From Ilumatobacter fluminis (GTDB taxonomy: Bacteria; Actinomycetota; Acidimicrobiia; Acidimicrobiales; Ilumatobacteraceae), in the NCBI RefSeq assembly GCF_004364865.1, contig NZ_SOAU01000001.1, forward strand, positions 3,070,001 through 3,134,000: 64,000 nt of DNA. Reading direction: 5' to 3'. The notes beneath the pieces are model-generated. The model did not search any database, was not told the DNA's origin, and saw only the letters and a list, made by a program, of their open reading frames with translations. The position numbers were made by a program, and so were the translations under genes. Each line of letters opens with the position of its first letter. The stretch's first letter is position 1. Of this stretch, positions 1-64,000 are shown piece after piece.

Positions 1-133
1 GAGCCACCCCAGCTTGTGTGTGACCATCGGCCACCAACAACCACACCCAACAACGAACCTCATCAGCAACACGCTGCCTCGGCATGAACACCTCCAAAAG
101 ATCAAGGTGTTGCAACGACCCTCGGAACCCAGC
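1..133. other. Left-edge non-coding segment, possible mobile-element remnant
   Basis: No convincing coding frame covers this stretch; all plus frames are short or compositionally unlike the neighbouring genes. The phrase around 106-118 (ggtgttgcaacga) reminds me of the terminal flank of IS481-type transposases in actinobacteria. I cannot check this and see no transposase in the window, so it may be the end of an element lying mostly to the left, or nothing. Confidence 0.2.
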
Positions 134-207
134 CAGGCACCTTCTGTGCACCCGGGTCAGGTACCCCGAGCGAGCTGAACAGAAGGTGCCTGACCCCTTC
201 TGTTCAG
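134..207. repeat. Intergenic inverted repeat, GGGGTC family copy 1 (degenerate)
   Basis: The 13-base arms caggcaccttctg (134-146) and cagaaggtgcctg (180-192) are exact reverse complements separated by 33 bases. The right arm continues into accccttctgttca, which contains the stop codon of the minus-strand gene at 204-206. The same arm sequence recurs in a perfect copy at 33188-33272. Confidence 0.7.
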
Positions 208-560
208 AGGACGAGGTTGCGGAGGCCGAGTCCCATGATGAAGAGGCTGCCGAAGCCGTAGAGCAGCGTGGTCTTGTCCTTGATGAACGGGCTGCCGCGA
301 TAGCTGTACAGGATCGCCACGGCGACGAGCGTGGAGAAGCCGTACAGCATGTGCATGTCGTCGATCTCGATGTCGGCCTGATTCGCCCACAGCGCCCCGA
401 CGGCCGCCTGGACGAACGTGGTCGCCTGCGCGACGATGACGAGCCCCCACATCGGCATTCCTGCCAGTTGCCGCCACTGGTAGGCCGCGAGGCACCAGAC
501 GCCGGCGAGCGCGTTGCTGGCGATCAGCACCCACGCCGTGATGTTGTGCAGGTCGCCCAC
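204..560 (-). CDS. Small four-helix membrane protein, unknown function
   Basis: 118 residues from a GTG start at 560. Four hydrophobic segments are visible, at about residues 7-27, 38-60, 70-88 and 98-117, with very short loops; the second loop is acidic (QADIEIDDMH). The C-terminus ends directly after the last helix. It lies 4 bases downstream of the lipoprotein gene at 565-1317, so the two are probably co-transcribed. The stop codon sits inside a palindromic repeat. I do not recognise a family and see no catalytic motif. Confidence is good that it is a real membrane protein and low on role. Confidence 0.6.
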   Translation of the reverse strand: MGDLHNITAWVLIASNALAGVWCLAAYQWRQLAGMPMWGLVIVAQATTFVQAAVGALWANQADIEIDDMHMLYGFSTLVAVAILYSYRGSPFIKDKTTLLYGFGSLFIMGLGLRNLVL

Positions 561-564
561 GGCG

Positions 565-1317
565 TCACTCGCCGCAGCCGTAGCCGCCGAAGATCACGGT
601 CACGAAGTCGTCGTCGGCGGTCCCCGTGAGCAGCCCGTAGAACACGTCGCTCACGTAGTAGTTCGGGGGGATGCCGACGTCCTCGTCACCCTCGTTCACC
701 GATGCCTCGGGGAACTCGGCGAACAGGTCGATCACCCGTGATCCGAGACCGACGTCGCCCGGCGTGTGCAGGCCGACCGGTTCGTCGCCGATCTCGCCGA
801 CACGTCCGTACTCGTAACCGATGAAGTGTTCACGGTCGATGGCGTAGGTCGAGGCGTCGGAGAACAGCAGCGACAGCACGCCCCAGTCGACGCGACGTGC
901 CTTGGTGGCGGCACCACCCGCGCCGCAGTCGGCGAACGCGAACGGGTCGACCCAACCGGTGTCACCGGTGTTGCCGCCCAGCACCGACGTGACGTATTCG
1001 ACGACGCCTTGTGGTGCGGCGCCGAACCGGGCCGAACCGAGGCCGTCGCCGCGCAGGATCAGTTCCTGGGTCGACAACGGTTCGGTCGTCGTCGTGGTCG
1101 CGTCCGTCGGCGGCGGCGTGGGCGGCACCGTCGTCTCGGGGACGGTGGAGGAATCGTCGCCGGGCACCGTCGTGTCGGGAACGGTCGTCGTCGATGTCGT
1201 CGACGCGAACGTGAAGCTCGGCGGCGTCGGCGACGTGGTCGGTTCGTCGTCGCTGCACGCAGCGACGAGCATCAGCCCGGCGACGGTGAGCGCGGCAACG
1301 GTCCTGCTCGTCGGCAT
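565..1317 (-). CDS. Putative secreted lipoprotein, unknown function
   Basis: 250 residues if started at ATG 1317; an upstream in-frame ATG exists, but this start places a classic lipoprotein signal at the N-terminus (MPTSRTVAALTVAGLML followed by lipobox VAAC). After the lipidated Cys comes a Thr/Ser/Pro-rich linker of about 65 residues, then a roughly 150-residue globular region with paired Cys residues (DCGAGG near the middle, GYGCGE at the very C-terminus) that could form a disulfide. Expected to be anchored on the outer face of the cytoplasmic membrane. No enzymatic motif is recognised. It probably shares a transcript with the small membrane protein downstream. Confidence 0.65.
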   Translation of the reverse strand: MPTSRTVAALTVAGLMLVAACSDDEPTTSPTPPSFTFASTTSTTTVPDTTVPGDDSSTVPETTVPPTPPPTDATTTTTEPLSTQELILRGDGLGSARFGAAPQGVVEYVTSVLGGNTGDTGWVDPFAFADCGAGGAATKARRVDWGVLSLLFSDASTYAIDREHFIGYEYGRVGEIGDEPVGLHTPGDVGLGSRVIDLFAEFPEASVNEGDEDVGIPPNYYVSDVFYGLLTGTADDDFVTVIFGGYGCGE

Positions 1318-1386
1318 GGGCTCATCTTGCCCAACGCGAGCAGCGAAACCTCGGCAATCCGGTGTGACCCGTACCGCCCCGGGCAC

Positions 1387-2214
1387 TCAGCCGGTCTGGT
1401 CGGCGAAGAACCAACCACGGCGCGGGCCGTCACCCGCCTCGCGGCCGTGTTCGATGAACCACTCGGTGCCGAACGCCTGGGCGAACGCGTCCATGGGCAT
1501 CTGGAGGAAGAAGCTCGAGTCGGTGACCTGGCTGCGGTGCGCCGCGATCGATCGGCGTTTGCGTTCGGCCCAGTCGGCGACGTCGACGGCCAGGGTGATC
1601 TCGGCTTCGGGGGTACCCATCGGGTTGCCGTCGTCCATCGGGCCGTCCGGGTCGAACTCGTCGGGGCCGAAGTCGAGCCCCTGTTCCTTGGCCGACTCGA
1701 TGCCGCGTCGCATGTCGTCGCGGTTCATCGTCGATTCGACGACCCGCAGCGCCGGCAGGTCGTCGGCAACCAGCTCCTCGGCTCGGCAGCCGACCTCGTG
1801 CACCCGGATGTGATCGGGGTGCCCGTAGCCGCCGTGCCAGTCGTAGATCGTCAGCACGTCGGCCGCTTCGTCACGCAGGATCTGAGCGAGCCGGCCCGCG
1901 GCCTCGTCGAGATCGGCGTTGGCGAAGGCGTGGTCGTGACCGTTTCCTTCCCAGCCGGTCATCCCCGAGTCGTGGTAGTCGAGGAACTCGACGCGGTGGA
2001 TGCCGAGCGCTTCGGCCGACGCCATCGTCTCGGCCTTGCGACGGTCGACGAGCGACTCGTCGGCACCGAGGTCGTCGGGGCGTTCGCCGTGGATGCCGTC
2101 GGTCGCCACGACGAGCACGACACGGTGCCCTTCGTCGCTGGCGCGAGCCATCGTGCCCCCGGTTGCGATCGCTTCGTCGTCGGGGTGGGCGTGGAAGCAG
2201 ACCAGTGTCGCCAT
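1387..2214 (-). CDS. PIG-L/LmbE family zinc deacetylase, Mca/MshB-like
   Basis: 275 residues from ATG 2214; the open frame extends further upstream into the neighbouring racemase gene but is not homologous-looking there. The N-terminal motif AHPDDE (His10, Asp13) and the later GHPDHIRVH motif are the zinc and catalytic signatures of the LmbE/PIG-L superfamily, which removes acetyl or amide groups from sugar-inositol conjugates. In actinobacteria this family includes MshB and Mca of mycothiol metabolism, and the length is right for them, but the exact substrate cannot be read from sequence. It lies 35 bases downstream of the CaiB/BaiF gene in the same direction. Confidence 0.8.
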   Translation of the reverse strand: MATLVCFHAHPDDEAIATGGTMARASDEGHRVVLVVATDGIHGERPDDLGADESLVDRRKAETMASAEALGIHRVEFLDYHDSGMTGWEGNGHDHAFANADLDEAAGRLAQILRDEAADVLTIYDWHGGYGHPDHIRVHEVGCRAEELVADDLPALRVVESTMNRDDMRRGIESAKEQGLDFGPDEFDPDGPMDDGNPMGTPEAEITLAVDVADWAERKRRSIAAHRSQVTDSSFFLQMPMDAFAQAFGTEWFIEHGREAGDGPRRGWFFADQTG

Positions 2215-2249
2215 CGCGTCACGATACGACGCGATGGCGGGAACCGGCG

Positions 2250-3407
2250 TCAGGCCTGCTTGGCAGCTCCCGACTCGATCAGCGCGTCGACCTGCGACTC
2301 GTCGATCCCCCACTCGACCAGTACCTCGCGGGTGTGCTGGCCGTCGTGTGCGGGCGGCCGGTCGACCTCGGCGGCCGTGCGGCTGAACCGCGGCGCCGGA
2401 GCCGGCTGTGTCACGCCGCCGGGGGCGATGAAGGTGTTGCGTTCGACGTTGTGCGGGTGCTGCGCCGCCTCGTCCATCCGGAGGACCGGAGCGAAGCACA
2501 CGTCGGTGTGCTCCATGATCTCGCACCACTCGTCGCGAGTCTTCGTCCGGAAGAGTTCGGCCAGCCGTTCCTTCAGGTGCGGCCACTTCGACGCGTCCAT
2601 CTGCGCGGCGAACTCCTCGTCGCCGTCCAGTCCGGTGAGCCGCATCAGCTCGGCGTAGAACTGCGGCTCGATCGAGCCGAGCGAGACGTACTCACCGTCG
2701 GAGCACTCGTACACGTCGTAGAAATGGGCGCCCGTGTCGAGCAGGTTCTCGCCACGGCGGTTGATGTCGTGCGCGCCCATGTGGTGGAACGCCCAGAACA
2801 TGGTCATGAGGATCGCCGTGCCGTCGACCATCGCGGTGTCGACCACCTGCCCCTCACCGCTCTTCTGCGCTTCGAGCAGGGCACACACGACGCCGAAGGC
2901 GAGGAACATGCCGCCACCGCCGAAGTCGCCGACCATGTTCATCGGTGGGGTCGGCGGCTGCCCGGCGCGGCCGTAGTGGGCCAACGCTCCGGCCAGGGCG
3001 ATGTAGTTGATGTCGTGGCCGGCGGCGAGGGCGTACGGGCCGTCCTGACCCCAACCGGTCATCCGGCCGAACACGAGCTTCGGGTTGCGTTCGAGACACA
3101 CGTCGGGCCCGACGCCGAGTCGTTCCATGACGCCCGGCCGGAAGCCCTCGATCAGCGCATCGGCGCTCTCGACCAGTTGCAGCAGCGTCTCGACGCCGTC
3201 GGGGTTCTTCAGGTCGAGGGCGATGTTGCGCCGACCACGGCGCAGGATGTCGCCGTGTGGCGCATCGGGTGCGGGGCCACGAACCGCGCCAGCGCGTTCG
3301 ACCCGGATGACCTCGGCGCCCATGTCGCTCAGCAGCATCGCGGCGAACGGACCGGGTCCGATGCCGGCGATCTCGATGATCCGGTAGCCGTCGAGGGGGC
3401 CGCTCAC
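2250..3407 (-). CDS. Alpha-methylacyl-CoA racemase-like CaiB/BaiF family enzyme
   Basis: 385 residues, full length for the family. N-terminal [20 protein letters not shown] matches the CoA-binding start of CaiB/BaiF proteins. The residues that define the racemase branch are present: His131 in [11 protein letters not shown], Asp161 in GDFGGGGM and Glu247 in SIEPQF, corresponding to His/Asp/Glu of mycobacterial Mcr. It would interconvert 2R- and 2S-methyl-branched acyl-CoA esters for beta-oxidation in the cytoplasm. Its start overlaps the stop of the upstream alpha/beta hydrolase by 4 bases (ATGA), indicating translational coupling. A CoA transferase is the alternative, less likely given the motif set. 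Confidence 0.85.
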
Positions 3408-4321
3408 GATGCCGCCTCCAGCGGCGCCGCAGCCGACGGATGAACCGCCGAGTCCTGGTGCCCGATCATCGCCCCGACGATGATGCCGTACAGCGGCGGG
3501 GGTACGTCGTGGCCCATGTCGGCCACCTCGAGCAGGTGTGCGTTCGGCACGAGCTCGGCCGTCCGGCGGCCGCCCGACGGAGCGATCAGCGTGTCGTCGA
3601 GACCGTGGATCACCAGCATCGGCGTCGACACCGATCGGAGACCGTCGCTGCGGTCGCCGGAGGCGGTGATCGCAGCGAGCTGGCGGGACGCGCCCTCCGG
3701 GTAGAACGACCGGTCGTACGCGACGCCGGCGAACTCTTTCGCCTTGGCCTCGTCGAAGTACCGCTTCGATGCCCAGATCCGCGTGCTGGCGGCTCGTTCG
3801 ATCACCTGGTCGCGCTCGGCGGGCGGGGGCGACAGCAACACGGCCATCGCTTCCGGAGCGGCCGCTCCGTACTCGGGGTCGCCGACCGTCGACATGATCG
3901 ACGTGACGCTGAGCAGACGATCGCGGTGCTCGATCGCCATCGTCTGGACGATCATGCCGCCCATCGACGCTCCGGCGACGTGGGCACGGTCGATCCCGAG
4001 CGCGTCGAGGAGTCCGATGGCGTCGGCCGCCATGTCGGAGAGCGTGTAGGGCACCGGCGGGATCTCCTCGCCCGCCATCGCCGCGCCCAGCACGGCTGCG
4101 GCGTCGACGTGCTGGCCGTCGAGCTTCGTCGACAGCCCGCAGTCGCGGTTGTCGAACCGGATGACGTACCGCCCCGAGGCCGCGAGTTGTTCGCAGAACT
4201 CCTCGTTCCAGAGGATCATCTGGGCGGTGAAGCCCATCACCAGCAACAGGGCCGGGTCGTCGGGCGAGCCGAAGGTGTCGTACTCGAGCTCGATGCCCGA
4301 GTCGAGTTGAGCGCGTGTCAT
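3404..4321 (-). CDS. Alpha/beta hydrolase
   Basis: 305 residues from ATG 4321. The alpha/beta-hydrolase fold is shown by the oxyanion region VMGF, the nucleophile elbow GASMGG (Ser119), an acid in HGLDDTLI and a catalytic His in ADMGHDVPP. The order and spacing fit esterases, lactonases and epoxide-hydrolase-type enzymes, and I cannot assign a substrate. It is coupled by a 4-base overlap to the racemase-like gene, so a role in handling acyl esters or thioesters is plausible but inferred only from context. Confidence 0.8.
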
Positions 4322-4367
4322 GGCGCCGAGCTTGGCACGCCCGGCTCGACGCCGCCGGATCGGGCGA

Positions 4368-4985
4368 TCAGTCGCCGAGCAGACGCCGCTTCTGGGCGTC
4401 GAACTCCTCTTGGGAGAGCGTGCCGCGTTCGAGCATGCCCTCGAGCTTCTCGAGCTGGGTCGCGACATCGCTGCCGCTGTTGCCGCCTCCGCCGTACATC
4501 CGGGTGTTGTTCGCCTCACGCTGGGCGTGGATGAGGTTCTGGACGCGGTTCGGGTTCTTGATGTCGGTGAAGCGCTGCTGCCCCGACTCGCCGCCCGACT
4601 CGATCAGCAGGTCGCCGGCACCGAGCATCCGCTCGAAGACGCCCTGGTTCGACGACACGTTGTTGACGCGCTCGAGCGGGATCTCGATCCCGCTCTTGCG
4701 GACGACACCCGACCGGTAGATGACTCGGTCGCTCGTCACCACGAAGTTGGTGGTCGACCAGGTGGCGTACCGCTTCACGAGCCAACCGAGCGACACGAGG
4801 ATCGCGGCGATGCCGATCCACTGCAGCCCGGTCTCGAGCGTTCCGTCGAACGCGATCGTCACCACGATCGCGAAGATGACCGCTGCCGCGACCGCCAGGA
4901 TCGCCTTCGTGTAGTACCACCAGTGCGGGTGGAGATCGAGCGCAACGGTCTCGTAATCGTTGAGCAGATTCTTGGGGTACGGCAT
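4368..4985 (-). CDS. PH-domain membrane protein with C-terminal SHOCT domain
   Basis: 205 residues from ATG 4985. Two transmembrane helices (about residues 22-42 and 52-68) are followed by a bacterial PH-like domain (bPH2/YdbS type: TNFVVTSDRVIYRSGVV and the RVNNVSSNQGVFERMLGAGD region). A Gly/Asn/Ser linker leads to a short SHOCT motif at the end (LEGMLERGTLSQEEFDAQK). Such proteins are cytoplasmic-membrane-anchored and of unknown function. The start codon overlaps the start codon of the divergent helicase gene (shared CATG at 4983-4986). Confidence 0.8.
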   Translation of the reverse strand: MPYPKNLLNDYETVALDLHPHWWYYTKAILAVAAAVIFAIVVTIAFDGTLETGLQWIGIAAILVSLGWLVKRYATWSTTNFVVTSDRVIYRSGVVRKSGIEIPLERVNNVSSNQGVFERMLGAGDLLIESGGESGQQRFTDIKNPNRVQNLIHAQREANNTRMYGGGGNSGSDVATQLEKLEGMLERGTLSQEEFDAQKRRLLGD

Positions 4986-6891
4986 GAGCGCAAACAGTAC
5001 CGTGAACGAGGTGGACCCCGCAGCGTTGTTGGCCGATCTCGACGCCGACCAGCATCGCGCCGTCACCTGCGAATCGTCCCTGGTCGCCGTGATCGCGGGC
5101 GCCGGTTCCGGCAAGACCAGGGTGCTGACCCGGCGAGCCGCCTACCGGATCGCCACCGAGACCGCCGACGCCAGACACACGCTCGTGCTGACCTTCACGA
5201 GGGAGGCGGCGGGCGAACTCCGCCGCCGACTGGCCGGCATGGGCGTCAACGACCAGATCACGGCCGGTACGTTCCACTCGATCTCCAATCAGCTCCTCCG
5301 ACAACGGTGGGCCGATCTCGACCAGGCGCCCCGGACCGTCGTCGACGATCGGGCCCGGATCATCGGCGGGCTGCGAGCCTTCACCGACCGGGCGTCGGCG
5401 GCCGACCTGCCGTCCGTCGTCGATGCGATCGGCGTCGCCTCGTCGCGTGGTCTCACACCGCGGGCCTACGTCCGGGCGGTGCGCAACAACGAACTCCGCT
5501 CGCTCCACGACCCCGAGTTCGTCGCCGACGTGCTCTCGGCCTACACGGAGGAGAAACGTCAGCGGCGCATCGTCGATCTCGACGATCTGATCGCGTTGAC
5601 GATCGATGCCGCCGAACGCGACGAGACGTTCGCGGACGCGCTCCGGTGGCGGTTCCGTCACGTCCTCGTCGACGAGGCCCAAGATCTCAACCCGCTCCAG
5701 CACCGGTTCCTCGACGTGCTCCGGACGGGCCGGGACGATCTCTACCTGGTGGGCGATCCGGCACAGGCGATCTACGGCTTCACCGGGTCCGATCCGGCGC
5801 TGCTCACCGATGTCGCCGACCGGTTCCCCGGTGTCGAGGTGATCCGCCTCCCCGTCAACCACCGATGCACACCGCAGGTGGTCGAGATCGGACGGGTGGT
5901 CCTGGCGGGTGCCGAGGTCGACACCGCGATCGAATCCGCCCGCGGTGACGGGCCGACGGTTCGCGTGTCGGCGCACGACGACGAGGCAGCCGAGTCGGCC
6001 GCCGTGGCGCGAGCGATCGCAGCCGACGACCCGACACGGCTGCGGTCGGGCCAGGTCGCCGTGCTGGCACGCACCCACGCGACGCTCGCCCCGGTCCGGG
6101 CTGCGCTCCAGGCCGCCGGACTGCCGCTGCGCACCCGGGTCGACGGCGCAGGCACCGAACTCGGCCCGTTGCTCGACGAGGCGTACCGCCTTCGAGAGCA
6201 GGACTCGCTACGACGCTGGATCCGCGACCAACACCTGGCCGCCGAGGGCGACGACGACCCACGCACGACGGTCGCCCTCGCCGCCAATGACTTCCTTCGG
6301 ACCCACCCGACCGGTGACGGCGTTGCGTTCCGTGCGTGGGTGTCGGCGACCGACCCGTTCGGCACCGCACGACCCGGCGTCGAACTGCTCACGTTCCACG
6401 CCGCCAAAGGCCGCGAGTGGCACACGGTGCACCTCGTCGGCTGCGAGACCAGCCTCGTGCCGCACCGGTCGGCGACGACGGCAGCGCTGAAGGCCGAGGA
6501 GGCGCGCCTCTTCTACGTCTCCGTCACCCGGGCGACCGATCGGCTCACGGTGCACTGGTCCGAGCGACGTAACGGCTACCAGCGGCGCCGCACTCCCCTG
6601 CTCGACGGGTTCGAACCGGGCGAACCGGTCGTGCTCCCGCCCCCACCCGAGCTGGTCGGCACGCAGCCGTCGCCGCGCGAGTCGACCCTCGACCGACTCC
6701 GAACGTGGCGGGCCGACGCTGCCCGAGCGAACGGCTTGCTGCCCGATGCGCTGGTGACCGACCACGTGCTGTCGCTGATCGCCACCCACCGCCCGTCGTC
6801 GCCCGACGAACTCGACCAGCTCACCGGGCTCGGCGCCATCACCAGCCGCCGCCTGTTCCACGGCATCGACCGAGCCCTCCAGTCGCACTGA
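4984..6891 (+). CDS. UvrD/Rep-family ATP-dependent DNA helicase with HRDC-like C-terminus
   Basis: 635 residues from ATG 4984. Superfamily 1A motifs are clear: Walker A AGAGSGKT (38-45), TFTREAAGELR (Ia), LVDEAQDLNPLQ (Walker B), GDPAQAIYGF (III), VNHRC (IV), LLTFHAAKGREW (V) and LFYVSVTRATDRL (VI). The last ~70 residues (LGAITSRRLFHGIDRAL) look like an HRDC domain, as in actinobacterial UvrD2. It is somewhat shorter than UvrD2 and I do not see the tetracysteine motif of that protein. Predicted 3'-5' DNA helicase in repair. An alternative GTG start exists at 5002. If translation begins at 4984, the ATG overlaps the divergent gene's start and little room remains for a leader. Confidence 0.85.
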   Translation: MSANSTVNEVDPAALLADLDADQHRAVTCESSLVAVIAGAGSGKTRVLTRRAAYRIATETADARHTLVLTFTREAAGELRRRLAGMGVNDQITAGTFHSISNQLLRQRWADLDQAPRTVVDDRARIIGGLRAFTDRASAADLPSVVDAIGVASSRGLTPRAYVRAVRNNELRSLHDPEFVADVLSAYTEEKRQRRIVDLDDLIALTIDAAERDETFADALRWRFRHVLVDEAQDLNPLQHRFLDVLRTGRDDLYLVGDPAQAIYGFTGSDPALLTDVADRFPGVEVIRLPVNHRCTPQVVEIGRVVLAGAEVDTAIESARGDGPTVRVSAHDDEAAESAAVARAIAADDPTRLRSGQVAVLARTHATLAPVRAALQAAGLPLRTRVDGAGTELGPLLDEAYRLREQDSLRRWIRDQHLAAEGDDDPRTTVALAANDFLRTHPTGDGVAFRAWVSATDPFGTARPGVELLTFHAAKGREWHTVHLVGCETSLVPHRSATTAALKAEEARLFYVSVTRATDRLTVHWSERRNGYQRRRTPLLDGFEPGEPVVLPPPPELVGTQPSPRESTLDRLRTWRADAARANGLLPDALVTDHVLSLIATHRPSSPDELDQLTGLGAITSRRLFHGIDRALQSH

Positions 6892-6897
6892 CCGACC

Positions 6898-7029
6898 AAG
6901 GGGGTCGGATAGGTCGGATGATGTCAGACATCATCCGACGTCCATCGACCCGGGCACACCACGATCTGGTCGGATGATGTCTGACATCATCCGACGGACA
7001 TCATCCGACGAAACGTATCCGACCCCCTT
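6898..7029. repeat. Nested palindromic repeat cluster between convergent genes
   Basis: An outer 14-base inverted repeat (6898-6911 with 7016-7029) of the GGGGTCGGATA type encloses two 27-base palindromes of the GTC-GGATGATGTC type. These are at 6913-6939 (loop base a) and 6969-6995 (loop base t), so the second is the reverse complement of the first. An extra half-arm gacatcatccgac follows at 6996-7008. The cluster fills the gap between the helicase stop and the exonuclease III stop, and could form stacked hairpins on either strand. Confidence 0.85.
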
Positions 7030-7044
7030 CGTCGCGGTGTGCGG

Positions 7045-7818
7045 TCAGGTCAGGTCGACGATGACCGGGGCGTGGTCGCTCGGTTGCTTGCCCTTGCGGG
7101 CGTTGCGGTCGACGACGGCCCAGTCGACGCGGTCGACGAGCGACGCGCTGCCGAGCACCAGATCGATGCGCAGTCCGCGGCCCTGGTGGAAGTCGCCGCC
7201 CCGGTAGTCCCACCACGAGTAGACCTTCTCCGCGTCGGGGTGCTGATGCCGGAACAGATCGACGAGCCCCCAGTCGCACAGCGCCTGGAGCCGGTCGCGT
7301 TCGGGCTGGCTCACGTGGGTGGCGTTGGCGAACTTGCGGATGTCGTACACGTCGACGTCGCTCGGGGCGATGTTGAAGTCGCCCGTCACGATCACGTCGT
7401 CACCCGGGTCGCTCTCGGCACGCAGGTGCTCGAGCAGCCGGTCGAGCCAGCTCAGCTTGTACGTGTAGTGGTCGTCGTCGAGCGACCGACCGTTCGGCAC
7501 ATAGCAGCACGAGATGCGCACGCCGCCGCACGTCGCAGTGAGGATGCGGGCGTCGGGGTCGGGCTCGATGTCGCCGGCGAAGTTGGCGACGACATCGTCG
7601 AGGCCGACCTTCGACAGGATCGCGACCCCGTTCCACTGCCCCTGCCCGTAGTGGGCACATTCGTAGCCGAGCGCCTCGAACGTGAGCGCCGGGAAGGCGT
7701 CGTCGGCGAGCTTGGTCTCCTGGATGCACAACACGTCGGGCTGCACCTCGGTGACCCACTCCTCGACCCGCTCGAGCCGGGCTCGGAGCGAGTTGACGTT
7801 CCAGGTGACGACCCTCAC
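7045..7818 (-). CDS. xthA: Exodeoxyribonuclease III (AP endonuclease)
   Basis: 257 residues, normal length for ExoIII/XthA. Motifs of the Mg-dependent exonuclease-endonuclease-phosphatase fold are present: TWNVNSLRARL at the start, CIQETKL (metal-binding Glu), GDFNIAP, the RIDLVL region and the C-terminal SDHAPV (catalytic Asp-His). It cleaves 5' of abasic sites and removes 3' blocking groups in base-excision repair. The GTG start overlaps the stop of the NYN-domain gene by 4 bases (GTGA), so translation is coupled to that RNase-like gene. Confidence 0.95.
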   Translation of the reverse strand: MRVVTWNVNSLRARLERVEEWVTEVQPDVLCIQETKLADDAFPALTFEALGYECAHYGQGQWNGVAILSKVGLDDVVANFAGDIEPDPDARILTATCGGVRISCCYVPNGRSLDDDHYTYKLSWLDRLLEHLRAESDPGDDVIVTGDFNIAPSDVDVYDIRKFANATHVSQPERDRLQALCDWGLVDLFRHQHPDAEKVYSWWDYRGGDFHQGRGLRIDLVLGSASLVDRVDWAVVDRNARKGKQPSDHAPVIVDLT

Positions 7819-9365
7819 GGTTCGGGTGTCTCCGCCGCCGGCGCCGCCGCCTTCTTGGCAGCGGCCTTCTTCTTGGCCGGGGCCCTCTTGGCAGCCGCCT
7901 TCTTCTTCGCCGGAGCCTTCTTCGCCGCCGCCTTCTTCTTCGCCGGAGCCTTCTTCGCCGCCGCCTTCTTCTTGGCCGGGGCCTTCTTCGCCGCCGCCTT
8001 CTTCTTCGCCGGAGCCTTCTTCGCCGCCGCCTTCTTCTTGGCCGGGGCCTTCTTCGCCGCCGCCTTCTTCTTGGCGGCTCGCTTCTTCGCCGGCGCCTTG
8101 GCAGGAGCGGGCTCGGCGCCCACGGTCTCAGCGGAGTCGGTCGCCGGTTCCGGCACCGTCTGCGCCGACTCGCTCGACGGTTCGTCGGCAGCCGTCGATG
8201 CGTCGGACTGCTCGGTCGTCTCCGATGCGGCCTCGGCGGCAGCCTTCTTGCCGCGTCGGCGAGAGGCACGTCGCTTCTTCGGCTTCGTAGCGGGTTCGTC
8301 GTCGTCGCTGCTCGGCGTCTGGCCGTCGGGCAGCTCGATCCGGTCGGCCATGGCGGGCAGGGCCACGTCGATGCTGCGGCGATCGGGTGAGAACGCCGCG
8401 ACCACGACCTCGAGTTCGTCGCCGATGGTGACGGCCTTGCGCGCACTCGTCGGCGCAGGGTCGGACATCAGGCGGAGCGGGATGTAGACCTGCACGTTGC
8501 CGAAGTCGGCGTAGGCGCCGTGCGAGGAGTAGCTCGCCACCGTCGCCGTGATCGACTGACCGACGGCGTGCTTCTCGACGAACTCGAGGAAGTTCACCAG
8601 CTCGTTGACGTGCTTGGTCGACGACGCGCCGCCGTCCTGCTTCGCGTTCTCCTGCTTCGCACCGTCCTGGTCGGCAGCGTCGGGCTTGGCGCTCTGCTTG
8701 CCGCGGCCTCGCCTCGAGCGGCCGCTCTTGGCCCCGGTCTGCTTGGCATCGTCCTGCTGCTTCGCGGAAGTCGACTCGTCGTTCTGGTCGTTCGCCGTCT
8801 GATCGGCTGGTTCGGACGCCGCTGCCTTCTTCTTGCGGACACGACGCTGGGCCTTGTCCTTGGCTGCGGTCGCCGGTTCGTCGGACGCCTCGGCCTTCTT
8901 CGCGGCACGGATCGACTCACGGCTCTTCGGGCCACGGACCGGGTTGCGGTCGACGAAGACCCACCCGACGTGCGGCACCGGCTTGCCGCCGATGAGGCGG
9001 CCGTGCTCGAAGAGCCAGCCGTAGTCGCCGTGGAACTCCTGGAAGGAGTCGTTCGAGAAGACGCCCGCGTTCGCCTTGTCGGCGATCGCGAGGATGAAGG
9101 CGTCGCCGCGGCCCACTGCGCCGGCGGGTGGGGTCACGAGTTCGTTGTTGGCGACCGCCTTGTCGAACTGTTTGACCTCCCCCTTGGCGATGCGGTGGCC
9201 GAATGTCGCGTCGACCACCACGGTCACGTCGACGTCGGGGTACTCCTCACGGAAGGCGGTGACCGCTTCGTTGAGCTGTTCGAGGCTGGGCTTGGACCGA
9301 CCTTCCGTGGCAATGTTCGAGCCATCGACGACGAAGAGGTCTGGTTTGCTGTTCTGGTTCGTCAT
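7815..9365 (-). CDS. NYN-domain RNase-like protein with S1-like domain and histone-H1-like Lys/Ala tail
   Basis: 516 residues from ATG 9365. Residues 1-150 form an NYN/PIN-like (Zc3h12a-type) nuclease domain: LFVVDGSNIA with Asp14, then GRGDAF and SNDSFQEF supplying further acidic metal-binding residues. A charged linker follows. Residues of about 270-330 (GQSITATVASYSSHGAYADF) resemble an S1-type RNA-binding domain. The last ~95 residues are tandem copies of the 11-residue unit APAKKKAAAKK, resembling histone H1 or the HU tails of mycobacteria. Predicted RNA- (or DNA-) binding nuclease in the cytoplasm or nucleoid. Downstream xthA overlaps by 4 bases. The Shine-Dalgarno region lies within an 11-bp hairpin. 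Confidence 0.75.
   Translation of the reverse strand: MTNQNSKPDLFVVDGSNIATEGRSKPSLEQLNEAVTAFREEYPDVDVTVVVDATFGHRIAKGEVKQFDKAVANNELVTPPAGAVGRGDAFILAIADKANAGVFSNDSFQEFHGDYGWLFEHGRLIGGKPVPHVGWVFVDRNPVRGPKSRESIRAAKKAEASDEPATAAKDKAQRRVRKKKAAASEPADQTANDQNDESTSAKQQDDAKQTGAKSGRSRRGRGKQSAKPDAADQDGAKQENAKQDGGASSTKHVNELVNFLEFVEKHAVGQSITATVASYSSHGAYADFGNVQVYIPLRLMSDPAPTSARKAVTIGDELEVVVAAFSPDRRSIDVALPAMADRIELPDGQTPSSDDDEPATKPKKRRASRRRGKKAAAEAASETTEQSDASTAADEPSSESAQTVPEPATDSAETVGAEPAPAKAPAKKRAAKKKAAAKKAPAKKKAAAKKAPAKKKAAAKKAPAKKKAAAKKAPAKKKAAAKKAPAKKKAAAKRAPAKKKAAAKKAAAPAAETPEP
7846..8095. repeat. 33-base in-gene tandem repeats encoding APAKKKAAAKK
   Basis: About six near-identical 33-base units (gccttcttcttggccggggc type on the plus strand) encode the Lys/Ala tail of the NYN protein. 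Unit boundaries alternate between two synonymous versions (ttggccggggcc and ttcgccggagcc), so the array probably grew by duplication of a two-unit block. Copy number is expected to vary between strains. Confidence 0.8.
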
Positions 9366-9371
9366 GTTGTT

Positions 9372-9397
9372 CCACCGAGCGCGCAAGCGCTCGGTGG
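9372..9397 (-). promoter_or_regulatory. Hairpin covering the Shine-Dalgarno of the NYN gene
   Basis: A perfect 11-base stem (ccaccgagcgc, 9372-9382; gcgctcggtgg, 9387-9397) with a 4-base loop lies in the 71-base gap between kgd and the NYN gene. On the transcribed strand the 3' arm ends GGTGG and is followed by AACAAC and the ATG at 9365. The only Shine-Dalgarno-like sequence is therefore inside the stem. It could attenuate read-through from kgd or block translation until melted or cleaved. Confidence 0.65.
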
Positions 9398-9436
9398 CCC
9401 ATCGTACGGGTCAGCGCCCCGCGCGCGCCGCATCCC

Positions 9437-12400
9437 TCAGAGGCCGTCGAAGATGCCGTCCATCAGGTCGGCGAGTTCCTGGTCGTGGACCGTCTTCGAC
9501 CCGGTGGCGGGGCTACCGGACTCGACACGGGCGACGTGGCGGAGGTCGTAGCCGAGATCCTTCACACGCCAGGTGTGGTGCTCGATGAAGTGCCAGGGAC
9601 CCATGTTCTCCGGTTCCTCCTGGAGCCACACGAGCTCGCGAGCGTTCGGGTACCGGTTCTGGACGATGTCGAGCATCTGATCGGTCGGCAGCGGGAACAG
9701 CTGCTCGACACGGACGATGGCAACCGGCGCCTCTCGGGCGTCGCGCTCCGACATCGCGTCCCAGGCCACCTTGCCCGAGCAGAACACGATGCGGCTGACG
9801 GCATCGGGGTCGGACACGTGCGGATCGTCGAGCACCTCTTCGAACGAGCCCATGGTGAGCTCGTCGATGTGGCTACGGGTCTGCTTCATGCGCAGGCCTT
9901 GCTTCGGCGTGAACACCACCAGGGGGGTCTGACGCTCCTGGTGCACCTGCCGGCGCAGCAGGTGGAAGTACTGACGTGCGGTCGTGGCGTTGACGACCTG
10001 CATGTTGTCTTCGGCGGCGAGGGTGAGGAAGCGCTCGATCCGGGCCGAGGAGTGTTCGGGGCCCTGGCCTTCGTAGCCGTGGGGCAGCAGGAGCACCACG
10101 CCGTTGCGTTGGCCCCACTTGTCTTCCGCGGCGACGATGTACTGGTCGATGATGATCTGGGCACCGTTGACGAAGTCGCCGAACTGGGCCTCCCACATCA
10201 CGAGCGCATCCGGGTTCGAGTGGGCGTAGCCGTACTCGTAGCCGAGCGCTGCGTACTCCGACAGCAAGGAGTCGTACACCCAGAAGTTGGCTTCGGCGCC
10301 CTCGATGTCGGCGAGCGGGATCCACGGCTGGCCGGTCTCGAAGTCGACCACGGCAGCGTGGCGCTGGCTGAACGTGCCGCGCCGGGAGTCCTCGCCGGCG
10401 AGTCGGACCGGGGCACCTTCGAGGATCAGCGAACCGATCGCGAGCGCCTCGGCGGTCGCCCAGTCGACGTCGTTCGCCGACTCGAATTGCTTCGTGCGCG
10501 TCTCGAACTGGCGCACCAGTTTCGGGTGCGGCGTGAAGCCCTCGGGGAAGTTCGTGAGCTGATGGAAGATCCGCTCGAGCGTCTCTCGTTCGACGCCGGT
10601 CGGGATGTGGGGCAGGACGCCGAGCGGTTTCGGCGGACGCGGCACCTTCGGCGCCTCGGTGTTGCGTGACCGGGTCTCGTCGAGCGCCACCTGGAGCTTG
10701 CCCTGGAAGTCCTCGAGCGCCTGTTCGGCTTCCTCGACGGTGATGTCGCCGCGCTTCACCAGTGTCTCGACGTACACCTTGCGCACGCTTCGACGTTCGG
10801 CGATCGCCTTGTACATCAGCGGCTGGGTGTAGCTCGGATCGTCGCCCTCGTTGTGACCGTGGCGGCGGTAGCACACCATGTCGATGACGACGTCCTTGTG
10901 GAACTTCTGGCGGTACTCCCACGCCATCCTGGCCACCCGGACGCACGCCTCGGGGTCGTCGCCGTTGACGTGGAAGATCGGCGCCTGCACCGTCTTCGCG
11001 ACGTCGGAGCAGTACATCGACGACCGGCTCCACTCGGGGGCGGTCGTGAAGCCGATCTGGTTGTTGATGATGAGGTGGATCGTGCCGCCGATGCGGTAGC
11101 CGCCGATGTCGCTCATGGCGAGGCATTCGGCGACGACGCCCTGCCCGGCGAACGCTGCGTCGCCGTGGATCAGGAGCGGCAGGACCGAGAACGCACCCAT
11201 CGGCTCGATCTGGTCCTGCTGTGCACGGACCATGCCCATGACGATCGGGTCGACCGTCTCGAGGTGGCTCGGGTTGGCGGCGAGCTCGACCTTGATGTCG
11301 GCACCGGACGGGCTGTGGTACTTACCGGTCGCACCGAGGTGGTACTTGACGTCGCCCGAACCCTGCACGGTGTTCGGATCGACGTGGCCCTCGAACTCGG
11401 AGAAGATCGCCTCGTAGCTCTTGCCGACGATGTTCGAGAGCACGTTGAGTCGACCGCGGTGGGCCATGCCGAGCACCGAACCGTCGAGCCCCTCGTCGGC
11501 GGCGTGCGACAGGATCTCGTCGAGGATCGGGATCGCCGACTCGGCCCCCTCGATCCCGAACCGCTTCGTACCGACGTACTTGGTGGCCAGGAACTTCTCG
11601 AACGCCTCGGCGGCGTTGAGCCGCTCGAGGATCCGCATCTTCTGGTCCTTCTCGAACGACGGCGGCTTCGACTCGACACGCTCCTGGATCCACCGTTGCT
11701 CTTCGGTGTTCTGGATGTGCATGTACTCGACGCCGATCGTGCGGCAATACGCGTCGCGCAGCACCCCGAGCAGGTCGCCGAGCGACATCTTGTCGCGACC
11801 GCCGACGCCGTCGGTGAGGAACTCGCGGTCGAGATCCCAGATCGTGAGGCCGTACGTGGCCGGATCGAGTTCGACCGGGGTGTGCGGCTCCTTCCAGCGG
11901 AGCGGGTCGAGGTCGGCGATGAGGTGACCGCGGACCCGGTGCACACGGATCAGCTTGGCGACGGCCATCTGCTTGGCGAGCATCGCTTCTTCGCGGTCGA
12001 TCGGGTTCGTGTCGGGCCGCCACTTGACCGCCTCGTACGGCATGTCGAGGTCGTGGAAGATGTCCTCGTAGAAGCCGTGCTCGCCGAGCAGGAGTTCGTG
12101 GACCCGCTTCAGGAACAGGCCCGACTCGGCGCCCTGGATGATCCGGTGGTCGTACGTGCTGGTGACGGTGACGACCTTCGACACGCCGAGCGACGACAGG
12201 TTGCGCTTGTCGGCGCCCTCGAATTCGGCCGGGTAGTCGATGTTGCCGACGCCGACGATGACGCCCTGGCCGGGCATCAGGCGCGGCACCGACTGGACGG
12301 TGCCGATCGTGCCCGGGTTGGTCAGGCTGACGTTCGCACCGGCGTAGTCGTCGAGGGTCAGCTTGTTGTTCTGGACCTTGCGGATGATCTCGTTGTAGGC

Positions 12401-13102
12401 CGCCAGGAAGCCAGCGAAGTCGAGCGTGTCGGCCTGCTTGAGCACCGGCACGACCAGCGTGCGGGTGCCGTCGCCCTTGTCGACGTCGACCGCGAGGCCC
12501 ATGTTGACGTGGTCGTTGCGCACCAGCCGGGGCTTGCCGTCGGCGCCCTCGACGAACCCGTTCTTCATGTTCGGCACCGTCTCGGCGATCGCTCGCACGA
12601 CGGCGTAGCCGATCAGGTGGGTGAAGCTGACCTTGCCGAGGCCGGCTCGGGTGCGGTACCCGTTGATGACCTTGCGGTTGACCTCGAGCAGCTTGGCCGG
12701 CACGTTGCGGAAGCTCGTGGCGGTCGGCACCTCGAGGCTCGCCGCCATGTTGCGCACGATCGCAGCGCCGACGCCCTTGATCAGCTCGCCGGGTTCGGCG
12801 GCCGGTTCGGCCGCTGGCGCAGGTGCAGGCTTCGAGGCGGACGGAGCAGGTGCTGGTGCCGGCGTGGCATCAGCCGGCGGCGGAGGCGGCGTCGCCGCAC
12901 CGTTGCTGTCGGCCGGGGCGGGCGCCGGGGCAGGTGCCGGATCGTTCTGGTGCGCCGGTGCGGAGATCGACGTGTAGTCCTCGAAGAACTCACGCCACGA
13001 CTCGGCTACCGCGGTGGGATCGGCGACGTATCGCTCGTACATCTCTTCGACGAGCCAGGAGTTGGTCCCGAACGCCGATCCGGAGGTCTCTGTGCCAGAC
13101 AC
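9437..13102 (-). CDS. kgd: Multifunctional 2-oxoglutarate decarboxylase/dehydrogenase E1-E2 (Kgd type)
   Basis: 1221 residues from GTG 13102, close to mycobacterial Kgd. Longer in-frame starts lie in low-complexity antisense of the divergent gene and were rejected. Order: N-terminal E1 helix (NSWLVEEMYERY, 15-25), Ala/Pro linker (50-105), succinyltransferase-like domain (108-335) with catalytic DHR at 318-320 in TYDHRIIQGAESG, then the thiamine-diphosphate E1 domain with MAHRGRLNVLSN and the GDDPEACVRVARMAWEYR region. It decarboxylates 2-oxoglutarate and feeds succinyl groups to Lpd; the E2-like domain has no lipoyl segment of its own, so it depends on a lipoylated partner such as the SucB at 58266-59666. 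First gene of the kgd-NYN-xthA series. Confidence 0.95.
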   Translation of the reverse strand: MSGTETSGSAFGTNSWLVEEMYERYVADPTAVAESWREFFEDYTSISAPAHQNDPAPAPAPAPADSNGAATPPPPPADATPAPAPAPSASKPAPAPAAEPAAEPGELIKGVGAAIVRNMAASLEVPTATSFRNVPAKLLEVNRKVINGYRTRAGLGKVSFTHLIGYAVVRAIAETVPNMKNGFVEGADGKPRLVRNDHVNMGLAVDVDKGDGTRTLVVPVLKQADTLDFAGFLAAYNEIIRKVQNNKLTLDDYAGANVSLTNPGTIGTVQSVPRLMPGQGVIVGVGNIDYPAEFEGADKRNLSSLGVSKVVTVTSTYDHRIIQGAESGLFLKRVHELLLGEHGFYEDIFHDLDMPYEAVKWRPDTNPIDREEAMLAKQMAVAKLIRVHRVRGHLIADLDPLRWKEPHTPVELDPATYGLTIWDLDREFLTDGVGGRDKMSLGDLLGVLRDAYCRTIGVEYMHIQNTEEQRWIQERVESKPPSFEKDQKMRILERLNAAEAFEKFLATKYVGTKRFGIEGAESAIPILDEILSHAADEGLDGSVLGMAHRGRLNVLSNIVGKSYEAIFSEFEGHVDPNTVQGSGDVKYHLGATGKYHSPSGADIKVELAANPSHLETVDPIVMGMVRAQQDQIEPMGAFSVLPLLIHGDAAFAGQGVVAECLAMSDIGGYRIGGTIHLIINNQIGFTTAPEWSRSSMYCSDVAKTVQAPIFHVNGDDPEACVRVARMAWEYRQKFHKDVVIDMVCYRRHGHNEGDDPSYTQPLMYKAIAERRSVRKVYVETLVKRGDITVEEAEQALEDFQGKLQVALDETRSRNTEAPKVPRPPKPLGVLPHIPTGVERETLERIFHQLTNFPEGFTPHPKLVRQFETRTKQFESANDVDWATAEALAIGSLILEGAPVRLAGEDSRRGTFSQRHAAVVDFETGQPWIPLADIEGAEANFWVYDSLLSEYAALGYEYGYAHSNPDALVMWEAQFGDFVNGAQIIIDQYIVAAEDKWGQRNGVVLLLPHGYEGQGPEHSSARIERFLTLAAEDNMQVVNATTARQYFHLLRRQVHQERQTPLVVFTPKQGLRMKQTRSHIDELTMGSFEEVLDDPHVSDPDAVSRIVFCSGKVAWDAMSERDAREAPVAIVRVEQLFPLPTDQMLDIVQNRYPNARELVWLQEEPENMGPWHFIEHHTWRVKDLGYDLRHVARVESGSPATGSKTVHDQELADLMDGIFDGL

Positions 13103-13232
13103 GAAGCCGAGCGTACCGGCGGCAACGGCTCGTGTCCGAAAGGTGGTGCTGTTCCCACCCTGCTCATCGGGCGTCGCGGGCCTCCCGGGCGCAGTCACCC
13201 GCGAGGGGTGCCCGATCTGGCACGATGTGCGC

Positions 13233-14723
13233 ATGACGGTGGGTGAACGCGACGCGTCCGAACCGGACGACGTGCCCGAGACGACGGAATCGACCGAGCC
13301 GGCAGACGCCGAGACGGTCGATGCCGTCGCGTCTTCGCACGACGCAGCCGAGGGCGATGTCGTGCCCGCTCCCACCGAACCGGCCGACCGTGTCGCCGAC
13401 GACACCGACACGTCGGCGACCCTCGGCGCATTGTCAGCAGCCTGGCACGGCGGCACGACCGACGACGGCGAGTCGCTCGCCGACGCCGGAACGAGCGACA
13501 CGGCCGACGCGCCCACCGAACCCGACGTCGATCCGAACGAGCCGCGCCTCGGCGCCGGGGCGGCGGCGCCCTCCGGAGGCGTCGACGAGGCACCGACGCG
13601 CGGCGCACCCGCCGGTGCGGCGGCCAGCGTGTACCGCAGCCGCGACGAGCGGAACCGCAGCGTCTACCGACGCGCCAACCCGTGGTACCGCCGCCTCGCC
13701 CGGGGCCTGATCGCGACGTGCCTGCTCGGCGCCGCCGCGATCGGCATCTACGTCGGCGCCCGATACGTCCAGGACTGGCTCGACCGCGACCAGATCCCGG
13801 CGGCCGGCCCCGACGTGCCCGACGTACAGCAGACGAGCATCCTCATCACCTCGACCGCCGAGCAGATCCCGCTCCAGGGCACGCTGACGTTCGACACGAA
13901 CACCGGATCGTTCGAGTTCGTCGGTCTTGCCGGCAGCCCGAACGCGACCGACAACCTCACGAGCCCCGACGGTGTCGAGGTGTTCGCCCAGAACGAACAG
14001 GGCCTCTGGGTGCCCGTCGACCCGTCCGAACCCGTCGTCCAGTCGATCGACCGGGCCATGACGTATCTGCGCGACGACGACACCGCGGACGCGATCCTCA
14101 CCAACCGACTGCGGCGTGGCTACATCGACCTCGACGATCAGGTCGACGAAGGCGACGACGACGACAACCAGCGCACCCGCTACGAACTGTCGCTCGACCT
14201 CGCCTCGTTCGCCGAGGCGTTCCCACTCCAATGGCAAGACTTCCAGGAGACCGCCATTCCGGGCGTCGACGACGTGAACAACCACCCGGTCACCCTCTGG
14301 CTCGACGACGACGAGGTGCTCGTCGGCGTCGACGACCCGTCGACCGGCTGGTCGTGGCAGCGCCTCTCGTACTCGTCAGCGCCGTTCGAGGCCACGACGC
14401 CGGCAGCGAACCAGATCGTCGACTCGACGACCACCGGACAGATCCTCGGCGTGTCGTGCACGGTCACCGGCGTCACCTTCGACACGGCACTGGCCACGTG
14501 CGACGCCGCGCTCGAAGCCGGCCGGGCGTTCGCCGTCCAGGCCGGACTCGCCGATCAGACGACGAGCCCGGCAGCCGATCTGGCGGTCGCCACCGTGTGC
14601 AGCACCCTGCAGGGCGACGAAGCCCGCTCGTACGACGAGGACGGCTACCTCACGCTCGCCGGCCTGCTCGTCGACGCCGGCATCTGCCCCGGCGAGACCA
14701 GCCTGGTCCAACAGGACGGCTGA
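13233..14723 (+). CDS. Single-pass membrane protein with acidic N-terminal tail, unknown
   Basis: 496 residues from ATG 13233. The first ~145 residues are Asp/Glu/Ala/Pro-rich and probably disordered and cytoplasmic. A basic patch (YRSRDERNRSVYRRANPWYRR) then precedes one transmembrane helix (LIATCLLGAAAIGIYVGA). The outer ~310 residues include two Cys pairs near the C-terminus and a repeated acidic Asp-Asp pattern. Topology suggests a type II membrane protein. I do not recognise the ectodomain. It is divergent from kgd with a 130-base gap that must hold both promoters. Confidence 0.6.
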   Translation: MTVGERDASEPDDVPETTESTEPADAETVDAVASSHDAAEGDVVPAPTEPADRVADDTDTSATLGALSAAWHGGTTDDGESLADAGTSDTADAPTEPDVDPNEPRLGAGAAAPSGGVDEAPTRGAPAGAAASVYRSRDERNRSVYRRANPWYRRLARGLIATCLLGAAAIGIYVGARYVQDWLDRDQIPAAGPDVPDVQQTSILITSTAEQIPLQGTLTFDTNTGSFEFVGLAGSPNATDNLTSPDGVEVFAQNEQGLWVPVDPSEPVVQSIDRAMTYLRDDDTADAILTNRLRRGYIDLDDQVDEGDDDDNQRTRYELSLDLASFAEAFPLQWQDFQETAIPGVDDVNNHPVTLWLDDDEVLVGVDDPSTGWSWQRLSYSSAPFEATTPAANQIVDSTTTGQILGVSCTVTGVTFDTALATCDAALEAGRAFAVQAGLADQTTSPAADLAVATVCSTLQGDEARSYDEDGYLTLAGLLVDAGICPGETSLVQQDG

Positions 14724-14751
14724 GTCCGCGGCGCTCGTCTGACGCCGAGTG

Positions 14752-15630
14752 TCAGATCCGCTCGAGCTCGCGGCCGTCGAACAGCGGGGTCACACCGAAC
14801 TCGTCGGCGTCGGCGGCCATCTCGGCATCGGTCGGCGCCGTCACGTCGCCCGACGCTGCGTCGAGGATCGCCGGAAGCAGGCGGGCATCACTCGTCGTGT
14901 TGAGGAACAAGTCGGGTTCGGCGAGCACGTAGCGCACGGCGCGGGCGATGGCGTCGGGTTCGGTCAGCGGCTCGTACCAACTGAAGTGCGGCTGACCGGG
15001 ATCGGCCCACCGACCCCGAGCGATCGACTTGATGGTCTGTGCCGCCACGCCGCGTTCACCGCACCGAGAGCGGAGCGCACCGACGTCGGCCCGGTAGTCG
15101 TCGAGCCCGAGCAGGGAGTGGTTGTACGGGAACAGCACGCTGTCGAACGCGAACGCATCGAGACTCCGCAGGTGCATCGACGCGATCCGCAGCCCGTGTC
15201 CGGTCACCCCGATGAACCTGGTGAGTCCTTCGGCACGAGCCTGTTCGAGCGCAGCCACCGCACCGTCGGGGGCGAACGCCGTCTCCCACTCGTCTGGTTC
15301 GACCAGGTTGTGGAGCTGGATCAGGTCGACCTGGTCGACCCCCATCCGTTCGAGTGACCGCTCGAGTTCGGCCCGCGCCGCCGACCCCGATCGTTCACCG
15401 GTCTTGGTGGCGAGGAAGAAGCGGCTGCGGTGGTCGGACAGGAACGGCTGCAGTCGGTCTTCGCTCGCGCCGTAGCTCGCCGCCGTGTCGATGTGGTTGA
15501 CCCCCGCTCGATCGATGAGCTCGAGGGTGGCGTCGGCCCGCTGCTGGCTCATCCCGCCGAGCGCAGCGGCGCCGAAGATGATGCGGGTGGAACGGTGTCC
15601 GGTCGACCCGAACGGTGCAGTCGGCAGCAT
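14752..15630 (-). CDS. Aldo/keto reductase family oxidoreductase
   Basis: 292 residues. Catalytic tetrad of the AKR fold is recognisable: Asp in NHIDTAASYG with its Tyr, Lys in FLATKTGE and His in DLIQLHNL. The C-terminal half holds the expected NADPH-binding positions less clearly; the protein is slightly shorter than typical AKRs (~310-330). Predicted cytoplasmic NADPH-dependent reductase with unknown substrate. The gene is convergent with the membrane-protein gene, 28 bases between stops. Confidence 0.85.
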   Translation of the reverse strand: MLPTAPFGSTGHRSTRIIFGAAALGGMSQQRADATLELIDRAGVNHIDTAASYGASEDRLQPFLSDHRSRFFLATKTGERSGSAARAELERSLERMGVDQVDLIQLHNLVEPDEWETAFAPDGAVAALEQARAEGLTRFIGVTGHGLRIASMHLRSLDAFAFDSVLFPYNHSLLGLDDYRADVGALRSRCGERGVAAQTIKSIARGRWADPGQPHFSWYEPLTEPDAIARAVRYVLAEPDLFLNTTSDARLLPAILDAASGDVTAPTDAEMAADADEFGVTPLFDGRELERI

Positions 15631-15656
15631 GCGGCGACACTACCCCAGGCCGAAAA

Positions 15657-16559
15657 TCAGGGCCGCCGAGCAGTGTTCACCAGGTACGCGCCCGCCACGG
15701 CGACGACGCTGCCGAGGAGCGCAATGGCGTACGTCGTCTCACCACGCAGCGCGACCCCGAGCGCGATCGACATCGCCGGGATCAGGTACGTGGTGCTCGA
15801 CGCCCGGGTGCTGCCGTAGCGCCCGGTGTTCGACGCCATCAGGACGAAGGCGACCCCGGTGCCGAACGCGCCCAGCACGGCGACGGCGAGGAAGCTGCGC
15901 CACTGGAACGTCGAGTCGCCGATGCCGGCGATCCCCATCGGCGCCGTCCACACGAACGCCAGCGGCAACGCCCGGCCGATGACGGCGATGGAGCCGATCC
16001 GTCGTTGCACCGGTCCGGCGACGTTGAGGGCGACGCCGTAGCACGCCAGTGCGGCCAGGATCATCAGGATGCCGCTCGCGCTCGACGATCCTTCCGACCA
16101 GGTGGGAGCGGCGATCATCACGATGCCGAGCAGCCCGACGGCGAGGCCGACCATCTGACGAGACGGTGGGAGCGCCGCCACGATCACGGCGGCCACGGCT
16201 GCGGTGAAGATCGGGTTGGCGCCGTTGAGCATGCCGGTGACGCTCGACGAGACCCGTTCCTCGGCGAGCGAGAACAGCGTCAACGGCAACGCCATCCACA
16301 CGACCGACAACAGGCCGATCCGCGCCCACGCCGCACGATCGACCGATCCGCGCCACCCGCCGAACGCAGCGATGACGACCATCCCGAATCCGATCCGGAG
16401 CCACGACACGAGGTACGGCGAGAAGGCATCGAGCCCCTCGGCGATCAGGTAGAAGCTCGACCCCCAGATCAGGCCGGGCGCGGCCCACCGAGCCCAGTCG
16501 ATCGGGCCCATCGATACGTCTTCGGGAGCCACGGTCGGGAGCACGGTCTGGCTGGCCAT
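15657..16559 (-). CDS. EamA/DMT-superfamily permease
   Basis: 300 residues from ATG 16559. About ten hydrophobic helices arranged as two tandem EamA repeats; each begins with a characteristic turn (LIWGSSFYLIAEGL in the first, GVALNVAGPV in the second). Located in the cytoplasmic membrane and expected to export metabolites such as amino acids, but the substrate is not readable. It lies 26 bases upstream of the aldo/keto reductase gene in the same direction, so the two may form an operon. The start could also be the later Met of MGPIDW. Confidence 0.85.
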   Translation of the reverse strand: MASQTVLPTVAPEDVSMGPIDWARWAAPGLIWGSSFYLIAEGLDAFSPYLVSWLRIGFGMVVIAAFGGWRGSVDRAAWARIGLLSVVWMALPLTLFSLAEERVSSSVTGMLNGANPIFTAAVAAVIVAALPPSRQMVGLAVGLLGIVMIAAPTWSEGSSSASGILMILAALACYGVALNVAGPVQRRIGSIAVIGRALPLAFVWTAPMGIAGIGDSTFQWRSFLAVAVLGAFGTGVAFVLMASNTGRYGSTRASSTTYLIPAMSIALGVALRGETTYAIALLGSVVAVAGAYLVNTARRP

Positions 16560-16716
16560 CGCCAGCGACGATACGGCGGTGCGGTCGCCTCCCGCTGGCC
16601 GGTTTCGGACGGCGCGTCGATGTTCCGAACGGGCGGGTGCCAAACGGCTTGCCCCGCACCGGGTGCACCACCCAAGATGACGTCGTGCAGCCACCCATCT
16701 GCCCCGCACCGTCACG

Positions 16717-17136
16717 ATGCCGCTGATCGACGAGAACGACGGACTCCGTGCACTCCTGCGGCGGACGCAATCCGTCGCCGTCGTCGGCGTGTCCGACAAT
16801 CCCCGTCGACCGAGCCACACCGTCACCCGCTACCTCATCGACCACACCGAGTGGACCCTGTGGTTCGTCAACCCGACCGTCGACGAACTGTTCGGCCGAC
16901 CGGTCTATCCGAGCCTCGACGCGCTTCCCGAGGTGCCCGACATGGTCGACGTGTTCCGCCGCACCGAGCACCTGGCCGGGGTCGTCGACGAGTCGATCGC
17001 GATCGGGGCGACGTCGGTCTGGTTCCAGCTCGGCCTCGTCAACGACGTCGCCGCCACACGCGCCGTGCACGCCGGCCTCGACGTGGTGCAGGACCGGTGC
17101 CTCGAGATCGAGTTCGCCCGGCTGATCCGCCGCTGA
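16717..17136 (+). CDS. CoA-binding domain protein (YccU-like)
   Basis: 139 residues, a stand-alone Rossmann-type CoA-binding domain. SVAVVGVSDNPRRPSHTV is the nucleotide-binding loop, followed by YPSLDALPEVPDMVDVFR and WFQLGLVND typical of the YccU/COG1832 family. These small proteins bind CoA but their cellular role is not established. Monocistronic by context: divergent from the DMT permease and convergent with the DUF429 gene. Confidence 0.85.
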   Translation: MPLIDENDGLRALLRRTQSVAVVGVSDNPRRPSHTVTRYLIDHTEWTLWFVNPTVDELFGRPVYPSLDALPEVPDMVDVFRRTEHLAGVVDESIAIGATSVWFQLGLVNDVAATRAVHAGLDVVQDRCLEIEFARLIRR

Positions 17137-17146
17137 GCCGAGTTGC

Positions 17147-17917
17147 TCACCGGGTTCGGCCCGGAGGCCGGAGCGCGTCGAGCGGTGACGTCGGGACGTG
17201 GATCCAACCTTCGCGTCGGGCCACGTCGACCTGCGCCGGGTCCGGCCCGGCTGTCGCGCCGGCACGCACCGCCAGCGCGATCAGGGCACACACCCAGGCG
17301 TCGAGTACATGGTCGCTCGCGACCGCCGCATCGGCGATCGCCGTGCTGTCGAGCCACGAAGTCGTCGAGCGGGCCAACTCACGCACGATCGAGTCGCGCA
17401 CCGCTCGGGCTTCCTCGGGCCGATTGCGCGCCTTGTAGCCGCGGCAGGCGATCGTCCACGCTGCGAAGGCGGCCGCCGGATACGTCTCGCTGACGACGCC
17501 GCTGCCATCGCGGGCCGCCGGCTCGCCGGCCCACACCTCGTCGGCCCAGCGCTGCTGCAACAGCGCGGCGCGCATCGCGACCACGCCGAGCAGGTCGGCC
17601 GACACCGACAGCGGATACCGACCGACGATCTCGCGCGTGACCAGGTCGGTGAGCCGGTGCGTCAACGGCCGACGGTCGGTCGTGCCCGTCCACCGGCCGC
17701 CGCGGTGGTGAGCTGCGACTGCCTCGACGAATGCGTCGGGCCAGCCGAGCGGGGCATCGACACCGATCGCGTCGGCGTCGACGGCGAGCGATACCAGCAG
17801 GTCGTCGTCGGCTTCGTCGTCGACGGCTCGGGCGACCCACCCGCGCGTGGCCCGTTCGATCACCACGACACCGGTCGACGCCGGACTCGCCGCCAGGTCG
17901 ATCCCGATCAGCCGCAC
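17147..17917 (-). CDS. DUF429-family protein, predicted RNase H-fold nuclease-like
   Basis: 256 residues. MRLIGIDLAAS at the start and the later GVDAPLGWPDAF are the signature acidic motifs of DUF429, a family predicted to adopt an RNase H-like fold. The C-terminal segment ASDHVLDAWVCALIA, with Asp residues at the end of the fold, completes the pattern. Biochemical role unknown. Upstream lies a DUF1801 gene in the same orientation, 33 bases away. Confidence 0.75.
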   Translation of the reverse strand: MRLIGIDLAASPASTGVVVIERATRGWVARAVDDEADDDLLVSLAVDADAIGVDAPLGWPDAFVEAVAAHHRGGRWTGTTDRRPLTHRLTDLVTREIVGRYPLSVSADLLGVVAMRAALLQQRWADEVWAGEPAARDGSGVVSETYPAAAFAAWTIACRGYKARNRPEEARAVRDSIVRELARSTTSWLDSTAIADAAVASDHVLDAWVCALIALAVRAGATAGPDPAQVDVARREGWIHVPTSPLDALRPPGRTR

Positions 17918-17950
17918 GCCATCAGGATGCCATCGACCTGCTCGCGAGCG

Positions 17951-18304
17951 TCAGTCGCCGCGAATCTCGGCGAGCCTCGCTTCGAGGAGGCGCTCGACCA
18001 GCGCGGCGGGGAGCGGCTGGTCGGGGGTGAAGTGGAGCGACGACTTCGTGCAGTCGTAGCCGGCGGCGTCGAGCCGGAGGCCCGGGAGCACGGTGCCGCT
18101 GTGGGGCAGGTAGCTCAGGTGGTTGCTGAAGGCGCCGAACCCGGCGACCAGCTTGCCCTCGGCACGGAACGCCGGGAGCTTGTACGAGATCCCCTGCTCG
18201 GCGTCGGGGATCACCGCCAGGATCGCCCGGCGGAGTTCGTCGAGCGCGCGCCGCTGGTCGTCGGGCAACGTCAGGAGGTAGTCGTCGATCTCGGAGGCGG
18301 ACAC
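17951..18304 (-). CDS. DUF1801/YdhG-like small protein
   Basis: 117 residues from GTG 18304. The sequence IDDYLLTLPDDQRRALDELR, then ISYKLPAFR and GFGAFSNHLSYLPHSG, matches the DUF1801 (iron-chaperone frataxin-like fold) family. The C-terminal SSLHFTPDQPLPAALVERL is also typical. Function in bacteria is not established. A second, differently organised DUF1801/YdeI-type gene lies at 47656-48237. Confidence 0.8.
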   Translation of the reverse strand: MSASEIDDYLLTLPDDQRRALDELRRAILAVIPDAEQGISYKLPAFRAEGKLVAGFGAFSNHLSYLPHSGTVLPGLRLDAAGYDCTKSSLHFTPDQPLPAALVERLLEARLAEIRGD

Positions 18305-18398
18305 CGCGTCAGTGTCGGTCAGGGCGGCGGCCGATGCAAGCCGCCGACTGTTCAGCCGCCCGGGCGATTCGTCGTTCGTCGGTCAGTCGTTCGACCGG

Positions 18399-19079
18399 TC
18401 ACTCGTTCGGCGGCACGGTCGAGGTGGGAACGAGCCAGAGGTCGAAATCGCCGTCGAGGGGCGGTGCGTCGTCGAACGGTGCCGACGGATCGCCGAGCAC
18501 GGCGACGCCCAGCTCGCTGTCGGCGAGGATGAACCCCTGTGGTGTGGTGAGTTCCCAGTGGGTGTGGCCGTCGTCAGGGCCGAGGTGGTACCAGCCTGCT
18601 TCGCCGTCGATCGCCGTGAACTCGGACAGGTACAGCACGACCGGCGCACCGATCGGCATCGCCTCACGGATCACATCGATCTCGTAGCGCTGCGCATACG
18701 GCCAGATCACGTGGATCGGTCCGTCGAGTTCGCCGGCCTCCACGATCAGCTCGATCATGCGGGTCGCCGCCGGGTCGTCGGGGCCGTCTCCGAACCGCCA
18801 CCCTTCCTCGACGTCGACGATGGTGCCCATGGCCGTTCGGTCGGATCGTTCGGCGAGCTCGGAGAGACTCGCCGCCGGTTCGTAGTCGCCGACCTCGAGC
18901 GAGTCGAGCGGCCCGGGTGCCACCACCTCGGGTTCGTCGTCGTTGCCGCCGCAGGCCGTGGTGGTCAGCGTCGCCAGCGCGACCAGACCGGCAACGGCAC
19001 TGCGGCGCCGGGAGCGCGCTCGCCGACGCGGCTCGGGGCCGCATCGGAGCCGGTTCCCACCCTGAAGCCCTCGTGCCAC
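18399..19079 (-). CDS. Putative lipoprotein, unknown function
   Basis: 226 residues from GTG 19079, the only in-frame start before the signal sequence. Residues of about 10-40 give a very basic n-region (RRRARSRRR), a hydrophobic core (AVAGLVALATLTT) and lipobox TTAC. The mature part is acidic, begins after a Gly/Asp/Glu spacer, and contains an ELAERSDRTAMGTIVDVEEG segment that looks like a beta-rich secreted domain. No enzyme motif seen. Divergent from the dioxygenase gene with 47 bases between starts. Confidence 0.6.
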   Translation of the reverse strand: MARGLQGGNRLRCGPEPRRRARSRRRSAVAGLVALATLTTTACGGNDDEPEVVAPGPLDSLEVGDYEPAASLSELAERSDRTAMGTIVDVEEGWRFGDGPDDPAATRMIELIVEAGELDGPIHVIWPYAQRYEIDVIREAMPIGAPVVLYLSEFTAIDGEAGWYHLGPDDGHTHWELTTPQGFILADSELGVAVLGDPSAPFDDAPPLDGDFDLWLVPTSTVPPNE

Positions 19080-19126
19080 GCACGGCAGCCTAGAGATCGC
19101 AGAACGATTCTGCGATCCTGGTTCCG

Positions 19127-19945
19127 ATGACGAGCGCCACCCCCGACGCGATCGATGCCTTCCGACACGACGGCGCTGCCGTGCTCCGCGAAGCGGTCGA
19201 CCCGGCCACGCTGGCTGGGTTGGCCGACGGCGTCGAGTACAACCGCACCCACCCGAGCCCGTGGTCGCACTGGTACACGAACCCGGACGAGTCGGTCGGA
19301 TTCTGGAGCGACTACGTGACCTGGCGCTCCGTGCCGCAGTACGAGGCAGCCGTCTTCGGCAGTGGTCTCGCCGAGGTCGCCGCAGCCCTGATGGGTTCGG
19401 ACACGGTCCGCTTCTTCCACGAGCACGTCCTGGTGAAGGAGCCGGGAGCCACCGAGCGCACGCCGTGGCACCACGACCAGCCGTACTACTCCGTCGACGG
19501 CGACCAGAACGTCTCGATGTGGATCGCACTCGACCCGGTGCCCGAGGGAGCGGGCGTGCGGTTCGTCGCCGGGTCGCATCGCTGGAACCGCTGGTTCATC
19601 CCGCGCAAGTTCGTCGATCACACGCCGTACGCCGCGGAGTCGGGGCGGTACGAGCTGCTGCCCGACATCGACGCCATGCTGGCCGACGATCCGACCCTGC
19701 GAACCGTGACCTTCGGTGTCGAACCGGGCGACGTCGTCGTGTTCCACTACCGGACCCTGCACGACGCGCCGGGCAACCCGTCGGCCGACCGGCGACGACG
19801 GGTCGTCAGCTTGCGCTGGGTCGGCGACGACGCCGTGTGGGCCGAACGCCCGTGGCAGGTCTCGCCCCCGTTCGAACCCGACGGCCTCCGCCCGGGCGAC
19901 CCCCTCGACGACGACCGCTTCCCCGTCGTCCCGACCGCCCCCTGA
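19127..19945 (+). CDS. Phytanoyl-CoA dioxygenase (PhyH) family Fe(II)/2-oxoglutarate oxygenase
   Basis: 272 residues. The iron-binding facial triad is present: His and Asp of HHDQPYY (around residue 122) and the distal His of LHDAPGN; the 2-oxoglutarate-anchoring Arg follows in RRRVVSLRW. The fold, length and spacing fit PhyH-family hydroxylases, which act on diverse small molecules. Substrate unknown. Downstream is a 440-base gene-free region filled with palindromic repeats. Confidence 0.85.
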   Translation: MTSATPDAIDAFRHDGAAVLREAVDPATLAGLADGVEYNRTHPSPWSHWYTNPDESVGFWSDYVTWRSVPQYEAAVFGSGLAEVAAALMGSDTVRFFHEHVLVKEPGATERTPWHHDQPYYSVDGDQNVSMWIALDPVPEGAGVRFVAGSHRWNRWFIPRKFVDHTPYAAESGRYELLPDIDAMLADDPTLRTVTFGVEPGDVVVFHYRTLHDAPGNPSADRRRRVVSLRWVGDDAVWAERPWQVSPPFEPDGLRPGDPLDDDRFPVVPTAP

Positions 19946-20387
19946 CCCCGCCGCCTCCAGGGCGCTCCCCACCGACCACCGCCGGACCCACAGGCGATTA
20001 AATCCACTTCAGGTCCACCGGTGGACGCACAGGCGATTTAATCCACCAGGAGTCCGGCACCGACCCGACCCCGACCAGCCCTCACCCGGACGCACAGGCG
20101 ATTAAATCCACCAGGCGTCCACCGGCGGACGCACAGGCGATTTAACCCACCAGGCGTCCGGCACCGACCCGACCCCGACCAACCCCTCACCCGGACGCAC
20201 AGTCGATTTAATCCACCTCGAGTCCACCGGTGGACGCACAGGCGATTTAATCCACCAGGCGTCCGGCACCGACCCGACCCCGACCACCCCCACCCCCGGA
20301 CGCACAGGCGATTCGACCCACCAGGAGTCCGGCGGCGGGCGGGTGCTGGTTCGCCGGGTGGTTGCACCACGGCGTAGCGTCGGCGGG
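19946..20387. other. Gene-free region with repeat array
   Basis: No believable gene. Bases 19984-20330 hold seven palindromic repeat units; the remainder is C-rich (ccgacccgaccccgacc). A minus-strand open frame across the array encodes a Gly-Leu-Asn-Arg-Leu-Cys repeat, but it is a by-product of the DNA repeat and has no start context. Confidence 0.7.
19984..20330. repeat. Seven 33-base palindromic units in a 105-base higher-order tandem array
   Basis: Units start at 19984, 20023, 20088, 20127, 20193, 20232 and 20298. Each runs from ggacgc through caggcgatttaatccacc to gcgtcc (or agtcc), an imperfect palindrome with an AT-rich centre in otherwise GC-rich DNA. Spacing alternates 39 and 65-66 bases: a 6-base linker (accggt/accggc) between paired units and a 32-33-base C-rich linker (ggcaccgacccgacc...) between pairs. 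The array is therefore about three and a half copies of a ~105-base compound repeat. Linkers are repeated rather than unique, so this is not CRISPR. Confidence 0.9.
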
Positions 20388-21821
20388 ATGGGGAAGCCGG
20401 TGTTGCCTGACGGGTTGGTGGTCGTGGTCAAGCGCGACTGCGAGACGTGCCGCACGGTGGTGCCGGTGCTGCAGCAACTGGCCGCCGGCCCCGGCATCAC
20501 GGTCTACACCCAGGACGACCCCGACTTCCCCGGCGACCCGGCCGCCGTCCACGACGCCGACCTCGGCGTCAGCTGGCACCACGAGATCGAGACCGTCCCC
20601 ACCCTCATCTCGGTCGAGAACGGCACCGAGGTCGACCGCACCGTCGGCTGGCTGCGTACCGCATGGGAAGCGCTGACCGGCATCGAGGGCCTCGGACCCG
20701 ACCTGCCGACGATGCGTCCGGGCTGCGGCAGCAAGAGCGTCGACCCCGACTTGATCGACGAGCTCCGTGTGCGCCACGGCGGCAGCATCCTCCAGGCACG
20801 GCGGATCGAGGTCGCCGACGCGGAGGACGACATCGAGATGATGTTCACACGGGGCTGGACCGACGGCCTCCCCGTCGTGCCGCCGACCGAGGCGCGCGTG
20901 ATGGCGATGCTCGACGGCACCACTCGCTCTCCCGACGAGATCGTCGCCACGGTGCCGCCCGACCTCGTCGATGTGACCGTCGAGAAGGTCGCCATCGCCG
21001 CCGTCATGGCCGGCTGCAAGCCGGAGTTCATGCCGTGGGTCCTCACCGCGGTCGAGGCGGTGTGCAACGACGAGTTCAACATGCACGGTCTCCTCGCGAC
21101 CACGATGCCGGTCAGCCCGGTGATCGTGTGCAGCGGCCCCGGCACCCGTCGGATCGGCATGAACTCGGGGATCAACGCGATGGGCCAGGGCAACCGTGCC
21201 AACTCGACGATCGGGCGGGCGCTCCAGCTCGTCGTCCGCAACGTCGGCGGTGGACGCCCCGGCGAGGTCGACCGGGCGACCCACGGAAACCCCGGCAAGG
21301 TGGGCTTCTGCTTCGCGGAGGACGACGTCACCTCGCCGTACGGCACGCTCGCCGGACAGTTCGGGATCGACGACGGTGTCGACGCCATCACCGTGTTCGC
21401 CGGCGAAGGACCGCACTGCATCGTCGATCAGCTGAGCCGAACGCCCGAATCGTTGGCCAACTCGCTCGCCCACCAGCTCCAGGCGATGCACCACCACAAG
21501 CTGGTCATCGCGTTCGACGCCATCCTCGTCATGGGCCCTGAGCACGCCCGGGTGTTCGCCGAGGCCGGTTGGGACCGCGACCGGATCCTGTTCGAGCTCC
21601 ACTCCCGACTCACGACACCGGCAGCCGAACTCGCTCGCGGCGCCGATGGCATCACCGAAGGTGTACCGGCCGGACTCGAAGGCGACCTGCCGAAGTTCAC
21701 GCCGACCGGCCTGATGCTGGCCTACGCCGGTGGCGGTGCCGGGCTGTTCTCGATGCTGATCGCCGGTTGGGCGAACGGCGCGAAGGGTTCGACACCGGTC
21801 ACCCGAGCGGTGCGATACTGA
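20388..21821 (+). CDS. Thioredoxin-like domain fused to a large conserved domain; partner of UGSC selenoprotein
   Basis: 477 residues from ATG 20388. The N-terminal ~95 residues have a thioredoxin-like CxxC (Cys18 and Cys21 in KRDCETCRTVV) and a cis-Pro-like turn in ETVPTLIS. The remaining ~340 residues begin with MMFTRGWTDGLPVVPPTEAR, contain VMAGCKPEFMPW and a Gly-rich MNSGINAMGQG segment, and end hydrophobic. I do not recognise an established enzyme family for this part. The UGSC selenoprotein starts 14 bases downstream with a strong Shine-Dalgarno, so the two are almost certainly one operon. A role in reducing the Sec/Cys centre of the partner is an inference. Confidence 0.7.
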   Translation: MGKPVLPDGLVVVVKRDCETCRTVVPVLQQLAAGPGITVYTQDDPDFPGDPAAVHDADLGVSWHHEIETVPTLISVENGTEVDRTVGWLRTAWEALTGIEGLGPDLPTMRPGCGSKSVDPDLIDELRVRHGGSILQARRIEVADAEDDIEMMFTRGWTDGLPVVPPTEARVMAMLDGTTRSPDEIVATVPPDLVDVTVEKVAIAAVMAGCKPEFMPWVLTAVEAVCNDEFNMHGLLATTMPVSPVIVCSGPGTRRIGMNSGINAMGQGNRANSTIGRALQLVVRNVGGGRPGEVDRATHGNPGKVGFCFAEDDVTSPYGTLAGQFGIDDGVDAITVFAGEGPHCIVDQLSRTPESLANSLAHQLQAMHHHKLVIAFDAILVMGPEHARVFAEAGWDRDRILFELHSRLTTPAAELARGADGITEGVPAGLEGDLPKFTPTGLMLAYAGGGAGLFSMLIAGWANGAKGSTPVTRAVRY

Positions 21822-21835
21822 ACGCAGGAGGGGCC

Positions 21836-22357
21836 ATGACGCGAACGATCCTCGATCCGACCGGAGAACGCACCGTCGCCGAACGGGCACGCCTGGCGCG
21901 CCCGGCATCGCTCGACGGGCTGACCGTCGGCTTGCTCGACATCTCCAAGCCGCGAGGCGACGTGTTCCTCGACCGGCTCGAGGAGCGACTCACCGGCGTC
22001 GGCGCGAACGTCAAGCGCTACATGAAGCCGACGTTCACCAAGCCCGCTCCGGTCGACCTGCGGCACGAGATCGCCACCGAGTGCCAGGTGGTGATCGAGG
22101 CGCTCGCCGATTGAGGCAGCTGCACGTCGTGCAGTGTGCACGACATCAGTGATCTCGAACTCCGTGGCATCCCCGGTGTCTTCGTCGCGTCGCAGGAGTT
22201 CGTGACGGCGGCCGAAGCCCAGTCGAAGTCGCTCGGCTACTCGGCGATGGCGCGGGTCTTCACCCCGCATCCCATCCAAGACCGCACCGACGACGAGATG
22301 CGGGCCTACGCCGACGCCGCCTTCGACGACATCGTCGCCCAAGTCACCGCCGGCTGA
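21836..22357 (+). CDS. UGSC-family selenoprotein with in-frame TGA (Sec93)
   Basis: 173 residues when the TGA at 22112-22114 is read as selenocysteine. The ATG at 21836 follows aggagggg. Before the TGA the protein reads LDGLTVGLLDISKPRGDVF...RYMKPTFTKPAP...VIEALAD; after it, in the same frame, GSCTSCSVHD and a well-formed remainder with GIPGVFVASQEF and HPIQDRTDDEM up to a stop at 22357. The resulting U-G-S-C-x-x-C motif is the name-giving motif of the UGSC (seleno)protein family, in which other members carry Cys. A conventional annotation would split or truncate it. Function is unknown, probably a redox enzyme. Operonic with the thioredoxin-fused gene upstream. Confidence 0.88.
22126..22144 (+). 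promoter_or_regulatory. Candidate bacterial SECIS hairpin of UGSC gene
   Basis: Within the coding sequence downstream of the TGA, gtcgtgc (22126-22132) pairs perfectly with gcacgac (22138-22144) around loop agtgt. The loop G-U lies about 20 bases after the TGA, inside the 16-37-base window described for bacterial SECIS elements. A competing stem (ctgcac/gtgcag, 22120-22134) with loop gtc lies closer. Which one SelB would bind cannot be decided by eye. Confidence 0.5.
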
Positions 22358-22383
22358 CCCACCCCAACCCACCCCGACCGCCG

Positions 22384-22430
22384 AAGGCGTGAACAAACTG
22401 CGGAACTATTCCGCAGTTTGTTCACGCCTT
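22384..22430. repeat. Perfect 22-base-arm palindrome, AAGGCGTGAACAAACTGC family copy 1
   Basis: Left arm 22384-22405 (aaggcgtgaacaaactgcgg, then aa) and right arm 22409-22430 are exact reverse complements around the loop cta. It lies between the convergent UGSC and collagen-like genes, so it can act as a bidirectional terminator hairpin, although there is no T-run. A second copy at 35991-36034 sits between divergent genes. Confidence 0.85.
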
Positions 22431-22457
22431 GCTCGTGATCGTCGAGGGGTGTCGGGG

Positions 22458-23849
22458 TCAGCTGCCGATCGACAGCGGGGCGGCGAGCGGGTAGCTCGGG
22501 AGCCCGACCGACGCCGGTGTCGCGGTCTGCAGGAGGTATCCGTGCGCGGTGCCCGACGACGCGTAGCAGTTCGGGTTGTCGATCGACGCCGAGGTGAGCG
22601 ACACGTTCGGCGACATGCCGTTCGCGTCCGCCGTGGCCTTGGTCATCAGCGAGTCGAACGCATTCGAGTACACGATCGTTCGGCTCCACGTCGCCGGCGA
22701 TCCGGCGCCGCCCGAGTTCAGGTAGGCCGTGCCGGTGCAGCCGGCGCCGGTGTAGTAGATCTGGCCCGGGTACATCGTGCCGTCCCATGCGAAGCCGGCG
22801 AGATGACCGGTCGAGGTGAGCACCTCGACGCCGTAGTCACCGATGCTGGTGACGGTGCCGATCGTGTTGTTCGATGCGTCCTTGAGCACCATGGCGCCCG
22901 ACGGACCGGCGGGACCCTGCGGACCGGCGGGACCCTGCGGGCCCGTGGCGCCGGTCGCGCCCGGGTTGCCCTGCGGGCCTGGTGCGCCGGGATCACCCTG
23001 GTCACCCTTCGGTCCCTGCACACCAGGATCGCCCTGGTCACCCTTCTCACCTTGCGGGCCCTGCACGCCGGGGTCGCCCTGATCGCCCTTCGGCCCCTGC
23101 ACACCAGGGTCGCCCTGTTCGCCTTGCGGGCCCTGCACACCGGGATCGCCTTGCGGACCGGGGACACCCTGCAGACCCGGGATCCCCATCAGGCCCTGGA
23201 TGCCCTGCGCGCCCTGGTCGCCCTGGTCGCCTTGCAGGCCCTGCGGACCCTGGTCGCCTTGCAGGCCCTGCGGACCCTGTTCGCCCTGTTCGCCCTGTTC
23301 GCCCTGTGGGCCTTGTTCGCCCTGCGGGCCCTGCGCGCCGCGAGCGCCCGTGTCACCCTTCGGGCCGGGAGCACCGGCACCGGGCGCATACCAACCGAGC
23401 ACGTCGATGATCACGTCGACCGAGCCGGCATGGTTGTAGACCGAGAACTTGCCGTTCCCGAGTCGGACGTCGGTCGTGTTCGCGACGACGCCGACCTGCG
23501 GCGTCGGGTTCAAGGTGGATGCGTCGGGTCGGGACGAGCCGTTCGGGAACAGCGTGATGTGGGTCGGCTTCGTCGGCAGGACGGCCGTGACGTTCACCGA
23601 CAGGGCGGTGGCGTCGGCGGGGATCGAGCACGTCCCGACGGCAGTGATCGACCGGGTCTTGCCGGCACCGAGCCAGCCGGAGCCGGTCCCGACATCTCGC
23701 GAGTCGATCAGTCGACAGGAGTCGGACGGGTAGAAGACCGACGGTCCGGCATGGGACGACGAACCGGCCGAAACGGCAAAGCCTGCCGTCGCGGTCAGTC
23801 CGACGATCGCGAGTCCGGTCAGGACGCGTCGGGTCGAGCGGGTTTTCAC
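22458..23849 (-). CDS. Secreted collagen-like protein with N-terminal beta domain
   Basis: 463 residues from GTG 23849, preceded by ggaggttccc. A signal peptide ([21 protein letters not shown]) leads to a ~110-residue domain ([12 protein letters not shown]...[19 protein letters not shown]...[13 protein letters not shown]). This is the RVLDTR/NVT-type beta domain that recurs in actinobacterial surface proteins. It is followed by about 53 uninterrupted Gly-X-Y triplets rich in Pro, Gln, Asp and Lys, then a ~150-residue C-terminal domain with two Cys. Probably a trimeric extracellular stalk or adhesin. No sortase motif or membrane anchor seen, so it may be released or anchored through the N-terminal domain. 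Confidence 0.85.
22905..23375. repeat. Collagen-type 9-base periodic repeat within gene
   Basis: The plus strand shows ggaccctgcgg and cgccctggtcgc-type units repeated every 9-18 bases, encoding Gly-X-Y triplets. Several 18-54-base blocks are nearly identical (for example the [12 protein letters not shown] block occurs three times), so the tract is prone to slippage and assembly error. Confidence 0.8.
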
Positions 23850-24045
23850 GGGAACCTCCGTAGCTGGTGCTTTCAGCACCGTTGACAACAACGCCGAGTC
23901 GGCCGCAGCCCGCCACGGCGCCGAAGCACCCGGACCGGTCGGAGATCTCGACGCACGGGTTCTGCATCGGGCCTGGTCAGGCGACCCTTGACCGGTTACC
24001 GGGTGCGCGACAGCCGTGCTGTTGTCGCCGTCGACCGCCCGACGC

Positions 24046-24894
24046 TCAACCGGGAAGCCGGACCGACATGTCGTCCAGTACACACAAGCCGTCGGCGATC
24101 AGCGACCGAAGCAACCGGTCGGTAGTGGCCTCGTCGCGCTGCATCACCGTGGCTACATCGATGACGGCGACCGGACCGTCGCCGAGGGCTTTCATCAAGC
24201 GACCGCGGGCCTGGCGGTCGCTGCCCTCGAACGGGGCCTGCTTGGTGCTGACCCCGCTCGACCCGACCGCCGGATCGGGCCGGTCGACGTCGCCGGCCCA
24301 TGAGCAACGGGCACGGATCGGGCAGGCGTCGCACGCCGGGTCCCGCGGGCGACACAGGACGGCGCCGAGGTCCATCAGGCACTGGTTCCAGACCCAGGCG
24401 TCACCGCTGGGGCAGTACTCGTCGGCGATCGCCTGCACCCGCTTCGGCGTCAACCGCTCCCCCGCCACTCGGGCATAGACACGTGCGATGTTGGTGTCGA
24501 CGACGGCCGCATCGAGCTCGAACGCGAACGCCATCACCGCTCGCGCCGTGTACTGGCCGATGCCGGGCAGCGCGAGCAGACCGGCCAGGTCTCGCGGAAA
24601 GCCACCGAGCTCCACCACCTGCTGTGCCGTGGCGTGCAGGTTGCGGGCGCGACGCGGGTAGCCGAGCCCTTGCCACTCGCGGAGCACGTCACCGAGCGGG
24701 GCGGCGGCACAGGCCTCGGGCGTCGGGAACCGTTCGAGAAACGCCTCCCAACGCGGGATCACCCGGCCGACCTGGGTCTGCTGCAGCATGACCTCGCTCA
24801 CGAGGACCGCCCACGGGTCGCGGGTGTGCCGCCACGGCAGGTCGCGCAGGCGCGGCACGCCCCAGGCGAGCACGTCGCCGGTCAGGCCACTCAC
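24046..24894 (-). CDS. mutY: A/G-specific adenine glycosylase MutY, without NUDIX domain
   Basis: 282 residues. Catalytic Glu34 in [10 protein letters not shown], helix-hairpin-helix LPGIGQYTA (109-117), catalytic Asp133 in VVDTNIARV, and a [4Fe-4S] cluster set Cys181, Cys188, Cys191 and Cys197 (C-x6-C-x2-C-x5-C). It excises adenine opposite 8-oxoguanine in DNA repair. The C-terminal 8-oxoG-recognising NUDIX-like domain of longer MutY proteins is missing, as in many short actinobacterial versions; the last ~70 residues differ. The start overlaps the stop of the upstream YbhN-like gene by 4 bases. Confidence 0.93.
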
Positions 24895-26243
24895 TCCTTA
24901 CGATTCCGTCGCCAGCGCCGGAACTTCTCCTGCTGCTCCTCGATCTTCTCCCGAGCCGACGGAGGTCGTCGGATGAGCTGGCCGGTGTCGTCACGGGTCG
25001 GGAACCGCATCTGGAAGTCGATCTTCGACTCGCCGCGACGTGTCTCCTCCTCGGCCAGATCTCGCAACCGGATCAGGCGGTCGCGTCGCTCGATCGACCA
25101 GGGCCCGACACGGAGCGACAGGTACATCAGACCGCCGAGCAGGATCGGGAAGAAGAACTGGGCGAAGCGGTACGCGGCGACACCGAGGGTGGCGCGGCTG
25201 CGGGTGGCGCCGAAGCCGACCAGCAGTGCGACGTAGCTCGCGTCGACGTACCCGAGCCCTCCCGGTGTGATCGGGATGGCGGCGAGCACGTTTGCGATGC
25301 CGAACGAGACGATGATGGCGTCCAGCGGCATCGTGGTGTTGAACGCACGGAGGAAGACCCACAGGGCGGCCATGTCGAACATCCAGTTCAGCGCCGCCCA
25401 GAGCACGACACGACCGAGGAGTTGCCGGTCGGAGATGAGCTGGTCGAGCCGCTCGGCCACGCGGTGGAGGACGAGCGCTGCCTTGTTCTCGTCGATGTGG
25501 ATCTTGCGAGCGATCCATCGCACCGCCCGCTCCGATCTCCCCTGGCCTTCCATCAGGCCGAACACCAAGGTGGCAGCGAGACCCATCACGATCACGCCGG
25601 CCAACGCTGCCGATGCGTAGATCGGGTTGACGCCGCGGATGAGGATCGACACGACGAGCCCGCACCACAGGATCAGGTTGAGCACGACCGCTGAGCCGAG
25701 CCCGACCGTCGCCAAGGCGAACCCGGCGTCGGGGCCGGAGATGCCCGACAGTGTGAGCAGCCGATACCCCAGTGCCGACGACGCCGCGTTGCCGCCGGGA
25801 ACGATCGACGAGAGTGCGCGAGTACTCATCTGGATGCGGAACAGCCGGCCGCGGGAGATGTCGTGCCCGGCGTCGCCGAGCGCGGCCTTCATCAGCGGGG
25901 CGTAGCAGTAGAGCGCGATCAGTTCGAGTACCAGACCGAGCACGAGCAGCGCGGGTTCGACCTGACGGAGATCTTCGAGGGCGTTCCGGAAATCGGGGAC
26001 GAGCGGGACGACGAAGTAGTAGATGACCGCCAGGAACAGCAGCAGCTTGAGCGTGAACCGGAAGGGGCGGCGGGTCGGGGCGTCGCCCTGGCGTGCCTCG
26101 TACTCGTCAGGTTCGACCCGCAACACCGAGTCCGAGTCGAACCCGCCGGCCTGTTCGACGGCGTGGTCGCCCGCGCGACCGTCCGGCTCGGCGGACGGCT
26201 CGGACGCAGCAGCGTCGGAAGCGGGGGTCGTCGGATCGGTCAT
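24891..26243 (-). CDS. YbhN/UPF0104-family membrane protein (LPG synthase transmembrane-like)
   Basis: 450 residues. An acidic, disordered ~60-residue N-terminus precedes about eight transmembrane helices typical of the lysylphosphatidylglycerol-synthase transmembrane family. Conserved motifs are visible: STRALSSIVPGGNAASSALGYRLL in the third loop region and ITPGGLGYVDASYVALLVGFG near the end. No aminoacyl-transferase domain is attached. Family members are flippase-like lipid transport proteins; the substrate here is unknown. The C-terminus is very basic ([12 protein letters not shown]) and cytoplasmic. Co-transcribed with mutY. Confidence 0.85.
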   Translation of the reverse strand: MTDPTTPASDAAASEPSAEPDGRAGDHAVEQAGGFDSDSVLRVEPDEYEARQGDAPTRRPFRFTLKLLLFLAVIYYFVVPLVPDFRNALEDLRQVEPALLVLGLVLELIALYCYAPLMKAALGDAGHDISRGRLFRIQMSTRALSSIVPGGNAASSALGYRLLTLSGISGPDAGFALATVGLGSAVVLNLILWCGLVVSILIRGVNPIYASAALAGVIVMGLAATLVFGLMEGQGRSERAVRWIARKIHIDENKAALVLHRVAERLDQLISDRQLLGRVVLWAALNWMFDMAALWVFLRAFNTTMPLDAIIVSFGIANVLAAIPITPGGLGYVDASYVALLVGFGATRSRATLGVAAYRFAQFFFPILLGGLMYLSLRVGPWSIERRDRLIRLRDLAEEETRRGESKIDFQMRFPTRDDTGQLIRRPPSAREKIEEQQEKFRRWRRNRKE

Positions 26244-26282
26244 CGGTGACTCACCGCCGCTGAGCAGGGCGGTCGCGCCAGG

Positions 26283-27266
26283 TTATGTCGACGGCGGGAC
26301 GCTGCGGATGAGGTCGGCGATCGGCCCGACGACGTGACGGCGGTGCTCGGCCGGGGTCTTGCCCAGGTGGACGATCGTGAGTTCTCGGTCGGGGACCACG
26401 ATGATGTACTGCCCCTCGTAGCCGTGAGCCGCGATCGAACCGGGGAACTCGGGCCACATCCACCAGTGACGGCCGTAGTCGAAGCCGGTCGGCAGGTCGT
26501 CGGTCGGGTCGTGGGCGACGAACGTGCGGCCGTGGTCGGCCCACCCCTCGGGCAGGATCCGCTCACCGTCCTCGGTGACACCGTCGTGCCGGTACAACTC
26601 GCCGAATCGGGCGAAGTCCCGAGCGGTGGCGTACACGTACGACGAGCCGACCCAGGTGCCGACGCCGTCGAACTTGGGGATCGCACTGGTCATGCCGGTC
26701 GGGCCGAACAGGCGCTCCATCAGGAAGCGTTCCATGTGCTCCTGGTCGTGACCGACGATGTCGCCGATGATGCGGGTGACGATGTTCGTCGTGCCGGACG
26801 AGTAGTTCCAGACGGTGCCCGGTTCGTGGTCGAGGGGGAGGCCGGCGGCGTAAGCGGCGTGGTCGTGGGCGCCGTCGCCCCACAACATCGCGATGCAGTT
26901 CGACTCCTCACCGTCGACGTAATCCTCGAGGAAGCGCAATCCGGGCCGCATCTCGAGCAGGTCGAGGGTGGTGATCTCGGCCTTCGGCGTGCCGGCCCAC
27001 CCGGGGACCGGTGCGGGAGCGTCGAGATCGAGCAGACCGTCGCGGACGAGGATGCCGCATGCGGCGTGGGTCATCGACTTGGCGGTGCTCCAGGAGATGA
27101 GGGTCGACTCCGGGCCGATCTCGACCGCCGGCTGGAAGTCGTTCGCCGGCTGCACGCCGTACCGCTCCCCCACGATCTCGCCCCGGCGGAGCACCACCAT
27201 CGCGAGCGACACCCCCTGCTCCGGATCGCGCCCGAAGATCGCATCCACCTGCTCCTGCACCCTCAT
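26283..27266 (-). CDS. Serine beta-lactamase-like hydrolase (class C/EstB type)
   Basis: 327 residues. The active-site SxxK is STAK in SWSTAKSMTHA; the second motif is Tyr-based in NYSSGTTN, and a C-terminal HxG-like HGYEGQY follows. The fold and length match class C beta-lactamase-like esterases and peptidases rather than true beta-lactamases. No signal peptide, so cytoplasmic. Substrate unknown. Divergent from the ECF sigma gene, with palindromic repeats in between. Confidence 0.85.
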   Translation of the reverse strand: MRVQEQVDAIFGRDPEQGVSLAMVVLRRGEIVGERYGVQPANDFQPAVEIGPESTLISWSTAKSMTHAACGILVRDGLLDLDAPAPVPGWAGTPKAEITTLDLLEMRPGLRFLEDYVDGEESNCIAMLWGDGAHDHAAYAAGLPLDHEPGTVWNYSSGTTNIVTRIIGDIVGHDQEHMERFLMERLFGPTGMTSAIPKFDGVGTWVGSSYVYATARDFARFGELYRHDGVTEDGERILPEGWADHGRTFVAHDPTDDLPTGFDYGRHWWMWPEFPGSIAAHGYEGQYIIVVPDRELTIVHLGKTPAEHRRHVVGPIADLIRSVPPST

Positions 27267-27288
27267 AGGGCCGAACCTTACGAGGACG

Positions 27289-27371
27289 GTCGGTTGATGT
27301 CAGACATCAACCGACCGCTCAGGAGCGTCACCGACAATCGCCGGCTCGGCTGATGTCTGACATCAACCGAC
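27289..27371. repeat. Paired palindromes GTCGGTTGATGTC in a divergent intergenic region
   Basis: A perfect 27-base palindrome (27289-27315, gtcggttgatgtc/a/gacatcaaccgac) and a near-perfect inverted copy (27346-27371, loop t) flank a 30-base spacer. They lie between the divergent serine hydrolase and sigma-factor starts, so they cannot be terminators of either gene; they could be operator-like sites or mobile repeats. Same family as 6913-6995. Confidence 0.8.
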
Positions 27372-27418
27372 ATCCTTCGACCCAACTGGGTGGCATGCTG
27401 GCGGGTGTCGGGGGTGAC

Positions 27419-27886
27419 ATGACGGATGTGAGTGGGCTCTTCGACGCCGAATACGGGCGTCTCGTGCGATCGCTCGGCGTCGCGTTCGACCCGGTCGACG
27501 CCGCCGACGCGGTCCAGGAGGCGTTCATCCGGGCCGACCGGAAGTGGGCCGAGGTGTCGCGCTATGACGACCCGGCCGGCTGGGTCCGACGGGTGGCGGT
27601 CAACCGCCTCCTCAACGGCCAACGCAACCGGCGCCGCCGAAGCGAGATCCTCACCACCGTGCGGCCGGTTCCCGACGCCGACCTCACCGCCGATCTGCTC
27701 GACCTGCGACGTGCCGTCGCCGCACTCCCCGACCGGATGCGGGCGGCGGTGTGTCTGCACTACCTGGCCGACCTCCCGGTCGACGAGGTCGCAGCGGCGC
27801 TCGAGGTCAGCCCCGGCACGGTGAAGTCGAACCTGCACGACGCACGCACCCGTCTCCGTTCCCTGATGGAGGTGTCCGATGCCTGA
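27419..27886 (+). CDS. ECF-type RNA polymerase sigma factor (sigma-70 family)
   Basis: 155 residues from ATG 27419. Region 2 (FDAEYGRLVRSLGV...DAADAVQEAFIRADRKW) and region 4 with the helix-turn-helix LPVDEVAAALEVSPGTVKSNLHDAR are both present and the protein lacks regions 1 and 3, as in ECF sigma factors (SigE-like subgroup). The end overlaps the start of the next gene by 8 bases. The downstream membrane protein is the obvious candidate for its anti-sigma or sensor. The upstream gap may hold an autoregulated promoter. Confidence 0.88.
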   Translation: MTDVSGLFDAEYGRLVRSLGVAFDPVDAADAVQEAFIRADRKWAEVSRYDDPAGWVRRVAVNRLLNGQRNRRRRSEILTTVRPVPDADLTADLLDLRRAVAALPDRMRAAVCLHYLADLPVDEVAAALEVSPGTVKSNLHDARTRLRSLMEVSDA

Positions 27887-30347
27887 AACCGACTTCGCCG
27901 CGCAACTCGCCCGACTCGCACCCGAAGTCGACGAAGCCGGCGCCAAGAGCGTGTTCGAGCGTCACCGGCAGCCGTCGGGCACGCCGCGCTGGCTCCTCCC
28001 CGCTGCCGTCGTCGTCCTGATCGTGGTCGGCGTAACCGGCCTCGTCCTGATGCGAGGCGACGATGCCACCGCCCCGGTGAGCCCGGTCGACGACGCGCTG
28101 CGCCCGAACGACGGCGAGACACTGATCGCCGACGAGGCGTACTTCGAGGTCGTCATCGTCGCCGAGACCACGGTCGGGTTCGGCAACGCCGCGCTCGTCG
28201 GCTCGACGGAGGAGCTCGACTCGCTGTGGGCCGGCTGGAACCCCGGCGTCGAGCAGCCCGACGTCGAATTCGCTGAGGCTGTCGCCCTCGTCATGACCCG
28301 ACCCGACAACGCGTGCGCCGACGTCGTCACCCGGTTCGAGGTGACCAACCGGAACGGCGTCAGCACCTGGATACCGGTGTTCGAGGAGCGAGCCGACGCC
28401 TGCGAGGACCCGCTCCTGTCGTGGCTGTACGTCGTCGCCATCGACCGTGCGGCACTGGGCGACCGCGCCGACATCGTCGTGCCCGCCGCGGAGCTGTACG
28501 ACGTGTCCGAGCAGACGATCGAGTACACGGCGCCGGACGGAACGCCGGACGAGTCGGACGATGCCGCCACCGTCACGTTGACGCCGACCGACGTGGTCGT
28601 GCCGCTGCCGCCGGAGGGCGAGCCCGAACTGCACAACACCGCCGCCGGCATGTTCTACGTCGTCAACCACGGCGACGGCGACGTGTCGGTGATTCAGGCG
28701 ACGATCGATCTGATCTCACCGGTCGACCCGGACACCACCAACCTGATGAGCTTCGTGGTCGCATCCGAATCGGGCCGGTCGTTCTTCTCCGAGGGCGAGG
28801 TGTGGGACGCGTGGGGCCGGTCGGCCACACGTGACCGTGTCGACGATCTCACCGGCTACGCCGGCAGGGTCGTCGGCGACGAGGTCGAGATCCTGGCGTC
28901 CGACGCGACCCGGGTCGAGGGCGACCCCGAGGTGCCCGACGGTGAGCAGTACCCGCTGCCGGCCCGACCGTTCGGCGACGGCATCACGGTCGAGCAGTTC
29001 TTCACCCTGTCGTCGTCCGGTCCGATCTGGCGGATGTTCGACGCACAACTCGTCGTCGAGGAGGGAGTCGGACGGATCTGTCCCGTCGACGAGGTCGTCG
29101 ATCCGACGGGGTGCCCCGATGCCGGGATGGTCATCGACACCCAGGTCCGCTCGGGCAACGCCGACCTGACGTCGTGGTACGGCTCCCCGATCCTCGCCTT
29201 CCAGGACCCGGTCCGCGGCTTCACGCACGTCATCCCGCTCGCCGGATACAGCAGCCGAAACGAGCGGCTCGGCATCGACACCGGCGACGCCTTCGTGACG
29301 AGTATCCGGATCGGCTGCGGCGGTCCCGACGGATCACTCGTCATGGCGAACGTCGGTCTCGAGATGCCCGAGCGTGCGACACGAACCCTCACGGTCGTCG
29401 AAGACGGCCAGGAGCTCGGGAACGGCACCACGAGCGGCAGTGGTCAAGTGGTGATCGGATTCGGTCTCACCGAGGTACCCGGCGAGAACGCCGAGCTGGT
29501 GGTGACCGACGGCGACATCGAGTACGCCCGCATCCCGATCCCGGCCGAGACAGTGACGAGTTGTGCGACCAGCGAGGCTGCACCCTGGGAACCCCCGTCG
29601 GAATCCGGCCGCGACGACGACGTCCCGTTCCGAGTCGTGTCACGGCCGATCGGCGGCAGTGGCGGTGGATGGATCGGCTGGGCGGCCGACCAGGCGCAGC
29701 TCGACAGCCTGTTGACACTGTTCGACCGCGTCGGCACCGGCGATCCGATCGACTACGAGTCGGAAATCGCCCTGCTCGTGTCGATCGACGGTGGCACCTG
29801 TGGACCCTTCTTCGATGGTCTCGACCTGGTCGACGGCCACGTCCAGGTTCGAACATTCAGCGATCCGGAAGACGGCTGCCGACTCCCACTCGATCACGAG
29901 GCGACGGTGCTGGCGCTGCCCCGATCCGAGTTGAGCGGAACGACCTCCATCGCAGCGGACGCCACCTCGAGTCCGACGATCGTCGAGTTCGCCACCGACT
30001 CCGGACGCTTCCTCGCCATCGGCGACGCCGGCTTCCAGGTCACCAACGCTCAGATCGACTGCCGGAACACCGGGCAGCTGCAGCTGACGATCCTCGGACA
30101 CGGCGACGGGGTGGAGTCGATGGCGGTCGAGGCCCGGATCGGCGAGCGCCCGCTCCCCGACGCCACGTCCCCGAGCGTGAATCCGGCCGACGGCGCGCTC
30201 CTCGCCAGCGTTGCCATCCCCGACGGCGTGGTACTCGACGAACCCATCACGTTCACCGTCGACCCGGCTGGATCGACCGGAGGGTTGCTGGAGAGTCCCC
30301 CGATCTCCCCCGATGCGCTCGGGCCCCTTCCCTCGAGCTGCCGGTGA
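27879..30347 (+). CDS. Large single-pass membrane protein coupled to sigma factor, putative anti-sigma/sensor
   Basis: 822 residues from ATG 27879. A short cytoplasmic N-terminus (~45 residues) is followed by one transmembrane helix (LLPAAVVVLIVVGVTGLVLM) and a ~750-residue acidic extracellular region. That region appears to contain three Cys-containing beta-rich modules (around residues 120-210, 290-470 and 590-760). The short cytoplasmic part has no zinc-binding HxxxCxxC anti-sigma motif, so ordinary anti-sigma identity is not proven; the genetic position (8-base overlap after an ECF sigma) is the main argument. Unusual in size for an anti-sigma partner. Confidence 0.6.
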   Translation: MPETDFAAQLARLAPEVDEAGAKSVFERHRQPSGTPRWLLPAAVVVLIVVGVTGLVLMRGDDATAPVSPVDDALRPNDGETLIADEAYFEVVIVAETTVGFGNAALVGSTEELDSLWAGWNPGVEQPDVEFAEAVALVMTRPDNACADVVTRFEVTNRNGVSTWIPVFEERADACEDPLLSWLYVVAIDRAALGDRADIVVPAAELYDVSEQTIEYTAPDGTPDESDDAATVTLTPTDVVVPLPPEGEPELHNTAAGMFYVVNHGDGDVSVIQATIDLISPVDPDTTNLMSFVVASESGRSFFSEGEVWDAWGRSATRDRVDDLTGYAGRVVGDEVEILASDATRVEGDPEVPDGEQYPLPARPFGDGITVEQFFTLSSSGPIWRMFDAQLVVEEGVGRICPVDEVVDPTGCPDAGMVIDTQVRSGNADLTSWYGSPILAFQDPVRGFTHVIPLAGYSSRNERLGIDTGDAFVTSIRIGCGGPDGSLVMANVGLEMPERATRTLTVVEDGQELGNGTTSGSGQVVIGFGLTEVPGENAELVVTDGDIEYARIPIPAETVTSCATSEAAPWEPPSESGRDDDVPFRVVSRPIGGSGGGWIGWAADQAQLDSLLTLFDRVGTGDPIDYESEIALLVSIDGGTCGPFFDGLDLVDGHVQVRTFSDPEDGCRLPLDHEATVLALPRSELSGTTSIAADATSSPTIVEFATDSGRFLAIGDAGFQVTNAQIDCRNTGQLQLTILGHGDGVESMAVEARIGERPLPDATSPSVNPADGALLASVAIPDGVVLDEPITFTVDPAGSTGGLLESPPISPDALGPLPSSCR

Positions 30348-30354
30348 GGTGCCA

Positions 30355-30439
30355 GTCGGTTGAGGTCAGACCCCAACCGACGGAGTCTCTGCGGTGACCG
30401 ACCGACTGGATCGTCGGTTGGGGTCTGACCTCAACCGAC
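30355..30439. repeat. Inverted pair of GTCGGTTGAGGTC palindromes
   Basis: Copy 30355-30381 (gtcggttgaggtc/a/gaccccaaccgac) and its exact reverse complement at 30413-30439 enclose a 31-base spacer between convergent genes. The right copy contains the stop codon of the Nudix gene at 30431-30433. Confidence 0.85.
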
Positions 30440-30934
30440 GGAGAGTTGGGCGTCGAGCAACTGGTCGTCGTCGAAGGTTGCCTTCAGCTCGAAGGGGACC
30501 CGGTTCAGGAGGGACGGGAACCAGAGTTCGTCGTCTTGCCACATCCGCTCGAAGGGGACGTCGTCGAGGGTGAACCAGAGCGGCACGGCTTCGTCGGTCT
30601 CGGTCGGCTCACCGTCGAAGTCGTCGGCTCGGAAGACGATGCAGTGGATCTTGGTGCCGTCGACGAAGTCGAACCACAGCCGACCCGCCTCGGCGACGCC
30701 GGTCGCCGTGACGTGCAACTCCTCCTGCGTCTCGCGGACGGCACACTCCATCGCCGTCTCGCCCGGGTCGATCTTGCCGCCGGGCCCGTTGATCTTGCCG
30801 GCACCGATCCCGCGCTTCTTGTGGATCAGCAGCACCTGTTCGTCGCGGATCACGAACAGCAGCGTCGCCCGGATGTTCGGGTCCCAGGTCGCCCAGTCGA
30901 CGTCATCGACGGACCGCGGGCTCCGACCCGTCAT
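30431..30934 (-). CDS. Nudix hydrolase
   Basis: 167 residues from ATG 30934. Complete Nudix box GGKIDPGETAMECAVRETQE followed by ELHV, the Mg-binding signature of diphosphate hydrolases, with LFVIRDEQVLLIHKKRGIG preceding it, as in MTH1-like oxidised-purine NTP hydrolases. Substrate specificity is not certain. Start overlaps the LOG-family gene stop by 4 bases, so they are translationally coupled. The stop codon lies inside a palindromic repeat. Confidence 0.88.
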   Translation of the reverse strand: MTGRSPRSVDDVDWATWDPNIRATLLFVIRDEQVLLIHKKRGIGAGKINGPGGKIDPGETAMECAVRETQEELHVTATGVAEAGRLWFDFVDGTKIHCIVFRADDFDGEPTETDEAVPLWFTLDDVPFERMWQDDELWFPSLLNRVPFELKATFDDDQLLDAQLSVG

Positions 30935-31512
30935 CGAACGCTCGGGTCGGTCCACTTGCTCGGGCTGCTCGGCGCCGGGCCGGTGGCGATCGCCAACGCG
31001 TCGGCCACCGTCGACGCCCGCTGCGCCATCGCCCGGTGGGCCGGCATGATCAGCCCGGCGTCGACGCACTCGTCGAAGAAGCGGAACAGGCTGTCGAAGT
31101 AGCCGTTGACGTCGAGGAACACGACCGGCTTGGCGATCGTGCCGATCTGGTTCCAGGTCAGGATCTCGATCACCTCGTCGAGCGTGCCGTACCCGCCCGG
31201 CAGGGCGATCATCCCGTCGGACTCGTCGCACATCGCCTGCTTCCGAGTGTGCATCGAGTCGGTGACGATCAGGTCGGTCAGCCCGGTGTGGGCGACCTCG
31301 CGGTCGTACAGCGCCTGCGGGATGAACCCGGCGACCTCGCCACCGGCCGACAGAGCGGCGTCGGCAACGGTGCCCATCAGGCCGACGCGGCCGCCGCCGT
31401 AGACCAGACGGTGCCCGTGCTCGGCGATCGAGCGACCCAGCTCGGTCGCCCGTTCGATGATCGCCGCGTCGTTGCCCGGATTCGCACCGCAGAACACACA
31501 CAGACTTGCCAC
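30931..31512 (-). CDS. LOG-family (TIGR00730) nucleotide-5'-monophosphate phosphoribohydrolase
   Basis: 193 residues from GTG 31512. CVFCGANPG at the start, LVYGGGRVGLMG, the MHTRKQAM helix and the signature PGGYGTLDE are all present. Members release base from nucleoside 5'-monophosphates (cytokinin activation in plants); bacterial role uncertain, often housekeeping nucleotide turnover. Followed directly by the Nudix gene, together suggesting nucleotide clean-up. The gene is divergent from the acyl-CoA dehydrogenase gene. Confidence 0.9.
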   Translation of the reverse strand: MASLCVFCGANPGNDAAIIERATELGRSIAEHGHRLVYGGGRVGLMGTVADAALSAGGEVAGFIPQALYDREVAHTGLTDLIVTDSMHTRKQAMCDESDGMIALPGGYGTLDEVIEILTWNQIGTIAKPVVFLDVNGYFDSLFRFFDECVDAGLIMPAHRAMAQRASTVADALAIATGPAPSSPSKWTDPSVR

Positions 31513-31577
31513 CCGGCCAGGATGCCACGGCGCGCTCGGCTTGGGGCGCACGGGTTACCGGGCAGTAAGTTGGAGCC

Positions 31578-33188
31578 ATGACGACGCCCGATCTCGCCGC
31601 CGCCGAAGCCGCCATCGAGACCGCCGAGGCCGTGATCGCCAAAGCCATCGCTCGCCTGACCGAGCTCGGTGGGCCCGACCAGAACCAGGTCTTCGCGTAC
31701 GACCTCGCCCACGGCGGCGCCGCCGTCGCCACGGCGCGAGCGATGCTCGAGTACGGCACCAAGGGCGACACCGAGGCCGCCCTCACCTGCGGCTTCGCTG
31801 CCGACGCCGTGCACGATCTCGCCACCAAGCTGATCGGCCGTCACGAGCTGTGGGGCGTCGACGCCGACGCCTTGGCATCGACCGACGGTTTCGTCGGCGA
31901 GTACCGCGACCCGTCGTTCGTCGCCTCGCTCGCCAAGACGCCCGGTGCGCTGCACCTGCCCGACGACATGGACATGGTGCGCGACGCGTTCGGTTCGTTC
32001 GCCGACGACGTCATCGCGCCCCACGCCGAGCACGTCCACCGCACCAACGGCGACGTGCCCGAGGAGATCATCTCCGGCATGGCCGAGCTCGGCGCCTTCG
32101 GCCTGAGCGTGCCCGCCGAGTACGGCGGCTACAGCGAAGGCGGCCCCGACGAGTACCTCGGCATGGTCGTCGCCACCGAAGAACTCAGCAAGGCCAGCCT
32201 CGGCATCGGCGGTTCGCTCATCACCCGACCCGAGATCCTCACCCGGGCGCTCGTGAAGGGCGGCACCGAAGAGCAGAAGTCGCAGTGGCTCCCCAAGCTG
32301 GCGACGGCCGAGGTCATGCCCGCCGTTGCGGTCACCGAGCCCGACTACGGATCCGACGTCGCCGGCCTCAAGGTCACCGCCACCCCGGCCAAGGGCCCCG
32401 AAGGCCAGCCCGGCTACGTGATCAACGGTGTGAAGACCTGGTGCACCTTCGGCGCCCGTGCCGACGTGCTGTCGCTCCTGGCCCGCACCGACCCCGACAA
32501 GACGGCCGGCCACCGTGGCCTGAGCCTGTTCATCGTGCCCAAGCCCCGCGGCGACGGTCACGGCTTCGTGCTCGAGCAAGACCCCGTCACCATCGACGGC
32601 GTCGACCGCAAGGGCAAGATGGAGGGCCGCCCCATCGACACGATCGGCTACCGCGGCATGCACTCCTACGAGATCGCCCTCGACGAGTGGTGGGTGCCCG
32701 CCGACAACCTCGTCGGTGGCGAGGACGGCATGGGCAAGGGCTTCTATCTCCAGATGGCCGGCTTCGAGAACGGACGCCTCCAGACGGCTGCGCGTGCGCT
32801 CGGCGTGATGCAGGCCGCCTACGACTCGGCCGTGGAGTACGCCGAGAACCGCAAGGTGTTCGGCGAGAACATCATGGAGTACGAGCTGACCCAGGCCAAG
32901 CTCGGCCGCATGGCCATGCTGATCCAGGCCAGCCGCCAGTTCTCGTACGCGGTCGCCCGCCTCATGGGCGAGGGCAAGGGCCAGATGGAGGCCTCGATGG
33001 TGAAGGCGTACGTCTGCAAGGCCGCCGAGTGGGTCACCCGCGAGGCGATGCAGATCCACGGCGGCTTCGGCTACGCCGAGGAGTACGAGGTCAGCCGCCT
33101 GTTCGTCGACGCCCGGGTGCTGTCGATCTTCGAAGGCGCCGACGAGACCCTCTGCCTCAAGGTCATCGCCCGCCGCATGGTCGCCTGA
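31578..33188 (+). CDS. Acyl-CoA dehydrogenase, probable (2S)-methylsuccinyl-CoA dehydrogenase type
   Basis: 536 residues, longer than the ~385 of ordinary acyl-CoA dehydrogenases, owing to a ~130-residue N-terminal extension. FAD-binding motifs (VTEPDYGSDVAGLKV, KTWCTFGARAD) and the catalytic Glu in IFEGADETL are visible. The segments LLARTDPDK, RGLSLFIVPKPRG, IGYRGMHSYEIALDEWW and FENGRLQTAARALGV resemble methylsuccinyl-CoA dehydrogenase of the ethylmalonyl-CoA pathway, which also has the long N-terminus. No other pathway gene is in the window, so the specific call is tentative while the family is certain. Confidence 0.8.
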   Translation: MTTPDLAAAEAAIETAEAVIAKAIARLTELGGPDQNQVFAYDLAHGGAAVATARAMLEYGTKGDTEAALTCGFAADAVHDLATKLIGRHELWGVDADALASTDGFVGEYRDPSFVASLAKTPGALHLPDDMDMVRDAFGSFADDVIAPHAEHVHRTNGDVPEEIISGMAELGAFGLSVPAEYGGYSEGGPDEYLGMVVATEELSKASLGIGGSLITRPEILTRALVKGGTEEQKSQWLPKLATAEVMPAVAVTEPDYGSDVAGLKVTATPAKGPEGQPGYVINGVKTWCTFGARADVLSLLARTDPDKTAGHRGLSLFIVPKPRGDGHGFVLEQDPVTIDGVDRKGKMEGRPIDTIGYRGMHSYEIALDEWWVPADNLVGGEDGMGKGFYLQMAGFENGRLQTAARALGVMQAAYDSAVEYAENRKVFGENIMEYELTQAKLGRMAMLIQASRQFSYAVARLMGEGKGQMEASMVKAYVCKAAEWVTREAMQIHGGFGYAEEYEVSRLFVDARVLSIFEGADETLCLKVIARRMVA

Positions 33189-33272
33189 ACAGATGGGGTC
33201 AGGCACCTTCTGGACTTCGACGCCCTGGTGACCTCGACCTGGCTTGCCAGAAGGTGCCTGACCCCATCTGTT
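33188..33272. repeat. Perfect 26-base inverted repeat, GGGGTC family copy 2
   Basis: Left arm 33188-33213 (aacagatggggtcaggcacc, then ttctgg) and right arm 33247-33272 are exact reverse complements with a 33-base spacer, the same spacing as at 134-192. It lies exactly between convergent genes and contributes the last base of the acyl-CoA dehydrogenase stop and two bases of the HAD gene stop. Potential bidirectional terminator. Confidence 0.9.
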
Positions 33273-33948
33273 ACAGGAGGTCGGTGACGGCTCGGATGCG
33301 TGCGAAGTCGGCGCCCTCGTGGTCGTCATAGGGGTCGATCAGGACCGGGGTCAGACCGGCCGCCGTGGCGCCGCCGACGTCCATCACGACCGAGTCGCCG
33401 ACGTAGACGATGCGGTCACGCTCGAACTCGGCGAAGTACGGGAGTGCGAAGTCGAAGATGCGTGGGTCGGGCTTCGCCACCCCCACGACATGGCTGTCGA
33501 TCACGACGCGCATCGACGTGCACGGCCCGTCGCCGGCCTGGCAGATCTCGGCGACCGCGAGCGCGGCCTCCACCTGACCGCTCGCGTTCGACACCACGCC
33601 CATCGGCACGCCTCGTTCGGCCAGAGCGGCCAGGGCCGTGAGCGTCTCGGGGATCGCCCAGCGCCAGAGGTGCGCAGTCCGGGTGTGGTCGAGCACCACG
33701 GCTGCGTGGTCCACCAGATCGTCACGCACACCGACCGTTCGCACGTAGGTGACGTTGTACGAGTCCCACTCGGTCTCACCCTCGAGTTCTCGTGACTTGG
33801 CCGCCATGGCGGCGTAGTGCGCTCGCCGGTGCACCTCGACCGACGGCTCGCCGCCGTACGGCTCGAGCAGCGGGCCGAGCACCGTCGGGTCGGGCAGCAC
33901 CAGCACCCCGCCTGCGTCGAACAGGATCGCGTCGTAGTCGATGCCCAT
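33271..33948 (-). CDS. HAD-superfamily hydrolase
   Basis: 225 residues from ATG 33948. HAD motifs: motif I DAILFDAGGVL, with the Asp nucleophile and a Gly-Gly-Val in place of the common DxDGTL second Asp (as in YihX-type members), motif II MGVVSNASG, motif III Lys in VGVAKPDPRIF and motif IV VYVGDSVVMDVGGA. Predicted phosphatase or dehalogenase-like enzyme in the cytoplasm, substrate unknown. Five bases downstream of the lipoprotein gene at 33954-35093, same direction. Confidence 0.88.
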   Translation of the reverse strand: MGIDYDAILFDAGGVLVLPDPTVLGPLLEPYGGEPSVEVHRRAHYAAMAAKSRELEGETEWDSYNVTYVRTVGVRDDLVDHAAVVLDHTRTAHLWRWAIPETLTALAALAERGVPMGVVSNASGQVEAALAVAEICQAGDGPCTSMRVVIDSHVVGVAKPDPRIFDFALPYFAEFERDRIVYVGDSVVMDVGGATAAGLTPVLIDPYDDHEGADFARIRAVTDLL

Positions 33949-33953
33949 GACGG

Positions 33954-35093
33954 TCAGTCCAGCGTGAGCGGATCGATGCCGCACAGATCCAGTGCGCCGA
34001 GCACGTCTTCGGCGGTGAATCCCTCGATGTTGCCGACGAGCAGCTCGTCGTACAGACATTGGGCGCCCTCCTCGTCGACACCCATCGCCATGAACTGCTC
34101 GACGTAGAGGTCTTCGAGTTCGCCCGCCGACGACAGGTCGGGCGAGGTGATCTGCTCCATCGAGACGCCACAACCGAGCATGGTGGCGAGCACGAGGTCT
34201 TCGTCGACGTCGCTCGGCGGCAACGCCTCGATCTCGGCGGTCACGCACTCGATCTGGTCGTCGTCGAGACCGATCGAGGCGAGGCTGGTGGCCAGCAGGT
34301 CGTCACCGACGGCGAGGTCGGGTGCGACGGCGGTGCCGATCTCCTCCAGACGGTCCAGATCGATGCCGCAGAACTCGAAGATCGGGATGAGGGCGTCGGG
34401 GTCTTCGAGCGACGACGGGTCCGAGAAGTCCATCTCCTGGAAGATGCACGCCGCTTCGGGCATCGTGAACCCCGAGGCGACGAGCTGGCCGATGAACTGG
34501 TCGCGGAGTGAACCGTCGCTGAAGCTGAAGTCGTCGTCGGGTTCGTCGGGGTCGACGTCGTCGTCGAACTCGAAGCCGCAGTGCTCGGCGTTGAACGCCC
34601 GGATCTCGTCCCGGGCGGCGTCGCGCTCGGCGTCGAGTTCGTCGACCAGGGAGAGGTCGGCCACGAGCATGTCGTAGCCGGCGTCGGCGAGCGCGTCTCG
34701 GAACTGGCCGCTGATGTCGGCCGACGTGGCGACGGCGTCGGCGATCTCGGCCGGGGCCGAGTCGACCGACGCTTCGAGCGCCGGGATCAACTGGTCGAGG
34801 TATTCCTCCACCGCTGCCGGGTCGGTGTAGTCGACCAGGTCGCTCTCACTGCTCAGGGTCTCGACCTCGATCGCGACGGCGCACCAGTCGGCGAACTCGC
34901 CGGCCGGCGCCGTCGTGTCGTCGGGTGCCGTCGTCGACGGTGCATCGGTGGCGGGCGCCGGAGCGCTGGTGCTCGGCGTCGCCGTCGTCTCGGGGGCGGC
35001 GTCGGTGGTCGAGGCCGACTCGTCGTCGCCTCCACTGCACCCGGCGATCACCAGTGCGCCGACGAACAGGAGCGCCGGGATTCGGGGAGTCAT
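33954..35093 (-). CDS. Acidic lipoprotein, unknown function
   Basis: 379 residues from ATG 35093. Signal and lipobox MTPRIPALLFVGALVIAGC, a Ser/Thr/Ala/Pro linker, then an acidic helical body containing repeated ~60-residue elements with a C-x(n)-DL/GIDP pattern (AACIFQEMDF...FEFCGIDLDRL, IECVTAEIEAL...LGCGVSMEQI, QCLYDELLVG...LDLCGIDPLTL). Two Cys occur in each, which may form a disulfide per repeat. The repeat resembles small helical Cys-pair domains common in acidimicrobial lipoproteins. Function not known. Confidence 0.65.
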   Translation of the reverse strand: MTPRIPALLFVGALVIAGCSGGDDESASTTDAAPETTATPSTSAPAPATDAPSTTAPDDTTAPAGEFADWCAVAIEVETLSSESDLVDYTDPAAVEEYLDQLIPALEASVDSAPAEIADAVATSADISGQFRDALADAGYDMLVADLSLVDELDAERDAARDEIRAFNAEHCGFEFDDDVDPDEPDDDFSFSDGSLRDQFIGQLVASGFTMPEAACIFQEMDFSDPSSLEDPDALIPIFEFCGIDLDRLEEIGTAVAPDLAVGDDLLATSLASIGLDDDQIECVTAEIEALPPSDVDEDLVLATMLGCGVSMEQITSPDLSSAGELEDLYVEQFMAMGVDEEGAQCLYDELLVGNIEGFTAEDVLGALDLCGIDPLTLD

Positions 35094-35134
35094 GTGGCCA
35101 CGGTACCCGGGGAGCGCCGGCGGCCGGTGGCAGC

Positions 35135-35938
35135 TCAGACGATGCCGGTACGCAGGAGTTCCGGCGCGAACGGGCACTCGGAACGCAGTGCGACGCCGAC
35201 CTGGGTCGACCGGCCGTCCGCGTTGATCACCACGTCGACCAGGTCGATCGGCAGATCGTCGACCGACGCTCCCCACCCGTCGTCGTCGGGGATCGCTCGT
35301 CGGGCGACCTCGGCGACGTACTGGTGCGGGATGCGGGTCCCGGTCGGGGTGACGAGCCACACGGGTGTGCCGGCCGACGACGCCGTCGCGGCCAACACCT
35401 GACTGCCCAGCGTCGTGAGCACGCGACGGTCGCACGCAGCGGCGGCTTCGATCAGCACGAGGTCGGCGTCGGCGACCGCGGCCGGGAGCTGGTCGTGGGT
35501 GATCGGTTCGGCGGCGACCTCGGCGCGGTCGAGGCGACGGACCAGGTCGCCTGCCCGGAACTCGCTGTCGGCGCACCAGACACGCAGGTCGTCGCGGCCG
35601 ACCAGGGCGTCGGCAATGGTGGGCGGGTATCCGACCGTCACCACGGCGCCGTCGGCGGGCAGTGCGGAGGTGAGGCGTGCGGTGACCGGGTCGTCCATCA
35701 GCACGTCGGCCAACTCCCACGCCAGCGTCGACGGGTCGTCGGACACCAGCAACTGGGCGCACAGCCACCACATCGGTCCGGCGTCGGGGTGACGTTCGAT
35801 CATGCGCCGGCTGGCGACGACGAGGTTCGCCGGGTCGGCGCGGAGCGAGCCGAGGGCGAACGCCGCCTCGCGAGCGAGGTCGCCCGGGTCGCCTCCACCG
35901 GAGCGTGCCACGTAGCGCAGATGCTCGATCGGATGCAC
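35135..35938 (-). CDS. Conserved hypothetical protein, eIF2B/ribose-bisphosphate isomerase-like (tentative)
   Basis: 267 residues. IEHLRYVARSGGGDPGDLAREAAFAL at the N-terminus and ADLVLIEAAAACDRRVLTTLGSQVLAATASSAGTPVWLVTP in the C-terminal half follow the order and feel of eIF2B-alpha/MtnA-type Rossmann folds (a VDLVLVGADAI-like strand-loop). The catalytic residues of MtnA are not evident. The gene is separated from the next by a palindrome in a divergent gap of 136 bases. Family membership is a low-confidence guess from motifs. Confidence 0.45.
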   Translation of the reverse strand: MHPIEHLRYVARSGGGDPGDLAREAAFALGSLRADPANLVVASRRMIERHPDAGPMWWLCAQLLVSDDPSTLAWELADVLMDDPVTARLTSALPADGAVVTVGYPPTIADALVGRDDLRVWCADSEFRAGDLVRRLDRAEVAAEPITHDQLPAAVADADLVLIEAAAACDRRVLTTLGSQVLAATASSAGTPVWLVTPTGTRIPHQYVAEVARRAIPDDDGWGASVDDLPIDLVDVVINADGRSTQVGVALRSECPFAPELLRTGIV

Positions 35939-35990
35939 CCCACCAACCTACGCCCTCCCCCACCCCCGATTCACTCGCGCCGACCCGACC

Positions 35991-36034
35991 AAGGCGTGAA
36001 CAAACTGCGGAACTATTCCGCAGTTTGTTCACGC
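35991..36034. repeat. Palindrome of the AAGGCGTGAACAAACTGC family, copy 2
   Basis: Left arm 35991-36012 and right arm 36016-36034 pair around loop cta, identical to the copy at 22384-22430 except for the last three bases. Located between divergent genes, so it is not a terminator for either. Confidence 0.85.
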
Positions 36035-36074
36035 ATTCGGCGGGTTGTGGTGGGGGTCGGTAGGATCGCACGCC

Positions 36075-36563
36075 GTGGCGACGAAACTGCCTGACGATCT
36101 GATGTTGCGCCCCCTCGGAGGCGAAGCCCGCGAGCTGGCCGAGTGGCTCACGACGTTCCATCTGGCGAGCGTCGTCCTCGACCCGTACACCAACGAGAGC
36201 GCCTGGGTCCTCAAGACCGCCGTCCGCATCCTCGAGGAGTTCCGCGGTTCGCACGCTCGCGTCAACTTCGTCGTGACGGCCGACGACGCCGACGCCAAGA
36301 AATTCCTGGGCCCGCTCACCGAGCAGTTCCTGGTGTTCACCGACCCCGACCGCAGCTTCGTGAAGGCGCTCGAACTCGAGTCGCTCCCGGCGTTCGTGTT
36401 CGTCCGCGTCGACGGTGAGGCCGTCGCCACGGCCGAGGGCTGGAGCCCCGAGTCGTGGGAGGCCGTCGCCGACGCCATCTCCGACACCACGCGCTGGAGC
36501 CCGCCGACGATCCCGGCGCCCGGCGACCCGGTGGCGTTCGCCGGCTCGCCCGCCGCCGGCTGA
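36075..36563 (+). CDS. Conserved actinobacterial protein with thioredoxin-like profile
   Basis: 162 residues from GTG 36075. The alternating beta-alpha pattern (RVNFVVTADDADAKKFL, EQFLVFTDPDRSFVKAL, LPAFVFVRVDGEAVATAEGW) and the LPAFV turn resembling a cis-Pro strand suggest a thioredoxin-like fold. No CxxC is present, so it is not a classical redox thioredoxin. Ends 3 bases before the hrpB start, likely co-transcribed. Function unknown. Confidence 0.6.
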   Translation: MATKLPDDLMLRPLGGEARELAEWLTTFHLASVVLDPYTNESAWVLKTAVRILEEFRGSHARVNFVVTADDADAKKFLGPLTEQFLVFTDPDRSFVKALELESLPAFVFVRVDGEAVATAEGWSPESWEAVADAISDTTRWSPPTIPAPGDPVAFAGSPAAG

Positions 36564-36566
36564 CCT

Positions 36567-39038
36567 GTGGCCGGCCGGCCGCTCCCCGACCTGCCGGTCG
36601 TCGAGACCTTCCCCGCACTCCGCACCGCACTCGCCGACCACGGCACCGCCGTACTCGTCGCTCCCCCGGGAGCCGGCAAGACGACCCTCGTACCGCTCGC
36701 GCTGCTCGACGAGCCGTGGCTCGAGGGACGCAAGATCGTCGTCCTCGAACCCCGCCGCCTGGCCACCCGGGCCGCTGCCCGACGAATGGCCGACCTGCTC
36801 GGCACCGAGGTCGGCGGCGTCGTCGGCTACCAAACCCGCGACGAGCGCCACCTCGGCCCCGACACCCGGATCGAGGTCGTCACCGAGGGCATCCTCACCC
36901 GTCGGCTCCAGACCGATCCCGAGCTGCCCGGTGTCGGCCTGGTCGTGTTCGACGAGGTGCACGAGCGCAACCTGCCGACCGACGTGGGGCTCGCCTTCTC
37001 CCTCGACGCCCGGTCGACGCTCCGCCCCGACCTGCGCATCCTCGCCATGTCGGCGACGCCCGACACCGACGCCCTCGTCACCGCGCTCGGCGACGCGCCG
37101 CTGATCGAGAGCGAAGGACGGATGTTCCCGGTCGACATGCGGTGGGCGCCGCGCGACCGCAAGGAGCGCATCGAACAGGCGACCACCCGCACCGTCGTGC
37201 AGGCGCTGCGTGACGAACCGGGCGACGTCTTGGTGTTCCTCCCCGGCATCGGCGAGATCCGACGTACCCAGGAGCAGCTCACGGGCCAGGTCGGTGCCGA
37301 CGTCGACGTGTACCCGCTGGCCGGCGCTCTCTCGCTCGCCGAGCAGGATCAGGCGCTCGCTCCCTCGCCACCGGGGCGACGACGGGTCGTACTCTCGACC
37401 GACATCGCCGAGACGTCGCTGACCGTCGACGGCGTTCGAGTGGTCGTCGACTCCGGACTCGCCCGGGCACCGCGCTTCGACGTCCGGACCGGCATGACCC
37501 GACTGACGACGATCTCGACCAGTCGCGCCTCGGCCGAGCAGCGGGCGGGCCGCGCCGGCCGCGTGGAGCCCGGCGCCTGCTACCGGCTGTGGAGCAAGAT
37601 CGAGCACGGGAGCCGCCCGGCACACCGCGCTCCGGAGATCACCGAGGTCGACCTCGCCGGACTGGCGCTCGAGCTCGCGTCGTGGGGCACCGCGGCCGAC
37701 GATCTCGCGTTCCTCACGCCGCCGCCCCGGAAGGCGATGCGGAGCGCCACCGAACTCCTCGAGCGACTCGAGGCGATCGATGCCGACGGCCGGCTCACCG
37801 ACGTCGGTCGACAGATGCTCGGCCTCCCGGTACACCCGAGGCTCGCCCGGATGCTGGTCGACGAGCGCTCACCGCTCGGCTGCGCACTCGCCGTACTGCT
37901 CGACGAGCGTGACGTGCTGCGAGGCCGCCCGGACGAACTCCCGGCCGACCTCGGGCTCCGGCTGCGGTTGATCGCCGGTCGTGGCGGCCACGATCAGGCC
38001 GATCGGCGGGCGGTCGACCAGGTCCGGCGGCGCGCACGCGACCTCGCACGACGCCTCCGGATCAGCTTCGACACCGACCTGATCGACCCCGACCGGGCCG
38101 GCCTGGCCCTCCTCCATGCGTTCCCCGACCGGCTCGGTGTGCGACGCCGGCCCGGGCAGTTCCAGCTCCGTGGCGGCACGGGAGCCTGGCTGGCCGACGA
38201 CGACCCACTTGCCCACGAACCGTTCGTCGTCGCCGCCGACCTCGACGGCAAACGGAACCGAGCCCGGATCCGACTCGGCGCCGGACTCGACGGCGACGAG
38301 GTGGCGCTGGTCTTCGGTGACGAGGTCGTCGAACGGACCGAGCTCGCATGGGACACCGATCGCGACGAACTCGTCGAACGGGTCGAACGACGGCTCGACT
38401 CCATGCAACTGGGAGCGACGACCCGGCGACCCGAACCCGGCGAGGCGACCACGGCGGCGCTGATGGACCGGGTGCGCGCGACCGGGCTCGCCGTGCTCGG
38501 CTGGTCGGGTGCCTCGATCGCGCTCCGACAGCGAGTCGACTTCCTGCACCGTGCCCTCGGCGACCCGTGGCCCGACTGGAGTGTCGAGGCACTCGCCGAC
38601 ACCGTCGACGATTGGCTCGCCCCGTACCTGCCCGGGGCGACCGGGCGTCGCGACCTGGAGCGGCTCGACCTCGTCATGGTGCTGCGCTCGCAACTGCCGT
38701 GGCCGCAGGGCGCCGATCTCGACGAGTTGGCGCCGGCGACGCTCGAACTGCCGACCGGCCGTTCGGTGCCGATCGACTACCGCAGCGACGAACCCGAGGC
38801 GAGCGTGCGGGTGCAAGACCTGTTCGGCACGACCGTCCATCCCACCGCCGGCGGCCGACCGATCGTGCTCAGCCTGCTGTCGCCCGCCGACCGGCCGATC
38901 CAGGTGACCGCCGACCTCCCCGGGTTCTGGACCGGGACGTGGGCCGACGTGAAGAAGGAGCTCGCGGGCCGCTACCCCAAGCATCACTGGCCCGACGACC
39001 CGGGCGGTGCCGAGCCGAAGCGTCTCAAGGGACGCTGA
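36567..39038 (+). CDS. hrpB: ATP-dependent helicase HrpB
   Basis: 823 residues from GTG 36567, typical HrpB length. DEAH-box motifs: Walker A PPGAGKTT (33-40), EPRRLATRAAA (Ia), DEVHERN (129-135), MSATPD (III), STDIAETSLTVDGV and the Arg-finger segment SAEQRAGRAGR. The C-terminal HrpB-specific region ends with ELAGRYPKHHWPDDP, which is diagnostic. Predicted RNA-dependent ATPase of uncertain biological role. A TauE-like gene starts within its stop codon. Confidence 0.93.
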   Translation: MAGRPLPDLPVVETFPALRTALADHGTAVLVAPPGAGKTTLVPLALLDEPWLEGRKIVVLEPRRLATRAAARRMADLLGTEVGGVVGYQTRDERHLGPDTRIEVVTEGILTRRLQTDPELPGVGLVVFDEVHERNLPTDVGLAFSLDARSTLRPDLRILAMSATPDTDALVTALGDAPLIESEGRMFPVDMRWAPRDRKERIEQATTRTVVQALRDEPGDVLVFLPGIGEIRRTQEQLTGQVGADVDVYPLAGALSLAEQDQALAPSPPGRRRVVLSTDIAETSLTVDGVRVVVDSGLARAPRFDVRTGMTRLTTISTSRASAEQRAGRAGRVEPGACYRLWSKIEHGSRPAHRAPEITEVDLAGLALELASWGTAADDLAFLTPPPRKAMRSATELLERLEAIDADGRLTDVGRQMLGLPVHPRLARMLVDERSPLGCALAVLLDERDVLRGRPDELPADLGLRLRLIAGRGGHDQADRRAVDQVRRRARDLARRLRISFDTDLIDPDRAGLALLHAFPDRLGVRRRPGQFQLRGGTGAWLADDDPLAHEPFVVAADLDGKRNRARIRLGAGLDGDEVALVFGDEVVERTELAWDTDRDELVERVERRLDSMQLGATTRRPEPGEATTAALMDRVRATGLAVLGWSGASIALRQRVDFLHRALGDPWPDWSVEALADTVDDWLAPYLPGATGRRDLERLDLVMVLRSQLPWPQGADLDELAPATLELPTGRSVPIDYRSDEPEASVRVQDLFGTTVHPTAGGRPIVLSLLSPADRPIQVTADLPGFWTGTWADVKKELAGRYPKHHWPDDPGGAEPKRLKGR

Positions 39039-39778
39039 TGCTCGCCGCTCAGATCGTCGGCGTCGACGCCGGCCTCATGGTGCTCGCCATGGTGATCGTG
39101 CTGATCGGTGCCGCCACCCAGGCGTCGATCGGCGTCGGACTCGGCCTGATGGCGGCGCCCACGCTGAGCTTGATCGACCCGGCGTTCATCCCGGGGGCGT
39201 TGACCTTGTCGATCCCGCCGCTCGTGGTGGGGATGGCGTGGCGCGAACGCGCGCACATCGACTCGACCATCTATCGAGCCGTCCCGGCCCGTTTCGTCGG
39301 ATCGGTCGCCGGCGCTGCCCTGGTGGCGTCGCAGGGCGACGAGGCCGTGACGATCGTGGTCGGGCTCGCCGTGCTGCTCGCCGTGGTCGCCTCGGTCACC
39401 GGCCTGCATGTCCGGCCGACACTGCGAAACCAGTTGATCGCCGGCACCGGGTCGGGGTTCGCCGGCACGGTGGCGGGCGTCGGCGGCCCGCCGATGGCGA
39501 TCACCTACCAGCACTCCGATCCACGGGTACTCCGGGCGACGCTGGCGGTTTTCAACACGATCGGTCTGATCTGTTTCACGCTGCCGTCGCTCGTGATCGC
39601 CGGGGTGACCGGCTGGCGCGAGGTGCAGCTGGCGTGCTTCCTGATCCCGAGCGTCATCGCCGGCTTCTCCGTCGGCAAGTACACGATCGCCAAGCTCCCA
39701 CCCGAACGGGTGCGTCCGTTCGTCCTCGTCGTCTGCGCCGCCAGCGCCGTCCTCGTCCTCGCCAAGAGCCTGGCCTGA
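39038..39778 (+). CDS. TauE/SafE-family sulfite exporter-like membrane protein
   Basis: 246 residues from ATG 39038, sharing a base with the hrpB stop (TGATG). Eight hydrophobic segments in two repeats; the characteristic motifs are GAATQASIGVGLGLMAAP near the first helix and GFAGTVAGVGGPPMAI in the second repeat. Predicted export of small organic or sulfur anions across the cytoplasmic membrane. Translation is coupled to hrpB, which is functionally unrelated. Confidence 0.85.
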   Translation: MLAAQIVGVDAGLMVLAMVIVLIGAATQASIGVGLGLMAAPTLSLIDPAFIPGALTLSIPPLVVGMAWRERAHIDSTIYRAVPARFVGSVAGAALVASQGDEAVTIVVGLAVLLAVVASVTGLHVRPTLRNQLIAGTGSGFAGTVAGVGGPPMAITYQHSDPRVLRATLAVFNTIGLICFTLPSLVIAGVTGWREVQLACFLIPSVIAGFSVGKYTIAKLPPERVRPFVLVVCAASAVLVLAKSLA

Positions 39779-39784
39779 CGGCCC

Positions 39785-39860
39785 ATGGGGTCGGATACGT
39801 TTCGTCGACGACCGTCCTCGCCCGACGACACCCGGCCGACGAAACGTCTCCGACCCCATT
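39785..39860. repeat. Inverted repeat, GGGGTCGGATACG family copy (mismatched)
   Basis: Left arm at 39785-39807 (atggggtcggatacgtttcg) and right arm at 39838-39860 (cgacgaaacgtctccgaccc) pair with a one-base difference (gata versus tctc) over a 30-base spacer, between co-directional genes. Same sequence family as 56564-56609. Confidence 0.75.
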
Positions 39861-39907
39861 CGTCGGGGATGCGGTGGGCGGACTGAGCCGGGCGTAGGGT
39901 TTCGGGC

Positions 39908-41569
39908 ATGGCTGATGACGATTTCGGGTTCACGGAACTGTTGCCGCTCGGGCCCGACCAGACCCAGTACCGGCTGATCACGACCGAAGGCGTGTCGACC
40001 GTCGACACCGAGCTCGGCACCTTCCTCAAGGTCGAGCCGGAGGCGATCCAGCGCCTTACGGCCGAAGCGATGCACGACATCGCCCACTTCCTCCGACCCG
40101 GGCACCTCCAGCAGCTGCGCAACATCCTCGACGACCCCGAGGCCAGCGACAACGATCGCTTCGTCGCCACCGACCTGCTGAAGAACGCGGCCGTCGCAGC
40201 CGGCGGCGTGCTGCCGATGTGCCAGGACACCGGTACCGCCATCGTCAAGGGCAAGAAGGGCCAGAACGTCCACACCGGCGGCGGCGACGAGCGCTCGATC
40301 GCCCGCGGTATCCAGGACACGTATCAGACGAGCAACCTGCGGTACAGCCAGATGGCGCCGCTCACCATGTACGACGAGAAGAACACCGGCACGAACCTGC
40401 CGGGCGAGATCAAGATCTCGGCGATCGACGGCGACGAGTACAAGTTCCTGTTCATGGCCAAGGGTGGCGGCTCGGCCAACAAGAGCTACCTGTTCCAGGA
40501 GACGAAAGCCCTGCTCAACGAGGCCACGCTGCTGCCGTGGATCTTCGAGAAGATCCAGACGCTCGGCACCGCCGCCTGCCCGCCGTACCACCTGGCGATC
40601 GTCATCGGCGGCACCTCGGCCGAGTTCGCCGTCGAAACGGCCAAGCTCGCCTCCGCCCGCTACCTCGACGCGCTCCCGACCGAGGGTTCCGAGCTCGGCC
40701 ACGGCTTCCGCGACCTCGACCTCGAGAAGAAGGTGCTCGAACTCGCCCAGACGACCGGCATCGGCGCCCAGTTCGGCGGCAAGTACTTCTGCCACGACGT
40801 TCGCATCATCCGACTCCCCCGCCACGGCGCCAGCTGCCCCGTCGGCATCGCCGTGTCGTGCTCGGCCGACCGGCAGGCGCTCGGCAAGATCACCCGCGAA
40901 GGCGTCTTCCTCGAACAGCTCGAGACCGACCCGGCCCGTTTCCTGCCCGACGTCACCCATGACGACCTCGACGGCAGCGACGTGGTGCACATCGATCTCA
41001 ACCGCCCGATGAGCGACATCCGCGCCGAGCTGTCGAAGTACCCGGTGAAGACGCGCGTGATGCTGACCGGCCCGATGGTCGTCGCTCGTGACATCGCGCA
41101 CGCCAAGATCAAGGAGCGCCTCGACGCCGGCGAGCCGATGCCGCAGTACCTGCAGGACCACTGCGTCTACTACGCCGGCCCGGCCAAGACCCCCGAGGGC
41201 TACGCCTCGGGCTCGTTCGGCCCCACCACGGCGGGCCGGATGGACGCCTACGTCGAGCAGTTCCAGGCCGCCGGCGGCTCGATGATCATGCTCGCCAAGG
41301 GCAACCGCAGCCAGCAGGTCACCGACGCATGCAACGCCCACGGTGGCTTCTACCTCGGCTCGATCGGCGGACCGGCCGCACGCCTCGCGCTCGACAACAT
41401 CAAACAGGTCGAGGTGCTCGAGTATCCCGAACTCGGCATGGAGGCCGTCTGGAAGATCGAGGTCGAGGACTTCCCGGCGTTCATCGTGGTCGACGACAAG
41501 GGCAACGACTTCTTCCAGCAGGTCAAGGTCGAAGCGGCCCAGCGAGCCACCAACGTCCGACTGGGCTGA
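39908..41569 (+). CDS. fumA: Class I fumarate hydratase (iron-sulfur type)
   Basis: 553 residues, single-chain class I fumarase (alpha and beta parts fused). Cluster cysteines are in PMCQDTGTA (Cys105), [11 protein letters not shown] and [18 protein letters not shown]. The beta part carries [12 protein letters not shown] and [10 protein letters not shown]. It interconverts fumarate and malate in the TCA cycle using an oxygen-sensitive [4Fe-4S] cluster. Monocistronic by spacing; the Mrp operon starts 75 bases further on. Confidence 0.93.
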
Positions 41570-41644
41570 CCCACCCGGCCCGAACCGGGCGCTCGGTATA
41601 CTCGCCCCGGTTCGGCGGGTGATCCCGCCTGCTTCGTTCCCATC

Positions 41645-44455
41645 GTGCTGATCTTCGTCCTCACCCTCCACGCAGTCGTCGGCATCGCGCTGATCGTCGC
41701 CGGTGACCGTCTGGGCCGGTGGGCGTTCGCGATCGCCGGTGTCGTCCCGGCGATCACGCTCGCGGTGCTCGGAACCGAGTTCGCCGCAGCGATCGACGGT
41801 GAGCCGGTCACCGAGGAATACGGCTGGATCCCCCAGCTCGGTCTGAACATCGTCCTGCGCATGGACGCCATGAGCGTCGTCATGGTGTCGCTGGTGTCGG
41901 GCATCGGGCTCCTCGTCTGCACCTACGCGGTCGGCTACTTCAGCCATCCGAAACCAGGGACCGCCCGGCTCGCCGGCCTGCTGACCCTGTTCGCCGGGGC
42001 GATGCTCGGCGTCGTCCTGTCCGATCATCTGATGGCGTTGTTCGTCTTCTGGGAGCTGACGTCGATCACGTCGTACCTGCTCATCGGCAACGACGACGAG
42101 AACCCGAAGGCCCGCGACTCGGCGCTGATGGCCGTCATCATCACCGGCGCAGGCGGGCTCGCCCTGCTCGCCGGCATCATCCTGCTCGGCCAGTCGACCG
42201 GCACGTATCTGATCAGCGAGCTCGTCGACATCTCCGTCGGCGACAGCGGCGTCATCACCGCCGCCGTCATCTTGATCCTGCTCGGAGCGATGACGAAGTC
42301 GGCGCAGATTCCGTTCGCCGGCTGGTTGCCCGGTGCCATGGTCGCGCCCACACCGATCAGCACGTACCTCCACGCCGCCACCATGGTGAAGGCCGGCGTC
42401 TACCTCGTGGCCCGGTTGTCGCCGGTGCTCGCCGAAACGGGCACCTGGCGCAACCTGATCCTCGTCGTGTCGTCGATCACGATGATCGTCGGTGGTTGGC
42501 GAGCGCTGCGTCAGCACGACCTCAAACTGCTCCTCGCGTACGGCACCGTCAGCCAGCTCGGATTCATGATGCTGCTGTTCGGCATGGGCGAGTACGAACT
42601 CGCACAGGCCGGCATCACCGTGCTGCTCGCACACGGCGCCTTCAAGGCGGCCCTCTTCATGGTCGTCGGCATCGTCGATCACCAGGCGGGCACCCGCGAC
42701 ATCCGGGCGCTCCACGGCTTCGGGCGCACCTGGTGGCCCGTGCTCGCCGTGGCGACGATCTCGGCGGCGTCGATGGCGGGCCTGCCGCCGCTCCTCGGAT
42801 TCATCGCCAAGGAGAAGGGGCTCGACGGCGCCCTCCACGGCGACTTCACCGGTGCGACCGCCTTGGTCGTCGTGTTCGTCGTCGGCTCGATCCTGACGTT
42901 CGCCTACTCGGCACGCTTCGTGCTCGGTGTGTTCGGCCGGTTCGGTGATGCCGAGCACGAACACGTCACCGAGACGGCGAAGGCGCCGGCGTGGACGTTC
43001 TCCGGCCCATCGATCCTGCTCGCCACGTTCACGGTCGCGGCAGGGCTCGCGCCGGTCATCATCGACGACCTCGTCGGTGCCGCGACGACCACGCTCGACG
43101 AGGCGGCCAAGCCGAAGCACCTCGCGCTCTGGCACGGGATCAACACCGCACTGATGCTCTCGGCACTGATCATCGGCGTCGGCGTCGTCCTGACGGTCGC
43201 CCGCCGACCGGTGGCGATCGCCCAGCGCCGTTTCCACCGGGCCATCACCTGGTTCCCGACCGCCGACCGGAGCTTCTGGTTCCTGCTCAACGGTCTGATC
43301 CGGTTCGCCAAGCGGACGACGCGGGTCGTGCAGAACGGCTCGCTGCCGACGTACCTGATGGTCATCCTGACCGTGTCGATGCTCGCCATCGTGATCCCGG
43401 CCGCCGCCGCACTCGACGAGTGGCCCGACCTGATCGACACCCCGATCCACGTGCCGCTCGCCGGCATCGTCCTGGCCGCCGCCATCGGCGCCACGATCGT
43501 CCATCGCCGCATCGCCGCTGCGCTCATGCTCGGCGCCGTCGGCTTCGGCATGTCGGGCTTCTACGTCGCCCAGGGCGCCCCCGACCTCGCCCTCACCCAG
43601 TTCGCCATCGAGGTGCTCACCACGGTCATGTTCGTCCTGGTGCTCCGGTTCCTCCCGGCCCGCTTCGACGATCGGCACCTGGCGATCGCCCTGCCGATCC
43701 GTATCGCCGTCGCAGCCCTCGTCGGCGTGACTGCGTTCATCGCGGCACTCGTCACGGCCGCCGCACGGAGCGACGTCGCCGAACCCGACATCGCCGACGA
43801 CATGGTGCGTCAGTCGGTGTCGTCCGGCGACGGCTCGAACGTCGTCAACGTCATCCTCGTCGACTTCCGCGGCGCGGACACGTTGGGCGAGATCACCGTG
43901 CTCGTGATCGCCGCGCTCGGCGTCGTCGCGCTCGCTCGCGTGGCCCGACGCGGCCCGGTCGAGCCGGCGCCGACCCTGCTCGAGGTGCCGGCGTTCGCCC
44001 GGCTGCCGGTGGTCGACGTGTCGGCGCGGATCCTGTTCTCCAGCATCATGGTGCTGTCGATCTACTTCCTGTTCGCCGGCCACAACCAGCCGGGCGGCGG
44101 CTTCGTCGGCGGTCTCACGGCCGGTGTCGCGATCAGCCTCCGCTACGTCAACGGTGGCGTGTCGTCGGTGAGACGTTCGGTCCGACCGAAGCCGTGGTTC
44201 GTGCTCGGCACCGGCCTGTTCGTCTCGGTGACGACCGCACTCGTGCCACTCGCACTGGGCGAGTCGTTCCTCGAGCACGCCAAGTGGCAGGGCGAACTCC
44301 CGCTGCTCGGCAAGATCAAGGTCACCTCGGCCCTGCCGTTCGACATCGGGGTGTACCTCGTCGTCGTCGGCCTCGTGCTGATGGCCTACGAGGCCTTCGG
44401 TGAAGACGCCGTACCGATGCAGGACCCCGAGCAGATGGAGGCGTCGGCGCCATGA
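41645..44455 (+). CDS. mrpA: Na+/H+ antiporter subunit A, with MrpB-like C-terminus
   Basis: 936 residues from GTG 41645. N-terminal NuoL/MrpA core with the Glu in FVFWELTSITSYLLI and Lys in ATMVKAGVYLVARLSP that form the proton pathway; about 20 transmembrane segments overall. The C-terminus (FSSIMVLSIYFLFAGHNQPGGGFVGGLTAGV) is the MnhB/MrpB domain, so subunits A and B are one chain, as is usual for actinobacteria. Part of the multi-subunit cation/proton antiporter for alkali and Na+ tolerance. The mrpC start overlaps its stop by 4 bases. Confidence 0.93.
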   Translation: MLIFVLTLHAVVGIALIVAGDRLGRWAFAIAGVVPAITLAVLGTEFAAAIDGEPVTEEYGWIPQLGLNIVLRMDAMSVVMVSLVSGIGLLVCTYAVGYFSHPKPGTARLAGLLTLFAGAMLGVVLSDHLMALFVFWELTSITSYLLIGNDDENPKARDSALMAVIITGAGGLALLAGIILLGQSTGTYLISELVDISVGDSGVITAAVILILLGAMTKSAQIPFAGWLPGAMVAPTPISTYLHAATMVKAGVYLVARLSPVLAETGTWRNLILVVSSITMIVGGWRALRQHDLKLLLAYGTVSQLGFMMLLFGMGEYELAQAGITVLLAHGAFKAALFMVVGIVDHQAGTRDIRALHGFGRTWWPVLAVATISAASMAGLPPLLGFIAKEKGLDGALHGDFTGATALVVVFVVGSILTFAYSARFVLGVFGRFGDAEHEHVTETAKAPAWTFSGPSILLATFTVAAGLAPVIIDDLVGAATTTLDEAAKPKHLALWHGINTALMLSALIIGVGVVLTVARRPVAIAQRRFHRAITWFPTADRSFWFLLNGLIRFAKRTTRVVQNGSLPTYLMVILTVSMLAIVIPAAAALDEWPDLIDTPIHVPLAGIVLAAAIGATIVHRRIAAALMLGAVGFGMSGFYVAQGAPDLALTQFAIEVLTTVMFVLVLRFLPARFDDRHLAIALPIRIAVAALVGVTAFIAALVTAAARSDVAEPDIADDMVRQSVSSGDGSNVVNVILVDFRGADTLGEITVLVIAALGVVALARVARRGPVEPAPTLLEVPAFARLPVVDVSARILFSSIMVLSIYFLFAGHNQPGGGFVGGLTAGVAISLRYVNGGVSSVRRSVRPKPWFVLGTGLFVSVTTALVPLALGESFLEHAKWQGELPLLGKIKVTSALPFDIGVYLVVVGLVLMAYEAFGEDAVPMQDPEQMEASAP

Positions 44456-44868
44456 CCGTCCTCGTCGCCTTCGTCGCCGCCGTCCTGTTCGCCTGCGGCT
44501 CGTTCCTGCTGATGCAGCGCCGCCTGTCGCGCATCATCATCGGCATCGGGCTGCTCGGTCACGGCGCCAACCTGCTGCTCCTCGTGTCGGGCGGCGGTGT
44601 CGGCCCGGCGCCGATCGTTCCCGAAGGCGCCAACCCCGACGACTACACCGATCCCCTCCCCCAGGCACTGGCGCTCACGGCCATCGTCATCACGTTCGGT
44701 ATCACGATCTTCCTGCTGTCGCTCGGCTTCCGCAGCTGGCAGCTCACGCGAGACGACCGCGTCGAGGACGACATCGAGGACCGGATCGTCGCCCGCCTCG
44801 ACGCCGACCAGCGCGAGTCCGACGCCGACGAGGACGACGAAGACCTCGACGAGGAGCACACCGTATGA
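44452..44868 (+). CDS. mrpC: Antiporter subunit C (NuoK-like)
   Basis: 138 residues. Three transmembrane helices with SRIIIGIGLLGHGANLLLL, the NuoK-like glutamate-region counterpart, and a PLPQALALTAIVI loop typical of MrpC. The last ~40 residues form an unusual acidic tail (DEDDEDLDEEHTV) that is cytoplasmic and absent from many homologues. Overlaps both neighbours by ATGA. Confidence 0.93.
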   Translation: MTVLVAFVAAVLFACGSFLLMQRRLSRIIIGIGLLGHGANLLLLVSGGGVGPAPIVPEGANPDDYTDPLPQALALTAIVITFGITIFLLSLGFRSWQLTRDDRVEDDIEDRIVARLDADQRESDADEDDEDLDEEHTV

Positions 44869-46436
44869 GCACCCTCGTCCCCCTCACGATCGCGATCCCG
44901 CTGCTCGCTGCGGCGATCACGATCGTCGTCGGTCGCTGGCGCTGGCTCCAGCGCATCATCGCCGTCGCCGCGCTCACCGCCGTGTTCGGCATCAGCATCG
45001 CGCTCCTGATCGGCGCCGACGACCAGGGCTACGTGATCCACCGCGACGGCGGCTGGCCCGCTCCGTTCGGCATCACGCTCGTCGTCGACCGTCTCGCCGG
45101 ACTGATGATCGCCGTGTCGTCGCTCGTGCTGCTGGCCGTCCACATCTACGCGATCGGCCAAGCCGGTGAGGAACGTCGACGCATCGCGTTCCATCCCGTG
45201 TATCTCGTGCTCGCCGCCGGTGTGATGGGCAGCTTCGTCACCGCCGACCTGTTCAACCTGTTCGTGGCGTTCGAGATGATGCTCGCCGCCAGCTATGTGC
45301 TCCTCACGTTCGGCGGCCGGCCCGACCAGGTCCGGTCGGGCATGAGCTACGTCGTGATCAGCCTGGTGGCGTCGGCGCTCTTCATCACCACGCTCGCCTG
45401 GGTGTACACCGCGACGGGCACCGTCAACATGGCCGACCTGTCGATCCGCATCGCCGAACTCGACCCGGCGGTCCGGGCGATGCTGGCGCTCGCGATGCTC
45501 GCCGTGTTCGGCATCAAGGCCGGCCTGTTCCCGCTGTTCTTCTGGCTCCCCGACAGCTACCCCACAGCGCCGGGACCGGTCGTGGCGGTGTTCGCCGGCC
45601 TGCTCACCAAGGTCGGCGTGTACGCCATCATCCGCACCCAGACGCTGCTCTTCGACCGCCCCGACTACATGGGCACCGTCCTCTTGGTCGTCGCCGTGCT
45701 GACGATGGTGATCGGCGTGTTCGGCGCGATCGCCCAGGACGACATGAAGCGCATCCTGGCGTTCCACATCATCAGCCAGATCGGCTACATGATCTTCGGC
45801 CTCGGGCTGTTCACCGTCGCCGGTGTCGCCGGCGCCGTCTTCTACATCGTCCACCACATCATCGTGAAGACGGCACTGTTCCTGGTCGCCGGGCTGGTCG
45901 CCCGCCGCGCCGGCTCGTCCCGACTGTCCGAGGTCGGCGGACTGATCCGGACCGCGCCCGTGATCGCCGCCCTGTTCGCCGTCCCGGCCCTGAGTCTGGC
46001 CGGCCTGCCGCCCTTCTCGGGCTTCCTCGCCAAGTTCGCGCTGGCCGATGCCGGCCTCGCCGTCGACGAGTGGCTCGTCGTCGGTGCGAGCCTGTTCGTC
46101 GGCATGCTCACCCTGTTCTCGATGACCAAGATCTGGTCGAACGTCTTCTGGAGCGCCCCGGACGAGGAGCCCGTCGGCCTGGCGCCCGAGTCGGAGCGGA
46201 ACCCGAACCTCCTCGGCGCCCCGGTCGGCATGATCGCCCCGACGGCCGTCCTCGCCCTGTCGTCGATCGGTGTCAGCATCTTCGCCGGCGCCCTCTACGA
46301 CGTGTCCGAACGTGCCAGCATCGAACTCCTCGAGCCGACCGGCTACGTCTCGGCGGTGCTCGGCACCGACGAGGTCGACGACGAGGTCAAGTTTCAGGTC
46401 GACCTCGAGCCCGAGCAGGCGGAGGACGCACCGTGA
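44865..46436 (+). CDS. mrpD: Antiporter subunit D (NuoN/NuoM-like)
   Basis: 523 residues, about 14 transmembrane helices. LFNLFVAFEMMLAASYVLL contains the conserved Glu and FGIKAGLFPLFFWLPDSYPTAP the conserved Lys and Pro of proton-translocating antiporter-like subunits. SIGLAGLPPFSGF-type motif appears as LSLAGLPPFSGFLAKF. Member of the mrp operon, start overlapping mrpC by 4 bases. Confidence 0.93.
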   Translation: MSTLVPLTIAIPLLAAAITIVVGRWRWLQRIIAVAALTAVFGISIALLIGADDQGYVIHRDGGWPAPFGITLVVDRLAGLMIAVSSLVLLAVHIYAIGQAGEERRRIAFHPVYLVLAAGVMGSFVTADLFNLFVAFEMMLAASYVLLTFGGRPDQVRSGMSYVVISLVASALFITTLAWVYTATGTVNMADLSIRIAELDPAVRAMLALAMLAVFGIKAGLFPLFFWLPDSYPTAPGPVVAVFAGLLTKVGVYAIIRTQTLLFDRPDYMGTVLLVVAVLTMVIGVFGAIAQDDMKRILAFHIISQIGYMIFGLGLFTVAGVAGAVFYIVHHIIVKTALFLVAGLVARRAGSSRLSEVGGLIRTAPVIAALFAVPALSLAGLPPFSGFLAKFALADAGLAVDEWLVVGASLFVGMLTLFSMTKIWSNVFWSAPDEEPVGLAPESERNPNLLGAPVGMIAPTAVLALSSIGVSIFAGALYDVSERASIELLEPTGYVSAVLGTDEVDDEVKFQVDLEPEQAEDAP

Positions 46437-47014
46437 ACCGCTTTTCGGGGATGCGCGCCTCGGCGGCGATCCTGTGGCTGACGGTGCTCTGGATCCTGCT
46501 GTGGGGCGACCTGTCGTTCGCCAACGTCGCCAGCGGCATCGTGGTGGCGCTGTTCGTGCTGACATTCGCCCGACTGCCCCGGCTGCTCCGACGAGGAGAC
46601 CTGCAGACACCCCGGGTGCGCCCGCTCGCGCTGCTGTACTTCATGGGCTTCGTGCTCGTCGAGCTGGTCAAGTCGAACCTCATCCTCGCCTGGGAGATCA
46701 TCACCCCCGGCAGCCGCATCAGCAACGGCGTCGTCGCGGTGCCGCTCCGCACCACGCAGCCGATCACGATGATGGTGGTCGCGAACGTGATCACGCTGAC
46801 CCCGGGCACGATGACGATCGAGGCGAAGGGCGACCCCGCCGTGCTGTACGTCAACGTTCTCTTCCTGCACGACGTCGAAGCCGTCCGGCGCGACCTCCTC
46901 CACCTCGAGGAACTCGCGGTCAAGGCGTTCGGATCGCGGGAGGCCCGACAACAGTTCGCCGACAGTGTCGAGCGAGCCCAGCTCTCGACCGCCGACGAGG
47001 GAGGTCCGCGATGA
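46433..47014 (+). CDS. mrpE: Antiporter subunit E
   Basis: 193 residues from GTG 46433, overlapping the mrpD stop by 4 bases (GTGA). Two or three N-terminal helices, then a cytoplasmic domain with VVAVPLRTTQPITMMVVANVITLTPGTMTIE, the core MrpE motif, and a polar C-terminus. Required for assembly or stability of the Mrp complex in characterised systems. Confidence 0.92.
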   Translation: MNRFSGMRASAAILWLTVLWILLWGDLSFANVASGIVVALFVLTFARLPRLLRRGDLQTPRVRPLALLYFMGFVLVELVKSNLILAWEIITPGSRISNGVVAVPLRTTQPITMMVVANVITLTPGTMTIEAKGDPAVLYVNVLFLHDVEAVRRDLLHLEELAVKAFGSREARQQFADSVERAQLSTADEGGPR

Positions 47015-47265
47015 CCACCGCCGCCCTGATCATCCTGTCGCTCGCAGCGTTCTGCTTCCTCTATCGCCTGTTCCGGGGCCCGACCGTCCCCGACCGCATG
47101 ATCGCCCTCGACGCCCTCCTGATCACGATCATGAGCGGCATCCTCGTCGGCACCGCCCACATCGGCTCGCCGATCGGTCTCGACACCTTGCTGGTCGTCG
47201 CCCTGCTCAGCTTCGTCGCCACGGGCGCGATCGCCCGCTTCGTCGAACAGCGAGGTGATCGCTGA
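47011..47265 (+). CDS. mrpF: Antiporter subunit F
   Basis: 84 residues, three transmembrane helices. FRGPTVPDRMIALDALL is the MrpF signature with the conserved Asp residues. Start overlaps the mrpE stop by 4 bases. Confidence 0.92.
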   Translation: MTTAALIILSLAAFCFLYRLFRGPTVPDRMIALDALLITIMSGILVGTAHIGSPIGLDTLLVVALLSFVATGAIARFVEQRGDR

Positions 47266-47624
47266 TGGATCAGGTCTGGGACGTCGTCGGCGGCGTCAGC
47301 ATGATCATCGGAGCACTCCTCGTGCTGCTCGCCGGCATCGGCGCCGTCCGCTTCGACGACACGTACGCCCGCATGCACGCCGCCGCCAAGGCGCCGGCGC
47401 TCGGTATCTTGCTGATGGCCGTCGGGGTCGCGATGACGCTGCGCACCACGCCGGCGGTCATCGAGGCCCTGCTCATCGTCGCGCTCCAGCTGATCGCCGG
47501 TACTGTCGGCACCCACATCATGGGACGATCGGTGTACTACGTGATCCGACCGCCGCTCGACGCCACCGACGAGCTCGGCCGCGATCTCGAAGCCGAACGA
47601 GCCGCCGAGGCCGACAGCGACTGA
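47265..47624 (+). CDS. mrpG: Antiporter subunit G
   Basis: 119 residues, three transmembrane helices; GIGAVRFDDTYARMHAAAKAPALG is the MrpG signature. The last ~30 residues are acidic. Shares one base with the mrpF stop. Last gene of the mrp operon; all junctions overlap by 1-4 bases, implying one polycistronic mRNA with coupled translation. Confidence 0.92.
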   Translation: MDQVWDVVGGVSMIIGALLVLLAGIGAVRFDDTYARMHAAAKAPALGILLMAVGVAMTLRTTPAVIEALLIVALQLIAGTVGTHIMGRSVYYVIRPPLDATDELGRDLEAERAAEADSD

Positions 47625-47655
47625 CCCTGTTCCCTCAACGGCCTACGATGCCGCG

Positions 47656-48237
47656 ATGGAACATTTCGACGACGTCGACGCCTATCTCGCGGCGAGCGAG
47701 CAGTGGCCCGACGAGGTGGCCGCCCTGCGTGCCGTGCTGCTCGAGTGCGGTCTCGACGAGACGATCAAGTGGGGCAAGCCCTGTTACTCGCACGAGGGCA
47801 GCCACATCGTGCTCATGCAGGAGATGAAGCACTTCCTGGCCCTGATGTTCTTCAAGGGCGCCCTCCTCGACGATGTCGAGGGCGTCCTCCACGACCAGGG
47901 GCCGAACACCCGCTCGGCACGGCGCATGCAGTTCACGTCGGTCGCCGACGTGGAGCGGCTCGCCGAGATCGTCCCGGCCTACGTCGAGCAGGCGATCGAC
48001 GTCGAGGCCCGCGGTCTCGAGGTCGGGCCGGCACCCGAGCCCGAGATGGTCGACGAACTCCGAGAGCGTCTCGACGCCGACCCCGACCTCGCCGCCGCGT
48101 TCGACGAACTGACCCCCGGTCGCCGCCGCGAGTACCACCTCTATTTCTCGAGCGCGAAGCAGTCGAGCACGCGTGCATCCCGGGTCGACAAGTACGTGCC
48201 GAAGATCCTCGCGGGCAAGGGATTCCGAGATCGCTGA
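47656..48237 (+). CDS. YdeI/DUF1801-family protein
   Basis: 193 residues. N-terminal DUF1801-type half (LRAVLLECGLDETIKWGKPCYSHEG, FLALMFFKGALLDD) followed by the C-terminal bacteriocin-protection YdeI/OmpD-associated motif region ending RRREYHLYFSSAKQSSTRASRVDKYVPKILAGKG. Characteristic two-part arrangement of the family, cytoplasmic, function unsettled. Confidence 0.85.
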   Translation: MEHFDDVDAYLAASEQWPDEVAALRAVLLECGLDETIKWGKPCYSHEGSHIVLMQEMKHFLALMFFKGALLDDVEGVLHDQGPNTRSARRMQFTSVADVERLAEIVPAYVEQAIDVEARGLEVGPAPEPEMVDELRERLDADPDLAAAFDELTPGRRREYHLYFSSAKQSSTRASRVDKYVPKILAGKGFRDR

Positions 48238-48342
48238 CGAGCGACTCGTCGAACCGATCGGACGGTTCGGCCGTCGGGCAGGTAACGTGCCTCGCGTCGA
48301 GCGATCACGTCGGTCGTTCGGGCAGTAGAAAGCAGTAAGTAC

Positions 48343-48543
48343 ATGGCCACTGGCACCGTGAAGTTCTTCAATGATCAGAAGGGCTTCGGATTCATCAGCC
48401 GCGAAGGCGACCAGGACATCTTCGTCCACTTCTCGAACATCGAAGGATCGGGCCGCAAGACCCTCCTCGAAGGCCAGCAGGTCGAGTTCGAGGTCGGCGA
48501 GGGCCGCAAGGGCCCCGAAGCCGTCGGCGTCAAGGTCATCTGA
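48343..48543 (+). CDS. Cold-shock protein, CspA family
   Basis: 66 residues, a single cold-shock domain. RNA-binding motifs RNP1 KGFGFI and RNP2 DIFVHF are intact. A short GC-rich protein probably acting as an RNA chaperone. The 105-base gap upstream has no strong Shine-Dalgarno, so translation may rely on an untranslated leader; I did not find a cold-box that I could defend. Confidence 0.95.
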
Positions 48544-48558
48544 CGCCCGCCCGCCGGC

Positions 48559-49350
48559 TCACTGCCGAGCGGGTTTCCAGTATCCCCGTACCGTTCCTCG
48601 AGCGCGCTCGACCCCGAGCGTCTTGAAGAGGTGGTTGCGGATTCGCTGAACCGCCGATGCCTCCCCGGCCGCCCACACGTGGGCACCGTCGGGGAGGCCG
48701 GTCAGCGTCTCGACACGATCGGCCAGCGCCCCTCCGGGTTGCGCCCCGGCCGGCGTGTCGTACCAGGTGACGTCGTCGACGTCGCGCGGCCCGAGATCGA
48801 GCTGTGCCTCCGGCGTCACCGTCTCGACGTGCACGTCGAGTGCGAGGTGGTCGGGCGCCATCTCGATCAGTTGCCCGATGGCCGGCATGGCCGTCTCGTC
48901 GCCGAACACCAGGAGCCGATCGGCATCCTCGGGGAAGTCGTAGCCGGCGCCCGGTCCGGAGAACGCGGCGACACTCCCCTGCTCGGCCGTCTCGGCCCAC
49001 CCCGACACCGCACCGCCGTCGTGACGCACGATCTCGAGATCGAGCCGCCTGCGCTCGGCGTCGTGGCGGAGCGGTGTGAACGTGCGCAGCGCCGGTCGCC
49101 GACCGTCGGCCAGCAGGAACTCGTTCCCGTTCCACTCCGGCAGTTCGAGCTCGTCGCCCGGCCACGCCACGACGAACCGGACGCTCATCGCCGGCTGGTC
49201 GATCTCGATCCGGCGGAGCACGTCGCCCTCGAGCGACACCCGCAGCATCCGCGGCGACCGCTCGACCCGATCGACCACCGTCACCTCCTCGAACGCAGGC
49301 GGCGCCTTGCGAACAGCGAGCAGTCGAGCCTTCAGATCATCGTCGCCCAT
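48559..49350 (-). CDS. FAD-binding siderophore-interacting protein (ferric-siderophore reductase type)
   Basis: 263 residues from ATG 49350. N-terminal FAD-binding barrel with RTFTPLRHD (the R-x-x-T/Y-S/T flavin motif) and a C-terminal NAD-binding fold (LLVFGDETAMPAIGQL, VWAAGEASAVQRIR). The family reduces Fe(III)-siderophores in the cytoplasm using NADPH. No siderophore genes are nearby. Confidence 0.88.
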   Translation of the reverse strand: MGDDDLKARLLAVRKAPPAFEEVTVVDRVERSPRMLRVSLEGDVLRRIEIDQPAMSVRFVVAWPGDELELPEWNGNEFLLADGRRPALRTFTPLRHDAERRRLDLEIVRHDGGAVSGWAETAEQGSVAAFSGPGAGYDFPEDADRLLVFGDETAMPAIGQLIEMAPDHLALDVHVETVTPEAQLDLGPRDVDDVTWYDTPAGAQPGGALADRVETLTGLPDGAHVWAAGEASAVQRIRNHLFKTLGVERARGTVRGYWKPARQ

Positions 49351-49364
49351 CGACCCAGTGTGCT

Positions 49365-49461
49365 GTCGGATGAGGTCAGACCCCAACCGACCGACCGGAA
49401 CGTGACGGCATCAACGAACTCGTCGGTTGGGGTCTGACCTCATCCGACTGACCTCATCCGA
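49365..49461. repeat. Inverted pair of GTCGGATGAGGTC palindromes with extra half-site
   Basis: Copy 49365-49391 (gtcggatgaggtc/a/gaccccaaccgac) and reverse complement 49422-49448, followed by an extra half unit ctgacctcatccgac to 49461. The spacing between copies is 30 bases, like the pair at 30355-30439. Here it lies between two co-directional minus-strand genes. Confidence 0.85.
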
Positions 49462-49474
49462 CCGTTCGCGAGCG

Positions 49475-51091
49475 TCAGGCGAGGGAGACGAGTTCGAGCC
49501 ACTCGTCGTTGAAGTAGTCGACGTCGCCGTCGGGCATGAGCAGCACCTTGGTCGGGGCCAGCTCGGTCACGAACTCGGTGTCGTGGCTCACGAAGATGAT
49601 CGCTCCCGGCCAGCCCTTGAGGGCATCGGCGACGGCCTCGCGCGACGGCGGATCGAGGTTGTTCGTCGGCTCGTCGAGCAGCAACAGGTTGTTGCGACCG
49701 ACCATCAGCATCGCCAGCGCGAGCTTGGTCTTCTCACCACCCGACAGGGTGCCGGCGTCCTGGAAGACCTTCTCGCCCGACAACCCGAACATGCCGAGCA
49801 GTCCGCGCAGTTCGGTCTCGGTCAGGCTCACGCCGGGCGGGACCTCGTTGCGGATGTTGTCGAGCAGCGATCGGTGCACGTCGAGGTTGTCGTGCTCCTG
49901 GGCGTAGTAGCCCGGCTGCACCTGGTAGCCGAACTCGAAGTGGCCGAGATCGGCTTCGGTCTCGCCGGCCAGGATGCGGAGCAGGCTCGTCTTGCCGGCG
50001 CCGTTCAGGCCGAGCACGAGCAGGCGTTCACCACGGCCGAGGTCGAAGGCGACGTCCTCGAACACCGGCGGCCCGCCGTACCCCTTGCACAGCTCGCTCG
50101 CCTCGATGACCGTCTCACCACAGGGCGGCGGATCGGGGAACCGGACGGTGATCTGCTTGGTGTTCTTCGGTGCGTCGACCTTCTCGGCTTCGAGCCGGGC
50201 GATGCGCTTCTCGATCGAGTGTGCCTGGGCGGCCTTGGTGGCCTTGGCGCCGAACCGGTCGACGAACTTCTGCATGCGGGCGATCTCGCGCTCCTGCTCG
50301 GCCGCCTGTTTGGTGAGGCGACGTTCGTCCTCGGCACGGGCCGTCACGTACTGGCTGTACGTGCCCTTGTACTCGACGATGTGGCCGGTCGCCGTCTCGG
50401 TCGGACGGTCGAGGTGCAGCACACGGGTGATCGCCTCGTCGAGCAGGTCGAGGTCGTGGCTGATCACGAGCAGGGCGCCGCGGTACTGCCGCAGGAATCC
50501 CATCAGCCACGTCTTGGCGTCGACGTCGAGGTGGTTGGTCGGCTCGTCGAGACAGAGCACGTCGGATCCGGCGAACAGGATGCGGGCGAGCTCGACCCGG
50601 CGACGCTCGCCGCCCGACAGCACCCCGATCGGGAGCTCGATGCGATCCTGGCCGATCCCGAGACCGGCTGCGAGCGAGCGGGCCTCACTGTCGGCGGAGT
50701 AACCGCCCTCGAGCCGGAACCGCTCCTCGGCGCGGCTGTAGCGGGCGACGTTGGCGTCGGTCGGCGACTCTTCCATCGCGGCACGCAGCTTCTCGATCCG
50801 TTCGACCTCGGCGTCGATCCCGCGGCCCGACAGCACGTGCTGGACAGCGGTTCGGTGCTCCTGTGATCCGTCGATCTTCGGGTCTTGTGGCAGGTAGCCG
50901 AAGCCGCCCTTGCGCAGCACCTTGCCGCCCGACGGCTCGGCGGCACCACCGAGCACCTTGAACATCGAGGTCTTGCCGGCGCCGTTGCGACCGACGATGC
51001 CCACCTTGTCGCGCGGCATCACGGTGAACGAGGCCTGATCGACGACGAGTCGACCTCCGACCTCCACCGAGAGTGCTTGTGCTTGGAGCAT
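49475..51091 (-). CDS. ABC-F family ATP-binding protein
   Basis: 538 residues, two nucleotide-binding domains and no membrane helices. Walker A: GRNGAGKTS (N-terminal) and GLNGAGKTS (C-terminal). Signatures: LSGGERRRVELARIL and LSGGEKTKLALAML. Walker B: VLCLDEPTNHLD and LLLLDEPTNNLD. An interdomain Lys/Arg-rich linker (RLTKQAAEQEREIARMQ) is typical of ABC-F proteins that act on ribosomes. EttA/Uup subfamily or antibiotic-resistance type cannot be separated by eye. Confidence 0.9.
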   Translation of the reverse strand: MLQAQALSVEVGGRLVVDQASFTVMPRDKVGIVGRNGAGKTSMFKVLGGAAEPSGGKVLRKGGFGYLPQDPKIDGSQEHRTAVQHVLSGRGIDAEVERIEKLRAAMEESPTDANVARYSRAEERFRLEGGYSADSEARSLAAGLGIGQDRIELPIGVLSGGERRRVELARILFAGSDVLCLDEPTNHLDVDAKTWLMGFLRQYRGALLVISHDLDLLDEAITRVLHLDRPTETATGHIVEYKGTYSQYVTARAEDERRLTKQAAEQEREIARMQKFVDRFGAKATKAAQAHSIEKRIARLEAEKVDAPKNTKQITVRFPDPPPCGETVIEASELCKGYGGPPVFEDVAFDLGRGERLLVLGLNGAGKTSLLRILAGETEADLGHFEFGYQVQPGYYAQEHDNLDVHRSLLDNIRNEVPPGVSLTETELRGLLGMFGLSGEKVFQDAGTLSGGEKTKLALAMLMVGRNNLLLLDEPTNNLDPPSREAVADALKGWPGAIIFVSHDTEFVTELAPTKVLLMPDGDVDYFNDEWLELVSLA

Positions 51092-51147
51092 CAGGACAGG
51101 CTACGAGCGTGCGGGCCGAGCCGAACGGTGGGTTCGGCGGCCCGGTG

Positions 51148-51951
51148 TCACAGCACGATGGCCGAGTCGTCGGTGAAGGTCGGCTCGAAACACAACCCGC
51201 CGCCGCCCGACGGCGACTCGCCCAGCGCTGCCGCGGTGAGCAGCGTGATCCGCTCCATGCCCGCCACCGTCGGGAGCCCGTCGGCGCCGACGAGTTCGAG
51301 TTCCTGCTCGTCGGCGACGGCGGTGCCCCAGTCGACCAGCACCACCGTCGGGCGGTCGGTGGCCCGCTGCCGGATGACGTCGTTCAGTTCGGCGCTGGCC
51401 TCGTCGATCTCGCTCCGGGTGTAGAGCAGCACCGGCACCGCGCCGATGTCGTCGAGCACCTCGTCGAGCGCAACACCGAACTCGTCGGGGGTGGTGTCGA
51501 GGTGATGCCCGAACATGAGCCCGATCACCTGCCAGTCGTCGGCCACGTCGATGACGAGTTCGTCGACCACCTCGTCGGCGAACCCGATGTATCGGCCGAG
51601 TTCGGCTTCGATGCCGACCTGCCACCCGAGCCCGGTCAGGATGTCGCAGGCGATCCCCTCGGCGCGTGGGGTGAGCGTCAGCATCGCCGAGTCACCGATC
51701 AGCAGGAGCCGGTCGCCGGCGGCGGCGTCACCGACCGGCGCCGTGATCGGCTCGACTTCCGGGAGGGTGGTCGGTGGGGGCAGCGTCGCCGGGACGATCG
51801 TGGACGAGATCGGCGTCGGCGCCTCGGGGACCCCGCCGAGGGCAACCGTGTCGGGCACGTCGGGCAGCGTCGACACGGCGTCGTCACCCTCGCCACAGGC
51901 GGACGCGACGAGCGCGATCACACCGACGAGTCCGAGTAGCGCCCGCTCCAT
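51148..51951 (-). CDS. SGNH-like lipoprotein with degenerate catalytic dyad
   Basis: 267 residues. Signal MERALLGLVGVIALVASAC with lipobox, Pro/Thr linker, then block I LLLIGDSAML of the SGNH/GDSL hydrolases. At the C-terminal end, where active members read DGxHxTxxG, this one reads ADGLPTVAG, so the catalytic His is absent; the Asp remains. Likely extracytoplasmic and possibly non-catalytic, or using another residue. Mature length fits a minimal SGNH domain. Confidence 0.65.
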   Translation of the reverse strand: MERALLGLVGVIALVASACGEGDDAVSTLPDVPDTVALGGVPEAPTPISSTIVPATLPPPTTLPEVEPITAPVGDAAAGDRLLLIGDSAMLTLTPRAEGIACDILTGLGWQVGIEAELGRYIGFADEVVDELVIDVADDWQVIGLMFGHHLDTTPDEFGVALDEVLDDIGAVPVLLYTRSEIDEASAELNDVIRQRATDRPTVVLVDWGTAVADEQELELVGADGLPTVAGMERITLLTAAALGESPSGGGGLCFEPTFTDDSAIVL

Positions 51952-52035
51952 GACCAGCCATTCAAGCCGACGGGCGGGCCCGCGCCACGCGCGAGCCCGC
52001 CCGTGCGGCAGGTTCTGGGTGTTGTCGGACTCGAC

Positions 52036-52407
52036 TCAGCGGTTGCGGAGCGAGTCGCGGATCTCGGTGAGCAGCTCGACCTCGGTCGGGCCGGCCTCTT
52101 CCTCCGGAGCCTCGGCCTTCCACTTGTTGTAGGCCTTGATGAGGAGGAACAGGATGAACGAGACGGCGATGAAGTCGATGACTGCTCCGAGCACCAGACC
52201 GATGCTGATGAACGAGTCGCCGATGTCGAAGCCGATGCTCGCGTAGTTGGGCTCGCCGAAGATGGCGGCGAGGAGCGGCGTGATGACGCCCTCGATGATC
52301 TTGTCGACGATCTGCTTGAAGTACAGCGCCATCACCAAGCCGACGGCGATCGTGACGACGTCGCCCTTGTTGATGAAGTCTCTGAACTCTTTGATCATGT
52401 TCTGCAT
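52036..52407 (-). CDS. mscL: Large-conductance mechanosensitive channel
   Basis: 123 residues. FRDFINKGDVVTIAVGLVMA (first helix), GAVIDFIAVSFILFLLIKA (second) and the basic/acidic C-terminal bundle are exactly MscL-like. Opens under membrane tension to release solutes. A second in-frame Met (MIKEF) three codons downstream is an equally good start. Confidence 0.95.
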   Translation of the reverse strand: MQNMIKEFRDFINKGDVVTIAVGLVMALYFKQIVDKIIEGVITPLLAAIFGEPNYASIGFDIGDSFISIGLVLGAVIDFIAVSFILFLLIKAYNKWKAEAPEEEAGPTEVELLTEIRDSLRNR

Positions 52408-52560
52408 TGCTGGTTCTCTTTCTGTGGTCGGTTGGCCCCCGGTCGTCCAGTCTGGCAGAACGCGCGTACTCGGCCGAGCGATCCTCGGGCCGACGGTCTA
52501 CGGTGTGCAGCGCATGCGACGCCCCGACGCCACGGCCACGACCGCCACCACGACGACCTG

Positions 52561-53985
52561 ATGGGCCCGACCTACGACCTCGTCATCGTCGGCATGGGCT
52601 CGGGCGGGACCCTCGCCGCCGAGTTCGCCGCCGGCGAAGTGGGCCTCAAGGTCGCCGCGGTCGAGCGGGGCCCGATCGGCGGCGACTGCCTCTGGACGGG
52701 CTGTGTGCCATCGAAGACGTTGCTGGCGAGCGCCCGGGTGGCGCACACCGTCCGGACGGCCGACCGCTTCGGTATCACCGGCGGCGAACCCGAGGTCGAT
52801 CTCGACGCCGTGTGGGCCCGGACCAAGGATGTCCAGGGCCAGATCGCCGCGACCGACGACCACCCCGACCGGTTCCGACAGATGGGTGTCGACGTCATCG
52901 AGGGCACGGCTCGCATCACCGGCTACCGCCAGGTCACCGTCACCACCGACGAGGGCGAGGTGCAACTCGACACGCGCTACACGCTCGTCTGTACTGGGAG
53001 TCGTCCGGCCGTGCCGGCGATCGACGGGATCGAATCGGTCGACGTATTGACCAGCGAGAACCTGTTCACACTCGAACGGCCGCCGTCGTCGCTCGTGATG
53101 ATCGGCGGCGGTCCGATCGCCACCGAGCTCGCGCAGGCCATGGTGCGCCTCGGCGTCCCGACGACCGTGATCGAACAGGCACACCGCCTCGTCCCGCGCG
53201 ACGAACCCGAACTCGCCGATCGGCTGGGTCAGATCCTGCGAGAGGAAGGGGTCGATCTGCGCCTCGCCACGACGGCGACCGCCGTTCGGCGCGGCGGCGA
53301 CGGCGTCGTCGTCGAGACGACCGAAGGTGAGTTCACGGCCGAAGGGCTGCTGGTCGCCACCGGGAGGATCGCGAACGTCGACGACCTCGGTCTCGACGCG
53401 TTCGGTGTTCCGGTCTCGGCCGCCGGAGCCGACGTCGACGAACGCAACCGAACGCTGGTCCCCAACATCTACGTGGTGGGCGACGCGGCAGCCGACCGTC
53501 CTCGCTTCACCCACGCGGCGGCGCACGATGCCGTCCTGGCGGTGCGCGACATGTTCTTCCCCGGGCGCGGGCAGCCCGCTCATCTCGTGCCGTGGTGCAC
53601 CTTCACCGATCCCGAGCTCGCCCATGCCGGTCTCACTGCCGCCGAGGCCCGTGAACGGCACGGAGAACGGAACGTCACCGTCTTCCGGCACGAACTCGCC
53701 GAGAACGACCGGGCACGGGCCGACGGCACCACCGAGGGGTCGATCATCGTGGTTGCGGCAAACGACCGCATCGTCGGCGCCCACGCGCTGGCACCGGGTG
53801 CAGGCGAACTGATCCACGAACTGGCGCTGGCGATCCGCTTCGGGATCGGCGTCGACGAGCTCTCCGACCTCGTGCACATCTACCCGACGATCGCCTCGGG
53901 GATCGGCCGCATCGGCGCCGACCGATCGTTCGACACCGGCCGCAAGTTCCGCGCCGTCGCCCGCCTCAGCCGCATCTTCGGCTGA
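52561..53985 (+). CDS. Pyridine nucleotide-disulfide oxidoreductase (mercuric/dihydrolipoyl reductase family)
   Basis: 474 residues from ATG 52561. FAD site IVGMGSGGTLAAE, redox disulfide Cys43 and Cys48 in GGDCLWTGCVPSKT, NAD site MIGGGPIATELAQ, ATGRIANVDDLG, and a C-terminal dimerisation domain with HIYPTIASG where lipoamide dehydrogenases have HPT. No N-terminal HMA domain for mercury. Likely a flavoprotein disulfide reductase of unknown substrate. Not linked to the 2-oxoacid dehydrogenase genes. Confidence 0.85.
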   Translation: MGPTYDLVIVGMGSGGTLAAEFAAGEVGLKVAAVERGPIGGDCLWTGCVPSKTLLASARVAHTVRTADRFGITGGEPEVDLDAVWARTKDVQGQIAATDDHPDRFRQMGVDVIEGTARITGYRQVTVTTDEGEVQLDTRYTLVCTGSRPAVPAIDGIESVDVLTSENLFTLERPPSSLVMIGGGPIATELAQAMVRLGVPTTVIEQAHRLVPRDEPELADRLGQILREEGVDLRLATTATAVRRGGDGVVVETTEGEFTAEGLLVATGRIANVDDLGLDAFGVPVSAAGADVDERNRTLVPNIYVVGDAAADRPRFTHAAAHDAVLAVRDMFFPGRGQPAHLVPWCTFTDPELAHAGLTAAEARERHGERNVTVFRHELAENDRARADGTTEGSIIVVAANDRIVGAHALAPGAGELIHELALAIRFGIGVDELSDLVHIYPTIASGIGRIGADRSFDTGRKFRAVARLSRIFG

Positions 53986-53993
53986 GGCAGTGC

Positions 53994-55235
53994 TCAGACC
54001 GCCGTCGGCTGGGGCGGTTTGACGTCGCTGAAGCGGTCGACCTTGCGCAGGGTCGGGAAGAAGATCGCGAACGAGCCGGCGATCAGCATGGTGATCGCAC
54101 CGCCGCCTGCAATCGCCCATGGCAGCCCGAACGCACGCGCAGCGACACCGCTCTCGAAGGCGCCGAGCTCGTTCGACGCACCGATGAACACGCCCTCGAC
54201 CGCGCTGACCCGGCCGAGCTGGTCGTTCGGTGTGGCGAGCGGGACGATCGAGCCCCGGATGAACATCGACACCATGTCGGCACCCGACAGCACGACGAGC
54301 GCGACGAACGCCACGGCGTAGCTGGTGGTGACGCCGAAGACGACGGTGCCGGCACCGAAGATCGCCACGACCCACAACAGGGTCGGGCCGACGCGCCGTT
54401 GCACCGGTCGCACAGCGAGCACCACGGCCATCACCGCAGCGCCGATACCCGGCGCCGCACGCAACCAGCCGTAGGCGATGTCGCCGACGCCCAGCCGCTC
54501 CTCAGCAACCGCCGGGATCAGTGCGACCGCACCGCCGAACAGCACGGCGAACAGATCGAGGCTGATCGCCGCGAGCACGATCGGTGTGCGGCGGACGAAG
54601 CGCAGGCCCTCCATCGCGTTCCCGAGCGTTGGCCTCCCGGTCGAGCGCTCCTGCGGGCGTTCGAACCGGATCAGCAGCAGGAACGGTGCCGCCGCCAACT
54701 GCAGCGCCCCGGCGACCAGGTAGGCGACGTCGGGTCCCTGGACGTAGATGAACCCGCCGAGCACCGGCCCGATGATCGACGACGCCGTGAACGTGGCCGT
54801 CCAGAGCGCGATCACCTGCGGGAACTCGTCGACCGGGGCGATCAGCGGTGCCATCGATCGCCGAGCCGGGTTGAGCATCGCATCGGCGGTGCCGAAGGCA
54901 AGCGCGACGAAGAGGAAGGGCCAGATGCTCGTCGGTTCGGAACGGGCGACGGCGACGAGGGCGAGACAGCACACGACGCGGACGATCATGAACGCGAAGC
55001 TGATGCGGCGACGGTCGAACCGGTCGGCGACCCAACCGGACACCAGCACCAGGAACGCGGCGGGCAGGAACTGGGCGAGGCCGAGCCAGCCGATGTCGAG
55101 CTCGTTGCCCGTGATGTCGAACACGTGCTTGAACAACACGGTGACGAAGATGTTGAGACCGACGGCGGCGAGCGCGGTCGACGTCAGGTAGAGGCGCACC
55201 GAACGGTGCCGGAGCACCCGTCGGGCATCGGCCAT
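53994..55235 (-). CDS. MFS transporter (EntS/permease-like)
   Basis: 413 residues, 12 predicted helices. The MFS loop 2-3 motif appears as GWVADRFDRRRISFAF and a repeat motif is seen in the second half. Fit is to the DHA/EntS-type drug or siderophore exporters. Substrate unknown. Convergent with the flavoprotein gene. Confidence 0.85.
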   Translation of the reverse strand: MADARRVLRHRSVRLYLTSTALAAVGLNIFVTVLFKHVFDITGNELDIGWLGLAQFLPAAFLVLVSGWVADRFDRRRISFAFMIVRVVCCLALVAVARSEPTSIWPFLFVALAFGTADAMLNPARRSMAPLIAPVDEFPQVIALWTATFTASSIIGPVLGGFIYVQGPDVAYLVAGALQLAAAPFLLLIRFERPQERSTGRPTLGNAMEGLRFVRRTPIVLAAISLDLFAVLFGGAVALIPAVAEERLGVGDIAYGWLRAAPGIGAAVMAVVLAVRPVQRRVGPTLLWVVAIFGAGTVVFGVTTSYAVAFVALVVLSGADMVSMFIRGSIVPLATPNDQLGRVSAVEGVFIGASNELGAFESGVAARAFGLPWAIAGGGAITMLIAGSFAIFFPTLRKVDRFSDVKPPQPTAV

Positions 55236-55383
55236 GGCGGCACGCTACCGGTCGGTCCTCACGTGCAGACCGGCCGCGCGATCAGGTGACGCGTATGACC
55301 GTTGTGTTGCAGAACGCGCGTCGTTTCCGCGCGACTCCGTAATTCCGGCGTAGCAGAAGGGACCGATGGGTTACACATGGTCC

Positions 55384-55623
55384 ATGACCAACGCCACACT
55401 CTTCGCCACGCTTCGGCTGGGCGCCGTGCTGAGCGTGGTCGCGGCGGGCTTGGCGGCCGGATTGAGCCTCATCGGTGAGGTGTCGCAGTGGTCGCTGGTC
55501 ATCGCCGTGGCCGCCGCCAGTTTCGTCCTCAGCTGGATCCAGGTCGGCCGCGTCGAGCGCGGCGACGACCCCCGCCTCGCCATGGTCCTCGCCGACACCC
55601 GCGTCGGTCGAGCCCTCGGCTAG
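55384..55623 (+). CDS. Small two-helix membrane protein, DUF4229-like
   Basis: 79 residues from ATG 55384. Two hydrophobic helices (LGAVLSVVAAGLAAGLSLI, SLVIAVAAASFVLSW) and a basic/acidic C-terminal tail (RVERGDDPRLA). Resembles the actinobacterial DUF4229 small membrane proteins, which have unknown function. Transcribed towards the LLM oxidoreductase gene, 34 bases upstream of it. Confidence 0.6.
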   Translation: MTNATLFATLRLGAVLSVVAAGLAAGLSLIGEVSQWSLVIAVAAASFVLSWIQVGRVERGDDPRLAMVLADTRVGRALG

Positions 55624-55657
55624 CACCCAACACCGCCACGTGTGACACCATCCGGAC

Positions 55658-56554
55658 ATGAAGGTCCGGATCGGCTACGGCCTCGGCACGCGCACCACCC
55701 TCCACGACGAACGCTTCGGTCTCGTCGTCGACGAACTCGAACGTCACGGCTTCGACAGCCTGTGGGTGTCGGAGAAGATCGGCGGTGACGCCCCCGACCC
55801 GATGGTCGCGATGTCGTACGCGGCCGGCCGCACCACGAACCTGAAGTTCGGGATGTCGGTGATGGTGCTGCCTGGTCGGAACCCGATCGTGCTCGCCAAG
55901 GCATTGGCCACGCTCGGCACGATGTCGGGCGGTCGCCTGCTCCCGGCGTTCGGGCTCGGCCAGGTCCACCCGATGGAGCAGCAGGCGTTCGGGGTCGACC
56001 GCAAGGAACGGGCGGCGTGGTTCGACGAGGCGATGTCGGTCATGCGCCAGTGCTGGACCGGCGAGCCGGTCGTGCACGACGGCGAACGTTTCCACTACGA
56101 CGGCGTGCGCGTGCGCCCGGTGCCGAAGCGAATGGACGTCTGGCTCGGCGGCATCGCGCCGTCCGAACTCAAGCGGGTCGGGCGCCTCGCCGACGGCTGG
56201 TTGCCCTCGTTCGTCACGCCGGCCGACGCGGCCGCCGGTCGCGAGGTGATCGAGCAGGTCTGCACCGAGCACAACCGCGAGATCGAAGACGATCACTACG
56301 GTGTCCTGATCCCCTACTCGCTGGGCGATGCGCCGACGCCGCTGCTCGAGCAGTTGGCGAAGAGACGGCCCGATCTCGACCCGAGCGAGCTCGTCCCGAC
56401 GAGCTGGGAGGCTCTCCGGTCGCTCATCGGTCGCTTCGTCGACATCGGCACCAGCAAGTTCGTCGTCCTTCCGATCGACGAACCCACCACCGTCGACGCC
56501 TGGCAGACCCACCTCACCGAAGCCGCCGACGCCCTCCTCCCCCTCGAGACCTAG
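55658..56554 (+). CDS. LLM-class flavin/F420-dependent oxidoreductase
   Basis: 298 residues. Luciferase-like monooxygenase TIM barrel: MKVRIGYGLGTRT at the start, LKFGMSVMVLPGRNPIVLAKALATL, GRLLPAFGLG, and the C-terminal GRLADGWLPSF. Typical of actinobacterial F420-dependent oxidoreductases. Cofactor inferred from family and lineage only. Confidence 0.88.
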   Translation: MKVRIGYGLGTRTTLHDERFGLVVDELERHGFDSLWVSEKIGGDAPDPMVAMSYAAGRTTNLKFGMSVMVLPGRNPIVLAKALATLGTMSGGRLLPAFGLGQVHPMEQQAFGVDRKERAAWFDEAMSVMRQCWTGEPVVHDGERFHYDGVRVRPVPKRMDVWLGGIAPSELKRVGRLADGWLPSFVTPADAAAGREVIEQVCTEHNREIEDDHYGVLIPYSLGDAPTPLLEQLAKRRPDLDPSELVPTSWEALRSLIGRFVDIGTSKFVVLPIDEPTTVDAWQTHLTEAADALLPLET

Positions 56555-56563
56555 CGAACAGAT

Positions 56564-56609
56564 GGGGTCGGATACGTTTCGTCGGTCCCGACGAAACGTA
56601 TCCGACCCC
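56564..56609. repeat. Perfect 22-base palindrome, GGGGTCGGATACG family
   Basis: Left arm 56564-56585 (ggggtcggatacgtttcgtc, then gg), loop tc, right arm 56588-56609. Lies between convergent genes, and the last base of the right arm is part of the lipBA stop (cta on the plus strand, 56609-56611). It is preceded by aacagat, the same leader as in the 33188 copy, joining the two families. Confidence 0.9.
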
Positions 56610-58264
56610 TAGGACAGGGTGACGGGGGTGGTGACCGATTCGGCGGCTTGCTTGGCGTGGTAGCTCGAGCGGGTCAGCGGGCTGGCCTCGACGTGGCCGA
56701 TGCCGAGGTCTTCGCCGATCTGCTTCCAGCGGGCGAACTCGTCGGGTTCCGCCCAGCGCGACACGGGCAGGTGATGCGTCGTCGGACGGAGATACTGGCC
56801 GATCGTGACGATGTCGCACCCGATCCCTGCGAGGTCGGCCAGCGTGGCGACGACCTCGTCGTCGGTCTCGCCGACACCGACCATCAGGCTCGACTTGGTG
56901 ACGAGCCCGGCCTCCTTCGCCCACGAGAGCACCGCCAGGCTGCGTGCGTAGCCCGCCGAGGGGCGCACGGCCCGCTGGAGGCGGGGCACCGTCTCGACGT
57001 TGTGGTTGAGCACGTCGGGTCGGACGGCGAACAGCAGCTCGAGCGAGTCGAGCGAGCCCTTGGCGTCGGAGATCAGCGTCTCGACGCGCGTGGCGGGTCG
57101 GCGCAGCCGGATCGCCTCGACACAGGCGGCGATGTGGGCCATGCCGCCGTCGGCGAGATCGTCGCGGGCAACCATGGTGAGCACGGCGTGGTCGAGCCCG
57201 AGCCGGTCGACCGCCTCGGCGACCCGCTGCGGCTCGTCGGCCTCGGGCCCGAGCGGCTTGCGTGTGTCGACGAGGCAGAACCCGCACGCACGTGTGCAGC
57301 GTTCGCCGAGCACCATGAAGGTCGCCGTGCCGTCGCTCCAGCACTCGGAGAGGTTGGGACAGCCGGCGTCCTCGCACACGGTCACGAGCGACAGTTCGCG
57401 CATCGTCTTCTTGAGCGAGACGACCTCTGCGTTCAGGTCGACTTTCGGGCGGAGCCAGTCGGGCTTGCGGCTCTCGATCTGGAGTCCCTCGGTGACCCCG
57501 GCGGCCTCCAGGCGGGCGTGCGACCGCGGCCGGAACGTGACCTTCTCACCGGGCCCCTCGCCACGGGAGAACGGGGTGAGGTCGGCGGTCCGGTGCTGCC
57601 ACTGCACGTCGTGGCGATCGACCGCTCCCCCGCCCCACCGGTCGGCGGCGAGCCGGACGAGGATGTCGACGACCTGTTCCGTCGAGGCGTCGACGCCCTC
57701 CTCGGACAACGAGGTGACGGGCCGATCGGCGATCCCGCACGCGACGATGTGCTCGCGCATGTAGCGCATGTCGGTCGTGAGGTTGAGCGCGAAGCCGTGC
57801 ATGGTGCGCCCGCCCTTCAGACGGACACCGATCGCCGCGATCTTGCGCGGCTCGTGACCGTTCACGTCGACCCAGACGCCCGGATAGTCGGGCAGGCGGC
57901 CGGCATCGGGCACCCCGAGCTCGGTCAGGGTGTCGATCAGCAGGTCTTCGACCGCGTTGACGTGCTGGAGCGAACCCTTCACGTTGGGCAGGTTCACGAT
58001 CGGGTACCCGACCAGCTGACCGGGCCCGTGGTAGGTGATGTCGCCGCCACGCTTGACCTTCACGAAGTCGGCGCCCACCGCCGCGGGCTCGCACCGGAGG
58101 TTGGTGTCGAGGTCGGCGTGGGGGCCGTACGTGAAGACGTGGTCGTGCTCGAGCAGCAGCAGGTGCTGCTCGTGCCCGTGATCGAAGAGGGCCTGCTGGA
58201 GGGCCAGCGCCTCGCGGTAGGGCACCCGCCCCAGCCAGCGGGCTCGGAGCGGGGCCGTACTCAT
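56609..58264 (-). CDS. lipBA: Fused octanoyltransferase LipB and lipoyl synthase LipA
   Basis: 551 residues from ATG 58264. Residues 1-215 are LipB: RGGDITYHGPGQLVGYPI, catalytic Lys141 in RKIAAIGV, and catalytic Cys176 in ACGIAD. Residues from about 260 to the end are LipA: auxiliary cluster Cys297, Cys302 and Cys308 (C-x4-C-x5-C), radical-SAM CTRACGFC (323, 327, 330) and terminal RSSYHAKQ. Normally two genes, here one frame with no stop between. It transfers octanoate from ACP to the lipoyl domain and inserts sulfur. Last gene of lpdA-sucB-lipBA, one base after the sucB stop. Confidence 0.94.
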   Translation of the reverse strand: MSTAPLRARWLGRVPYREALALQQALFDHGHEQHLLLLEHDHVFTYGPHADLDTNLRCEPAAVGADFVKVKRGGDITYHGPGQLVGYPIVNLPNVKGSLQHVNAVEDLLIDTLTELGVPDAGRLPDYPGVWVDVNGHEPRKIAAIGVRLKGGRTMHGFALNLTTDMRYMREHIVACGIADRPVTSLSEEGVDASTEQVVDILVRLAADRWGGGAVDRHDVQWQHRTADLTPFSRGEGPGEKVTFRPRSHARLEAAGVTEGLQIESRKPDWLRPKVDLNAEVVSLKKTMRELSLVTVCEDAGCPNLSECWSDGTATFMVLGERCTRACGFCLVDTRKPLGPEADEPQRVAEAVDRLGLDHAVLTMVARDDLADGGMAHIAACVEAIRLRRPATRVETLISDAKGSLDSLELLFAVRPDVLNHNVETVPRLQRAVRPSAGYARSLAVLSWAKEAGLVTKSSLMVGVGETDDEVVATLADLAGIGCDIVTIGQYLRPTTHHLPVSRWAEPDEFARWKQIGEDLGIGHVEASPLTRSSYHAKQAAESVTTPVTLS

Positions 58265-58265
58265 G

Positions 58266-59666
58266 TCAGAGTTCAGCGCTCCAGTCACGCGTCTCCAGGA
58301 TCTCCTTGACCCGCTTGAGGAAGCCGGCGGCGTAGGCGCCGTCGAACGCACGGTGGTCCCAGCTCATGGCGAGGTTGCCGACCGGGTGGATGGCGATGGC
58401 CTCGCCACCGTCGGGGCCCTGCACGACGACCGGCTTGCGCACGATGGCGTCGGTCGAGATGATGCCGACCTGGGGCTGGTTGATGATCGGCATCGTGAGC
58501 ACCGAACCGGCCGAACCGTTGTTCGAGATGGTGAACGTGCCACCCGAGATCTCGTCGGGGCCGAGCTTGCGCTCACGGGCCCGGTTGGCGAGATCGCTGA
58601 TCTCGTGTGCGATCGCCTTCAGACGCTTCGTCTCGGCGTTGCGGATCACCGGCGCCAGGAGACCCTCGTAGTCGAGGTCGACCGCGATGCCGAGATCGAT
58701 GAAGTTGTGCACGAGGAGCTCGTCACCCGACACGCTCGCATTGAGGTGCGGGAACTCGCCGAGACCGTCGATGATCGCACGGCTGATGAAGGGCAGGTAG
58801 GTGAGGCTGAAGCCCTCGCTGGCCTTGAACTCGGCCTTGACCTTGCTGCGGGTGGCGTCGACGTTCGCGAAGTCGACCTCGACGACGCTGAACGCATGCG
58901 GGGAGGTGGCCTTCGACATCACCATGTGGTCGCCGGTGAGGCGACGGATCTTCGAGAGCCGCACCACCTCGTCGCGCTCGTCGGCTTCGACCTTCGGGGC
59001 GGCCGGAGCGGGCGCAGCGGCCGGCGCCGGGGCGGGAGCCGCAGTCGGAGCGGCCGCAGGAGCAGGAGCGGCCGCAGGAGCCGGAGCCGGGGCGGGCGAG
59101 CTGCCGTGGGTGTCGATGTGGTCGAGGACGTCTTCGCGGGTGATGCGGCCGCCGGGACCCGTGCCGTTGATCGAGTCGGGATCGAGCCCGTGCTCGTTCA
59201 CCAGGCGGCGCACCACCGGCGACAGGAGTCGGTTGTCGCCCGCCGTGGCCGGGGCGGGTTCGGGCGCAGGAGCAGGAGCAGGAGCCGGTGCCGGCTCGGG
59301 AGCAGGTGCCGGTGCCGGTGCGGGCGCAGGAGCAGGAGCAGGCGCAGGAGCCGGAGCAGGCTCGGGGGCCGAAGCCGGCGCTGCTGCGGGCTCGGGTGCG
59401 GGTTCGGGGGCCGGGGCGGGTGCCGCACCGGCGTCGTCACCGACGACGGCCACCACGGTGCCGACCTCGATCGTGTCGCCTTCGGCGGCGCGGATCTCGG
59501 TCACCGTGCCGGCAACCGGGGAGGGGACCTCGGTGTCGACCTTGTCGGTGCTGACCTCGAACAACGGCTCGTCGGCCGCGACCGAGTCGCCGACCTGTTT
59601 GAACCACTGCGTGATCGTTCCTTCGGTGACCGTTTCACCGAGCTGGGGAAGGGTGACGTCTGCCAT
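58266..59666 (-). CDS. sucB: 2-oxoacid dehydrogenase E2, dihydrolipoyl acyltransferase (SucB type)
   Basis: 466 residues. One lipoyl domain (1-75, lipoylated Lys42 in STDKVDTEV), a long Ala/Pro linker, a peripheral-subunit-binding domain (LLSPVVRRLVNEHGLDPDSI), a second Ala/Pro linker, and the catalytic domain ending with SWDHRAFDGA (His-Asp active site). Transfers acyl groups to CoA in a 2-oxoglutarate or branched-chain complex. Start lies 48 bases downstream of lpdA. Since kgd lacks a lipoyl domain, this E2 probably provides it. Confidence 0.92.
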   Translation of the reverse strand: MADVTLPQLGETVTEGTITQWFKQVGDSVAADEPLFEVSTDKVDTEVPSPVAGTVTEIRAAEGDTIEVGTVVAVVGDDAGAAPAPAPEPAPEPAAAPASAPEPAPAPAPAPAPAPAPAPAPAPEPAPAPAPAPAPEPAPATAGDNRLLSPVVRRLVNEHGLDPDSINGTGPGGRITREDVLDHIDTHGSSPAPAPAPAAAPAPAAAPTAAPAPAPAAAPAPAAPKVEADERDEVVRLSKIRRLTGDHMVMSKATSPHAFSVVEVDFANVDATRSKVKAEFKASEGFSLTYLPFISRAIIDGLGEFPHLNASVSGDELLVHNFIDLGIAVDLDYEGLLAPVIRNAETKRLKAIAHEISDLANRARERKLGPDEISGGTFTISNNGSAGSVLTMPIINQPQVGIISTDAIVRKPVVVQGPDGGEAIAIHPVGNLAMSWDHRAFDGAYAAGFLKRVKEILETRDWSAEL

Positions 59667-59714
59667 GTTCTTGGGTGTCCTCTTGATCGTGGTGGAGGGG
59701 GTGGTGAGCGTGGA

Positions 59715-61115
59715 TCAGCCGTTGAAGTTGCGACCGGTGAGCGTCAACATCGTCTCACCGAACAGCTCGGACAGGCTCGGGTGCGGTTGGATGAACTCGG
59801 CGACCTCGTCGACGGTGGCCTCCCAGTTGACTGCAAGGTACCCGCCGGAGAGCTGCTCGGTCACCCAGGGGCCCACCATGTGGACGCCGAGGACCTGGCC
59901 GGCGGTGCCGTCGGCGTTCTTCTTGGCGACGACCTTGACCATGCCTTCGGTCTCGCCGACGATCTGGGCACGGCTGTTGAACTTGTACGGGTGCTTGGCC
60001 ACCAGCACGTCGATGCCGGCCTCCTTGCAGGCGTCTTCGCCCGGTCCGGCCCATGCGACCTCGGGGTGGCAGTAGATGGCCCACGGGACACGGTCGTACA
60101 TGACCGGCATCGGCGACTCGCCGAGCAGGTGCTTGACGACCATGACCGCTTCGGCGTAGCCGACGTGGGCGAGCTGCGGCGTGTCGATCAGGTCGCCGAT
60201 CGCGTAGACGCCCGGCTCACCGGTCTGGCAGAACTCGTCGACCTCGACGAACCCGCGCTCGCTCACCGTGACGGCCGTGCCGTCGAGACCGAGCTGGTCG
60301 GCGAAGGGGCGCCGACCGACCGACACGATCACGGCGTCGACCTCGACCGACTCACCGTCACCGAACGCGACCGTGGTGCCGCCGTTGTCGTTCGGGGTGT
60401 GGCCGTTGACCATGACCCCGGTCTTGATCGTGATGCCCTTCTTCTTGAACGAGCGCACGACGACGTTCGCGACGTCGTTGTCGAGACCCGGGAGGATCTT
60501 GGGCAGGCCCTCGAGGATCGTGACCTCCGCGCCGAGGTCGGCGAAGGTGGAGGCGAACTCGCAGCCGATGGCGCCACCACCGATGACGGCGACGCGGCCC
60601 GGGACGTGTTCGAGGTCGAGGACCTCGTCGCTCGTCATGATCGGGCCGCCACGCTCGAAGTTCGGGATGAGGCGGGGCACCGAGCCGGTCGCCAGCAGCA
60701 CGTTCGTGCCGGTGATCGTCTCGGTTGCGCCCTCGTTCATCTGCACGGTGACCGTGCGATCGGCGCCGAGCGAGCCGACACCGTTGAACACCTCGACCTT
60801 GCGGCCCTTGCACATCGCGCCGATGCCACCGACGAGGCCGGCGACGATCTTCTGCTTGCGGGCCTGCGTGACGGCGAAGTCGACCGTCGGGGCGCTCGAC
60901 TCGATGCCGAAGTCGGCGCTGTGTTCGACGTGCCGCTTGACGGCCGCCGTCTCGAGGAAGGCCTTCGCCGGGATGCAGCCACGGTTGAGGCACGTGCCTC
61001 CGAGTGCATCCTTCTCGACGAGGGCCACCTGCAGACCGGCCGACGCCCCGTACAACGCAGCTGCGTAGCCGCCGGGGCCGCCGCCGATCACCACCAGATC
61101 GAACGTGTTGCTCAC
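59715..61115 (-). CDS. lpdA: Dihydrolipoyl dehydrogenase (E3)
   Basis: 466 residues from GTG 61115. FAD motif VVIGGGPGGYAAA, redox-active Cys42 and Cys47 in GGTCLNRGCIPAK, NAD motif AVIGGGAIGCEFAS, GDLIDTPQLAH and the C-terminal active-site HPSLSE (His, Glu). Regenerates lipoamide for 2-oxoacid dehydrogenase complexes. First gene of the lpdA-sucB-lipBA operon; the ATG is replaced by GTG. Confidence 0.93.
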   Translation of the reverse strand: MSNTFDLVVIGGGPGGYAAALYGASAGLQVALVEKDALGGTCLNRGCIPAKAFLETAAVKRHVEHSADFGIESSAPTVDFAVTQARKQKIVAGLVGGIGAMCKGRKVEVFNGVGSLGADRTVTVQMNEGATETITGTNVLLATGSVPRLIPNFERGGPIMTSDEVLDLEHVPGRVAVIGGGAIGCEFASTFADLGAEVTILEGLPKILPGLDNDVANVVVRSFKKKGITIKTGVMVNGHTPNDNGGTTVAFGDGESVEVDAVIVSVGRRPFADQLGLDGTAVTVSERGFVEVDEFCQTGEPGVYAIGDLIDTPQLAHVGYAEAVMVVKHLLGESPMPVMYDRVPWAIYCHPEVAWAGPGEDACKEAGIDVLVAKHPYKFNSRAQIVGETEGMVKVVAKKNADGTAGQVLGVHMVGPWVTEQLSGGYLAVNWEATVDEVAEFIQPHPSLSELFGETMLTLTGRNFNG

Positions 61116-61193
61116 GGCGTTCACCGTATCGGCCCTACCAACCGGTAACTGCACGACGGTGGTGGCCAGGCCACCACCGTGTGGTGACCGTCG

Positions 61194-61619
61194 TCACGAC
61201 AGGACCCAGCGGGCCTGTTCTTCACCGCGTTCGTAGAACAACACCCGCGAGCTCCCGTCGGCGCTCGACACGTCGAACCGCACGACGCACACCGACTCGG
61301 CGACCGTGGTCGCCGCGCACGCGTCGGGGGCATCGGTGTCGACCGGCGCGATCGGCCGACCGGATGCGATCAGGCGGAATCCGGCGGCGCCGTCGGGATC
61401 GTCGACGCCGGCGATCCGGATGCCCACGCTGAGCACGCCATCCGCCTCGTCGGCGGCCTCGACCTCGATCGTCAGATCGCCGACGTCGACCGGCTCCCCG
61501 ATCGGGACGGCCTCGGACACGTCGTCCTGGCCGGCGAGCTGGAACAGGAAGACGGCGCCGGCGAGCATGATCGCGAGGCCGCAGGCGAGCGCGAGGAGCA
61601 GCAAGGTCCGGGTCTTCAC
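61194..61619 (-). CDS. Membrane-anchored secreted protein, DUF4352-like
   Basis: 141 residues from GTG 61619 (an alternative GTG at 61661 adds 14 residues; neither has a clear Shine-Dalgarno). One N-terminal helix (TLLLLALACGLAIMLAGAVFLF) then a beta-rich extracellular domain with two Cys (DACAA, SVCVV). Resembles DUF4352-type extracellular domains. Function unknown. Confidence 0.6.
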   Translation of the reverse strand: MKTRTLLLLALACGLAIMLAGAVFLFQLAGQDDVSEAVPIGEPVDVGDLTIEVEAADEADGVLSVGIRIAGVDDPDGAAGFRLIASGRPIAPVDTDAPDACAATTVAESVCVVRFDVSSADGSSRVLFYERGEEQARWVLS

Positions 61620-61747
61620 GCGCTCGGAGGCTAACGGCGGCACGGACCGACGGTCGATCACGACGGATGAGAACGACCTGTGAACAACTACGAAACGACG
61701 GCCCGGTCGCGCCCATCCGCTCGCACCGGACCGCTACTCTGACGCCC

Positions 61748-62467
61748 GTGATCGCACGTCGCCTCACCGCTTTCACCGCCGCCGGCACCATCGTGCTCGC
61801 GGCGTGCGCCGGTGGCGGTGACTCCGACGCACAGGTCGAGACGGAGACCCCGGTCGAAGAGCCCGCTCCGCAACCGGCCGACGAGCCCGCCGACGAACCG
61901 GCCGGCGAGCCTGCTGACGAACCGGCTGACGAGCCCGCTGACGAGCCCGCGACCGAACCGGCTGGCGAGCCTGCTGACGAACCGGCGGCCGAGCCTGTCG
62001 AGGAGCCTGCGGGTGAACCGGCTACCGAGCCGACGCCGTCGCCGACCGAGGCCCCCGTGGCCGTGCCCGAGATCCTCGACGTGTCGGCCACCACGATCGA
62101 CGGCAACGAGATCGAACTCGGCGCATTCGCCGGCCGACCCGTGCTGTTGTGGTTCTGGGCTCCCTGGTGAAGCACCTGCAATCGTGAAGCCCCCTCGGTC
62201 GAGGAGGCCAAGCAACGTTGGGGAGACGAAGTCGCCTTCGTCGGAGTGGCGTGGTCCGGTGACACCGGCCAGTACGTCGACTTCGCCGACCGGTACGACC
62301 TGAGCTTCCCGCAGATCGACGACACGAACGCCGATGTGTTCACCCGTTTCGGCGTGGCGTATCAGCCGGCGATCGCCATCGTCCTCCCGAACGGCGATGT
62401 CCAGACCATCGCCGGGGCCGTCGACGCCGAGACGCTCGACGGCATCCTGAGCCAGGCGACCGCCTGA
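61748..62467 (+). CDS. Thioredoxin-fold (TlpA-like) lipoprotein selenoprotein, in-frame TGA (Sec141)
   Basis: 239 residues with TGA 62168-62170 read as selenocysteine, start GTG 61748. Signal plus lipobox (TIVLAAC), then a repetitive EPADEPAGE-type acidic/Pro linker. A thioredoxin domain follows: LGAFAGRPVLLWFWAPW, then Sec-Ser-Thr-Cys (141-144) where homologues have Cys-x-x-Cys, then NREAPSVEEAKQRW, VAWSGDT and the cis-Pro AYQPAIAIV, ending at 62467. Both halves are in one frame and the junction falls exactly at the redox site. Would be an extracytoplasmic disulfide reductase. Pseudogenisation is the rival explanation but far less likely. Confidence 0.87.
61864..62040. repeat. In-gene Glu-Pro-Ala-Asp repeat
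   Basis: Units of 12 bases (gacgaaccggct, gacgagcccgct) repeat about ten times with synonymous variation and encode the EPADEPAG-type linker of the Trx-like lipoprotein, between the lipobox and the thioredoxin domain. Confidence 0.8.
62189..62208 (+). promoter_or_regulatory. Candidate bacterial SECIS hairpin of Trx-like gene
   Basis: Inside the coding sequence, gccccctc (62189-62196) pairs with gaggaggc (62201-62208) with one C-A mismatch around the four-base loop ggtc. GGUC is the apical loop sequence of the E. coli fdhF SECIS. Its first G is 27 bases after the TGA, within the bacterial window of 16-37. Confidence 0.7.
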
Positions 62468-62537
62468 GCTCTCCTGCACACGCGCCAGGCCGACGTCGAC
62501 CGTCCGCGAGACGGCACCGCCCGGTCGGCGTCGTCGG

Positions 62538-64000
62538 TCAGGCGTCGTCGGCGTCGGCGGCGAAGGCGCAGTCGAAGACCCGGTCGCCGTACTCCTCGTC
62601 GAACACCGAGTAGGGGTTGCGACCCTCGAAGCACTCGACGTTGTCGACCTCGTACGGCACGAGCCATTCGTCGTACCCGTCGGCGACGAGCGCTTCGTAG
62701 CACGGTGCGGCGCCCGTCATCGCCGCGGTGAACTCGTCGTCGGAGAGGCTGTACACCTCGCCCGACCACAGCAACTCGGTGAGCCCGCACTCGGGAGCGA
62801 GCAACGAGACCGGCATCTCCCAGTCCTCGGCGTTGCCGGCGGCGATCTCGGTCTCGAAGCACGTGGTCGCTTCGGCAGCGTCGTCGATCGAGTAGCACCG
62901 ATCGGCCGCCGACTCCTCGTACTCCCAGTCGTCGGCCGAGTCGTCGTCGTCCCAGTCCTCGTCGGCCCAGTCGTCCTCGACCCAGCCGTCGTCGGTCCAC
63001 TCCTGGTCGATCGCGAAGTCGTCGTCACCGACGACGCCCGGGACGAGCCCGAACGCCATGTCGAAGAAGTCACCGACCGCTGCGGTGCCGAGATCGATCA
63101 ACTCGTCGAGTTCGTCGCGGTCGAGAGCCCGCAGCACGGCGAGCATCGCCTCGCTACCGGTGGCGATCGGGCTCACGTACCACTGCCCGTCTCGTTCGCG
63201 GACCTCGAGACCCACGGCCTCCATGTCGCTGAACGCCTCGGTGAACGCCGTGACGAATGCTTCGACCGACTCGGGCACGTCGACGCCGGTCATCTCCTCC
63301 ATCGACGAGGTGGCCTCCGGGTCGAGACAGGTCTCCGCCGACTCCGAACCGTTCGGTCCGGCGTAGTCGACCGTGATGCAGTCGTCCTCGAACGAGAAGC
63401 GCACGGAGTCGTCGCCGTACGAGGCCTCGATGGTGGCGGCGTCGACGAACAGGGTCCGGGCCGAGCCGTCGCCCTCGACGCGCACGTCGGTCTCGGTCAG
63501 CCGGATCTCGACGCCGTCGGATTCGTCGGCGATCGCCTGCTCGGCGTCGGCGAGGAAGAGCGGAGCGTACCGCTGCAAGGCTTCGGCCTCGGCGGGGTCG
63601 AGCATCTGCAGCATGCCGCGCACGTCGAGTGCCGCGAGATGTTCGGCGAACAGATCGACGACACCCTCCGGCGAGTCGGCACCGACGGCGCCGATGCCCT
63701 CGGACGGCGTCGCACCGACGGCCGCCTCGGTGCGGGCGGCCTCGGCCGCCGTGTAGAGCAGGCTCAGGTACCAGGCACCGTCGTGCTCGACGGCCGCCAT
63801 GCTCATCTCGAGTGTGTCGGATTCGGTCACCGACGAGCCGCGCATCTCGGCGAGCTCGTCCTCGGACAAGCGGTCGGTGATCAGCGCACCCATCGGGATC
63901 GCGTCGCCGTCGACCGTGACGAGCGCATCGGCCGACATGTGCAGCATCACGATGTCGTCGACACCGAGCTGCTCGACCTCGGTCGTGTGCTGCTCGATCA
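62538..64000 (-). CDS. Large acidic hypothetical protein, N-terminus beyond window
   Basis: The frame is open to the right edge, so the start lies outside; at least 487 residues are present. Multiple acidic patches and two Cys pairs in the C-terminal ~100 residues (ATTCFETEI, PECGL, PCYEAL, NVECFE, FDCAF) suggest an extracytoplasmic domain with disulfides. A Trp/Asp-rich low-complexity tract (WTDDGWVEDDWADEDW) separates the two halves. No signal is visible because the start is missing, and no family is recognised. Confidence 0.55.
   Translation of the reverse strand, partial: IEQHTTEVEQLGVDDIVMLHMSADALVTVDGDAIPMGALITDRLSEDELAEMRGSSVTESDTLEMSMAAVEHDGAWYLSLLYTAAEAARTEAAVGATPSEGIGAVGADSPEGVVDLFAEHLAALDVRGMLQMLDPAEAEALQRYAPLFLADAEQAIADESDGVEIRLTETDVRVEGDGSARTLFVDAATIEASYGDDSVRFSFEDDCITVDYAGPNGSESAETCLDPEATSSMEEMTGVDVPESVEAFVTAFTEAFSDMEAVGLEVRERDGQWYVSPIATGSEAMLAVLRALDRDELDELIDLGTAAVGDFFDMAFGLVPGVVGDDDFAIDQEWTDDGWVEDDWADEDWDDDDSADDWEYEESAADRCYSIDDAAEATTCFETEIAAGNAEDWEMPVSLLAPECGLTELLWSGEVYSLSDDEFTAAMTGAAPCYEALVADGYDEWLVPYEVDNVECFEGRNPYSVFDEEYGDRVFDCAFAADADDA

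Follow-up and report, generated by a model that had tools for sequence, protein, structure and literature searches.

A UGSC-family selenoprotein gene of Ilumatobacter fluminis and its thioredoxin-bearing partner: a candidate two-subunit reductase with a probable distant relationship to GrdB and PrdB

The 64,000-nucleotide stretch of the Ilumatobacter fluminis genome analysed here (the window; positions 3,070,001–3,134,000 of contig NZ_SOAU01000001.1) contains a frame in which a TGA codon is followed directly by codons for Gly-Ser-Cys. Is this TGA a stop or a selenocysteine (Sec) codon, and what might the protein do? On the plus strand, an ATG at 21836–21838 opens a frame that runs to the TGA at 22112–22114 and continues in phase to a terminating TGA at 22355–22357, as the original prediction had it. 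A ribosome-binding-site-like AGGAGGGG is located at 21826–21833 (+), 2 nt 5′ of the ATG. Read through, the gene (21836–22357, +) specifies 173 residues with the in-frame TGA as codon 93, and residues 93–99 read U-G-S-C-T-S-C, the motif that had been claimed. The predicted family identity is borne out by NCBIfam NF041046 (UGSC_fam; 166.4 bits against a cut-off of 125, residues 27–170) and Pfam PF24696 (UGSC; 156.7 bits against 25, residues 4–171), both above their curated cut-offs. Because the two matches span both sides of the TGA, the read-through frame is not a chance one; GC3 near the TGA is likewise high on both sides (0.93 and 0.85). Considered with the homologue alignment and the AlphaFold2 model described below, 21836–22357 very probably encodes a selenocysteine-containing UGSC-family protein. 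The family is already known and the family call itself is ordinary. The genome, a single contig of 4.78 Mb, has one UGSC gene. The worry that annotation pipelines would truncate such genes is justified, as the TGA-containing UGSC gene of an Acidovorax sp. T1 plasmid (L225:8640–9170) is annotated as a 96-aa hypothetical protein. We found no sigma-70 promoter and no T-tailed terminator within 19900–22600. A perfect palindrome just 3′ of the gene (22384–22430; 22-nt arms, loop CTA, no T tail) is a possible terminator or attenuator, and the predicted protein that adjoins the module (22458–24083, −) carries a long collagen-like G-P-Q repeat.

The Sec apparatus on which the prediction depended is present, with selA, selB, selC and selD all found in the genome, each above its cut-off. 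selA (405.7 bits, cut-off 267.9) and selB (285.3 bits, cut-off 242.25) are adjacent to each other, selD scores 324.5 bits against 125, and the tRNA-Sec scores 66.6 bits against 47 and has the anticodon TCA according to ARAGORN. The second TGA-containing gene claimed for the window is there as well, at 61667–62467 (+). Its TlpA/ResA-like, thioredoxin-type product contains WAPWUSTC, and AhpC-TSA, Redoxin and Thioredoxin models match across the TGA.

Alignment of homologues also agrees with the prediction: column 93 is occupied by Sec, by Cys or, in two genomes, by TAG, and both flanks are conserved. The motif is held by 71 of the 72 UGSC matches from loci L022–L089 (some of which overlap one another) and the window, with TGA in 59 and Cys in 12 at the same column; the remaining match is a 60-residue fragment. 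The two TAG genes belong to Candidatus Blastococcus massiliensis and Geodermatophilus obscurus and came from 80 loci found independently by a search with the partner protein described below (the best 80 of at least 546). In each of these Geodermatophilaceae genomes a search for tRNA-Sec finds a match, at 65.1 and 64.2 bits respectively, whose anticodon is CTA (CUA). TAG-coded Sec in this family, UGSC proteins included, has already been reported (PMC5330540). ARAGORN labels the CTA-anticodon tRNA-Sec of the two genomes (L170, L171) as tRNA-Pyl.

Across the class, 89 of 247 genomes have a UGSC match. When the three genomes without a listed match are set aside, and with the weakest matches excluded from those listed, tRNA-Sec is above cut-off in 65 of 72 genomes with a listed TGA-containing UGSC gene versus 3 of 14 whose listed matches are all stop-free (Fisher p 3.6e-7). 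The seven TGA genomes lacking a tRNA-Sec hit are assemblies of about 70–940 contigs, although completeness is listed as 97% for one and 100% for another; when the search was relaxed, one of them narrowly passed the cut-off. With the machinery recognised by homology, we infer that UGSC functions as a selenoprotein gene and that its UGA is probably read through by SelA, SelB, SelD and tRNA-Sec.

A candidate bacterial SECIS element occupies 22112–22157 (+), with an apical hairpin at 22127–22143, a GUG loop, and AGT as the codon at 22133–22135. The 52-nt region 22109–22160 folds with an MFE of −22.3 (z −2.6). In a simple letter-shuffle control the mean fold z is −1.8 for 108 TGA genes versus −0.6 for 8 Cys genes, and some TGA genes fold weakly. 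In 75 aligned TGA genes (70 distinct), 84.1% of the hairpin cells are paired, versus 30–44% for slid partners and 82.8% when columns of the 3′ letters are shuffled, where none of 500 shuffles reaches 84.1. In covariation the alignment scores 0.156, higher than any of the 500 shuffles (whose mean is 0.140), but it has no more pairs with changes in both partners (3) than the shuffles have on average (3). Taken alone, the compensatory evidence for the hairpin is weak. A clearer sign than these pair statistics comes from the codon at U+7, the source of the GU in the apical loop. Among 121 distinct TGA genes, 117 have xGT here (102 AGT, 14 TGT, 1 GGT), counts that come from related genes and are not independent events; the codon is AGT in both TAG genes and xGT in none of 10 Cys genes, against a background in which AGT makes up 6.1% of the 2624 Ser codons in partner genes. 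Fold z, paired cells and the GT constraint in the loop all agree with a SECIS hairpin after the UGA, and the loop codon constraint and the TAG codons of Geodermatophilaceae are independent support for Sec at codon 93.

Upstream of the UGSC gene on the same strand we found a partner gene (20388–21821, +) that ends 14 nt before the UGSC ATG. We chose the ATG at 20388 as its start; the longest ORF begins at a GTG at 20343. The ORF, a 64-member alignment, an AlphaFold2 model (pLDDT 93) and structure matches to thioredoxins indicate a thioredoxin domain followed by an unnamed domain. The N-terminal domain (residues about 1–100) contains K-R-D-C-E-T-C with Cys18 and Cys21, as well as Pro71, and so has both the CxxC and the proline at the cis-Pro position that mark a thioredoxin fold. 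All three residues are invariant in the 64 rows, which had been preselected for K-x-C-x-x-C. Against solved thioredoxins the best Z is 9.4, with rmsd 2.0–2.5 over 79–85 aligned residues in the top rows; the domain falls below the NCBIfam thioredoxin equivalog cut-off (20 versus 96.8 bits). A linker with Cys113, invariant in the same alignment, leads to a C-terminal domain of ~347 aa (20772–21812, +) with the motifs W-T-D-G-L-P-V-V-P-P-T and M-A-G-C. No credible Pfam or NCBIfam family was found for this domain in the window protein and three divergent members, and no credible Pfam family in the Arthrobacter and Variovorax SRS16 members. Among the matches listed, the closest named relative of the partner is from an Ilumatobacter MAG (79% identity).

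The unnamed domain accompanies UGSC genes in locus searches run from either side. In 39 neighbourhoods of the class, chosen from listed UGSC matches mainly on long contigs, all 41 UGSC genes have a same-strand partner domain within 400 nt, with the partner first in 31 and UGSC first in 10. A partner was also found at 28 of 29 shorter loci (L022–L050), many of whose genes are shared with the 39 neighbourhoods; the exception, L026, has none in its 1.5-kb flanks and one 3.7 kb upstream on the same strand. The reverse search tests the near clade, since it took only the best 80 of at least 546 stretches encoding partner relatives. It placed UGSC on the same strand within 400 nt in 73 of 80 loci, a few of these UGSC genes being cut by a contig end. 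At the other seven, UGSC is divergent at ~0.5 kb in three, 3.9 kb away in one and missing in three, one of which is at a contig end. The UGSC count equals the partner count in all 15 genomes covered by both searches (0 to 3 each). Of 15 UGSC-bearing plasmid records, 11 were fetched, and in each of these the partner is beside or fused to UGSC; the fused case is a single 545-aa ORF in Variovorax boronicumulans. Haloarchaeal plasmids also carry UGSC, and one genome has as many as 8 UGSC matches. The conserved linkage and the fusion argue for an association of UGSC with its partner, plausibly as a physical complex. Two haloarchaeal plasmids (L228, L229) have the order partner-UGSC-partner, which suggests two partner subunits. 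In Neorhizobium galegae (L235:8565–9609) the partner domain runs over two reading frames, with a TrxB-like stretch in pieces behind it; this copy may be decaying.

The gene arrangement also links the module to thioredoxin. Fusion of the thioredoxin domain is usual in the near clade, where 76 of the 80 loci have a recognisable CxxC motif ahead of the partner domain. Of the four others, two (L137 and L150) have a stop codon 15 codons upstream, L093 begins at a contig edge and L125 does not contain the motif. The distant UGSC-partner modules gave no tblastn match to the thioredoxin part. In Arthrobacter the genes run trxB-trxA-partner-UGSC, so that trxA-partner-UGSC reproduces the order of the fused thioredoxin-partner protein and UGSC in Ilumatobacter fluminis. 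The order in Roseovarius is partner-UGSC-trxB, Variovorax SRS16 has trxB inside the UGSC-partner cluster, and TrxB-like stretches were also found in Neorhizobium (broken), in V. boronicumulans (28% identity) and at L065. Such separate trx genes occur at a minority of loci: a TrxB-like gene is present at 5 of the 11 fetched plasmid loci (one weak, one broken) and directly downstream in 1 of the 39 class neighbourhoods. Glycine reductase operons, for their part, include trxB and trxA with the grd genes (PMC10536192), and TrxA and TrxB are described as electron donors of betaine reductase (PMC8547467).

Around several annotated relatives lie genes for TTT, TRAP or TAXI transporter parts, CoA-transferases, isocitrate lyase/PEP mutase proteins or LysR regulators. 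The transporter and CoA-transferase neighbours suggest small carboxylate-type substrates and small-acid catabolism at those loci; the neighbourhood of UGSC in the window gives no such catabolic hint. Beyond the pair itself, ORF clusters at the 80 partner loci (the best 80 of at least 546), identified by eye only, include acyl-CoA-dehydrogenase-like proteins at 14 loci, MutY-like at 13, SelB at 11 and SelA at 10. No shared pathway emerged when 20 selected genes near distant paralogues were scanned with Pfam; the scans found AMP-binding enzymes of the acyl-CoA ligase type at L061 and L085, and an amidase and an amidohydrolase at one locus each.

GrdB, GrdF, GrdH and PrdB are the catalytic selenoproteins of the glycine, sarcosine, betaine and D-proline reductases. 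We compared UGSC with 39 such proteins (15 GrdB-type and 24 PrdB-type), read through their TGA, from genomes of the class and the phylum. Three loci that were partial or unusable (L184, L218, L222) and three that match only the N-terminal half of the model (L213–L215) were left out. The GRDB model of Pfam does not extend beyond the GrdB Sec, which is why GrdB/PrdB profiles lacking the C-terminal part match UGSC at 0.2–4%. With the C-terminal part included, hhalign matched 96 UGSC rows to the pooled 39 sequences at 94.4–95.9% over 85–86 columns in two broader UGSC alignments, and the near-clade alignment A4 alone at 89.8–94.2% over 73 columns, the E-values being single-comparison values. U93 falls on the Sec of GrdB/PrdB, followed by a conserved E..G[IL]P strand and a PHP-like stretch. 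Against GrdB or PrdB singly, the broader alignments give 50–88% and A4 14–57%. With UGSC columns 93–99 masked, the match is 82% to the pooled set and 54% to GrdB alone; masking the motif in both profiles leaves 63–82% in a smaller GrdB/PrdB set. Reversed controls give 0.2–2.1%. As controls for the CxxC motif, the partner thioredoxin domain matches UGSC at 0.3% and GrdB/PrdB at 24% in the smaller set and 6% in the larger. The unnamed partner domain shows no such relationship, with 0.6% against GrdB/PrdB and 0.1% against two GrdE sequences. UGSC is thus probably, at the profile level, a compact homologue of the Sec-bearing C-terminal domain of GrdB/PrdB. By hmmscan the UGSC product has no GRDB-type family (NCBIfam E 0.001, Pfam E 1), and the genome has no match to PF09338, the GrdE/PrdA pyruvoyl subunit; for lack of a GRDB-type match and of GrdE we file the gene as a UGSC member and not as a GrdB member. 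Elsewhere in the genome, a PrdB-like selenoprotein gene (4175809–4176240, +; L188) continues past an in-frame TGA with TPVUPLC and scores 115.7 bits with TIGR04483, below the cut-off of 300.

The AlphaFold2 model of UGSC (pLDDT 93) has a Rossmann-type, flavodoxin-like sheet in which U93 opens the helix that follows a strand, unlike the thioredoxin-like fold suggested in 2008 (PMC2398784). Sequence-profile searches for solved relatives of UGSC and of the partner C-terminal domain found none that are credible, and no GrdB structure was found by sequence. Foldseek returned generic low-TM matches for UGSC. VIA-align ranks chain H of 8s7v, the methyl-coenzyme M reductase activation complex, first, with Z 12.4 and rmsd 2.7 over 129 aligned residues; the rows below it, from Z 11.0 down, are a mixture of Rossmann-type folds. 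We take the predicted likeness to chain H as one of shared fold only. In the partner, only the thioredoxin part was matched, and a viral library added mainly thioredoxins and glutaredoxins. Class I fumarase rows for the partner (probability 0.4–0.7) were too weak to use.

We propose that the UGSC selenoprotein, as a homologue of the GrdB/PrdB C-terminal domain, and the upstream partner form a two-subunit, thioredoxin-powered reductase that cleaves a C–X bond, and we put the probability of this reading at roughly 0.55. By analogy with the known reductases, the unnamed domain of the partner would bind and position a small organic substrate, and the U93 selenolate would attack the substrate carbon and cleave the C–X bond. 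Cys96, together with Cys99 in the near clade, could then resolve the Se–C adduct as a selenenylsulfide and release the reduced product. Position 99 is Cys in 70 of 70 near-clade rows, but the broader alignment has Cys there in just 9 of its 26, which makes Cys96 the better candidate for the resolving residue. The CxxC of the fused thioredoxin domain would reduce the selenenylsulfide for the next turn, with NADPH supplying electrons via TrxB; elsewhere a separate TrxA fed by TrxB presumably takes the place of the fused domain.

Three other accounts of the locus deserve consideration. That the gene is a degraded one, ending at TGA 22112 with its downstream half never made, follows the letter of translation table 11, in which TGA is a stop; we regard it as very improbable given a sequence conserved on both sides of the TGA, a genome that has the Sec machinery, a codon that is TGA, TAG or Cys at the same place across phyla, and a SECIS-type codon constraint. 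A different view accepts the selenoprotein and makes UGSC a general thiol/selenol redox protein of the peroxidase, disulfide or methionine sulfoxide type, with the partner as its dedicated electron donor or target and no C–X cleavage. The UxxC motif and the thioredoxin linkage speak for such a role. The predicted fold is Rossmann/flavodoxin-like, however, with U93 at a helix start after a strand, and at 0.3% the UGSC profile does not resemble that of the partner thioredoxin domain. A substrate-specific enzyme would also better account for the near-constancy of the ~347-aa partner domain and for the catabolic gene surroundings seen in some relatives, and we consider the general redox role unlikely, while keeping it in view.

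The Sec of UGSC might instead bind or remove a metal or organometal, a role akin to the metal handling recently ascribed to other selenoproteins. A paper that lists UGSC without a function puts the share of known selenoprotein families predicted to bind atoms or moieties, mostly metals, at about 20% (PMC13188914). Against this, only Acidovorax, among ten annotated plasmid loci, has neighbours with metal-related names, a zinc ABC substrate-binding protein and an MBL-fold metallo-hydrolase, and the profile relatives of UGSC are C–N reductases. We judge metal handling to be improbable, and the thioredoxin-powered reductase remains our preferred reading.

Parts of this picture were already known: the UGSC family, its Sec, the TAG coding and, from 2008, its fusion with an unknown domain. 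In that account, GOS metagenome reads have UGSC fused to a domain called Unknown_1 (PMC2398784), which may be the UGSC partner domain; the portion of the account available to us gives no linkage statistics, function or GrdB link. Nor did the parts of the UGSC literature that we could draw on link the family to GrdB/PrdB or to a thioredoxin-bearing partner. This analysis adds the statistics on UGSC-partner linkage, the coupling to thioredoxin and the relationship to GrdB/PrdB. If the proposal is true, an orphan family becomes a testable enzyme, assayed as two proteins with thioredoxin and NADPH and related to known chemistry. A partner family that Pfam and NCBIfam scans miss is also defined.

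How does the module compare with known systems? Within the UGSC family (NF041046/PF24696) the gene shows no difference at the gene level, having the same U/C-G-S-C with Sec at the defining position. With GrdB and PrdB (PF07355, TIGR01918, TIGR04483) it shares a Sec-bearing C-terminal region that aligns Sec on Sec. The UxxCxxC motif is common to UGSC and GrdB (PMC13188914 for the latter), and UGSC loci resemble grd operons in being thioredoxin-linked gene clusters (PMC10536192). There are also differences. UGSC has 92 residues before the Sec, versus about 340–350 in GrdB-type sequences, and it is paired with the unnamed domain, whereas GrdB and PrdB are paired with the pyruvoyl subunit GrdE/PrdA (PF09338). 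UGSC is also found, unlike GrdB/PrdB, in haloarchaeal plasmids. Some UGSC-bearing genera are usually grown in air. Somewhat short of even odds, and therefore tentatively, we extend the proposal to the family as a whole. UGSC and its partner may represent a widespread, previously unassigned group of thioredoxin-coupled, Sec- or Cys-dependent C–X reductases, with paralogues tuned to different substrates. They would be the counterpart of the anaerobic glycine and proline reductases outside strict anaerobes, haloarchaea included, in which an unnamed substrate-activating subunit replaces the pyruvoyl protein.
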